Positions 1 to 64,000 of a DNA stretch of 64,000 nt are shown one piece after another; the stretch's first letter is position 1; each line of letters opens with the position of its first letter. Made by a program: the position numbers and the translations under genes. Origin of the DNA: Asterias amurensis (taxonomy: Eukaryota; Echinodermata; Asteroidea; Forcipulatida; Asteriidae); contig NC_092660.1 in the NCBI RefSeq assembly GCF_032118995.1, positions 19,082,501 through 19,146,500 on the forward strand, read 5' to 3'. The notes below the pieces were generated by a model that was not told the origin of the DNA, made no database searches, and saw only the letters and a list, made by a program, of their open reading frames with translations.

Positions 1-826
1 TTCTTTTACGTGCGTTACACAACAAACGGGACCAACAGCTTTACGTCCCATCCTATTGGTTAAGTGTCTTGCTCAAGAGAGAGGTTTCGCAAGTGTACGG
101 ATACACATACAGATACAGATACGCCGACACTTAATGTGTTCACGTGACGCGTATCCGCGACTACCGTATTTTGCACACAGGTTTGCAATGGATACAGGAG
201 CTCATACACGTCGTAGAAAAACCGATACTGTTTTGCAGACTTTCAGTTGTATTTTTGTCCAAGATTAAATATATTTCCCACGTAACTGCTTTCACTGGTA
301 TTGTGCTTGATGTAAATAGAAAGTTGTTAGTCAATTGCAAGCAAAGCGATGAGAAAATACAGTGTATAAAACACGGGGTCTCTATCGGTCTAGACTTGAT
401 GACAAGTCGTTAGGCGCTGCCTATTTGTTACAAACACACATTCTGCCGTTAATGCAACAGTCACAGTGCGATTCATTCACGCAGTGGTTGTAGGCAGCGC
501 GTTGCAGCTCTTACACATACTGGGATAGAGGATGAGTGGAGTGGACCGTCCCCGTAGCAACACCGCGCTTAACAATTACCGACTTGATTTCAAGACTGGC
601 GACTTCTTGGTCATGTTTGTCAGAAAAACACTCATGGTGAATGTGAGCCACTCATACCTGTATGCGGCTGATGTGAACGGATACAGTTATCATATCTGTA
701 TCTGTATCTGTATCCCCACGCTTGCAAAACCTCTCGACAGGTGTCATGACCAGGACTCGGACCCACACGCTGCTGATTAGAAACACCAGAGCTTGAGTCC
801 GGTGCCTTTATGACACACCATAACGA
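1..826. repeat. tRNA-derived SINE-like repeat (family B), split by an inverted-repeat element
   Basis: Bases 1-78 (acacaac...gggaccaac, cgtcccatcc, cttgctcaag) and about 738-826 (tgtcatgaccaggactcgga) are the two halves of a repeat also seen in reverse at 19560-19800. The reverse copy contains a tRNA B-box-like GGTTCGAGTCCC. The halves are separated by the element at 79-737. No coding signal. Confidence 0.55.
79..737. mobile_element. Non-autonomous inverted-repeat element, about 660 bp
   Basis: The left end (GAGAGGTTTCGCAAG..., then GATACA-type units) and right end (...TATCTGTATC, CTTGCAAAACCTCTC) are inverted copies. GATACA/CAGATA units lie just inside both arms. The interior has no recognisable transposase. 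No clean target duplication was found. Confidence 0.5.
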
Positions 827-1267
827 CATGTGTTTCTTTTATTCCTTAGGCTTCTTCAAGATCCTGAATGGCTGCTAATAGTAAGGTGCCTGTGGACCAA
901 CGCATGTTTATCTTTACCACAGTGTAGTTGTAAACAAGCACACAAACATTAGTAAATCTTTGCATACAGTTTTAGATTTTTAACTAAGGCTGACTCAACT
1001 CATTTTTGTTATTTCTTTAAAAGCAACTATTGTTCTCTTAATATTGAGATTTTAAAACTTGATATTAAAAAATTTAATTCACATTATGTGTTTTTTTTTA
1101 TTATCAGTATTATACTTTTTTGAATGTAAGAAAAGAAATATTTAGGTTTTAAAACACATCATTTTGGCTATTAAGAAAATCAAGCTATCTTCCCAACTAA
1201 TATTTTTTCCAGTTTTATAAAAGTGAGTGTGCTATGTTGTTGCTGATTGAAACAATAGGGCCTCCTG

Positions 1268-1410
1268 CAGCCGATTTCATGGAACGCTAGAATTAACTCG
1301 TCCTAACTTAGGATTAATCTTAAAGTTTGCGTGCTACGGTGCAGGGCTGGGACTCATCCTAAGTCATAAGATTAATTCTCAGTTACAAAGAGTTTGGTGA
1401 AATCAACGGC
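1268..1410. mobile_element. Palindromic MITE (CTAGTCCTAA family), diverged copy
   Basis: Ends CAGCCGATTTCATGG and TGAAATCAACGGCTG are inverted. The interior CTAACTTAGGATTAA resembles the copies at 4909, 17674 and 22236. This is the oldest-looking of the four. Confidence 0.5.
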
Positions 1411-1654
1411 TGGTTTGCCAGCAGATATTTCATAAAAATAAGTACTTTTTCTTTACCTAAACCGTGTGCTTAAGCCTGCGATATTATACAGTTTAATGAT
1501 CCAATTACGTCAACTGTTTGGAACAAAAATAACAGGTGTAGGTTGCAAGATGAAGAAGATGTGTTGTTTAGCCTTTTTCTTTAATGGAGCTTTCCATGCC
1601 CAGTACTAAGCAGTCTAGTTTGCGTAGTAGTATCGTTACACAACTAGGACCGTG

Positions 1655-1862
1655 GTTCAAATCCTCACCTCTATCTCTGGGACCCTGGTTCAAATCCTAC
1701 CGAGGAACTACATGGATTGGGTTTCCAGTCCCTACCTGAGTGCATGGGTTTGCCCTTGAATAGTTCTCTAAAACTAAAGCTTTCTCCCTTGTCTTCTCTC
1801 CGTTGGGGTTCTTGGCCAGTATAGTGATTAAGTTTGCTTTTCAAAACCAGAAATAATTTTGG
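1655..1862 (+). repeat. SINE-like repeat (family C)
   Basis: Starts with a B-box-like GGTTCAAATCC (seen twice here), then GGATTGGGTTTCCAGTCCC, and ends in CTTGGCCAGTATAGTGATTA. Related copies lie at 11605-11765 and 20335-20535. Confidence 0.5.
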
Positions 1863-2028
1863 ACATAACGTAGTTGTCGTTGTAATCATCTCAGATTGGC
1901 CACAAACTGGGTCAAGTTGAGAATTGTTTTTTTGTTTTTTTTTACATCGGGATAAAGAGATGTTAACTTTGCTATCGTTGCAGTACCCACTGCCATAGGA
2001 TTCGAACTGCCTCTAGCTGCCGGGCAAC

Positions 2029-2185
2029 CTCGGTAGTCTAGTTGGTAAGACACTGCTCTAGAATTACAAGGGTCGTGGGTTCGAATCCCGCCCGAGTAAT
2101 ATGCCTGTGATATTTTTTCACAGGACTCGGGAAAGTACTGAATATACAGTGCTAACACACATCGGTGTATGGGTTAAAAAACAAA
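2029..2185 (+). repeat. tRNA-derived SINE (family A), complete-looking copy
   Basis: Pol III A-box-like TAGTCTAGTTGG and B-box GGTTCGAATCC in tRNA-like spacing, followed by a non-tRNA tail: GACTCGGGAAAGTACTGA, ATACAGTGCTAACACACATC, then GGTGTATGGGTTAAAAA. The tail recurs at 5388, 16090, 33117, 39231, 40970, 44124 and 45762. Confidence 0.7.
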
Positions 2186-2734
2186 ATTAATGTTTATCAT
2201 TGTAAGAGTTTTTGAAATTATTATTAAAACAAAATCATCTCATGAAAATTTTTTCCCAGAAAATTCCTTCCGCACAGAAACATCTGCATTTTGCTGTATG
2301 CATGCCTAAAATTATGTCTCTTTCTGGAACGGTTGATTTTGTGGCCCCATAAATATATAAACAAAAACATTTAAATGTTTTTCCATTTTGAAGTAGCAGA
2401 AAATATCTTCAGTAAGAAATATATATCAGCACTTATAACATGCTTTGTTGTTTCTATACAGTTCTGAAATTATCACAGTAAAGTTTTCAGTTGCATGCTG
2501 CCTCTTTTATTGCCAATGGTTTGGTGGAAAAATATTGTCATGTCTTCCAAAATTATTGTCACAGATAAGTGGACATTTTTAGCAGCATAATGTTTTAGTA
2601 TGTTGTGGTGAACTTTGTAATTGTTTCCCACAAATTGTTAATCACCATCAATTATTTGATAACATTGTGTATTTTAGCTACCTGCATCGGTAACTCAGTT
2701 TAACTTCTGCTGGGAGAGATATGTATGACCTTGT

Positions 2735-3290
2735 GACCTTCTAAAATGTAATTTCTTCACAAATTTGTTGTTAGGATGCCTCACTACCATGCAAAGATGA
2801 CCTTGTGAGATATGACTATTTGACCCTTTTAAAATGTAATATCTTTCACAAATTTGTTGTTAGGATGCCTCACTACCATGCAAAGATGACCTTGTGAGAT
2901 ATGACCATTTGACCATTTTAAAATGTAATTTCTTTCACAAATTTGTTGTTAGAATGCCTCACTACCATGCAAAGATGACCTTGTGAGATATGATCATTTG
3001 ACCCTTTTAAAATGTAATTTCTTTCACAAATTTGTTGTTAGAATGCCTCACTACCATGCAAAGATGACCTTGTGAGATATGACTATTTGACCCTTTTAAA
3101 ATGTAATATCTTTCACAAATTTGTTGTTAGGATGCCTCACTACCATGCAAAGATGACCTTGTGAGATATGACCATTTGACCCTTTTAAAATGTAATTTCT
3201 TTCACAAATTTGTTGTTAGAATGCCTCACTACCATGCAAAGATGACCTCGTGAGATATGACCTTTTGACTCTTTGAAGATGTAATTTATT
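2735..3290 (+). repeat. 89-bp tandem repeat, about 6 copies
   Basis: The anchor TCACTACCATGCAAAGATGA occurs at 2781, 2870, 2959, 3048, 3137 and 3226, exactly 89 nt apart each time. Units differ at a few sites (TTAGGATGCC versus TTAGAATGCC), and the last unit decays after 3250. Noncoding. Confidence 0.9.
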
Positions 3291-3299
3291 TTACAAATT

Positions 3300-4411
3300 C
3301 AATACAAAATCTCCTTGATATGCAAGATGCAAATAATTGCAGCTTTGTTGTGATTAACTTTCTAGCAAATGAAAGTGTATTTCAATCTGGCATCTTTATC
3401 GTTATTGTAAATTTAATAACAAATAAATAGGGTAGGAGTTATGAACACTAAAGTATGTTGAAGTTCTGCAAACATTGACAATGATTCTTGGTTTCTTTGT
3501 GAAAAAAATAAGCAGAATGGGCTCAAGAAAACGCATTGTACGGGCAAGCTTGGGATTATGTTGATTTTAATGCCACAAATCAATCCTTAAAATTTGTCTG
3601 TAGCGTACAATGTACTAAGATGTTACAAGTTTACACCCTACTGCAATTACACAGAATTATGATTACCTTCAAATTATATGCTCCTTCAGTTTTTGTATTT
3701 TTTTCATATTATATAAAATATTGTATCATAATTATTGTTTCTTTAACTCATTTTGCCAAATGCAAATCCAAGTATAATAATTGTACTTTTTTTTCTTCAA
3801 ATTAATATACATGTTATAAATAAATAAAAATACTAAAAATGCTACTTTCGTATCCTCCAAATCATATTCTATTTTCAGAGAAATTATTAAAATAAACAAC
3901 TTGTTGATTTAAATTTTGTCTCAAGTCTTGCTTGTTACTAAATGTTGGGTTATCCATCAGTTGAGTTCCTCTGTATTTTAGTTTAAAAAAAAAAAATTCA
4001 TTTCAAAATATCTGGAAATAAAAGAAAACCTTCAAATCCACACAAATTCTCGAAAAAATTTAAAGTCAAGAATCCCCCATATCGGCCATGTATAGTTTAT
4101 GCTCTACGATATTCCAAAGATTATTGTTAAGCTTGGATGGTCCATGTGTGGGCGGGGAATTTGGGTGTGACCAGTGGCGCAGTGATAAATGTTAGTGGAA
4201 GTTTATTCAAAAGAGGGCGCCATAACGCATCGGCCGTGAAAAAAAAACATCATCGATCTTTTTGTGCTGTTCAGTTGTCGCTTGGTGGCGCCAGACTTTT
4301 GTTTTCCTCGTCAAAAAAAGATTCACAGGAAAGTACCAGAAAACTTCCCTCCCCAGCCAGTATAGAGCTGTGCTTCCCACAGTAAAGCTGTGCTGAGGAT
4401 ACTTTATCAAG
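3300..4411. other. Gene-free interval and probable YJU2B promoter/5' UTR
   Basis: 3300-4100 is plain AT-rich DNA. 4130-4411 is more GC-rich, with GGCGCC and CGCATCGG words, and runs into the ATG at 4412; this is the most likely promoter and 5' UTR. No TATA box or other defined element is convincing. Confidence 0.4.
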
Positions 4412-7400
4412 ATGGTGAGTATTGAGGACATAGAAACAGGACCAGTCACTTCATTGCCAGGATTAGTAGAGCAGAGTTGGCTGACTTGTTTTTGTACTTG
4501 CAACACAAATGTCTGTCGTCACCAAACAACTGATTTTTTATAATATCAATCAATATCATTTATCAACAAATAGTTTGTTGGACCACCAGCATCCCTGTTG
4601 TTTTTGTTTTTTCGGTTTTTTGTTCATTTTTCGGAAAAGTTTCCGTATGGCGCCACCACTTTTTCATTCGATATAAAATAATATAGGAACTTATTTACCT
4701 GATTGATATATCCCTTTTTGTAAAAATGAGTGAAAAAGTGGTGGCGCCATACGGAAAGTTATCCCATTTTTCTGTCAGATAGTCATAGTTGTATGTTTAC
4801 TCGCGTCTATAGGCCCCTACTGACTCATAAACTTGTGCTGAGTGCAGATGATGCAGTAATTGCGTAAATAGCAGAAAGAATGTTTGTTGACAGCCGGGCA
4901 GGGGTACAGGGGTCGATTTCACAAAGAGTTAGGACTAGTCCTAACTTAGGACTAGTCCTAGGAGATATACAAATTGCATGGGTAGTCCTAAGTTAGGACG
5001 AGGGATAACTTTCCGTATGGCGCCACCACTTTTTCACTCATTTTTACAAAAAGGGATACCTCATTGAGGTAAATTAGATACTATATTATTTCATTTCGAA
5101 TGAAAAAGTGGTGGCGCCATACGGAAACTTTTCCAGGACGAGTAACTGGTCCTAATTCGAGATAAGACTAGTCCTAACTCTTTGTGAAATCCACCCCAGA
5201 TCCCTTGAATCATCACAAACCCTGAAAAAGTCCCCTCACCATGCTCACTGCTGAGGTCAATAAATAGTTACGATCACAGAGGATAGAGGTTTGAGGGTTA
5301 TGATTATAGCAATAACAATCCAGACGATACTTGTTTACATCAATATTTTGCAATTACTTAATAATAATATTACATTAAGTGTGGTTTACCCTTACACCGA
5401 TGTGTGTTAGCACTGTATACTCGGTACTTTCCAGAGTTCTGTGTAGCGAGAGCCAGTTCAAATAGATGCTTTAGCAGCAGGTAGTGAAACATCTTCAACA
5501 TCTATTCAATTATATTATAGTTATCCCTCTTTTTTCTTCTCTTTTTTTTTTAGTCTGACAGGAAAGCTGTCAACCGCTACTACCCGCCAGACTTTGATCC
5601 AAACAAACATGGGTCAATCAACAAGTATCGCAACTCCCACCCTCTTCGGGAACGGGCCAAGAGACTCAGCGAGGGAATCCTGGTCATCCGCTTTGAGATG
5701 CCGTACAACATCTGGTGTGGGGGATGTGGCAAACACATTGGCATGGGTAAGAAATAAGGATTGGTCCACAACTTAGAGGTTTCTATTCTCTATTCATAAA
5801 TACCCAAGACAGTTTCGCTACTCCTAATTGTGGATAGGGCTTCACGTGGGGATGTTTAAACAGTTGATAATGACCAGCTGGAGCTGTTTATAACCGTCTG
5901 GGTTCCGCGTGTCGGGCGCACAAGCTCATGTACGCCAATTTTATTATGCGGAACGTAATTCATAGCTATAAGTGACAGCGCGTAATCTATTTCTTAACGC
6001 ATGTACACACAATATGCGCAACATATGCGCAACAAACATTTTTTTACAAAGTTTTTGAAAAAGTATGTACAAACCTCGAATTTACGATTGTCAAAGTGTC
6101 TAAAATTTTAACTTTTTACATGGTTTTTTTTTTACAAAAGGGCATTTACATGTATGAATGGGAGTAAAAGAGTAGTGACTAGTTCTTAAACGTCGTTTAA
6201 AACCTTGGCAGTGGCAATGTGATAAAGGCACTCGCCGATCACATGACCACAACCATGCCGGTTTTAAACGGCTGTTTAAGGACTCGTCGCTTTTATTCCC
6301 TTAGTAAAGGGCCTCAATACAATCTGATGGGCAGAGTGTAGGTCGTGGCACTTGTCTCTTTGAGCAAGATACTTTCTACAATTGCTTTGTCCTCTGGATG
6401 GGGCATAAGGCATTAGGTCCCATGTACTCAGAGCCAAAAACACTCATCAGGGACGAGCAGGGGTGTTTTTGGTTCTCATAGCAAGCACCCTTGTGTAAAG
6501 GTTTCCTCAGGCTTGTGAACTACAGTTCACTTACATGTACATGTATGAGGCATTTTTGTTTTCATTACCAGAAATATATCATCATCATAATTTAATAATA
6601 GAAAAGAGGAATATTTCTTTTTGAGTTGGTTGATAACTAGGAAGAAAAATAGTTGATCTGTGGAGTTAAAAGTATTTTGTGGTAACGGCATCTTTTCTCC
6701 TTGGGGAAGAGATTAATATCAACATGCACTTGTGCTTTTCCAACATTCATACTTTGTCAACAAAACTAATTTAAATTTTTAATAACATTGATGTAACTTT
6801 CAGAAATTGTGAAAATAATTTCAAATTTTTGCATTTATTTTGCATAAGTTGGCGAGTATTAATACATTTTTCTTCTTGATGTTCCTGCAGGTGTGCGCTA
6901 TAACGCAGAGAAGACGAAAGTGGGGAACTACTACACCACCCCGATTTATCGATTCAGGATGAAGTGCCATCTGTGTGACCATTACTTTGAGATGGAAACA
7001 AACCCGATGGAGTGTGACTACTCTATCGTGACGGGGGCCACTCGCAAAAACCAGAAATGGGACATGGCTGAGAACGAGCAGGTTCTAACAGAAGGTTGGT
7101 CTCATTGCAGTATATTAAGTTTCTGCGCAGTGGACACTTATGATAAAAACTTACTTGGTAATGAGCAATGGAAAGCTGTTGATATTATACTATGAATATG
7201 ATAGTATTAGAACACTTTGTGAGAAACGACTCCCACCTGAAAGCCCAAAAATTTGTGCAACAATTATGTTTTTCTTTCATTATTCTCTTGCTTCTTCGAT
7301 AACCAATTGATTCAAAATTGTCACAGATTTTTCATTTTTTGCATATATATGTTGGGATACACCAAGTGAGAATACCGGTCTTTCTGCCAAAGGTGTCCAG

Positions 7401-10400
7401 TGCCTTTAAGACAGTTTTGGTTTATTACTTATCGCATCCCTTTAAGGCAATCCCCTGGCTGCCGCTTTGAAGGAGTTGTGGTAAACCTGTGTGTGATCCC
7501 TGGCTATACGGCATTTGTATGGCTTCGACTGGCACCCCTGAACAAAGATTTCGACAAGATAGAGAGACCACATGGGGCTAGAAAGCTCAGTTGGTAGAGC
7601 ACTGGCACATTATTCCAGAGGTCGCAGGTTCAAATCCTACTCTAGCAAATTTGTCTTTGTTCAACCACAAATTATCATTATTATTACCTTTGCCTGGCAG
7701 ACCGAGAAACCGTCAAGAAATTGGCAGCAGATCCTATGTTCAAGTTGGAGCATGGTGTAGACGACAGCACCAAGCTACAGAAGGTCATTCCAACTCTGCA
7801 TGAACTGGAGACCACTCAAACAAGTTGGAAGAATGATTTCGACCAGAACAGGATGCTGAGGCAGAAATTCAGGGTAGGACTTATTCAAAGGTTGGGGCGT
7901 TTTAACTGGTGAACCCTTAAAATCATTCCAATGGCAATTTCTAAGTTATGATTTTGACGATTTGACCTTTTTCAATACAGATGAGCCTTGAGGATGAAGG
8001 GGGCTTCGCTCCTCTTCAGGGCCCAATTTCAAGGCTGTACTTACCACCGAATTCTTCACTTACTATCACCATTCTCCGCTTACTGTGCAAGCGCCAAATT
8101 TCTACTCTAGCTGTGTGAGCAAAGAATGCCTAGTAATGTGAAGTAAGCACGTGGACAACCAAGTATTTCCAGCTAACCCGTAAAACACGCTTGACGTAAG
8201 CGTGGAATTCCCTGCGCTGATTCTTTACTTACAGTACTCAGGGCCATGATATTGGGCCCTGTTGTTACCTGGCTGATTGTTTCACGCTCCAAAAGGAAGG
8301 CTGGGGACAGTTCATTCTCTGTTGTTTGTTGCCCCTTATTTGTTGAACAAGCCGCTGTGTGCTATCTGGGAAATGCATTTATTGCATCTTTCAAGCGCAA
8401 ACTAAACACTCACCTATTTCCCAGCTTATGATCTGTTTGTTTTAATGCTTTCTCTTTTTTGTTGTTGATTCTGATTGCAGTGTTCCTTGTAGAGCGCCAA
8501 ATAAATGTTTGTATTTGTAACCATAATTAACATTGAAATCTGTTTCATAATTTCCTTAGCGGTTAAATGAAGCCAAGAGTACACAAAAATGAGTCCTTCC
8601 TTTTCATAAAGACACTATTTAGGGAGAATGATTGACATCCCTTTTGTTGTTTGAATGTTTCTTATCTAAATTTCGTACAAATGTAGTCCATTTATTTCAT
8701 ACGGTTCATATTTTTTCATTTTATTGCCATTTTGCTCAGCCACCACTCCACTGTGGTTTGTGATTTTGTGAATGTATAGACTGAAATACAGTGTTCTATT
8801 TTTATTCCGTTACAGTGTTTTGACATTTTGCTCCCTCTACGTCATAGTACTGATTGGACCTGTAGAAATGGTTAAAATAGTTAAACGGCAGTCACAAGTT
8901 CTGTTAAACATTTAAGAAAGTGTCCAGTGCCTTTAAGCACAATAAATAATTAACCACAAGAGACAGTTTTCCTTACTAGAAGAAAAATAACACTTAAGAT
9001 TCCAGTTCAAATTGTAATATTTTAGGATATTTGTTTCAGATGGAAAAGAAAGAAATCAAGTCTGCAGATGAGAAAGATCAAGCCTTGCTGGTGAAATCGT
9101 CTTTGGATATCGCTTTAGTTCCTGAAAGCGAAGAGGACAAGAAATTGGCATCGCTGCTGCACTACAGCGCGGTAGAGTGTGAGTATTACAAAAATAGTTA
9201 ATGGCAGAGTCTTTCTCAAAGGCTAAGAGGTAACACAGGCATCTTATCCACAGTTTCTCCCTACTCCATGCACTCGGACACTAGTCTGGTTACCTAGTAC
9301 CTCAATGCTCTGTAAAATCAAGCCATACTGGAGTGATTAGGAAGATTGAAGTGATGTCCTACAGGTGTATCCAGCTTTTGGGTGTTGACTGTGGATCTGT
9401 GGCTGTAGAAACACCTCTTGAGCACCACAAAATTTGCAAGATTTGAGATGGATGAGATAAGTGGTGGTGCAGGTGACTTGACAAATTAAATGAGACACAG
9501 CATTGCTTTTATGCTTCATTTTTGAAAGGGCAAGGGCACCAAGGCATTTTCTTCTTAGCAAAGGGTTCTCTAGTAGGAAATTGTAAATTTCTACGTGAGC
9601 ATTTCAAGGGCACCAATGGGCACCATTGCCTCCCTGAAGTATCAGGCCTGTTTACTCCGTATGTACATTTGGTGAAATGTATGACCGTCATAAAAGAAAT
9701 CCATGCACTACATAAAACAGAGTTTTGTCAAGGGTTGAACATTATGAATAATCAATTTTTATTTTATTTTTTGCTTTTCAGCATCGGATGACGTACAGAA
9801 ACGAAAAAGAGCAGAAATCACAAACAGGAGCATTTTCTCTTCAAAGTCAGCGCAATTGCATTCCTCCTCATCTTCCAGTCCAGAAACACCAGCAATAGCA
9901 CCCTCATTGTCGAAAAAGTCACCATCCCGATCGTCCACAGATATCAGAAAGGGCATTGACCTCATTGAGAAGCTTAAATCCATGAAGAGAGTCGGTAAAG
10001 GTTTCAGTGACTTTGGCGCTGATGTGAGGAGAGTGTCTCGGAAAAGAGTTGAGAATGAGATTGGGATAGCTGTAGTCAAGAGGAGGAAAAGTCAGAAAGA
10101 GGACAGTCCGATCGATGATAAGTGCGAGGGTGAGAAGTTTGGGCAGGGGAAAGAACCGTCGATGGACTTGGAAAGTGGTGGTTCAAATCATGAGGTGCAG
10201 CAGAGGACGTCCATTTTGGAAAATGGTTCTCCGACTTTGAGTGATGAACAGTCTGGATTGGAAGATAGAGTGTTAGAGGGTAATAGCGGAGAGAGCAAGG
10301 AGCATGCCAACTTAAAAAACCAGGTCTTATCAGAAACGAGTCAACAAAGTCGTTCTGCTTGTCAAGATGCCATGAGGCATCCACAAAATGGTACTGCACA

Positions 10401-10494
10401 ATCTGTGAAGAATTTTAAGACGATAAATCATGGTGGAATGGGTGTTAAGTCCTTAGTGTTGTGTGACTACAGTAGTAGTGACAGCGATGATTGA
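4412..10494 (+). CDS. YJU2B: YJU2B / CCDC130, CWC16-family splicing factor (6 coding exons, 474 aa)
   Basis: Coding exons: 4412-4414, 5554-5746, 6891-7094, 7701-7873, 9040-9178, 9782-10494. They sum to 1425 nt with phases closing exactly. Exon 1 carries only the ATG, followed directly by the donor GTGAGT. The N-terminus (NRYYPPDFDPNKHGS, then MPYNIWCGGCGKHIGMG) matches CCDC130/YJU2B and not its paralogue YJU2, which lacks the WCxGC block. Two CxxC pairs (Cys56/59 and Cys91/94) form the probable zinc site of the CWC16 domain, residues about 2-190. The rest is a low-complexity, Ser/Lys/Glu-rich nuclear tail ending in an acidic DYSSSDSDD-like stretch. The family is known to associate with the spliceosome at the catalytic stage; a nuclear splicing role here is by homology. 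The protein is longer than human CCDC130 (about 396 aa), mostly in the tail. The exon 3 donor is a weak GTTGGT. Introns hold MITEs, a SINE and a LINE tail. Confidence 0.95.
4633..4764 (-). mobile_element. 132-bp MITE with 8-bp target duplication
   Basis: Terminal inverted repeats of about 34 nt (TTTCCGTATGGCGCCACCAC core) enclose an AT-rich centre. It is flanked by a perfect 8-bp duplication CATTTTTC at 4625-4632 and 4765-4772, which fits hAT-like or other 8-bp-TSD superfamilies. It starts 220 nt after the YJU2B start codon, in intron 1. Confidence 0.85.
4909..5197. mobile_element. Palindromic MITE (CTAGTCCTAA family) interrupted by a 132-bp MITE
   Basis: The outer ends GGGTCGATTTCACAAAGAG and CTCTTTGTGAAATCCACCCC are inverted. 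Removing 5003-5134 and one 8-bp repeat leaves an element like those at 17674 and 22236. It lies in YJU2B intron 1. Confidence 0.8.
5003..5134 (+). mobile_element. 132-bp MITE nested in another MITE, with 8-bp target duplication
   Basis: Same family as 4633-4764 but opposite orientation. Perfect flanking duplication AGGACGAG at 4995-5002 and 5135-5142. The target was the CTAGTCCTAA-family element, so this insertion is the younger event. Confidence 0.88.
5388..5440 (-). repeat. SINE family A tail fragment
   Basis: Reverse complement of the SINE A 3' tail (TACACCGATGTGTGTTAGC, ACTGTATACTCGGTACTTTC). No tRNA-like head is present. Confidence 0.6.
6163..6303. mobile_element. Palindromic MITE (ACTAGTTCTT family)
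   Basis: Inverted ends GGGAGTAAAAGAGTAG and CTTTTATTCCC, with inner inverted TTTAAAACC / GGTTTTAAACGG. A second copy lies at 31217-31365. It is in YJU2B intron 2. Confidence 0.55.
7126..7405 (+). mobile_element. TTAA-MITE (GGCAGTGGACAC family), truncated copy
   Basis: Begins within CAGTGGACACTTATGATAA and ends with AAGGTGTCCAGTGCC before TTAA at 7406. It starts 31 nt after the weak exon 3 donor of YJU2B. Confidence 0.65.
7571..7692 (+). repeat. tRNA-derived SINE (family D) abutting YJU2B exon 4
   Basis: GGCTAGAAAGCTCAGTTGGTAG has an A-box, GGTTCAAATCC is a B-box, and acceptor-stem-like halves GCTAGA/TCTAGC pair. The anticodon arm is irregular, so this is not a working tRNA. The TTTGTTCAACCACAAATT tail and ATT repeats run to within 10 nt of the exon 4 start at 7701. 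Confidence 0.7.
8019..8260. mobile_element. Palindromic MITE (GGGCCCAATTTCA family)
   Basis: Ends GGGCCCAATTTCAAGGCTG and ATGATATTGGGCCC are inverted, and the interior repeats CTTAC/GTAAG words. Relatives lie at 37588-37773, 43505-43660 and 46146-46767; similar half-copies are near 13000 and 38073. Confidence 0.55.
8246..8515 (+). mobile_element. LINE 3' end fragment (ORF2 C-terminus)
   Basis: The translation contains FSVVCCPLFVEQAAVCYLGN and then FKRKLNTHLF, like the terminal SF-V-APxLWNxLP...FKxxLKTHLF block of CR1/L2/Rex1-type ORF2 proteins. It ends with AGAGCGCCAAATAAATG. Only the last ~60 codons remain. YJU2B intron 4. Confidence 0.5.
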
Positions 10495-10611
10495 ATGTGT
10501 CAGAACCAGGAGGAAGTCTTATTTTCAAATGTGGGGATTGCGTTGGTCCTTTTTACTGCCAAATTATGGATAATGATCGCAGAGATTGAAAAGCGCATCA
10601 GTGCCTTTGAG

Positions 10612-10990
10612 TTGAATTGCTATAGAAGACTTCTTGTGATACAGAACAATTCCCACAATCTAAACACTTAGGTCAGATTTGGAGAGCTGGTTACCGGTCA
10701 CATCGGGCGGCATGACAGCTTGGTGAAGACAGCAAAGAAAAGAAAACTTTGGTGGTTTGGTCACATCACTAGAGCCAAGGGAACACTGGCAAATATTATC
10801 CTCAAAGAGTCTGTGGAGGGTGCTTGAAGGCGTGGACGACCCAGGAGTATCTAGATTGATGTCATCAAGAACTGGATAGGGAAAGAGACCATGGAACTTA
10901 CAATGTATCAGACTGGCTAAAAGCTGACAAGAGAGGAGTAATATCGTCAAAAATCGTTGGGGTAGCCCCAATGGCTGCAAGGCTATGGGA
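10612..10990 (+). mobile_element. RTE-type LINE ORF2 C-terminal relic
   Basis: Scattered stops, but the frame still reads CYRRLL, HIGRHDSL, KKRKLWWFGHITRA and RRGRPRS, then DVIKNWIG. These are the C-terminal hallmarks of RTE-clade reverse transcriptases. It starts about 115 nt after the YJU2B stop. Confidence 0.75.
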
Positions 10991-11322
10991 CATGAAGATG
11001 TTGGAGCATGTTTTCACAAAACAAGAGATTCAATCTCTTTGAGATGACTGTATGACTGCTCCAAGCTCGTTACTCAAGCCACACTACAAACCTGTGCTTG
11101 ATGAAATGGAGAGCTGTTATTGGCAAGCAAGAGAGATTGCTTACAGGCGTCTAAAAAGAGGAAACTGATCTGGTTTCAGGGCTTGAATTTTACTCTGGAC
11201 CGCCGGCCTGAGGCCAGTGATTTCAGTGTCGGTCAATGAGCTCAAGACATTGAAATAACTTTCAATCTTGCGCAGTATCACTCATGAAACAGAAGAAATC
11301 AAACTTGTCAGTGTTTTGTTCT

Positions 11323-11328
11323 AATAAA
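11323..11328 (+). terminator. Poly(A) signal AATAAA, candidate for YJU2B
   Basis: Canonical AATAAA about 830 nt after the YJU2B stop codon and in the same orientation. If used, the 3' UTR contains the RTE LINE relic at 10612-10990. A second AATAAA-like hexamer lies near 11400. No transcript evidence is available here. Confidence 0.45.
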
Positions 11329-11604
11329 AGTTACAATTATAAAACTGTGTTAGCTCCTTTTGAATTCTAGTCTCGTCTCATTTTGATTCTGGTCTTGTTA
11401 ATAAAATCTTGTTCCAGCAAAGATTCTGCACCACAAGTCCTGCAGTCCTGTAGATTTTCCCCTGGGGTTGATCGCATGGTCAGATGGAAGGGGAATCTCA
11501 CAAACACAATCCTGGAGGTCGTACCTTCAGAGAAGGAAGGCAGCCGATCATGGGGGCGGATAAAATCAAGGAAGACATTATTTGGCACAAGTTCTTAGAG
11601 CAGA

Positions 11605-11765
11605 AGACCTTCCACCCTGGGGGCACTATGTGGATTGGGTTTTCAGTCCCTACATGTACTTTGAATGCGTGGGTTTTCCCTGGAATAATGCTCTGGGGTT
11701 TCCTCCCACACCTAAAACTGAAATTTCTTCATCTTCTCTCTTCTCGATTGGCTTGAATAAAACTC
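11605..11765 (+). repeat. SINE-like repeat family C
   Basis: Shares GTGGATTGGGTTTTCAGTCC, GCGTGGGTTTTCCCTGGAA and CCCACACCTAAAACTGAA with the copies at 1655 and 20335. Confidence 0.55.
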
Positions 11766-13872
11766 GTAGCGTTGTGAACATACATGTATATGTACAATCC
11801 AGATCTAGAAATGGAGGGTCGGTGGGACAAATGTCATCACACTGTTGCCCTACGGCCAGAAATTTGGGTACTTGATCTGCTTGTGGCGCGCCATGGCGGC
11901 TCTCTAAAGGGGTAAAGATGCTGAATCTGAAATGGTGCTGAACATACAAACCGCAAAAGACAATACGCAAGAGACTGCAATTTATTTTATTGGTTTTATT
12001 TCATTGAAAATGTATGTACACTCACTCATACTGTCATATGAAAACAAAACTCAAAACAACAAAATACAAAATGAACCGATGGATTTACATTGTGTGGCTA
12101 TTAAAACAAAAAAATACAACATTTTGTAATTTAAACTACCTAGGATGGGACACTGTTCTTTTTGGAGTTGATTCCAATCCAATCATTAAGTGTCCATAAA
12201 TACAAAAGTTCACAATTTAAAGTTATGAATGTTTGTGGTATTTATGCTGTATGGAAGGGTTTTCAAGCAAATGTTTTAAAAATTTAATTATATTTATTCA
12301 TAATTAATTATACTACGTTGTGATGCTTTACTATAATTGGTTCCAGCGAGGGTAGAGGTTGACATTGTGTTTGAAAAAGCCTTCGGAGCGCCGCAGCAGC
12401 CCAGGCCTGTACACTCCCGAGGGAGCTAAAAAAGATCAAAGGAATGTTTTTTGCCAAATGACCAGTGCAGAAATGTAAAGCACATTGAGATGTTATTGCT
12501 GTGCCTATTTTTTTTTATATTGCATACAATGACAGACCAATTACACGCAGGCCATAGCCTGTTGCCCCTGGTCTTTGTCATGTCCCCCCTTCAGAAGTTT
12601 CCCATATACTTAATTTTTAAGGGAAATCTCCTTTTGCAAAGTGAAAATGGCCTTGCCCTCTCAAAGGTGAAATTCCATTGTAATGAACTAGGTAGTTGCC
12701 ACTTAATGACTTGCAATGTAGGAAGAATGCGTTTTGGATGTTCCAATCTAGAGCAATGGGTTGCCCTTTACAAAGTTACGTTAAAATTTCATATGTCACT
12801 GTTTAAATTTCAAAAAGAATATACCGGGGAAAATGTCATACAAGTATTTTGTAATTATCGGCAAACCATGTAGGCACAGAATGTACATTATGAAAATATT
12901 AATATTATTTAGTAGTACAGCACAAATAATAAGTAGTTACCAATTTAAGATATTGTCAACAACTTGATACACCATTTTTTGCTTCACAAAGTGGGTGCAA
13001 TTTCATGGCTCTGCTTACCGCAAGCAAAGAGTCAGCGCTTAAATGCAAGCAGGGAATTCCAGGCTTACGTCAAGCATATTCCACAGGTCAGCAGGAAATC
13101 TTTACTGGTGCGCAAGCATATGCTACCAGGAACTCTTTGCTTACACAGCTAGCCCAGAAGTTCCACCATTTGTTGCGCCAAACCGCCATTTATCATTCGA
13201 TCATTACACTATGTACAACGGCACATCACTGATGCCAATCAGCCATTTGCAAGTTTGATTTGAATAATGTCTGGTACTTGTGACTTGCTTTGTTACAAGT
13301 TACCGCTTAAATTTGAATTCCTCAGACTAATCGAGACAGTTGCTGTGTCAAATGGTTCGGGCCAAGTTTTTGTATAACAACCTCCAGATGAGCACACCCT
13401 GGTACCGTTGCACTGTACACGTTCATTCAGTATTGTGAATGGTAGGTGTTCACCATCTCTTGACGCAAAATCTTGTTCCGAATCATGTAACATGGCAACC
13501 ATTTCTATAGTCAGAGGAATTCAAATTTAAGTGGTAAATTTGTCACTTGTTACTTTAAGCAAGCTGTTGTACCAAACGTTATCATCCATTTTGAGGTATG
13601 GTGTACACCCAACTATAGCACTGTACGGTTTGGGTAAACTAGTCTGCATATACCAAAACCAAACACTACACTCCTATAGCGGCCACCACACCTCAAAAAG
13701 GCTAATTAAAATTTAACCCCTACATGGCTCAGTGATCAATAATTGTTTCTGTTAAGTTAAATTTGTTGATGCTCGAAAAGTTTGGGGAACAAATTAATAG
13801 CTTTTAACAAAGATAAAAGCCAGTGGGAATTATAGCAGGTGGGTGTTTACATAGTCAGTGGTGTATGGAAAG

Positions 13873-14108
13873 GTTTGTGATAACACCATGTAATGAGTAT
13901 CTCTAAATGAGTTGGGGTTGTTCTGAAAAGAACCTTTGGTTTCAAAACGACATTTCGATCAGTATGCTCTGATCGTCTTTTTTTTTCTTCTCCAGAAGAT
14001 GATCAGAGCATACTGATCGAAAAGTAGAGTTGAAACCAACGGTTCTTTTCAGAACCACCCCAACACTATTAGAGATAGTCATTACATAGTGTTACCGCAA
14101 ACCTTTCC
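13873..14108. mobile_element. Foldback element with GATCAGAGCATACTGATC centre
   Basis: An almost complete hairpin: GGTTCTTTTCAGAACC words, GTTGGTTTC/GAAACCAAC and ATCAGTATGCTCTGATC arms mirror about 13990. One-arm copies lie at 15325-15430 and 19910-20000. Confidence 0.65.
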
Positions 14109-14712
14109 ATATCGTATTTCCACCATGCAAAGTTTCAAGTCCTACTTAGCAGTGGTGTAATTATACATACAACATTGAATGGTCCTTGCTGGGTAAAGAT
14201 CCATCTTAGTGAAATTGGCCTCAGTGTAAGGTAAAAAGAATTACCTCAAATATGTATTGACTTATTCCGTACTGAAACCAAACCGAAATTCCAAACCCTC
14301 AGTTCTTACACGCAGTTTAAGAACCGCTAAAAAAACCTAATTTAAAAAATCAAAAGTTCACTTATTTACATAAAAGATGGTATGAGAGCTAATCACAATA
14401 AGAATTCTTCTCCATTTTTTGATGATGTGAGGACTGAATATGCCAAGTTTTAAACATTTGCAGGAGAGCAATGTTTAAAAAATTTCACATAGTTGCTGAT
14501 GAGCTTAAGAAAACAATTTAGGTCTGGAAATACAAGGCCATGGCTTCCGTTGCCCCTTGTTTTGGCCTTGGTGCCCCTTCAAAAGATTTCCCATGGAAGT
14601 GCCTTTGCAACATGAAAATGGCCTTGCCCTCTTTAACGATAAAATTATAGACTTGACCATTCGTAGTTAATAAGCTAATGCTCAGATGCATGTACATGTA
14701 GATGTGTATTAA

Positions 14713-15078
14713 AGCCATTGGACCCTTTCGGTAAACAGTGTCGTCCAAGGCCCACGCTTTGTGTACCACAACTTCTATATCAAATAACAAACCTGTGAAA
14801 ATTTAGGCTCAATCGGTCATCGGAGTCCGGAGAAAACAACGGAAAAACCCACCCTTGTTTCCGCGCGTTTCGCCGTGTCATGACATGTGTTTAAAATAAA
14901 TTTGTAATTCTCGTTAACGAGAATTTATATTGTTTTGCTGTTTTCTCAAAAAGTAAAGCATTTCATGGAATAATATTTCAAGAGAAGTCTTTCACCATTG
15001 CCTTCTGTAAACCCTGTAAATTATTTGTAGATCTGTGAACTTTTTTGTTTGTTCTGTACCGAAAGGGTCCAATGGCTG
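14713..15078. mobile_element. MITE with AGCCATTGGACCCTTTCGG terminal repeats
   Basis: Left AGCCATTGGACCCTTTCGGT and right CCGAAAGGGTCCAATGGCT are perfect inverses for 19 nt. The left side follows TTAA. No coding capacity in about 366 bp. Confidence 0.7.
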
Positions 15079-16089
15079 TAAGTGGGGTTCAAAAGTGTTG
15101 AGTTCATGACTTCACTGTTAGATTAACAAAAAAGTGATACACATCAGCGACATCAAAAGCTGCTTTCCCTTGATCAGTTAATTTGTTGTTCATGGCTAGA
15201 ATAAGGAAGGACTTATTTAGAGGTAGGGTCATAGATTGTACTGGAATTGTACTTTTAATGTAATGCCGATGTAAAGCCAAAATTATTAAGCGAGAAACAA
15301 TCATTTAAATATAGAAGAGTTTGCAGTAACACCATGTAATGACAATCTCTCAATGAGTTGGGATGGTTCTGAAAAGAACCGTTGGTTTAACTCGACGTTT
15401 CGATCAGTATGCTCTGATCGTCTTCTGGAGATACAATCAGTTCACACGTGATAGTTTTTTTCTGAATACAGCATCTACTTTCTGAGAAAACAGCCAGAAA
15501 CTGCCACTTTATTTTCATACCAATATCGAATACATCCATGTTTAGTGAGACGCCGGCAGGTACCAACCGCATCACATTGCAGGAGACCCGAAGTTTGACT
15601 CCTAAAAAAGTAAAGTGTACAGTTTCCGATGTTCACCTCCCACAACAACAACAAAATCAGTCCAGATTTGTCCCTATTTCTTGGATGCCAATGTTGGCAG
15701 GTCTGCGCATGTCTGGCCACAGCATTCAAGAATGGACACCAACCCTGAGAGATCTGAAAAACGATTCATGCATGAATCGTTTCTCAGATTCAATCATGTG
15801 TTTGGTCCCAAAAAATTTCTGAGCCATTTAATTTTTCTTTGAAGGGGATCCTTTCTCCAAAAAGTATATCACTATAAATAGCTGCAGTGTTTCTCACCAA
15901 CATGACCAAGTCAAGTTTTCATGGTTGTAAATTTGGGGAGTATTTACCGATCTATGACCTTACCTAACTTCTGATTTTTGAAAGCTTTCACAAAAGGTCA
16001 GTCAGTGTGAAAGTTATCACATAAAATGCTTGCCAATGTTTTAACAGATGTTAAATTCGATCGGGGATAAAGAATATTAATTTTCGTTT

Positions 16090-16190
16090 TACCCATACAC
16101 CAGTACAAACCGATGTGCGTTAGCACTGTATACTTTCCTGAGTTCGGTAAAAAAAAAAAGGTAATATGCCTGTGATTGATGTGATAGGAA
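16090..16190 (-). repeat. SINE family A fragment
   Basis: TACCCATACACCAG, CCGATGTGCGTTAGCACTG, CTGAGTTCGG, then an A-rich gap and TAATATGCCTGTGAT: the tail and part of the body of SINE A in reverse. Confidence 0.6.
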
Positions 16191-16534
16191 ACGAGCAAGA
16201 AATCTCTTGTGAGTAGGGGTTTTGCTTTATACATATTTTGAAATGCTCGCTGAATGCCCAAAATAATTCACACACTCTAGCTGCCCATAACATGTACTGC
16301 ATGTGTGCTTTACAAGTTGTACCATAATGTAGTATACAGCCATAATCTTATAAAGGTATTACACAGGAGTGGGAAGTTAAAAAAACGCTGTTTAATTTTG
16401 GTTAACTTTGGTTAACTGATTATGAAATTCATACTAGAACCATTTTTGTGTGAAATTTTTCCCTCTGAAATGAAGTCATATTGTTCGAGAACAGCTAAAA
16501 ATTTTAAAGAACACACAGCTGATGTCGGTTGGTA

Positions 16535-16640
16535 CAACCAAATTTAGGTAAAATGTGCTTTCAAACTGATAATCCGGAGGTCGTTGGTTCGAATCCCACT
16601 CTAGTCAATTCTTTGTTCAACCCCCAAAATCAAACTGAAA
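16535..16640 (+). repeat. SINE family D fragment
   Basis: GGTCGTTGGTTCGAATCCC (B-box), CACTCTAGTCAATTC, TTTGTTCAACCCCC. It matches the SINE at 7571. Just downstream, AAATTGTGTATGTTTTTTC is duplicated in tandem. Confidence 0.55.
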
Positions 16641-16910
16641 ATTGTGTATGTTTTTTCAAAATTGTGTATGTTTTTTCACAATTTTCTCCTGACTCGCACC
16701 ACAAATTAGGCCAAAACTTGTCAAGGTTTGTTATTTCATGTGTATAGTTGATCCCACAAAACATGAACACTCTCTGCGACTATTTCATCAGCTCAACCAA
16801 TCATGTGTACCTTTATCATTGGAAACATTAATATAAATAAATTTTACGTTCATGAACCGTTCATGACAGATATGCTCTTCATTACTTGACCTATCATGAA
16901 TTACTCATGA

Positions 16911-16916
16911 TTTATT
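16911..16916 (-). terminator. Poly(A) signal AATAAA, candidate for PAIP1
   Basis: TTTATT on the plus strand reads AATAAA on the PAIP1 strand, about 140 nt past its stop codon. This predicts a short 3' UTR rich in ATGAAT/ATTCAT motifs. Confidence 0.45.
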
Positions 16917-17054
16917 CATTCACATAACTTTGTTCTTGTAGTAAACTTTAATGAGGTGCACCACTCACTCAGAGGTCATCAATACTATGGAAGTATGGCA
17001 ACAGAATAATGTATTCAATACTGTATTTTACATATTTGAATATGTATGAATAAT

Positions 17055-20000
17055 TCATGAGGGTTCCCCCTGCCCAGACTCGATGAGGAAGTCACTGAAG
17101 GCTGCTTGGATTTCAGCATCTAATTCGTCCAGATCGTCGGCATAACTGCGGACAAAATACAAATACTTACAATTTTTCAGGCGCTGGACACGTTTGGTAA
17201 TTGTCAAAGATCAATATTCTCATTTGGTGTTTCCCAACATAGGCATAAAGTAAGTAATCTGAGAAAATATGGGCTCAGTTGGTCATCGAAGTTGCAAGGA
17301 AATAATGCAAGAAAACATCCTTGTTGCACAACAAATGTGTGTGCTTTCAGTTGCCTAAAGATAGGTTTCAGGCCTAAGGTCTTTCTCAGATTCCAATATT
17401 TTCGGTGGGAAATTACCTCTTTCTCAAAAACTATATGTTACCTCAGAGGGAGCCGGTTCTCACAATGTTTAATACTATCAACAGCTCTCCATTGCTTGTT
17501 AACAAGTAAGTTTTTATGCTAGTACAGTATATATTTCAAGTAATTACCAAACGTGTCAAGGGCCTTTAATGCTGACCTTTTTTCATGGCTCTTATTTGGG
17601 GTGGAAATCAAACCAGACCAAAGAACTCGTTGCTCAAAAAGTTGAATGGCCAAAAATTGTTTTTAAAAGACCAGGGGTGGATTTTCGCGAAGATTTAGGA
17701 CTAGTCCTAACTTAGGATTAGTCCTAGGGGATATTGAAAAAATTAAGGCTAGTCCTAAGTTAAGTAACTTGTCTTAACTCAAGATAAGACTAGTCTGAAC
17801 TCTTTGTGAAATCCACCCCTGATATTTGAACAAGCAGCGCTAAAAGATAAGATTCATCTCTTGTGTCTTCATATGTACCATCAATAGAATTGGAAGGTGT
17901 TAATCGGACTCAAGCATTTGGGCCTAACTTGGTTTTTTGAGGGTGACTTACTCAAGCCCTTCATTGGTGTCTGGTTGATAATGGCTCGGATCCAAGTCGT
18001 AATCAGCGTAGGGATCTACTGCAGATTCGTCGTAATAGGTGTAGTTGTCATACTCCGCATCTAACTCATCACCAAAACCTACCAGGTCAAATAATATTAG
18101 AAACTATTAAGCCCGGTTCATACTTCCTGTGAATGCGAATGCGAAGCGAATTTGACCTGAATTTGACGTCACAACTATCCTTTCGCAGTAATACTCGCAA
18201 GTGAGTTGACCAGAGCTGAACTGCTGCAAAATTCGTTGCGAATTTTGTGACGTCAACATTCGCTTCGCATTCGCAGGAAGTATGAACCGGGCTTTAGGCT
18301 TGGGGGAAAAAACAAAGCTGCCAACATTTGCATCATGCAATTAGGAACATTTTATACAACAATAAGTTAACATAATTAGGGGCAAATTGATCATAGTCTA
18401 GGAGACTTTCCAATTTGTTCATCAGAACGTGCAAAGATTGGTTTATGTTCAGGGAACTTTATGCAGCATCAGGGAGAGTTGGCAGCTTTTCAGGTTCCAG
18501 CTGTGTCTATTTACTTTCTCCATATTTTAATTACTCTTTGAATACTTTTTACCTTCGTAAAATTCATACTTTTCTCTAGATCCTAGATACATCTGTTGGA
18601 TACCAAACTATTCATTGCAATATCGCATCCCCCTATGAGACTTATTTCATTCAATATTTTTATTTTATTTTATACAACATCCAACAGCGCAAGCGCCAAT
18701 TACAGGGCGGATAAAAATGTTAATATTAAACATTATTCAATATTTCTAACCGTACCTGCTTCTGCAGCGGTGATAACTTGACCTTGGTTATTGTAGAAGA
18801 CTGGCTCATTCTGTTGAGAGAAGAATGGGACTTGAGTAAAAATTGTTAACTGTCCCCCAATCGTTGAACAATCTTTTCCAATGTCTTGACACCTGTGTCC
18901 TTAAGCAAGAAACTTTACAATAGACCCTTCCCATGAAATCTGTAAATTGCACAAAGCGCGCGCGCACTAACGTTTTGGTTGGCAAAATGAGGGAACATCG
19001 CGCTGTTTTGTACACGGCTAATGGGTGCGTGACGCAGACGCGATTGCGGGTCTGCTTAGTGCACAACTCTTTGGCGTTTGCCAACCAACAGAGTCTGTAC
19101 GCATGCATGAGTGTAATTAGCATATTTCATGGGAAGGGTCCATTGTTGCTGTGTCCTTCCAATGGGACATAGGTCGTGTTTGTTGTGTAATGCACATAAA
19201 AAGGAACCCAGTTACACTTCAGGTGAAATTTTTTTGCGGTAGTGTTGTTTCTGAGAAGAACCGGTGGTTGACAACTCAACATTTCGATTGGTGTAATAAT
19301 AGTAATAATAATAAAGACATTTATTAAAACCTCCAAACTAACTCAATCTTTTGAATAGACTCACAGTGAACTCAGCTGTAGATGGTGGTGCATCTCCTCC
19401 CGCTGCCATGTAGACATTACCACTAGCTACATCAGGTGGACCTAAACTACTGTTGTTGTACTTCACTTCCGCTTGACCCCACTTGGCCCCTCGCAGCTCA
19501 AACAGCTGCAACCACAGCGCACGGATGCCCCTTGGAAAACAATTATTTTGATACATTTAGAGTGTTGGTTCGAGTCCCAGTCGTGACACCCGTGTCCTAA
19601 AGCAAGACACTTAACCACGATGCTTCGTCCTTGAGATGGGGCGTAAACCCGTTGGTCATGTGTGTTGTGTAATGCACGTAAAAGAACCTGGTACACTTTA
19701 TCGAAAAGAGAAGGAGGTTCGCCGTGGTGTTCCTGGTTGGATTGGCAGCATATTGTGCCATAGCACCTTGTAAACAATAACTTGGTGCTATAACAGGATT
19801 AGATCCAATATCGAATGTCTTTCCGTGAATAGACTTGAGCCTTGGCCATAAAACATGGCCCGTAATCATCCAAAGTGTAAAGTAGGATTTGAAACTTTGC
19901 ATGGTGGAAATACGATATGGAAAGGTTTGCGGTAACACCATGTAATGACTATCTTTAATGAGTTGGGGTGGTTCTGAAAAGAACCGTTGGTTTCAACTCT

Positions 20001-23000
20001 TAAGTATACTGAGATCTCAGACTTTCCTTCCATATCCCCAAAACTCTGGAATTACATAAAAACACCTGTCTCAATTGAAGATTATCAGCACAATTTATTA
20101 AAATAGTGACTTACTTGTCCATGATGTCCCTCGTTGTATGCCTCCTCGCCTCGTTGAATATTTCATTTAAAGTCTTGGATACTGTGCTCTGATTCTGCGC
20201 ATTATCGTAGTCTTCAATCTCTTTACCTGAAAGCTACAAATGAAAACCATGTAAACCTCTTAATGTCACAAAGAAGCAATTGGATAATTAACCAACAGGC
20301 GGTCAGGTTGGCTTGGCGGCATCTTTCCTCGCCTTCAACCTCCAGGACCCTGGTTTGACTCATGCAGGGGGGGGGGGGCACTATTTGGATAAGGTTTTCA
20401 GTTCCTAACTGACCGCATCAGTTTGCCCAAGGTTTTCCTCCCACATCTAAAACTGAAGTGTCCTTCATTGTCTTCTCTCCATGGGGGGTTCTTGGCTAGT
20501 ACAGTGATTAAGTTCGCTTTTCTGAGAGTCCTTGGCTTCTCAACCAGGCCTAATTAAAACTTTAAAACGAAATAAAAACTTTCAAATGAAATAAAAACAC
20601 CTACCTTGAGTAGTTGGCCAAGACATTTGAGGTTTTCGTCGCTGGCGTTTTTTACCAACGTATCCATCAGTTCAGTCAGGGCTTTTCGGTAAACTGCTAT
20701 CCTCTTACCTTCCACCTGCCGAAAAGTCAAGTATTGCGTTAAAGGGAGGGTATACCAGTGGTAATAAGTCATAAAATTTGTGACCATAAAAAAAACTAAC
20801 TTGGCAAGAAGCACTGCAGCAAAGATTTCCCGTCAAAGGAATGTGGTTCGGGAGAGCTTCAAAAACGTTTCAAAAACATTTCAAAAGGTTTGGAGTAAAA
20901 TTTGATCTGTTAAACTAGTAATTGTCTCAACGTTTCGACTAGCTTTCTCTAGTCATCGTCATCAAAGAGGCTGCCTTGAGTTAATTTCTACAGTATTAAG
21001 AAGATTTTGAAAACATAAACTTACCTCTGTGTTCAGAAATAATTCTGCGAGGAACATGGTAGCGCCATGTAACCGTCCCATCTGTTTTGGGTCTTTGGCC
21101 ATTTGATCACTTCTTTCGACGGAATCTTTCATTCTATTAGGTCCAATAGAAAAATCAAAGATTCGTTTTTGACAAATTTTCTGCCAATAAGAGTAGGTGT
21201 CTTAACTCCCAGAACCATTTACTCTGACAAAAAAAAATCTTACTATCAAATTTAACCTTTAGTCTGAAAGCTTCCTGATTATGAAGTTCATACTAAAACC
21301 ACTTGTGAAATATTTCCCTCTTGGGGGGATGAACCCATATTCAAGAAAACTGTGTCAAAAAATCTTTAAAAAAAATGCTGTTATAAGTTTTCAGAACCAA
21401 CATTAAAGACCTGCTTGAACGAAAATGTCAAGTTGTAAACTTTGCTGAAATTCACTTAAAGTGTTTTCAAAGAATAGGGAACTCGAGTCATACGACTATA
21501 AAAAGATTTCAATTGTGTAAAAAAACAATCATTTTGAATGCCCTTATCCAGCGCTTTTCTGAGAGATTTGCGAAAAGCCCTGTTACGTAATCACTCTCAA
21601 AACGTCATCTCTGGGAGCTCCAATTTGTAAAGCCGCTTTGTTGCAGCGTGGAGGCATAACAAAGCAAGCTCCCAGAGATAACGTCAGCGGCATTGTCCTT
21701 TGACGCGCGCTCTCAACGGCAGAAGTGTTTTTAGTTTTTCAAAACCTTTAGGTTGGGGCCTGATTTTTTAATCGATAATTACGAAAAATTCAGAAGTGTA
21801 CACATATAAAAATTACATTCAAATGGTGAACAATTGCATTATAAACAAGTTAAAATACCATTGCCGTTGAAAACATTCCGCTAAGGACAATGTGTTTACA
21901 CGCTGAAAAATGTGCATGGGTTTTTCACTATTTTCTGCAAATTCAAACAATGGGTAAGGTCAAAATTAACTAAACTATAAACAAAATGAAAAAGAGAAAA
22001 GATGCTGTACCTTTGATTGATGTGTACCCTGAATGTTTTAATTGTTGGTGGGAGTTTAAGATGCACAGTCAAATAGTCACAAGCTCTGGCTCCTGTATAT
22101 CTGAAGTTTGGCTCCGAAACTGACTGCAAAAATCAACAAGAATGTGAACAAAATGTGATGTTATTATTGATTTTATTTTGTTTGCTTTCTTGGATTATTC
22201 AACAAAAGAAACATACCCTATCCTTTAAATTGACCAGGGGTCAATTTCACAAAGACAGTCTTAACTTAGGACTAGTTCTAGAACTCTTTAGGAGTTATTG
22301 AAAACTTAAGGCTAGTCATAAGTAAGCACAAGTTACTCGAGATAAGACTAGTCTTAACACTTTGTGAAATCCACCTCTGATGATATTTGACAAGATCTAT
22401 GCCATTTGTGGTTATTTGTTAGTTAGAAAGATAGCTTAGTTAATTGTTTCTTACACTGGTGGCTAATGACCAAATTACAGTAACAATTACAATTTTTCCA
22501 AAATAATTTACATACATACAACAAAAATGTAATTTAGATACTCTTGAATGAGGTATTTTATTCAAATAAAAAACATAAGACCATCAGGCTTGTCCCAATT
22601 GAGTCTACTGACCAGTCACTAACATCACAGGCCTCGGGTCCAGAGTTTATTTTGAGCCCTGACCAAGCTCTATTTTCTAGCCTGTGGATAATAATAATTA
22701 CAATCCTGGTCGTGACACTTGTGTCCCTGAGCAAGACACTTCACTATAATTGCTTCTCTCCACCCAGGGGTAAATGGGAACCTGTGAGGGCAGAGTTGGT
22801 TCTTGTGATTGATAAGCTTGGATTGCGCTACATACTTGGTGGCACAGGCTGTATACTCCCCAAGGGAGCTGAGATGGTTTAAGGAATGATTTAAGGCCCA
22901 GTGACCAGGGGTAATAATGTTGAAGCGCCATGAGCGTCACTGCGTGACGGACCTGAGCGCTATATAAAAAGCCACTATTAATATTATTATTATTATTATG

Positions 23001-23933
23001 ATAAACAATTTTAAAGCACCATATTTGTCAGAAAGACACTCCTTGATCCTTGCGCGAACTTGACTATGGATTACATACCTGTTCAAATATGATACTGGCA
23101 ATTGCACTCAGTTCATCGTCTGAAACAATGGTCGAATTGAGACGTGCCACAAGGGAATGCATGAGGTCTTCAAACATGCCTGGATTGCTATTCAGACTTC
23201 CTAACACATCCCTCACCAATTGGATGCTCAGGGGTTCTGGATCTCCTGTGGCATACTGTGCCTGGTACTGTGACAAGATAGAAGAATGAGAATGGAATTA
23301 GCTGTTGCAAACAACTCACTAACCAAAGGGACCTACAGTTTGGTATAAATGCCAAAAATAGTGAATGGCCTGTAGTTTCAAACCTAGAGGAGTCTTTCTC
23401 AAAGGTTAAATGACAGCACAACAAACATGAATTCCGAGACCATTGCTACAAACCCTTCTCTAGTCAGTTTTTCTTTGTTCAACCCAAATCGAATTAAAAA
23501 CACTTTAAAAGCCCAGTTCATACTTCCTGCAAATGCAAATGCGATAAGAATTTTGACGCCACAGGTCTGTTTTCGCAGCGACTGTTTCACAGCAATTGGG
23601 CAACTGAAGCAAATGATTTGTATCGCATTCACAATCGCAGGAAGTATGAACAGTTCTTAACTCTATGATCCCAACCCAAACACTACCCCCTTTAAGGCCA
23701 AAAGTAATCTCTACCTGTTCTTCCCCGTTAGACCACTGTTGTGGCTGCCCAGAGTTTAGTCCGTCCCCGCCAGCCCATGGCTTTCCTGGTACAAACTCAG
23801 CAGGTCCAGCGCTGGTGAACTGCTGCGGCTGAACATCGGTCCTTGCTGCAGCTGCTGAACTGACAAGGCCTGGTGCTGGTTGCCAGCTCCTTCCGGGTAC
23901 AAACTCAGCGGCTGATGCTGATAATGAGCTCAT
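17055..23933 (-). CDS. PAIP1: PAIP1, poly(A)-binding protein interacting protein 1 (10 coding exons, 432 aa)
   Basis: Coding exons on the minus strand, 5' to 3': 23933-23715, 23267-23079, 22123-22011, 21133-21025, 20715-20605, 20233-20115, 19530-19365, 18810-18756, 18078-17952, 17145-17055. Total 1299 nt, all phases consistent. Residues 4-13 (LSASAAEFVP) fit the PAM2 motif that binds the MLLE domain of PABP; a second EFVPGKPW copy follows at 46-53. A MIF4G domain runs from about residue 74 to 300, with family landmarks EPNFRYTGARACDYL and LFELRGAKWG. NEPVFYNNQG and an acidic Tyr-rich tail match the human C-terminus, where PAM1 resides (DELDAEIQAAFSDFLIES here). The family bridges PABP and eIF4A/eIF3 to stimulate cap-dependent translation in the cytoplasm. 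Human PAIP1 is about 479 aa, so this is nearly full length. A noncoding 5' exon cannot be excluded. Confidence 0.95.
17178..17568 (-). mobile_element. TTAA-MITE (GGCAGTGGACAC family)
   Basis: Starts GGCGCTGGACACGTTTGGT and ends ACCAAACGTGTCAAGGGCC before TTTAA. The interior has the family blocks GTGTGCTTTCAG and ACTATCAACAGCTCTCC. It lies in PAIP1 intron 9, 33 nt upstream of the last coding exon on that strand. Confidence 0.75.
17674..17820. mobile_element. Palindromic MITE (CTAGTCCTAA family)
   Basis: Outer ends CAGGGGTGGATTTTCGC and TTTGTGAAATCCACCCCTG, internal TAGTCCTAACTTAGGA palindromes. About 147 bp. CAGGGG ends are seen in some hAT elements, but no target duplication is clear. PAIP1 intron 9. 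Confidence 0.65.
18109..18295. mobile_element. MITE with AAGCCCGGTTCATACTTCC ends
   Basis: Left AGCCCGGTTCATACTTCCTG and right CAGGAAGTATGAACCGGGCT are perfect inverses, flanked by TTA, a 3-bp duplication compatible with PIF/Harbinger. It starts 31 nt before PAIP1 exon 9. A second copy lies at 23508-23658. Confidence 0.7.
18923..19140. mobile_element. MITE with GACCCTTCCCATGAAAT ends
   Basis: Left GACCCTTCCCATGAAAT and right ATTTCATGGGAAGGGTC are perfect inverses. The interior is CpG-rich (GCGCGCGCG). About 218 bp, in PAIP1 intron 7. Confidence 0.7.
19560..19800 (+). repeat. SINE-like repeat family B
   Basis: B-box-like GGTTCGAGTCCC, GTGTCCTAAAGCAAGACACT, TTGTGTAATGCACGTAAAAG, TAGCACCTTGTAAAC. 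A short related piece precedes it at 19143-19215. PAIP1 intron 6. Confidence 0.55.
20335..20535 (+). repeat. SINE-like repeat family C
   Basis: Degraded head, then GGATAAGGTTTTCAGTTCC, CCCACATCTAAAACTGAAG and TGGCTAGTACAGTGATTA. It lies in PAIP1 intron 5 with an internal poly-G run. Confidence 0.5.
22236..22378. mobile_element. Palindromic MITE (CTAGTCCTAA family)
   Basis: GGGGTCAATTTCACAAAGAC and CTTTGTGAAATCCACCTCTG ends with AACTTAGGACTAGTTC inside. PAIP1 intron 2, with flanks similar to those at 17674. Confidence 0.65.
22690..22995 (+). repeat. SINE-like repeat with GAGCGCTATATAAAAAG tail and ATT repeats
   Basis: GTGTCCCTGAGCAAGACACT, then GCTGTATACTCCCCAAGGG, then GAGCGCTATATAAAAAGCC and (ATT)n. 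Part of the same body occurs at 12395-12490. PAIP1 intron 2. Confidence 0.5.
23508..23658. mobile_element. MITE with AAGCCC(A/G)GTTCATACTTCC ends
   Basis: Second copy of the element at 18109, with inverted ends GTTCATACTTCCTGC and GCAGGAAGTATGAAC and a diverged interior. It is in PAIP1 intron 1. Confidence 0.65.
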
Positions 23934-23948
23934 TGTGTGGTCAATAGT

Positions 23949-23969
23949 TCAGCACTCTCTTAATGGCAT
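23949..23969 (-). other. Possible short upstream ORF of PAIP1
   Basis: ATG CCA TTA AGA GAG TGC TGA, 6 codons, ends 15 nt before the PAIP1 start codon. It matters only if transcription starts upstream of 23969, which the sequence alone cannot show. Confidence 0.25.
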
Positions 23970-24783
23970 CTTGATAAATGGAAAGTATACATTTGGGTAT
24001 CACTTTTTAAATTAATGGCAATCAAACCTTTGGCTAGAAGCCTACAGCAGCAATTGATAGTAATGAGCGTTTTGAGGATTATTTCACTTCAAAGTAATGT
24101 TAAATATAGTTATGGCAAAAGATTAAGTTTTTAAGACCCAAACAATTATTTTGACTTTGAGATGTGTCACTGCAGTAACACAACTTTGATTGTGTATTCC
24201 TATCTAGGGAGTTTTCTTTCTGTCGACCACCTTTTGAAATGAGATGTTAGTTTTATTGTGTCAAATATCTCATTTGAGTAAAATTAGACACTTATACTTT
24301 TTTACAAACTTGTTTTCAAAAACAAACCTTGTTGGAATTGTGTGTTGTTCCTAACTTTAGAAATTTTCAAATCATCACAACTGGACAAAGTCATCATTTG
24401 GCAAGCCCTGTCATGTGTCATAGTATTTCCTCAAAAGTAAGGAATAAAATGAAGTACGTTGGAGTAGTGTAGGATTTCCCTAATTAAATGGAAGAAATTT
24501 ACAACCAAATTACCACGCATTTTGCGACCTTTGAAAACTTTGCGTTTTAGACATGTATCGAAGGTGGGCTGTAATGGTGACGACAGTGATGAGTGAGACC
24601 GATGATGTTAAAAGAGAGCCATTATTAATTAACAGCTCAAAAAGGTGGGCTAGCTCGATAAATACAGGAAAATACCAGAAATAATACAGCACCTCAGAGC
24701 TGCGTCCAACAATTTGAAAAATATCAAACTCAGATTTCAGCCTCCGTTGACCGTCCGTAGTCGTACCATATGGGGTATCAATA

Positions 24784-24915
24784 GGATAACTTTCCGTATG
24801 GTGCCACCATTTTTTCACTCATTTTTACAAAAAGGGATATCTCATTGAGGTTAATTTGATACTATATTATTTCATATCGAATGAAAAAGTGGTGGCGCCA
24901 CACGGAAACTTTTCC
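24784..24915 (+). mobile_element. 132-bp MITE upstream of PAIP1
   Basis: Same length and asymmetric ends (GGATAAC... / ...GGAAACTTTTCC) as the other three copies. No matching 8-bp flanks, so the target duplication has decayed or was lost. It lies about 850 nt upstream of the PAIP1 ATG. Confidence 0.8.
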
Positions 24916-24919
24916 GTCC

Positions 24920-26650
24920 CCCTATACACAGTGACAGTCACTCACAGCCGGCCCAGCAGAACAGAAGAGAGAGAAGTGTTATTTTGTATTGTATTTCAGT
25001 CGCGCGTGCTTGTTTGATAACTGATACTAATCATAACTAAATAAATATAACACATAACCCTTCATAGCCAAAGCATTCCATTCGTTTCACTCACCATGCA
25101 CTCACACACAACACAGGTCACAGTAAACAATCACATAATAAAACTTCGTATTGACTATTCTATTGATCATTCAATTTAATGATTGCCAAACAAAACATAC
25201 AAAATTCTATCCCAAATTTATCGCTTCTTAAACCTCAGGAAAATCCGTATATGCTTGCTAGACAACATAGAATGGTACCCACTTATAACATAAATTCACA
25301 CAGTTTGGGTAAAACTTTGTAAGAAAAGGCAAAATTATTATTGTTAGTTCTTACTTTTTCTCGTCGAAGTGATGGAGAACAACACAATCTGCGTACATAT
25401 CCGAGATGCTGTCAACCTTTAACCAACACAACAACTGTACCCTGGTTTGGTTTTTGCACAAAGAGCAATAGTTTGAGACCGAGGTTGACTAGAAGTTTCT
25501 TGTATGGAAAGCGTGGACGGCATACTAATTTTCTAAGGTCAATAGCTTTTGTGTTCCCCTTGCCGCAATAAACGTTGTCTAAAATCCTCTTCACAATAAA
25601 GATATTTCATGGCTACAATAATATATTTTGCAGAATGAAGTTGTCAAACTGTACTTCCCAAAGCAATTCAGGTCATTTAAAAAACAAACTAAATAATAAT
25701 TATGCCAAATTTATGCAGTAGATATTTGCTGCTCAGGCTTTCCATAAGAACAAGTTACCCTGCTTCAGTCACGTTGCGTTTACAAAAAATGTAGTCTGGG
25801 TGCACTTTATCAGTGACACTGGTTGAGCGCAATCTTCAAAGTCGCGCATTTGCGCGGTGTGTCATTTTTGAAGACACAAACTTTATTAATTTGCCCATCA
25901 CAAGGGCGCCCTCTTAATTACTCTTTATATCGCTTCCCAAATTTTAATGACAAAAAGGGTTCAGTGGTTCACTTCATCAAATAATGACTGTTGGGAGTCA
26001 TGTATTTTCAAGTTTGTGCATAGATTTTCAGTTGTGAACTAGGCTTATATCATTGGCAAAATTAGATGCTTATGAAGATAATAAAAAAATTATAGAACGG
26101 GAGGTAGGTCAGGTCACATACAAATCCTGCATGCTTTACCCGGCATGCTCCCAATTTTGCCCATTCCAACTTCAAACCAGTTAGTTTACTGGCCTTGTGG
26201 TATTTTGTAAACATTGCTCTTTTTGTAGCTCACACTATTTTTTGATCCAATACTGCTTAGCAAATTTCTAAAAACTAAGTGGGGGGCACCAGTTGCAACA
26301 ATATGCTTGAAACTTTATGGAATGTTGGCTGGTAACCAGTTTTTGTAAAGCAGTATTTTTCTGCACTAGCAAGTTTTTATGCTTATATACATGCTCTAAA
26401 TTGTGCTGCACTCTGAAGCCATGAAAACAAGCTAGTGTCATTCTTGAGCTACTTAATCAAGCATAAACATTTAGGTGGGTGCAGTGGCTTGGGGAAAAAT
26501 TTAACTTTCTTCCGTCAAAAAGAAAGTAACTGTGGACCCCCTTCCTTGCCACTCCCCTCCCCAACTTGATCGTCGAAATTGCGCGCCCGCAGTAATCGCA
26601 AATTCCACGCGCAAATAGATACGCGTCTTTAAAGACTGCGCTCAATCACA
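24920..26650. other. Intergenic interval between divergent PAIP1 and BRIX1
   Basis: No gene seen. It must hold the promoters of the head-to-head pair PAIP1 (-) and BRIX1 (+), whose start codons are about 2.8 kb apart. CpG-containing patches lie near 24950-25015 and 26570-26640, the likelier promoter zones. The rest is AT-rich with nothing recognisable. Confidence 0.45.
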
Positions 26651-26656
26651 CACGTG
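26651..26656. promoter_or_regulatory. E-box CACGTG upstream of BRIX1
   Basis: A perfect palindromic E-box inside CACACGTGTTG, 77 nt before the BRIX1 ATG. Ribosome biogenesis genes are classic targets of MYC/MAX-type bHLH factors that bind CACGTG. Function here is inferred from motif and position only. Confidence 0.4.
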
Positions 26657-26733
26657 TTGTTAGTATTTTGCGTTTACCGTATTTATTTCAACAAGACAAT
26701 TTTTCAATTTTTGGCTGGGAAGAAGATCTAAAG

Positions 26734-29700
26734 ATGGCGAAACGCAAGGCACAAGAGGTTTTAATGAGAAACAGGAAAAGAAAAACAAGCAAATCTGAGA
26801 CAGGCATAATCAAAAGAAGGAAAGGTTCGGCCGTAAATTTACCGGTAAGTAGAGTTAGTTAGAGTTACATTTACAATCCCCGAAATGTTTGCTTTCCTTT
26901 CCTCCGGGTGGCACTAAAACGAAATACCGACAACTTAACTCACGACAACAATTTTTAAATGCACTTTAACAGAACATTTGAACACAAGTCAACCGTGTAT
27001 CATATGCACAAGAGTCATATGCATCTAAACCACTTTCAAACTGTTGAAAAAAAATGTTATTTTAATTGTAACAAACTACAAAGTGTTTTTGACCCCAAAT
27101 TTAGTAACGAACGGAAATATCCGCCATGTTGTCTTTCGACGTACCTGGACGATTCCATTTCACCGCAGGGGTGATACAATATACAAGATGATAATTTACC
27201 ATTTATGTGCCTCTCATGGAGTTCAAAAACATTTTATTAAAATCTTGCCTAGTTACTTCAAATTCTAGAGTGGCGGCTTTAGTTATTACAAGAAAAAATA
27301 CAGCAGTAAATTCCAAAAATAAAAATATACAACTCGGCCCTTAAATTACCCTTCGGTCTAATACAATCGTCCAGGTATGTCGAAAGACACTGGAGCTATT
27401 TCCGGCCCTAAAGCAAAGTTGGCCCTAAATTGTATAGTCGCCCCTCTCACACTCAAAGTCTCATTGTCTCAGAAAGTCGCCCCTCACAAATTTGCCCACT
27501 GACAGAGTTTGTTTTTACTTTATGATGATTGATGGGACAATTGATATAGGATGCTTATTGTTTTAAACTTATTTTACTTTACTTTATTGCATGTGATGTG
27601 GTGATGATAGGATGGTCATTAGTTTCCCTTATAAGTTTATTAATTACTTGCTTTGAAAATGTTTTTACCAACTTTTTTATGTTTTACAACTTTTGCATAC
27701 AAGAGCCTCTCCCGAAAGCAACAAAGAGTTTTAAACATCAAGCTGTGAACTGTTTTGTGCCATCACTTTGCATGCTTTGTGAAATGGCTTAAAGGAACAC
27801 GTTGCCTTGGATCGGACGAGTTTGTCTATATAAAGCGTTTGTAACCACTTTTTATAAAATGCATATGGTTAGAAAGATGTTGTAAAAAGTAGAATACAAT
27901 GATCCACACAAGTTTGCCTCAAAATTGCGAGGTTTGCCTTTTACTGTGCGAACCAACACGGTCGGCCATTTATGGGAGTCAAAATTTTGACTCCCATAAC
28001 CGTGCAATTTCGAGGCATGTTTGTGTGGATCATTGTATTCTACTTTTACAACATCGTTCTATCCATATGCATTTTATAACAAACGGTTACAGAACGCTTT
28101 TCAAAGACCAACTCGACCGATCCAAGGCAGCGTGTTCCTTTAATTGCTCAAGCTTACACGGGGACAGGGCGACTCTGTCAGGGGGGCGACTTTGAGGGAG
28201 GGGGGCGAGTTTGTATTTGAGGAGGCGACTTTGCTGGGGGCGAGTTGACTGGCATTCATACAAGTAATGCCTGTTGCTTTTTATTATTATAGTGTACTGT
28301 GGTGACTTACTTTTTGTTTACACGTTTATGATTACTTACATTGCAGACAAAATGGACAAACAAGCAGAGAGTACTTGTGTTTTCAGCCCGAGGTGTGTCA
28401 TACAGAGGTCGCCATCTCATGATAGATCTCCGCACACTTATGCCTCATTCCAGAGAAGGTTTGTTCAATTTATTTAGGGTTCTCCCAACCTCGTTCTTAG
28501 TGGTGTCTGATCTCACTGCGCCACTTCAAAATGCCTCACTAGACATGTTAGATCAACCCTACTTCTAGAACTATTAGGTTCATTCCAGTGTAGTCTCGAC
28601 GATAGCGGAACAAGCGTCATAGTTCTACTCTAGGAGTAGATCATCCCCTGGTAGTCTGGAAGTGTGATATTGAAATATCCAAATGTATTGGCTATTTTAC
28701 TTAGTCCCGAGGTTGATCCAGTCATTTCTCAAAGACACGAGTGTCATGACCAGGATTCCATCCCACACCCTGATGACTTCACTATCAGAACTTGATTCCA
28801 GTGCTCTAAATGGCTTGGCCACAACATGCAACACTCGATGGTTGTTACCATTATCCATAGTGTAAATTATTTAACACTTTCCATTGGAAAAACCCTCATA
28901 AAGTTGAGGAATCACCCGTTTTAGCAAAACTTTATTTTGATTTGGGGTTGACACATAAATAGAGTAGAGCGGGGTTTCGAACCAACTACCTCTGAATTAG
29001 TTAAACATGCTGGCGCTCTCCCAAAATGGCCTGCAGGATCCTGCTCTAGTCAATTTTCTATGTTCAACCCCACATCATTTGAATTTTCCCAGGTAGTTTC
29101 AGTTTTTTGTTTTTGTTTTAAGTTTTTTGTGTGACTTCTGTTTTGAATTTTGCCTTTCAGATGTGAAGATGAACAGTAGAGCTGGAATGGCACAAATTAA
29201 TGAGGTAGGATTTCCTCTTATTGTTCCCTCCTTTAAATTCATAGAGATTTGTGTGCAAGACAATTTCCAACAAAGTTGTGTGTCTGTTGGATGTTGGATG
29301 GACATGGGCCCAATTTCAATACAGCATGTAAACAAATCTTATTCATCTCTTATGTAAACAAATTGTTCTTAATTTTCGTTCTCACTATTAAAATCAGCTG
29401 TTGTATTTTTGTTTAGGTTTTGCAGAATTTTTTTCTCAAATATGACTTCATTTCAGTGGGATATATTTCAGCAAAAATAGGTCAAGGTTGAACTTCATAA
29501 TGATAATAAGTAGTTTTTCATATAAAAATTCTTTAACATTTTTATTTTTTATCCTTGTCAATCCGATAGTAATCACTTTTTTTTATTATTGTTTACAGAT
29601 TTGTGAGATGAAAAACTGCAATAAGTGTATATTTTTTGAGTCGCGCAAGAAGAGAGATCTTTTCATGTGGTGAGTGTGGTGTTAAAATTACATGATCATA

Positions 29701-32028
29701 TTTAACGGATTGAAACCACAGAAAATGGTCAAATATTTTCTCTTGATCATGTGTAAACTATTGAATTGTTCATGGAAGGTTTTCCTGGGTTCTCATAATT
29801 TGAATAACCTAAATAATCTTGGGGTTTTTTTTATTTCAGGTTTGCCAATGTACCTCACGGACCATCTGCCAAATTCTTGATTGAAAACTGTAAGTCATAG
29901 ACTCACTCATAATATTTAGTTTAAAGGCAGTGGACACTATTGGTAATTACTCAAAATAATTATTAGCATAAAACCTTACTTGTTAACGAGTAATGGGGAG
30001 AGGTTGGTAGTATAAAACATTGTGAGAAACGGCTCCCTCTGAAGTGGAGTAGTTTTCGAGAAAGAAGTAATTTTTCACGAATTTGATTTCGAGACCTCAA
30101 GTTTAGAATTTGATGTCCCAAAATCAAGCATCTGAAAGCACACAACTTTGTGTGACAAGGGTGTTTTTGTTCTTTCAGAGTGATCTCGCAACTCCGACGA
30201 CCAATCAAGCTCAAATTTTCACAGGTTTCTTATTTTATGCATATATTATGTTGAGATACAGCAAGTGAGAAGCATGGTCTTTGACAATTACCAATAGTGT
30301 CCACTGGCTTTAAACAGAAAATCTCATTTATGTTTAAGATTTTAAAATTATTTATTTCTTGTTTTTTTTGGGGTATGAACAGATCAAGTGTAAGCAATTG
30401 AATTGAACCTAAATAGAACCACAATGGGTTCCAATAAGGTCTCGTATTGATTTTAAGATAATTTCGGTAACTTACCAATGTCTCCATGTTTAGCCCCTGC
30501 TTATCTCCAGGATCTAATTCAGAATTATCAACCGGCTAGAAATCTGCGTTCAAAGAACAAACATCTTCTGTCAGCCCCAGGTATCACAAATACTTCCTAT
30601 TGACCCGTTGCACACGCGGCGATTTACCATTTTGGTGGTCAATAGGTTTACGTGTAAACACCGCGTCGCCACATTTGAATAAATGTGCACATTTTAATAT
30701 TGAATACTGCACAGTGACATTGCCCACCAAAATGGTGCATCCAAGATTATTCTGGTGATGACGTCAGGTGAATTGGGTCAATAGTTCTCGCTCCTTCTAG
30801 AACGCTGCTGTGCAGTGGAACAGTTTACCTCAGTTTACTTTTCTTTAACCTCAAAATGTGAAACAGGTTGAAACTACTGATTAATTTAAAACCTGGGTTA
30901 AAACACATTTTGTTCAATCATTGTTGTCACAGTCAATGTCATTATTTTCCGCATTTTTCAACAAATTTCTTTCTCTCTTTATAACGCATAGGGACCTTAA
31001 GGTGATATGCGCTATATAAGTAATGTCTATGGTTGTCATTATGACTAAATAAATTAAAATCACCAAGTTAAACACTTGTCCTTGTCCATATGTTGAAAAA
31101 TTTGGATTCACACAAATTAACAAAGCTTCTTAATAAGGAGGTTCAAGGTTCAATTCTGGCTCAACCCCAAATTATTAAAAATTCAACCAATTAGTTTACC
31201 CTCCTGGTGATTTATTAAAGGAATAAAAGGGTAGCTACTAGTTCTTTCACAGCCGTTTAAAACAGGCAGCGTCAAACTGCTCAAGCCTGTATCACATGGC
31301 AATTCGACCCTGCAAGGTTTTAAACGGCCATGAAAGAACTAGCAGCTCCCCTCTTATTCCCATTCATTAATACCTTTTTGGTTAAAAGGCGTAATAAAGT
31401 AAGAAACTCTGTAAAACTTATCCGTTTCCGATGTGCTTGAGCTCTGTATGTTTCTACCTCCATGGTATGTACATGTTACATGTACATGTACGGCGTCCGT
31501 GTGTTGCATGCCTATTTCTGACAGTTTCTGTTCGTGCGCATGCGCGTATAGTCTCGGTGCAACACGATCTGGTTTTCCTTGCACACACAGCGTGGCCAAC
31601 TCAGCAACAGCGCCTGTATCGCCTGTAACAAGAAACGTCTTGCATCAAGACTAGTGCGGAGTATCCGCTCACAACCGGTTATAAACACTGGTTGTTATCA
31701 AAGGTTTAAACACCCCCACTGTCTGAGGTATTTATGATTATTTGATAATTGAAATCAACAATTGCATCCCCTCTTTATTATTATTTATCAGTGCACACGA
31801 TGAGTGAGTTAAAGTTGACCGGTAACTGCCTACGAGGTTCAAGACCACTTTTATCCTTCAGCAAAGAGTTTGACGGTGAACCACACTTTGCGCTTCTGAA
31901 AGAGTTATTCATTCAGGTGGGTTTTAAAATTAACTTACTTAGATATAGTTTTTTTTATTTACAAAACTTGAACTCTAGCACTTCATTTCTTACAAAATGC
32001 TTGGTAATTTTCCACTACCAGTATTATT

Positions 32029-32097
<69 letters not shown>

Positions 32098-33528
32098 TTT
32101 ATATATAAGTAGCACTTTCTACAACTTGGATACAAAGCGCTTAAAGGCACTGGACACGTTTGGTAATTGTCAAAGGCCAGTTTTCTCAATTGGGCTCAAT
32201 TATTCATCGAATTTGCAAGAGACTTATCAAAGAAAAAAAACACACTAGTTGCATAATTTTGTGTGCTTTCAGATGCATAATAAAAGGCTTCAACTGAAGT
32301 CTTTTATTATTTGAGTTAGAAATTACCTCTTTCGCATAAACTAAGTTACTTCAGAGGGAGCTGTTTCTCACAATGTCTTATACTATCAACAGTTTTTTAT
32401 TGCTCATTACCAAGTAAGTTTTTATGCCAACAATTGTGTTGAGTAATAACCAATAGTGTTCAATGCTTTTTACAAACACAAAAAACTAAAAAATAATTAT
32501 GATGGTTATTAATAATAATATTTGTAGTTTTACAAAACTTGTTTGTTTTTCCGTCGGCAGATATTCAGTACACCCAACCTGCATCCCAAGAGTCAGCCAT
32601 TCCACGATCATGTCTACACGTTCTCAATACTCGACAACAGAGTATGGTTTCGTAATTATCAGGTAAAGTGCTTAGCCTAGCATAGGCCTGGATTTTTATC
32701 TTTGAACATTATTGCAAAGGGCACTTTGCAATCAAGTTAAAAAATAATAAATAAATAATTTTTAGCTCCTGCGTTACCTTTCACATGTTAATTTTGTTTA
32801 TTAACGCATGTTTTTTATTTGGGTTTTTTCCGGCTCAGATTTTGGAAGAGGATGGCTCCCTGGTGGAAATTGGCCCTCGTTTCGTTCTCAACTTAGTTCG
32901 GATATTCAAAGGCAGTATTGGAGGGCAAACTTTGTATGAAAACTCAAATTATGTTTCACCAAACGAGGTAAGAATACACTTTGGTATCAAAACCAGGTAA
33001 CTTGGCATTTGAACTGTGTATATCTAGCAGTTCCTTTGTACTATTTGTCAGACCTGATACTTCAAGGAGGCAAAGAAGGCGATTGCCTCCATGCCCCCTG
33101 GTCATTGCCTTGGTGCCCACGGAGCTCGGGAAAGTACTGAGTATACAGTGCTAACACACATCGGTGTATATGGGTTAAACAACAAACAATTAGTAAAATA
33201 TTAATATTCTTTATTCCCAATGCAAATTTCCATCTATAACACCCTAACATAATATAACGTATTATATATTTTGTTTGCCCCCCAGCAAAGAAGAACCTTA
33301 CGCAAGCAGTTATCCTTGAAGTTTCAGACGCGTAAGGAGGCGGTGCAGGGTAGGGAGGAACGCCGACCCACCGAGACGTTCAAGATGGACAATCTGGACG
33401 AGGTGTTCCATACGATACGTCCAGAGGATGCCAAAGGAGCCGAAAAGATTGCGTTCTTCAGGAAAATGCCGACAGGGCGCGGACGAAAGAAGAAGGCAGC
33501 AGGAAAAACAGGAGATGTTGTTGAATAG
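26734..33528 (+). CDS. BRIX1: BRIX1, ribosome biogenesis protein BRX1 homologue (9 coding exons, 328 aa)
   Basis: Coding exons: 26734-26844, 28347-28458, 29161-29204, 29599-29669, 29840-29889, 31792-31916, 32561-32662, 32839-32967, 33286-33528. They sum to 987 nt with consistent phases. The N-terminus is a basic, nuclear/nucleolar-type tail (KRK, KRKRK, KRRKG). The Brix domain covers about residues 44-250, with hallmark blocks VLVFSARGVSYRGRHLM, CEMKNCNKCIFFE, PHGPSAKFLIEN, LTGNCLRGSRPLLSF, VYTFSILDNRVWFRNYQ and EIGPRFVLNLVRIF. Family knowledge: BRX1 is a nucleolar assembly factor for pre-60S particles and 27S pre-rRNA processing. The last exon encodes a charged tail ending in RGRKKKAAGK, which aligns poorly with the human tail (human about 353 aa). 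Introns carry TTAA MITEs, a SINE tail, a foldback-like element and an (AAT)n tract. Confidence 0.96.
27100..27405. mobile_element. Possible inverted-repeat element in BRIX1 intron 1
   Basis: GTCTTTCGACGTACCTGGAC near 27128 and GTCCAGGTATGTCGAAAGAC near 27370 are near-perfect inverses about 230 nt apart. Ends and target duplication were not resolved. Confidence 0.45.
27405..28262. mobile_element. Foldback-like element with GTCGCCCC tandem arms, decayed copy
   Basis: Left arm 27405-27510 has AGTCGCCCC units. Right arm 28155-28262 has inverted GGGCGACTTTG units and ends GCGAGTTGACTGGCATTC, the terminus seen at 58618. It is split by the TTAA element at 27793-28139. Confidence 0.6.
27793..28139. 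mobile_element. TTAA foldback MITE (AGGAACACGTTGCC family)
   Basis: TTAA at 27789 and 28140. Ends AGGAACACGTTGCCTTGGAT and ATCCAAGGCAGCGTGTTCCT are inverted, and the inverted repeat continues almost to the centre. BRIX1 intron 1; sister copy at 46188-46570. Confidence 0.85.
28930..29095. repeat. SINE family D fragments
   Basis: GGTTTCGAACCAACTACCTC and CTGCTCTAGTCAATTTTC, TGTTCAACCCC. The head and tail look rearranged. BRIX1 intron 2. Confidence 0.4.
29925..30309 (+). mobile_element. TTAA-MITE (GGCAGTGGACAC family), full copy
   Basis: TTAA at 29921 and 30310. Ends AGGCAGTGGACACTATTGGT and ACCAATAGTGTCCACTGGC. The interior includes GAGAAACGGCTCCCTCTGAA and a palindromic GAGACCTCAAGTTTAG block. 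It begins 35 nt after BRIX1 exon 5. Confidence 0.85.
30790..31060 (+). mobile_element. LINE 3' end fragment
   Basis: One frame reads SRTLLCSGTVY and later LINLKPGLKHILF, like the FKxxLKTHLF end of CR1/L2-type ORF2. It is followed by ATGCGCTATATAAGTAATG. Strongly decayed, in BRIX1 intron 5. Confidence 0.4.
31217..31365. mobile_element. Palindromic MITE (ACTAGTTCTT family)
   Basis: GGAATAAAAGGGTAGCTACT and GCAGCTCCCCTCTTATTCC ends, GTTTAAAAC and GTTTTAAAC inside. Same family as 6163-6303. Confidence 0.55.
32030..32096. repeat. (AAT)n microsatellite
   Basis: About 20 TAA units in BRIX1 intron 6, immediately before a TTAA-MITE. Confidence 0.95.
32145..32465 (-). mobile_element. TTAA-MITE (GGCAGTGGACAC family)
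   Basis: TTAA at 32141 then AGGCACTGGACACGTTTGGT. The right end decays to CCAATAGTGTTCAATGC. BRIX1 intron 6. Confidence 0.75.
33117..33183 (+). repeat. SINE family A tail
   Basis: GAGCTCGGGAAAGTACTGAG, ATACAGTGCTAACACACATC, GGTGTATATGGGTTAAAC. It ends about 100 nt before BRIX1 exon 9. Confidence 0.6.
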
Positions 33529-33584
33529 AAACTTGATATCAGGGATGAGAAATTTCAGACTTTTTTATCTGAGCTCAAGAGTTT

Positions 33585-33915
33585 TTAAAGGGGAAGGTGT
33601 ACGTTTGGTATAGAAGCCCAAATCAGCTTACAATTATATGAAGCATTTTGAGAAATAGTTCACTTGGAAGTAATCTGGTTTTGTAAAAAGATATAAGTTT
33701 TTATGCCTCAAGGTTTGAAGCTGTGAAGCATTATTGTCAAAATACTTCTCATGTGTATTCCATTTAGGGTTTATTCTTCCAGCGTGGACATATTCGCACC
33801 GGATTGTCGATGATATCTCAAAAACACAACCATCTTTGGGAATTTTCACATGTTAGTTTTATTGTTTACCTACATTTATATAGATTGCAACAAGCTAACG
33901 GTTCCAAAACAATTA
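33585..33915 (+). repeat. Dispersed repeat of unknown class
   Basis: Shares AAGTAATCTGGTT, GTTTTTATGCC, TTATTCTTCC, GTGGACATATTCGC, ATATCTCAAAA and ATTTATATAGAT(T) with 40075-40370. A third, weaker copy is suggested near 24100. It probably forms part of the BRIX1 3' UTR. Confidence 0.5.
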
Positions 33916-33962
33916 AGTCTAAGAGAAACCAGCTGTTGTTTTTTACCACATATTATAACTAA

Positions 33963-33968
33963 AATAAA
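33963..33968 (+). terminator. Poly(A) signal AATAAA, candidate for BRIX1
   Basis: First AATAAA in the sense direction after the BRIX1 stop, about 435 nt downstream. It lies after a dispersed repeat copy at 33585-33915. Confidence 0.35.
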
Positions 33969-34093
33969 TCCTGCTTTTTGGTCTATTTCTCTAGGGCCGG
34001 GAACACTGTTCCTAAAAGCGCATGGGTTCACAAAAGGTGGACATTATTTCAACATATCTCCTCAAATATGGACTCTAGGTTCAGACTTTTTTA

Positions 34094-34393
34094 ATAGCAC
34101 TGTACACTATTGGTAAATACTCAAATAATTGTTAGCATAAAAACTTACTTGGTAGCAAGCAATGGAGAGCTGTTGAAAACATTGTGAGAAGCAACTCCCT
34201 CTGAAGTAACAAAATCAAGCATCTGAAAGCACACAACTTTGTGTGACAAGGGTGTTTCTTCTTCCATTATTATCTTGCAACTTCAATGACCAATTGAGTT
34301 TAAATTTTCACAGGTTTGTTATTTTGTGCATATGTTGAGATACACCAAGTGAGAAGACTGGTCTTTGACAATTACCAAAGGTGTCCAGTGTCT
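34094..34393 (+). mobile_element. TTAA-MITE (GGCAGTGGACAC family), shortened copy
   Basis: Starts after TTAA with TAGCACTGTACACTATTGGT and ends GGTGTCCAGTGTC before TTAA at 34394. The palindromic middle block is missing. Confidence 0.7.
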
Positions 34394-35332
34394 TTAAAGC
34401 AAAGACCTTCACCACAGGGCATGTTTGAAATGTGTAACATGTCATTTGGAAATGGGGATAAAATTTGGGTGGTTTTTGTTTTTTGGGGGGGGGGGGGTGG
34501 GGTTGATCTATGAAGGAAAATAAACGGGGAAAGAAGAAACAAGAACCTTTCAAAAATGAGACGTAATTATTCTTTTTAATTTGTTGTCCCTTTCTTTATT
34601 CTACAATTATAGGAAAGTGAGGTAATTTTCTCCAAAGAAATTGCAAATTTGTACAATAAATATTACAGTACACATGTTAAAATTCAATTCTTTGATGTAA
34701 CTAGGAATGAAGACAAGTCAATGTAGTGACATGAAAGAGCCTTGTGCTTTGTCTTTTTTTATGTGTTCAATTAGTTTTGTAAGTTTTTTTAAAATGAGTT
34801 ATCTACATACATGTAAATTTATGCATAAATTTAGGAGGTGGAATGCAGTTAGCGGTGACGCCACGTGCAGTGCCAGAACAATTTTAGTGATGGGCTCTAA
34901 ATCCAATTTAGTCCACCATCCACCATAATTATCTACTTTGTGGTGTAGATTTGTTCTTTGAGAACTTGTCTTGCTATTTATTCTACTGCTGCGGAGTAGA
35001 TTTCAGAATTTGGGCGACTACCTAGCTCGGAAAAGTACTGTCCTGCTGAATAAGTACTACCGGGGGAAAGGTAGGAAAACGGCTGGAACTACATAAACTA
35101 CTTTCGCTTAGTGGATTAAGGGTTCTTCAATACTAATGTTACTGCCGCAGAGTAAGGCGATTATTGCTCTCAATATTTCGGCTGGCCTGTGTGGCAGGCG
35201 ATTCCGTCCCCCCATATGGCAAACTATGCACAAACTACTTCTGATTGCCCCCTCTTTTGAATTATCCTCCTCCAGCCCAAGTTAATTTCCCATATGGGGG
35301 GGACACAATCTCCAGTGGAGGGAATTACCTGG

Positions 35333-35826
35333 GACACCTGCTCTAGTCATCTACAAGAAACGAGACATACATCTTGAACTTGTCTGTTTAGTCAAAAGCT
35401 TACAGGGAACCTGTGACAAATAGTATATAACATAGTTTTTGCACGGTCTTTGTTGGGAACCAGTTAACAGTGGTAAACATAACATGGTATTATTTCCCTG
35501 GGACATCTCGTCGTCTACAGGAAACTAGACATACATCTAACTTGTCTGTTTAGTCAAAAGCTTACAGGGAACCTGTGACAAATAGTATATAACATAGTTT
35601 TTGCACGGTCTTTGTTGGGAACCAGTTAACAGTGGTAAACATAACATGGTATTATTTCCCTGGGACACGCTCTCGTCGTCTATAGGAAACTAGACATACA
35701 TCTAACTTGTCTGTTTAGTCAAAAGCTTACAGGGAACCTGTGACAAATAGTATATAACATAGTTTTTTGCACGGCCTTTGTTGGGAACCAGTAAAAAATG
35801 GTAAACAAAACATGATATTTTCACCA
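35333..35826. repeat. About 164-bp tandem triplication
   Basis: TGTCTGTTTAGTCAAAAGC begins at 35381, 35543 and 35708 (spacing 162 and 165). Each unit also has TTGCACGGTCTTTGTTGGGA, or a one-base variant, and TGGTAAACATAACATGGTA. Copies 2 and 3 are nearly identical, copy 1 slightly more diverged. Confidence 0.85.
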
Positions 35827-36043
35827 GTGACAATGTTAAGAGAAGGGGTTCGCCCCGGTGTACCTGGCTGTGGCTGCTGAATGCGCCGTAGCACCTTGTA
35901 AACACTCATAAGGTGCTACATAATTGGGTCTCAGAATTCATCACTGCAATAACCTATCTTTCTGACAGTTTGTATATACTCAGCGCCTCGAGTACCTTGT
36001 TTGGTAGTTACGTGCGCTATATCAGACTTTGATTATTAATTTT
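35815..36043 (+). repeat. SINE-like repeat family B with GCGCTATATCAGACTTTG tail
   Basis: GTTCGCCCCGGTGTACCTGG, TAGCACCTTGTAAACACTC, then CGAGTACCTTGTTTGGTAG and ATATCAGACTTTGATTATT. It links the body seen at 42905 to the tail seen at 42773-42900. Confidence 0.55.
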
Positions 36044-36164
36044 CAAAACACATTATTTTGATCGGTTACATGTTCCTTCTTGTCATATTTTTTTCTCAGC
36101 ACCATTGTATAACAAACTTTGGCCCTGGTCATATTCTTCATCAGCAGAAGCCCCCCCCCCCTCC

Positions 36165-36300
36165 CCCTCCCCGAGTCAAAAAGTGACTTCCAAATCACAT
36201 CAGGAACACAACATAACACATTCAAGCCACTTCTGAAAGCCCACTTGTTTCAGGATGCCTACCATCAATGACTTATTTATTTCTTCTGTGCCTCAGCACC
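36165..36300 (+). mobile_element. LINE 3' end fragment
   Basis: One frame reads FKPLLKAHLFQDAYHQ, a close match to the FKxLLKTHLFxxAY terminus of CR1/L2-type ORF2, then a stop. Only the last ~45 codons survive. Confidence 0.5.
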
Positions 36301-36529
36301 TTTGAGCAAACCTTTCTTTCAACAGAAATTAAAACGTTTTCAAAGTTGAATGAGAATTGTTTTTTTAAAAGGAACAAGCAAAATTAAATGTGTATACTTT
36401 GTAATAGTTAAAATGGGCAATCGATACTTAAACTAAAAAATCTGGAAATGGTATAATTGCACCTGGCCAATTGAATCTATTATTAATGTATTAATTATTC
36501 TGCTGTCTACAATAGGGACCCTTTTTAGG

Positions 36530-36805
36530 GTAGACAGAAAAGGAGACCCAGTAGAGGACGTACGTCATGGACTTTGGTCGTGTGAATAAAACATTGTATG
36601 CATAGTTCATGTTTGATGACGGGGGTTAGGGTTAGGGTTAGGGTTAGGGTTAGGGTTAGGGTAAGGGTTAGGGTTAGGGTTGCCTAGATTTCGATTTGAC
36701 ATCTGACCCCGACATCAAACATGAATTATGCATACAAAAAGTACAATGTTCACACGACCAAAGTCCATGACGTACGTCCTCTACTGGGTCTCCTTTTCCG
36801 TCTAC
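36530..36805. mobile_element. Inverted-repeat element carrying TTAGGG repeats, Mutator-like target duplication
   Basis: Terminal repeats GTAGAC(A/G)GAAAAGGAGACC and onward match for 57 nt with one mismatch, then continue with small gaps to about 95 nt. Immediate flanks carry an 11-bp duplication CCCTTTTTAGG (36519-36529 and 36806-36816), in the 9-11 bp range of Mutator-like elements. No coding capacity, so non-autonomous. Confidence 0.8.
36626..36679 (+). repeat. Interstitial telomere-type array (TTAGGG)9
   Basis: Nine hexamers, the seventh being TAAGGG. It sits between the arms of the element at 36530-36805, not at a chromosome end. Confidence 0.95.
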
Positions 36806-36819
36806 CCCTTTTTAGGTGG

Positions 36820-38630
36820 TAGGCAAACACCCAGACACAATTTTTAATTAGTTTGTATGTCACAATAAACAAAAGCTTGGCCCCAAACCATTTGACACGG
36901 CAACTGTCTTTATAGTATGAGGGGTACAAATGTAAGCAGGAACTTGTGACTAAGCAAGTCATTGTACTGGACTTTATTCAAATCATACATACTTCCCGGA
37001 AGCAACAAATCAATCATTATGTTGACATTCTTTTAATATAATATTAAAATAATAACTTCTATTTGGCCACTTTTTTTCATTGTCCACTAGAAACTACAAA
37101 AAATACTTGAAACAAAATACATATACCGACTAAATAGAAACAATAAAAAATACATAAACTCTTAAAGGGGCTGTGTATGTTATGATCAAAGCACTCTCAA
37201 GTTCCTACACTGGTGCCCACACTCTCCATAGCTTTGACATGGGGGAAGGGCGCGTGAGTGGCAGTGACTGGGTTAAAGATCATAATTCCATGTGAAGCCA
37301 CAGACCTGCCTTGATCACGACGACACAGCCCCTTTAACTCTTAAAAATAATCAGTATCTTTTATTGTATTCAAAATGGTTTATTCTCACACAACATTCTA
37401 TACAATTTGATTTAAATACCGTAATTAATTAATAATAAAAACTACTTATTGTACATGTAAGAGTTGCATACATGGTGAGAAAGGTCCTTAAAAACTACCA
37501 AAATACTATAAGATTGGGCAGTTTCCAGCCGATCTTTGTTAGAAGATAACTCCAAGCAAAGAGCAGTTTGTTTTTACGCTCCTAGCCACCTGGGCCTTTT
37601 TTCAAAGTCATGCTTACTAGACTAAGGTTACCAACCAAAATACAATTGTCACACATACCATCATAGAGTAACTTACTCTATGGTACAATTTATGACTGGT
37701 ATCCTGCCCATTTCCGCTTAGCAGCAAGTTGTTAAGCAGTAAGTTTTGCTTAAGCAGCTTTATGAAATTGGGCCCGGACTACCAATATACTCAAGTTGGT
37801 TCAAGATATCATGGACTCCACTGTTTGAAATTTAAACTGTATGAAGAAGGCAGGAGAGGTTACAAATATCAACACATAATTCATTAATAATACCTTTAAG
37901 AGTGGTTGGGAATTGTACACTAACGGCCTTTTGTGTCTATACAGTGTACATGATTCAAATTCGATTTGCCCCTTGCACAGTCAGCCTGTTACGTGTCGTG
38001 ATTAAGTGGTCCAGATCACTGGACCCAAGTTCTGTTGGTGTCCACAACTCTCCCCTAGTCAATATACAGGCCTGGGCCCAATTTCAAAGGGCTGCTAAGC
38101 AAACGTTTTGTGCTTACGGTGCGCCCCGTGACAAAATATCTATTTCATAGAGACCGTAAGGAGCTGTTTTTCGCTTACGAAGGTTAGCACGCAAAAGCGT
38201 ATGCTAACCTGCCGCATTTTGCGCTAACCGACCCTATTTTGTGTCCGTCGGCCATGATGCTTCACGAGGGCAACAGAGGCGTTTGCCTCCGGTGCCCCTG
38301 GTCATGCCTCGTTGCCCCTTGAAATTTTCCAGGAGCAGAGTTGCCAACATTTGCATCTTGCAATCAGAGAGATATTGTGGTTTGCAATCGACACAATAAG
38401 GAACAAGTTTCCATTATCAGTGTGATTATCAAATTTCGGATGACTGGAAAGATTGGTTTGCCATAGACGTGCCCTTTACAAAGGAGAAAAATGCCCTGGT
38501 GCCCTCGCAGCATTTGGCCTGAATCTAAATGAACTCAAAACACACCTGTTTGATTACCCTTTACATCCCAGAAACAAAGACGCCCGACACCCTTCCCTGC
38601 CCCCAAACCCCTCTCACTCTGCATGGTCCA
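36820..38630. other. Intergenic interval downstream of CMPK1
   Basis: No gene. Contains a GGGCCC-type palindromic MITE (37588-37773), a similar half-copy from 38073, a GTTGCCCCTT repeat near 38270-38340, and a possible LINE end (LNELKTHLFDYPL in plus frame, 38520-38560). Confidence 0.45.
37588..37773. mobile_element. Palindromic MITE (GGGCCCAATTTCA family)
   Basis: Left CCTGGGCCTTTTTTCAAAG and right CTTTATGAAATTGGGCCCGG, with inner CTTAAGCAG words. Confidence 0.5.
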
Positions 38631-38636
38631 TTTAAT
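38631..38636 (-). terminator. Variant poly(A) signal ATTAAA, candidate for CMPK1
   Basis: TTTAAT on the plus strand reads ATTAAA on the CMPK1 strand, about 70 nt past its stop. Canonical AATAAA on that strand is not seen until about 37.36-37.38 kb. Confidence 0.3.
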
Positions 38637-38706
38637 CCTTACCGATGAAAAAGTACGATATAAAAATAAAGAGATATGCTGCAACCTGACAGGCCTCTCC
38701 AGATCC

Positions 38707-47141
<8,435 letters not shown>

Positions 47142-47299
47142 GAATTAAAACCAACAAAAACCTACAACGTGGATGTTGGTCAACAATCTTGTCTTTCCGT
47201 CTCACACACGTTCGCGTTGTGTGTGTACACCCGTACAGTTTTACATCCGTGGTCCGTCGTCCGAGATAACCAACACGACGTATGAAGCTAAACCGCGGA

Positions 47300-50200
47300 T
47301 GGTTGTGATTAAAATACGCATGCGCAAGTTGTGATTAGTCTCTTGCAGTCGTAATGTTGTGTTTATTTTTGAGCCAATACTATTTTCTGTATTAAACCAT
47401 CTAAAGTTCAACCCCGTCATATTTTGTAACGCAAAACTGCTTTGGGTAAACTGTCTACTGACACCTTTTAATGGTTGGATCATGAATGGAGGTTTTCTTA
47501 CCCTGTGTTCGCACTATTTCCCAAATAAACAGTGTGATTTGCATATCATGAATATGCATTTAGGCAGAAGTTCAACCCAGTGTTTTGCATCTCAGTTTGT
47601 TAACACGGGAGGGCGCAAAAAAGCTCTAAAAGGTGCTCATAGATTCATAGCCGCAACCAATGCTTGTGCTAATTAATATTCAAAAGTTATTTTAAAAACT
47701 ATTTTAAGTATCTGAACCTCTTAAAAACCAATCAAATATATTTTCGTAATAAACTAATAAAACTAATAAAACATCTGATTTCTTTTCAATTTTTGGCAGG
47801 TCAGCTTTTCGGAATTTTTGCTAATTAGGCCATACCCCGGAAAAAACAGACAAATAATGTGTTTTTTCCTAAACCGCTGCAAGTATGATCACTTTTTTCA
47901 CTTCCCAAGCCAAATAGGACCAACCTCAAAGCCTTCATTTATCACATCTCCTCAAAAGCTGAAGCACATAGCACCCAGGTTGTGATAAATTGTTATAGGC
48001 CCCTAACGACACAATTAATTGCATGACCCCAAAACAATATTATTAAACAGAATTTGAGGGCATGGAATGATAACCCTGTTTTGCGCATGACTTTTGGCCT
48101 ATAGTGGCACCCTGGCAACTAATGGGGCTTATTCGTCTCTCGTCACCTCTTGGCTATTGTAAAAATATATTCCATCAAAGATAATTGAGCTAAAACAGAA
48201 CACGAACAAGCATAAACAATAATATAAATTCCCCCTTTTTAAAAACCTTTTTCTTTTCAGAAGAAAGCAACAATAATAAGCCCAAATACTGTGAACAGAA
48301 ACCGAGACACAAAGTCATTTATTAATATTTGGTCCGTTCCGGCCACGCCCTTTCGCGGGCGCGAGCAATTTCAAAATATACCAATACTTTTTAGCACTGA
48401 TAATTAATTACGTAGGGGCTTTGAAAAGACAGGAGAATACGGGAACACAAAGTTATAATAATTACCAGGAATATCACTACCGAGTAAGCATTAATCGTAA
48501 TAATTATTACGAACCGGTATATCTCATTTACGAAAAACTGCCATGATAGATAATAAGTCATGATAGTTTAGGGGGGCTATAGTTCAAATGAAATGTAAGT
48601 CATTATTGTGACTTTTACTTGAATATTTATAAGATGTAGGCTTTGGTAGTAATTATTGTTACGTTGAATTACAGTTTCTTTCTTTCCTGATAATTAAAAA
48701 CCGTTTGTACAGTGTTTAACCTCTAGCAAAGTGTTGTCATGTCAAGCAATAACTCAATTGCCACTTTAGGCAGGGCTTCGGTGTAATAGATGAAAGGAAA
48801 TAGATAGGGCTTACCTGTTTTTAATAATATAAATCAACTCAACTTTTAAATCACCACACTGGATAATGTTTTAAAAGCATTTTCAACTCGATGCGCTTTT
48901 CAGTTAGAAGAGTCGTCTTAGGTAAATGTATACAAATTAAAAATGACACGGCATGAATTAAACTTTACTTTACTGGCTAACTTAAATCCATAAATAAATT
49001 GAGTTTATATCAATATTGGTTTGAAAGTTTGTGACTAGTGGAAACTTTTGAAAAGTTGTCAGTGAAGCAATTTCATTGAAACCACGCAACTATTTACCGT
49101 GACATTGACATTCTTACCGATCCATATCAATCTCGACAGTAAGGAATGTATCGTGTATGTTGAATATCTTCAATCTATCTTAAGTTTCTGTTGTATTTGT
49201 TGGTATAATTCACTCTCCCAGGCAAATTGTAAAAAACTCCAGCGCATCCCCAAAAAGGCCGGCAGGATTATTGGAGCCGACACTATAAGAGCATGCAAGA
49301 AATCATGGAAGATTACATTATGACTCAGTTTAATAAGTTTTAACCATCAATTTTTTCAGAACCACTCAGGTAGGGTCCGACAACTATGTCTCAAGACCAA
49401 CAGTTTTAAGAACTCGTTTTCTACCTAGCGCAATAACCTTTGTAACAAAAGTTGGTCGAGATAACGTGGTGCATTTTTAAAATTTGTTGATTATTGTGTA
49501 TTTTATGATCTGTATTACCCCCCTTTCTATTACTTTAATTTATAAATATATTCTTGTTGTCTATTGTTTTTATGCCTCTACTTGTATTAGATTCTCCTTA
49601 TAGGCCCAACACAGGGAAAACAAATTTCATGCTGTTACCATGACAATAAATATTTTGAATCTTTGAATATCAAGTTGTCTTCAAATGCAGAAAAGCGTTA
49701 AAGTTACAGGCCTTTTACGGTTCGAATGGTTTTAGGCTTTCCTCTCTTGTTTGTCATAACAGAAGTTGCATTTTCCAATGAAAAAGGAACCAAAATCTAA
49801 TAATAAACACAAACATAATACATGCGCATAAACGCAGCAACATGTTCTTCAATAATTTTGATCAAGATTTTTATCACAACCATGGATGAAGGAAAATACA
49901 ATATTTCCTGCCTCCATGTTACATTTATGCGGAGTTCCTTTGCCCTTCCAAATATCAGTCAACTTAATGAGTGCTGTATAAAACAAACAAAAGTACACTG
50001 AACATGGAGATCCATTGGTTGACAATTTGCATCGAAAAATTTCATAAAAAACTTTGATGTAACAAACTGTCTCCCTTCCTCCACCGTTGACAATAACTTT
50101 TGCCTCAAAAACTTAACTCTAGAATGTGAATGAAATGAAGATTCACACACAAAGTTGAAAATAAATCAGAGGAAGCTATTATTGCATTTGGTGCGTCTAT

Positions 50201-51102
50201 TCGCACAATCTTTATTTCTTTAATGATAGGCAAATACCGTATTATTCCATTGTTGTTTATAAAAAACATTGTTAATTTGCAGTAGGAAATACGTTGTACA
50301 AAAGGTTAAAATGATGCAAAGAAACAATCCCTCTTCAAAGTTGTGGTTGCAGCCATTTTAACTATTATTTCTGTAATGTTGAAATTTGATTATAACGAGG
50401 ATTATAAAACCATACTATATTGCTGACATATCTTTGATGACGAGTTGTTTTGTTTGTTAAAAGAAGTTTAAAAAAAGTGAAAGTGGTACCAATCTCCCTA
50501 GACGCATTTTTTCCACCAAAGGTTATTTCAACAATTCAAAGTACATACATACATCATAAAAGTATGGAACTTTAATCTAAACATGAGAAGAAAATGTATG
50601 CATTTGTACAATTCGTTTTTACAACAATACATAGCAGTACAACATTGTCCATGTCCAACTTGTATAATCTAGAAGAAATTGCACATTATTTTAATATATA
50701 AAGGTTCATGTAAATGATACTACAGAAACTGCTTTAAAAACAACCAAGCTTCTTTAACTGTTCCCTTTTTCCACGAATAGAAACGATAATACCACACAAA
50801 ATTGTCTTGAGCCATTAATGAAAGCTGAACTTTGATGCGTTGGAAGGATGAAATCATCTGCTCTGCAACTTGGCCTTCAATCTTGAACACCCATCTGTTT
50901 GTATCCAATGGAACAGGCCAATGAAAAAATACAAAAAGGAAATACATACTTAGTTGAAATTAATAAAATCATGTAGAAACTATGAGATGAGTGGCTGTGG
51001 CAAATATTTGTTTTGTTTTAGTTTTTAGTTGTAATTCTCTTTTTAAGCTATTTTATGATACAAACCTACTTTTTTATGAATGTATGTATTCAGGTTTTTA
51101 AT
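47300..51102. other. Gene-poor interval upstream of CMPK1
   Basis: Only the LINE 3' end at 49099-49675 is recognisable. 47142-47300 is probably the CMPK1 promoter/5' UTR. 48330-48370 has a short GC-rich patch (GGCCACGCCC, CGCGGGCGCG). Otherwise AT-rich with no conserved frame. Confidence 0.5.
49099..49675 (+). mobile_element. LINE 3' end (CR1/L2-like ORF2 C-terminus and 3' tail)
   Basis: FCCICWYNSLSQANCKKLQR followed by IPKKAGRIIG matches the WYxxLSxxNxxKLxRIxxxAxKIIG block near the end of CR1/L2-type ORF2. RQLCLKTNSFKNSF then follows after interruptions. The 3' end is TGACAATAAATATTTTGAAT plus a short TTTGAAT repeat, typical of these clades. Confidence 0.7.
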
Positions 51103-54100
51103 TGAATTGTGTAGTTCCCATTGACTTGTGTATGGTTGTGTAGTTTCCCATTGACTTGTGTATGGTTGTGTAGTTTCCCATTGACTTATGTATGGTTGTG
51201 TAGTTTCCCATTGACTTGTGTATGGTTGTGTAGTTTTCCGTTGACTTGTGGATGGTTGTGTAGTTTCCCATTGACTTGTGTATGGTTGTGAAGTGTCCCA
51301 TTGACTTGTGTATGGTTGTGTAGTTTCCCATTGACTTGTGTATGGTTGTGTAGTTTCCCATTGACTTGTGTATGGTTGTGTAGTTTCCCATTGACTTGTG
51401 TATGGTTGTGTAGTTTCCCATTGACTTGTGTATGGTTGTGTAGTTTCCAATTGCATTGTGTATGGTTGTGTAGTTTCCTATTGACTTGTGTATAGTTGTG
51501 TAGTTTCCCATTGACATGTGTATGGTTGTGAAGTGTCCCATTGACTAGTGTATGGATGTGTAGTTTCCCATTGACTTGTGTATGGTTGTGTAGTTTCCCA
51601 TTGACTTGTGTATGGTTGTGTAGATTCGCATTGCATTGTGTATGGTTGTGTAGTTTCCTATTGACTTGTGTATGGTTGTGTAGTTTCCCATTGACTTGTG
51701 TATGGTTGTGAAGCGTCCCATTGACATGTGTATGGTTGTGCAGTTTCCCTTTGACTTGTGTATGGTTGTGTAGTTTCCCGTTGACTTGTGTATGGTTGTG
51801 TAGTTTCCCATTGACATGTGTATGGTTGTGAAGTGTCCCATTGACTAGTGTATGGATGTGTAGTTTCCCATTGACTTGTGTATGGTTGTGTAGTTTCCCA
51901 TTGACTAGTGTATGGTTGTGTAGTTTCCCATTGACTTGTGTATGGTTGTGAAGCGTCCCATTGACATGTGTATGTTTGTGCAGTTTCCCAATGACTTGTG
52001 TATGGTTGTGTAGTTTCCCGTTGACTTGTGAATGGTTGTGTAGTTTCCCATTGCATTGTGTATTGTTGTGTAGTTTCCCATTGACTTGTGTATGGTTGTG
52101 TAGTTTCCCATTGACTTGTGTATGGTTGTGTAGTTTCCCATTGACTTGTGTATGGTTGTGTAGTTTCCCATTGACTTGTGTATGGTTGTGAAGTTCCCCA
52201 TTGACTTGTGTATGGTTGTGTAGTTTCCCATTGACTTGTGTATGGTTGTGTAGTTTCCCGTTGACTTGTGTATGGTTATGTAGTTTCCAATTGACTTGTG
52301 TATGGTTGTGTAGTTTCCCATTGACTTGTGTATGGTTGTGTAGTTTCCCATTGACTTGTGTATGGTTGTGTAGTTTCCAATTGCATTGTGTATGGTCGTG
52401 TAGTTTCCTATTGACTTGTGTATGGTTGTGTAGTTTCCCATTGACATGTGTATGGTTGTAAAATGTCCCATTGACTTGTGTATGGATGTGTAGTTTCCCA
52501 TTGACTTGTGTATGGTTGTGTAGTTTCCCATTGACTTGTGTATGGTTGTGTAGTTTCGCATTGCATTGTGTATGGTTGTGTAGTTTCCCATTGACTTGTG
52601 TATGGTTGTGTAGTTTCCCATTGACTTGTGTATGGTTGTGAAGCGTCCCATTGACTTGTGTATGGTTGTGCAGTTTCCCTTTGACTTGTGTATGGTTGTG
52701 TAGTTTCCCGTTGACTTGTGTATGGTTGTGAAGCGTCCCATTGACTTGTGTATGGTTGTGCAGTTTCCCTTTGACTTGTGTATGGTTGTGTAGTTTCCCG
52801 TTGACTTGTGTATGGTTGTGTAGTTTCCCATTGCATTGTGAATGGTTGTGTAGTTTCCCATTGACTTGTGTATGGTTGTGTAGTTTCCCAATGACTTGTG
52901 TATGGTTGTGTAGTTTCCCATTGACATGTGTATGTTTGTGCAGTTTCCCAATGACTTGTGTATGGTTGTGTAGTTTCCCGTTGACTTGTGAATGGTTGTG
53001 TAGTTTCCCATTGCATTGTGTATGGTTGTGTAGTTTCCCATTGACTTGTGTATGGTTGTGTAGTTTTCCGTTGACTTGTGGATGGTTGTGTAGTTTCCCA
53101 TTGACTTGTGTATGGTTGTGAAGTGCCCCATTGACTTGTGTATGGTTGTGCAGTTTCCCTTTGACTTGTGTATGGTTGTGTAGTTTCCCGTTGACTTGTG
53201 TATGGTTGTGTAGTTTCCCATTGACTTGTGTATGGTTGTGTAGTTTCCCATTGACTTGTGTATGGTTGTGAAGCGTCCCATTGACTTGTGTATGGTTGTG
53301 CAGTTTCCCTTTGACTTGTGTATGGTTGTGTAGTTTCCCGTTGACTTGTGTATGGTTGTGTAGTTTCCCATTGACTTGTGTATGGTTGTGTAGTTTCCCA
53401 TTGACTTGTGTATGGTTGTGAAATGTCCCATTGACTTGTGTATGGTTGTGTAGTTTCCCATTGACTTGTGTATGGTTGTGTAGTTTCCCATTGACTTGTG
53501 TATGGTTGTGTAGTTTCCCATTGACTTGTGTATGGTTGTGTAGTTTCCCATTGACTTGTGTATGGTTGTGTAGTTCCCCATTGACTTGTGTATGGTTGTG
53601 TAGTTTCCCATTGACTTGTGTATGGTTGTGTAGTTTCCCGTTGACTTGTGTATGGTTGTGTACTTTCCCATTGACTTGTGTATGGTTGTGTACTTTCCCA
53701 TTGCATTGTGTAGGGTTGTGTAGTTTCCCATTGACTTGTGTATGGTAGTGTAGTTTCCCATTGACTTGTGTATGGGTGTGTAGTTTCCCATTGACTTGTG
53801 TAGGGTTGTGTAGTTTCCCATTGCATTGTGTATGGTTGTGTAGTTTCCCGTTGACTTGTGTATGGTTGTGTAGTTTCCCATTGACTTGTGTATGGTTGTG
53901 TAGTTTCCCATTGACTTGTGTATGGTTGTCTAGTTTCCCATTGACTTGTGTATGGTTGTGCAGTTTCCCATTGACTTGTGTATGGTTGTGTAGTTTCCCG
54001 TTGACTTGTGTATGGTTGTGTAGTTTCCCATTGACTTGTGTATGGTTGTGTAGTTTCCCATTGACTTGTGTATGGTTGTGAAGTGTCCCATTGACTTGTG

Positions 54101-56972
54101 TATGGTTGTGTAGTTTCCCATTGACTTGTGTATGGTTGTGTAGTTTCCCATTGACTTGTGTATGGTTGTGTAGTTTCCCATTGACTTGTGTATGGTTGTG
54201 TAGTTTCCCATTGACTTGTGTATGGTTGTGTAGTTCCCCATTGACTTGTGTATGGTTGTGTAGTTTCCCATTGACTTGTGTATGGTTGTGTAGTTTCCCA
54301 TTGACTTGTGTATGGTTGTGTAGTTTCCCATTGACTTGTGTATGGTTGTGTAGTTTCCCATTGACTTGTGTATGGTTGTGTAGTTCCCCATTGACTTGTG
54401 TATGGTTGTGTAGTTTCCCATTGACTTGTGTATGGTTGTGTAGTTTCCCATTGACTTGTGTATGGTTGTGTAGTTTCCCAATGACTTGTGTATGGTTGTG
54501 TAGTTTCCCATTGACTTGTGTATGGTTGTGTAGTTTCCCATTGACTTGTGTATGGTAGTGTAGTTTCCCATTGACTTGTGTATGGTTGTGTAGTTTCCCA
54601 TTGACTTGTGTATGGTAGTGTAGTTTCCCATTGACTTGTGTATGGTTGTGTAGTTTCCCATTGACTTGTGTATGGTTGTGAAGTGTCCCATTGACTTGTG
54701 TATGGTTGTGTAGTTTCCCATTGACTTGTGTATGGTTGTGTAGTTTCCCATTGACTTGTGTATGGTTGTGTAGTTTCCCATTGACTTGTGTATGGTTGTG
54801 TAGTTTCCCATTGACTTGTGTATGGTTGTGTAGTTCCCCATTGACTTGTGTATGGTTGTGTAGTTTCCCATTGACTTGTGTATGGTTGTGTAGTTTCCCA
54901 TTGACTTGTGTATGGTTGTGTAGTTTCCCATTGACTTGTGTATGGTTGTGTAGTTTCCCATTGACTTGTGTATGGTTGTGTAGTTCCCCATTGACTTGTG
55001 TATGGTTGTGTAGTTTCCCATTGACTTGTGTATGGTTGTGTAGTTTCCCATTGACTTGTGTATGGTTGTGTAGTTTCCCAATGACTTGTGTATGGTTGTG
55101 TAGTTTCCCATTGACTTGTGTATGGTTGTGTAGTTTCCCATTGACTTGTGTATGGTAGTGTAGTTTCCCATTGACTTGTGTATGGGTGTGTAGTTTCCCA
55201 TTGACTTGTGTAGGGTTGTGTAGTTTCCCATTGCATTGAGTATGGTTGTGTAGTTTCCCGTTGACTTGTGTATGGTTGTGTAGTTTCCCATTGACTTGTG
55301 TATGGTTGTGTAGTTTCCCATTGACTTGTGTATGGTTGTGAAGTGTCCAATTGACTTGTGTATGGTTGTGCAGTTTCCCTTTGACTTGTGTATGGTTGTG
55401 TAGTTTCCCGTTGACTTGTGTATGGTTGTGTAGTTTCCCATTGACTTGTGTATGGTTGTGTAGTTTCCCATTGACTTGTGTACGGTTGTGAAGCGTCCCA
55501 TTGACTTGTGTATGGTTGTGTAGTTTCCCATTGACTTGTGTATGGTTGTGTAGTTTCCCATTGACTTGTGTATGGTTGTGCAGTTTCCCATTGACTTGTG
55601 TATGGTTGTGTAGTTTCCCGTTGACTTGTGTATGGTTGTGTAGTTTCCCATTGACTTGTGTATGGTTGTGTAGTTTCCCATTGACTTGTGTATGGTTGTG
55701 AAGTGTCCCATTGACTTGTGTATGGTTGTGCAGTTTCCCTTTGACTTGTGTATGGTTGTGTAGTTTCCCGTTGACTTGTGTATGGTTGTGTAGTTTCCCA
55801 TTGACTTGTGTATGGTTGTGTAGTTTCCCATTGACTTGTGTACGGTTGTGAAGCGTCCCATTGACTTGTGTATGGTTGTGTAGTTTCCCATTGACTTGTG
55901 TATGGTTGTGTAGTTTCCCATTGACTTGTGTATGGTTGTGCAGTTTCCCATTGACTTGTGTATGGTTGTGTAGTTTCCCGTTGACTTGTGTATGGTTGTG
56001 TAGTTTCCCATTGACTTGTGTATGGTTGTGTAGTTTCCCATTGACTTGTGTATGGTTGTGTAGTTCCCCATTGACTTGTGTATGGTTGTGTAGTTTCCCA
56101 TTGACTTGTGTATGGTTGTGTAGTTTCCCATTGACTTGTGTATGGTTGTGTAGTTTCCCATTGACTTGTGTATGGTTGTGTAGTTTCCCATTGACTTGTG
56201 TATGGTTGTGTAGTTTCCCATTGACTTGTGTATGGTTGTGTAGTTTCCCATTGACTTGTGTATGGTTGTGTAGTTTCCCATTGACTTGTGTATGGTTGTG
56301 TAGTTTCCCATTGACTTGTGTATGGTTATGTAGTTTCCCATTGACTTGTGTATGGTTGTGTAGCTTCCCATTGACTTGTGTATGGTTGTGTAGTTTCCCA
56401 TTGACTTGTGTATGGTTGTGTAGTTTCCTATTGACTTGTGTATGGTTGTGTAGTTTCCCATTGACTTGTGTATGGTTGTGAACTGCCCATTGACTTGTGT
56501 ATGGTTGTGCTGTTTCCCTTTGACTTGTGTATGGTTGTGTAGTTTCCCGTTGACTTGTGTATGGTTGTGTAGTTTCCTATTGACTTGTGTATGGTTGTGT
56601 AGTTTCCCATTGACTTGTGTATGGTTGTGTAGTTTCCCATTGCGTTGTGTATGGTTGTGTAGTTTCCAATTGACTTGTGTATGGTTGTGTAGTTTCCCAT
56701 TGACTTGTGTATGGTTGTGTAGTTTCCCATTGACTTGTGTATGGTTGTGTAGTTTCCCATTGACTTGTGTATGGTTGTGTAGTTTCCCATTGACTTGTGT
56801 ATGGTTGTGTAGTTTCCCATTGACTTGTGTATGGTTGTGTAGTTCCCCATTGACTTGTGTATGGTTGTGTAGTTTCCCATTGACTTGTGTATGGTTGTGT
56901 AGTTTCCCATTGACTTGTGTCTGGTTGTGTAGTTTCCCATTAACTTGAGTTGCGTACGGTTGTGTAGTTAAT
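51103..56972. repeat. 30-bp minisatellite, about 195 units, with higher-order structure
   Basis: The unit is TTGACTTGTGTATGGTTGTG + TAGTTTCCCA, about 73% G+T on the plus strand. Most units differ by 0-3 bases. Length is fixed at 30 nt until about 56485, where a one-base loss shifts register. The same stretches of variants recur: 54061-54540 equals 54661-55140 (600-bp shift, 20 units) and 55351-55650 nearly equals 55711-56010 (360-bp shift, 12 units). Because 30 is divisible by 3 and the unit lacks stops, three minus frames and one plus frame stay open for hundreds of codons; these are judged noncoding. Confidence 0.97.
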
Positions 56973-58033
56973 TTGAGTTGGAAACTTACCATAATTTTAT
57001 AATAATAACATACCTCGATAATTTGCTGACTGAGTGAAACTAAACTGATGCCAATCCATTAGCTTGGTGATGTTTTTAGCAATCGTCTCTTTCTCTCTCC
57101 CCCCCCCCCTTTTTAATGAACTTATACAAAATATTAATTTAATTTAAAAAGGACATTCACATTATCAGACAAAAATGACAATTCATTATGTATTATTAAT
57201 TTGTATCTCGGCTGAGGGTACGAAGTGTGACTCAGCTGACACTTCGTGTTTATTCCTCATGGTAATTCGTAACATCGAAAGACAAACTGGTTTACAGTAC
57301 TCGTTTGTTTGAAAAAAAAGTTGTAAATCGTTGTAGACATTGTGGTTGCAGCAGATTTTTGTGCCGTCTGCGTATTTTTTTCCCTAGGACGAACGTGGGC
57401 AATTTACATAAATGGGCGTAGTTAACTATACATTTTCCCATGCACATGCGTACTTCGACGTAATAATAGTTGTGGAAATACACTCACGCATGTTAAACAT
57501 GTACACATACACGCATACACGTACACATGTTACATGTACAATGTACATGTATATTTAGTACCATGTACCATGTAAAACTGCGTATTATTGTAACTCTACC
57601 TTTTGTCCATAAATGCGTCGCGCTTGCTTTCATTGCCAAGTCTTGATTGCCCGATAAAATGTGTTTGGATATGGTTGGGAGGGGGGAGGGAGGGCAATTA
57701 TGAAAATAGATCATGGATGGTATATCTCCATGGTTGGACCATGGAGGAAGAAATAGGAGCCAGACTGGTTCATCACAACCTGTACACCATTGTGTGAAGC
57801 GATAGTAGAAGAAAGGCAGGTTGTGCGGTCCCCATTTATTTACCACAACTATTTTCATTCCACATACCACCACTTGTGGCCAAAGGTCCCTTGCGGTCAT
57901 CACTAAAGCTCGTGCATGCGCGAGAGTGTTTTGGGGGCAAAAACACGCCCATTTTATGTTAATTGCCCACGTCCGTCCTAGGAAAAAAAAAATACGCGTC
58001 CCGTCTCCCCCCTACCCCCATAATGAGGATCAT
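56973..58033. other. Interval with simple repeats only
   Basis: ATG/TACATG-rich simple sequence at 57500-57580 (ACATGTACA, CACATACACG words) and a C-run at 57100. No gene or transposon end recognised. Confidence 0.45.
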
Positions 58034-58336
58034 GTATAGACCTTTCTTTTGTTGATAAACAAACCGCCTTGGTTGGCATGGTCGGCCGAATGTTAGTAAA
58101 GCATTCAATCGTATTAACAGATGTTTAAACAAAATTCAACCATTTCTGCTAACTTTCAATTAAACAAAATATCTCTTATAATTAGTTGTTTTATTTTAAA
58201 CAAAATCAACAAATTTTGTCACATTGTTACCAAAAATAGCGATCTTTACTTGATTTGCACTTACGGCTTTCCATAGTTTTCCAATCTGGGTTGGCAAAAA
58301 CCCGGGCTGTGACGTTGCAAAAGAAAGGTCTATAAA
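58034..58336. mobile_element. MITE with TATAGACCTTTCTTTTG ends
   Basis: Left TATAGACCTTTCTTTTGTTG and right GCAAAAGAAAGGTCTATA are inverses, with TA at both edges as in Tc1/mariner-type targets. About 300 bp, noncoding. Confidence 0.65.
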
Positions 58337-58557
58337 AATTATTTTGATTTATAGCGCCCTCTTTTGCTCCCTTCAAAATAAAAAAACACGGCGCTTTGAT
58401 AAAACAGTACAGTCAACAACCGTAGCTTTTGTGTACGTACACGATAAATCCAAAATAACGTATTGTGTACGTACACGATAAATCCATTGTCCTTGCTCGT
58501 GTGACCAATCATAAGCAATGAGGGTTACAGCTTACACCACAAGCTATGGTGATTGAC

Positions 58558-60208
58558 GCGGGACACTAATGATTTGTAATTAATTGTCAAAGACCAGCCT
58601 TCTGTCACTTGGTGTATGGAATGCCAGTCATCTCGCCCCCTGGCAAAGTCGCCCCCTGCAAAGTCGCCCCCTACAAAGTCGCCCCCCAGCAAGCCAGCCC
58701 CCTCCGGGTACAAACTCGCCCCCTCACAATGTCGCCCCCTACAAAGTCGCCCCCCGACACAGTCGCCCCCGACACAGTCGCCTCCTAACAAAGTCGCCCC
58801 TAACACAGTCTCCCGGCCTAGCACAGTCGCCCCCTAGCCCTACGCATTTTTGCCTATTGTTTCAATGATTTCCTAAAGGGAATTTATTGTTCTAAAGGGA
58901 ATTACTGTTTTTAACTTGATTAAAGACTTTATACATTTTTGCTTAGGATAACTTATTGAAAAACCACAATTTTGACAAAAGTTATTCCGTTGTTGAAAAG
59001 TGTTTTTTTTTTTGCGGATCCTTTGGGTCCAATTCGGAAATTTAGTACATGTAGGTCGATTCGTGCATTGTTTTGCTATTGTTTCCATGACATCTAAGGG
59101 AAAAGACAGGGGATCCTAGGCCTAACTTATTGAAAAACGTCAAATTTCCAATAAAAATTCTCACGTTGTAACGAAGTATTTTATTGAAAAATATAGTTCT
59201 AGAAAAATATTTCAAAAACATATATATCTTACAGAAATATCATCAAATAATTAAACTTAAAAACATGTCATTAGAAAAACTAATTGTTTCTTCAAAAAAA
59301 AAATTCATTATGATCATCCATCATGACCATCTTTATACCATGTAACCCAATAACCTAAATAAACGTAATGTCCATAAAAAAAAATTGATGTCCAAGAAAA
59401 TAAATAAACGTAATGTCCATAAATAATTTAACTTAAACAAAATGTAATGAACAAATCAAGGATAAAAAAAGCACTGACTAAATAAATAAAAATAAAAATG
59501 AATGTCCAATAAAATAAATAAACGAAACGGTCCGAAACGGCGACACAGCATACATCTGCCTATACTTCAACCATGGAGGAATAATTAATTAGACACACTG
59601 ATCTAGCTTGTAGCTAGCCGGCCGTTTCCGAACTCGCCGTTTTGGACACGGCCAAAAATGCGTAGGGGGTGACTGTGTTGGGGGCGACTTTGTTAGGGGG
59701 CAACTGTGTCGGGGGCGACTGTGTCGGGGGCGACTTTGTAGGGGGCGACATTGTGAGGGGGCGAGTTTGTACACGGAGGGGGCGAGCTTGCTAGGGGGGC
59801 AACTTTGCAGGGGGCGACTTTGTAGGGGCGACTTTGCGGGGGGGGCGAGATGACTGGTTTCCGGTGTATGTACTCAAAAACTGGAAAATTTTTAGCTCAA
59901 TTTTAGCTCAATTGGTCGTCGAAGTTGCGAGATAATTAGTAATGAAAGAAAAAACACCCTTTCTTGTCACAATTGACGAAGTTGTGTGCTTTCAGATGCT
60001 TGATTTCAAAACCTCAAAATCTAATTCTGAGGTCTCGAAATCAAATTCGTGGAAAATTACTTCTTTTTCGAAAACAACGTTACTTGAGAGGAAGCCGTTT
60101 CTCTCACAATGTTTTTCTACAGCTCCCGCTCGTTACCACAAGCACTCTATACCTCCATGCCAAGTAAGGTTTTATTTTTTAGTATATTACCATTAGTGTC
60201 CGCTGGCT
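58558..60208 (-). mobile_element. TTAA-MITE (GGCAGTGGACAC family) split by a foldback-like element
   Basis: Left part 58558-58617 (GGACACTAATG, AATTGTCAAAGACCAG, CACTTGGTGTAT) and right part 59863-60208 (GCTCAATTGGTCGTCGAAG, TTAGTGTCCGCTGGC before TTAA at 60209) are the two ends of one element. Confidence 0.75.
58618..59862. mobile_element. Foldback-like element with tandem-repeat arms (1245 bp)
   Basis: Arms of about 225 nt (58618-58845) and 208 nt (59655-59862) are inverted copies made of degenerate 15-17 nt units (AAAGTCGCCCCCTAC). Unit variants occur in mirrored order. Tips are GGAATGCCAGTCATCTCGCC and its near inverse. The flanks duplicate GGTGTAT (58611-58617, 59863-59869; 8 bp if one more G is counted). 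The ~810-bp AT-rich core has no recognisable protein. Confidence 0.75.
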
Positions 60209-60407
60209 TTAACCTATCACAACTTTTCTTTATAATTATCATACACATTTTGAATAATTTATGTTATCATTAATAATTCAACACGAACAATATTTCAGGC
60301 GGCAAACACCGCTCTCTCGTTAATATAGGAATAATAAAATTTAATGATCTGGAATTAGAAAGAGGGCGCTTTATTAAAGTCACAGACTGCTCCTAGATCG
60401 TCGACCG

Positions 60408-60426
60408 CGTGGTCTGCATTGATTGG
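60408..60426 (-). promoter_or_regulatory. ER stress response element (ERSE), perfect consensus
   Basis: On the minus strand this reads CCAATCAATGCAGACCACG, which is CCAAT-N9-CCACG with exact spacing. NF-Y binds CCAAT and ATF6 (or XBP1) binds CCACG in mammalian calreticulin, BiP and GRP94 promoters. It lies about 225 nt before the CALR ATG, a typical promoter distance. Confidence 0.75.
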
Positions 60427-60455
60427 TCGGTAATTGTCACTACTTAGCCAAGCAA

Positions 60456-60474
60456 CCAATCAGAGGGAGCCATC
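60456..60474 (+). promoter_or_regulatory. ERSE-like element, degenerate second half
   Basis: CCAAT followed after exactly 9 nt by CCATC. The NF-Y half is perfect and the ATF6 half keeps CCA only. It lies 30 nt downstream of the perfect ERSE and in the opposite orientation. Multiple ERSEs per promoter are usual for ER chaperone genes. Confidence 0.4.
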
Positions 60475-60650
60475 TGGACGTACACTCACGTGTGATCCAT
60501 TCGCATGTTTGTACGTGTACACAAAAAACACACTTTACATCGCCGGTGGAATTTGCATCATTCAGTGCACAGACAGAGTAGAAGCCACGGATAAGGGGTG
60601 AACTTTTCCACTTTTTCAGGGCAAGCAACCGCCACGAAAAGCTCAGAAAC

Positions 60651-63600
60651 ATGAGTTGTTTAAAGTGCTTGTTGTTTTGTGTTATTGCTGTATCACTCTC
60701 AAGGGCTGACGTTTTCTTTGAAGACCAATTTGATGGTAAGTAAGATGTTTTTAATTGTTAACATTTTTATGATTAAGTTCCTCCATATTTATTTTATGTG
60801 TTCAAAAAAATCCTGAGATTTTGTTTTGGACTCAAATCTTTATGAAAGAGCTTTTCTATGATTAGTTGTAGATAATGAAGGAAAAGTTTCCGTATGGCGC
60901 CACCACTTTTTCATTCGAAATAAAATAATATAGTATCTAATTTACCTGATTGATATATCCCTTTTTGTAAAAATGAGTGAAAAGGTGGTGGCGCCATACG
61001 GAAAGTTATCCATAATGAATTATGTGCTAAATAAGAATAAGATGCTACCATGGCTACTCCATGACTTCTCCAACCTATATTTTTTGGGGGTAGGGCGGCA
61101 GTCATGATGATGGTTTTTATTCAGTATTTTCTAGTGGAAAAACTTATGCAGTCGGATTCCTCATCTTTTTCCTGTTTTCTGTTCACTTCCTTCTTCTCCC
61201 AACCCCCTGTGCATACATCTCTGCCTGCTTCCTATTCTATAAATTTCATTGTTTGATTTAAAACTTTAAGTGATTGAGCAATTGATTATGAATTAGTGAG
61301 ATAGTTAGCAGTTAGGACAGGTCCTTCCAACTCAACCATCTGACTCCATCTGATCAATCGAGTGACCAACCCTGTGCTGAAGTTGAGTGTTTGGCCAGTT
61401 TTTGTGGAGAGATTTTTTTATTTTTTTATTTCTTTTTTTTTTGGGGGGGGGGGGGCCAGGTGCAAAAATTTAACCTTCCAAGTTCCAATCTGAATCTCCT
61501 CTTGACTGTCGGGAGGATTGGTCTTGAAGATTTATCGCAACATGGGAGGGGGGGGGGTACTCTTAGAACTATCCTGCGGTTCCATTCCGCTATCGTCTCC
61601 ATGAATGTAAGCCCCCTTTTCCTTCCCAAATGCCTTTCGACAATTGAGAAAAATCAGCTAGGCGGGAATCGCAATAAAGGTGTATGGTAACTTCTAGTTG
61701 TGGCATATCGTTGTTAATTAAAGGGTGTGGCCACTGTGTATTTTTCAATTTTTTTTCCATTTTATTATTATACAATTTAAGTGTATCAAATAGAACCTGG
61801 TCTTCACACAATTGATATGTTGTACTTTGTATGGCAAGGCAATATAAACACAATATAATAACCAAACTCAACTATAAAGAAATTCAATATTTTTCTTCAT
61901 TGAATAAACCATTAGTCAGCTGGGGGCATTGGCACTGAGGTCAATATGCAAAAATATGTAAATTTAAATATTTATTATGTAATTTTTTTTTAATAGACTG
62001 TTCTACAGTAGCAGAGCCTGCCAACTCTCTATGCTTCTGCATGCAGTTCTTGAACATAAACCAATCTTTCCATGCTCTAATGAACAAATCGGACAAATTT
62101 ATTGTGTACAATTGGTTGAAAATTATGCGTTGCGGCGCGTAAATCTCACGTTTTGGCCAGATACTCAAGCTCCTGCATGGGGAGATCCCTGCAGTATGCC
62201 TTATTCTGTTCACACCCTTTCCTTTTTTACAATGTCCAACAGGTGACTGGGAGGACAGATGGGTGAACTCTGAACATAGAGATGGACTAGGAAAATTCAA
62301 ATTGACAGCTGGAAAGTTTTTCAATGACGCTGAGAAAGACAAAGGTGAGTTCCTGTCTGTTTGTGCCTGCGAGTAAACGAAACCTCATAAAAAAACACTT
62401 TGTGTTCTCAATTTTCATATAAAAATATTGAAACCATTTCCACTGTAAAGTCATGTACAAACAGCAGTCCTACATTGTTGTGTCACAGGTTTTGAACTTC
62501 ACTCTTGAAGGGGGCACAGCAATTTTGTCCTCTGGTAAGGGCGCTTTTATGGGGAAAATGTAAATTTGTAGTGGAACTTTCTTGCAGAGGGCACCATCGC
62601 AAAAGCACTGGGCATCATTGTGGATGCCGTGGGTTATACAGGGTGTCCATATTAACCAATGGCTGTAAAACAGAATCAACTAAGGTTCCACTTGTATTAT
62701 TTTAATCAAAAAGAAGAACACGGATAAAACTGAATTCTCCTGGGTGTCTTGCTTGTATGGTAATCATTTGTTTGCAGAATTTGTCTGAAAACACAAAATT
62801 TTACTACAAAAGGTTGAGTGTGCAACACAGGATTAATTGTGCACTCGCAAACTCAAGCTACTAGACTATAGGAAATCCAACCATAAGCTACTGTCTCCAT
62901 ATTGAATCCGATTATAATAATTAGGATTCTGATGTGCCTGTAATAAAAAGATAGCAATATAAATTATGGCTGGGATTATTACCATGGTAACATGTCGCTG
63001 CTTTCTCTTCGAAGGAAAAATCAATACTAACGTCTTTGTATGGTATTTCATGTTAATAGGTTCAAACAGTATTCACAGCTGCCGACTTTTTCCTGAAAAA
63101 AAAAACACCCCCAATCTTTCCATGGTCTGATGGACAAATTAAAATATCTCCTTGATGGTGGAAACCTTTCCCCTGTTATCTTGAATGTCATTCTAAGTAT
63201 GTTCCCTGATTACCAATGATTGCAAATAATATGACAGATCTGACTGTTTGTTGAGTAGTACATTACAAGCTCTTAAAGGGAAGGTACACGTTTGGTAATT
63301 GTCAAAGACCAATCTTCTCACTTGGTGTATCCCATCATAACCATAAAATAACAAGCCTGTGTTTATTTGGGCTCAATCGATCATCGAAGTTGCGAGAAAA
63401 AACACCCATATTGGACGCATTTGTGTGCTTTCAGATAAGAATAAACTAGAAGTCTTTTATTATTTTAGTGAGAAATTACCCCTTTCTCAAAAAAGTTGTT
63501 TTCCACAATGTTTTAGACTATCAACAGCTCTCCAATGCTCGTTACCAAGTCAGTTTTTAAGTTAATATTTGTTTTGAGTAATTACCTAACGTGTACCTTC

Positions 63601-64000
63601 CCTTTAATGCTCCTTTGATTTAAGTGCTAATTATTCTGAGAATAATAATTTCCCCCAATCAGAAGAAAAACATGTATTTAACATAAATTGATATTGGCGC
63701 AGAAAAATTCTAAGCTGCAATATTTTTACAAATTTTTGTTGTTAAACCCATTGATTCCAGGGGAGTTTTGGTTTGTCATTTGGTGGGGGTGGGGGCTTTT
63801 TAAAAATGAATATGGCTACTATTTAATACCACTTTTATTTTCATATTTTGATCTGGAACTAACATTATAAAAAAAAGCGAATCGACAGAGGTTGTGACTG
63901 CATGTGCAGTACACTAAAATGACTTTACTTTAATAACATGAAAGTATTTAGTGAATGACAGTCAGTGTAATTCCTGTCTATTTTAGGTATTCAGACCAGT
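60651..64000 (+). CDS. CALR: CALR, calreticulin, 5' end only (exons 1-2 and start of exon 3)
   Basis: Exon 1 60651-60735, exon 2 62243-62344, exon 3 from 63987 and cut by the window end. Phases join as DG, then KG, then GIQTS. The first ~19 residues (MSCLKCLLFCVIAVSLSRA) form a signal peptide with a hydrophobic core. The mature start DVFFEDQFDGDWEDRW and then GKFKLTAGKFFNDAEKDKGIQTS align with the calreticulin N-domain (human YFKEQFLDGDGW..., GKFVLSSGKFYGDEEKDKGLQTS). The protein is known as an ER-lumenal Ca2+-binding lectin chaperone for monoglucosylated glycoproteins. Calnexin is less likely because its N-terminus differs and it lacks this spacing. The P-domain, acidic tail and KDEL-type signal lie beyond the window. 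Intron 1 contains a 132-bp MITE and intron 2 a TTAA MITE. An ERSE lies about 225 nt upstream of the ATG. Confidence 0.95.
60880..61011 (-). mobile_element. 132-bp MITE in CALR intron 1
   Basis: Perfect 8-bp target duplication ATAATGAA at 60872-60879 and 61012-61019. The insertion begins 145 nt after CALR exon 1. Confidence 0.88.
63277..63603 (-). mobile_element. TTAA-MITE, variant with AGGGAAGGTACACGTTTGGT ends
   Basis: TTAA at 63273 and 63604. The ends are inverses (AGGGAAGGTACACGTTTGG; CCTAACGTGTACCTTCCCT). The interior matches the GGCAGTGGACAC family (GATCATCGAAGTTGCGAG, GTGTGCTTTCAGAT). CALR intron 2. Confidence 0.85.

Follow-up and report, generated by a model that had tools for sequence, protein, structure and literature searches.

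Runs of TTAGGG inside chromosomes are often taken for scars of chromosome fusion. In the window, the 64,000-nucleotide stretch of Asterias amurensis DNA analysed here, one such array lies in the loop of a transposon-like inverted repeat, which raises the question of whether a mobile element is carrying telomere sequence to interior sites or whether the array has a purely local origin.

Structure of the element and its copies in the genome

The element occupies 278 bp, a shorter extent than the 36519..36816 proposed in the first-pass annotation. Its parts are listed below in window coordinates, with + denoting the TTAGGG strand; the types of copy are described in the next section.

36529..36806, + strand: whole element, 278 bp, type A (copy L002)
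36520..36528, no strand: left 9-bp target-site duplication, CCTTTTTAG
36529..36586, + strand: outer part of the left terminal inverted repeat, 58 nt, beginning with GGTAGACAG
36594..36624, + strand: left inner arm, truncated (judged against type C copies) at GACGGGG, where the array starts
36623..36681, + strand: telomere-type array, eight TTAGGG and one TAAGGG
36682..36706, - strand: spacer GCCTAGATTTCGATTTGACATCTGA, the deep inner arm retained on one side only, common to the other type A copies
36707..36737, - strand: right inner arm
36749..36806, - strand: outer part of the right terminal inverted repeat, 58 nt, one mismatch
36807..36815, no strand: right 9-bp target-site duplication, CCTTTTTAG

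The inverted arms (59 nt, 98% complementary, one mismatch) bear out the near-identical terminal repeats noticed at first, and they enclose a further pair of arms, 31 nt long and matching at 94%. The strand folds back with a z-score of -19.8, none of 200 shuffles being equally stable. Nine telomere-type hexamers had been read in the loop; the array is present, but only eight of its units are exact, the other being TAAGGG, and Tandem Repeats Finder counts 9.8 GGGTTA units. The longest stop-free run is 51 codons, hence the element carries no transposase; short, bounded by terminal inverted repeats and devoid of a transposase, it has the composition of a MITE or foldback element. A BLAST search of the element against the window found no second copy there.

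An exact 11-bp repeat, CCCTTTTTAGG, does flank the element, as had been claimed, but the target duplication is of 9 bp. A duplication of 11 bp is ruled out by the family-wide value, and the apparent length arises because the outer bases of the repeat overlap the GG...CC ends of the element. The background of 11-bp matches spaced 200-400 apart in the window is 4.8e-6 per position pair, many of these matches being true repeats. Just outside the left end, at 36503-36510, there is an inverted copy of the element end, CTGTCTAC; 8-mers like it, in either orientation, number only three in the window.

The arm is repeated in the genome, as the first-pass annotation had anticipated: a genome-wide search scored 40 arm matches among 45 candidates, and the terminus pattern (at most 2 mismatches) found 53 matches versus 2 with a reversed control. 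The family amounts to about 30 places on 14 contigs of the 491-Mb genome, once three terminus hits with 2 mismatches (C2:21497842, C3:16987143 and C5:21327569) are excluded and the second arms of copies already counted (L021, L009, L011, L025, L026, L028, L029 and L031) are set aside. These places are 22 two-ended copies, three one-ended copies with interior sequence (L023, L027 and L030, with one terminus only) and five solo ends (L062-L066), the last two groups lying outside the two-ended count. The family ends are GG...CC, with termini GGTAGACGGAAAAGG, and the host flanks differ between copies (sequences compared as printed, without mutual alignment).

With copy ends picked by terminus sequence alone, exact 9-bp duplications directly outside GG...CC were found in 11 of the 22 two-ended copies, rising to 15 when one mismatch is allowed, while the flanks of the remaining seven differ at two or more positions. 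A shifted-flank control gave no exact duplication, and a single one with up to one mismatch, in 2,244. Duplications of constant length at several dispersed copies are what is expected of a MITE or foldback family. The fold z-score, the target duplications and the genome-wide copies together rule out a chance palindrome. Outside this genome, no copy was found among viral and prokaryote contigs scanned for pieces of the arm, nor did plasmid records match the element; an exact 19-mer in a rumen bacterium MAG was taken as a chance match.

Four of the solo ends (L062, L063, L065 and L066) keep the first 41-48 nt of the right end of the element and then diverge, L062 and L063 being alike past the shared segment. 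This hints at a true inverted terminus of about 45 nt that is common to other elements.

Array types and the origin of the array

A telomere-type array is found inside the loop in 18 of the 22 two-ended copies. In 17 of them there are at least three pure TTAGGG in a row (range, 3 to 15), and the eighteenth, L003, has a degenerate array. The four array-free copies are the full palindromes L015, L016 and L020 and the short form L024. Among one-ended copies, L027 and L030 have arrays and L023 a degenerate remnant. Other copies thus carry the same loop, with target duplications and telomere units in further copies, and the arm is not unique; the proposal that a non-autonomous transposon spreads interior TTAGGG therefore holds. 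We consider it very probable that the window feature is one copy of a MITE-like family carrying (TTAGGG)n at its palindrome tip as cargo.

Two array-bearing types can be told apart. Type A includes L002 (the window copy), L003, L004 and L005, as well as the one-ended L027 and L030; here the array is flanked by ...GTCGGGG and TTGCCTCGATTTCG... (in L002 by GACGGGG and GCCTAG instead), with one deep inner arm absent and the other retained. Type B, with 14 copies, has the array mostly after ...GAGGCAAAG and mostly before AATGACCTGACC, and its right half is partly different. In the array-free form, type C, the palindrome runs across the array region. With the same long inner arm taken as the starting point, the array reads CCCTAA in type A but TTAGGG in type B. 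Several contigs (e.g., C1, C4, C5 and C13, the last of which holds the window) have TTAGGG arrays at their ends, which shows that the hexamer is the telomere repeat of this assembly. One type B copy, L067, has largely GGGGTT-like units beside six TTAGGG and an exact 9-bp duplication.

We suggest that the array was gained at least twice within the family, which best accounts for the opposite orientations and different junctions of types A and B, although a single acquisition followed by rearrangement may have given both orientations. Judging from the junctions, the acquisitions would have taken place at the hairpin tip, or close to it, in a palindromic form that had no array; this tip perhaps broke and was then healed with telomere repeats. 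A transposase supplied in trans would move the element by cut-and-paste, planting the array at new interior sites, and the length of the array would afterwards drift through replication slippage.

The lengths and purity of the arrays were compared in 13 type B copies, with L067 omitted since its array is largely GGGGTT-like. The pure run varies from 3 to 15 units, while 12 of the 13 copies retain the right junction AATGACC and 11 the left junction CAAAG. Substitutions affect 1 of 528 array bases versus 70 of 2,639 arm bases, a count that favors purity, given that arrays were trimmed at the first and last exact unit and variant edge units in L012 and L013 were omitted. P0121, a protein record whose source is an ENA contig 12,169 bases long, matches locus L005 over residues 17-107 with 96.7% identity. 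As residues 54-107 are host flank of L005, this is the L005 insertion in a record of another assembly, which rules it out as an additional locus and adds no copy. Its TLTLTP motif implies about 3 units versus 8 in L005, so that array length changes without a new insertion. The change in place is consistent with replication slippage.

Slippage also lies behind a rival account, namely that the array was never telomeric but is a microsatellite grown from a GGGTTAG seed, itself mutated from GGGTCAG of the arm, its match to the telomere repeat being due to chance. The type A left junction, GTCGGGGGTTAG, nearly equals GTCGGGTCAG of the array-free copies, and the arrays vary in length although their junctions are mostly constant, a difference also seen between two records of one site; as an explanation of the arrays, slippage from such a seed is nearly as good as telomerase. 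The type A junctions share with the array-free form GGG at one edge and TT at the opposite one, which is expected for microhomology repair, but a seed grown by slippage would look similar. Against this origin, the exact telomere hexamer occurs in two types, at different positions and in opposite orientations, which makes it less likely that this hexamer grew by chance on two occasions, and we regard such an origin as unlikely overall.

That a local break at the window locus was healed with telomere repeats, the inverted repeat being incidental, is highly improbable: short interstitial telomere sequences are described as products of break repair that appear suddenly, not as products of slippage (PMC7215372), and some interior arrays, such as L083 and L086, have flanks unlike those of the other 19 sampled loci, but the array of the window copy, far from standing alone at a unique site, is inside a repeated mobile element, at internal positions that recur in many copies, found at different places and flanked by 9-bp duplications, which already contradicts local repair for this copy. 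Break repair may have been the original source of the array, prior to its spread with the mobile family.

Superfamily of the element

The GG ends and 9-bp duplications fit either Merlin or Mutator. The first-pass annotation had called the element Mutator-like and non-autonomous; the second term stands, but the first is not supported, considering that the same ends and duplications also fit Merlin. Membership in Mutator is a tentative possibility. The 9-bp duplications and long palindromic arms match that superfamily without being specific to it, and most foldbacks seem to belong there (according to the passage used from PMC4079207), while PMC8101967 counts GG termini and 8-9-bp duplications among the hallmarks of Merlin.

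We place Merlin membership among the more doubtful possibilities. It agrees with the GG...CC ends, the 9-bp duplications and an arm length within the published 24-462 bp (the range in the portion of PMC8101967 cited), and Merlin-domain (DDE_Tnp_IS1595) matches occur at six places in the genome, four of which have open frames longer than 300 codons. Speaking against it, none of five of these six loci, with about 1.6 kb on each side, has ends like GGTAGACGGAAAAG, and three of the five are one element of about 2.5 kb, in copies 98.9-99.4% identical, with other ends, GGAAAAAT and GGATAATC. A 7-base likeness, GTCTACC, in three Merlin loci proved internal to that element and not terminal. At five one-ended places, no partner end was found within 10 kb (5/5), and no transposase was recognised by eye in their listed frames; hence, no autonomous copy sharing the element termini was found among these five places and the five Merlin loci.

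The window also contains four copies of a second MITE family, 132 bp long, with ends GGAAAAGT and GGATAACT and exact 8-bp duplications at each of the three copies covered by the duplication scan:

4633-4764, 5003-5134, 24784-24915 and 60880-61011: copies of the 132-bp MITE

The ends of this second family resemble those of the 2.5-kb Merlin element, and it may be Merlin-derived.

Interior telomere-type arrays, related systems and surroundings

To place the family among the interior arrays of the genome, we used an array-start pattern of at least three units, which matched 110 places; the figures that follow come from the 100 listed. Because the pattern demands that GGG be preceded by a base other than A, arrays that follow an A are missed, several family copies among them. 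Of the listed places, 24 are within 100 kb of a recognisable contig end (right ends being recognisable on 12 contigs only), and the remaining 76 form 50 clusters (gaps of less than 120 kb). A family copy is present in 10 of these 50 listed interior clusters and, by the pattern used, those 10 should not be read as fusion scars. Overall, family copies put TTAGGG at about twenty sites inside chromosomes.

Twenty places outside the family were also sampled, none of which matched the element arm. Four of them lie close to a contig end; the remaining 16, drawn from the 40 clusters that hold no family copy, consist of degenerate repeats, minisatellites or single sites. L072/L073 and L074/L089 are pairs of loci that have shared flanks and appear to be further dispersed repeats with interior TTAGGG runs, one pair by a GTCGCCCCC minisatellite (runs of 12 and 9 units versus 3) and the other by CCCTGTATTCTATAGTTATA.

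Transposition by mobile elements has been named as a possible source of interstitial telomere repeats (in the passage cited from PMC6410037), a suggestion repeated in that cited from PMC7859515. A more general reading of our data is that palindromic MITEs act as traps and carriers of telomere DNA, with repeated breaks at the tip being healed either way and transposition then seeding about one-fifth of the interior arrays (by one pattern). We find this quite conceivable, although short of probable. If true, it would provide a transposon route to interstitial telomeres beside fusion and break repair. The family makes transposon-borne telomere repeats directly readable, since a single genome shows the ends, the duplications, the array and its range of lengths, and its copies are a natural series for how telomere-type arrays lengthen or shorten at interior sites.

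A MITE with a tandem repeat riding in it is known; what is new here is a telomere cargo in two orientations. The lepidopteran (GTCY)n MITEs, Xenopus Xmix/Xstir and miDNA4 likewise combine a short non-autonomous inverted-repeat element with a tandem array (PMC6947457, PMC9659126), but in the sea star the unit is the host telomere hexamer and the array is at the foldback tip, in two opposite orientations. The telomere-bearing elements of Oxytricha (Tc1/mariner) are also DNA transposons with telomere-like repeats, although there G4T4 is in the terminal inverted repeats of elements that encode their own transposase in a ciliate germline (PMC12242761), whereas the sea-star repeats are internal, the element is non-autonomous and the host is an animal. 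The MoTeR telomeric retrotransposons of the blast fungus make interstitial TTAGGG tracts too, but by inserting into telomeres and burying them, while the sea-star element brings the array to interior sites (PMC7367193). Tetris of Drosophila virilis is, like the present family, a non-autonomous foldback with 8-10-bp duplications, internal tandem repeats and, in the account quoted, no autonomous copy found, yet its repeats have been attributed to its own arms and not to a telomere-type unit (PMC4079207). Finally, break-repair interstitial sequences are similarly short interior TTAGGG arrays, but each is a single insertion at a break (PMC7215372, PMC2246262), in contrast to the inherited cargo of a mobile family. 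Among the titles and abstract openings covered, we found no report of a short inverted-repeat transposon with a host TTAGGG array inside.

As for its surroundings, the window element is downstream of UMP-CMP kinase exons, which occupy about 45.6-40.7 kb of the window on its minus strand and whose joined translation is 99% identical to an Asterias amurensis protein. Neighbouring reading frames may, to judge from their translations, belong to BRIX1, PAIP1 and CCDC130. Window positions 51107-56947 are taken up by a minisatellite whose 30-bp unit is present in about 195 copies and in which both strands have long open frames. The histone 3' UTR stem-loop family (RF00032) is matched twice, at 14036-14080 (+) and 19945-19990 (-), with similar sequence downstream of both matches; as an inverted repeat overlaps the first match, a dispersed repeat may include histone mRNA 3' ends.
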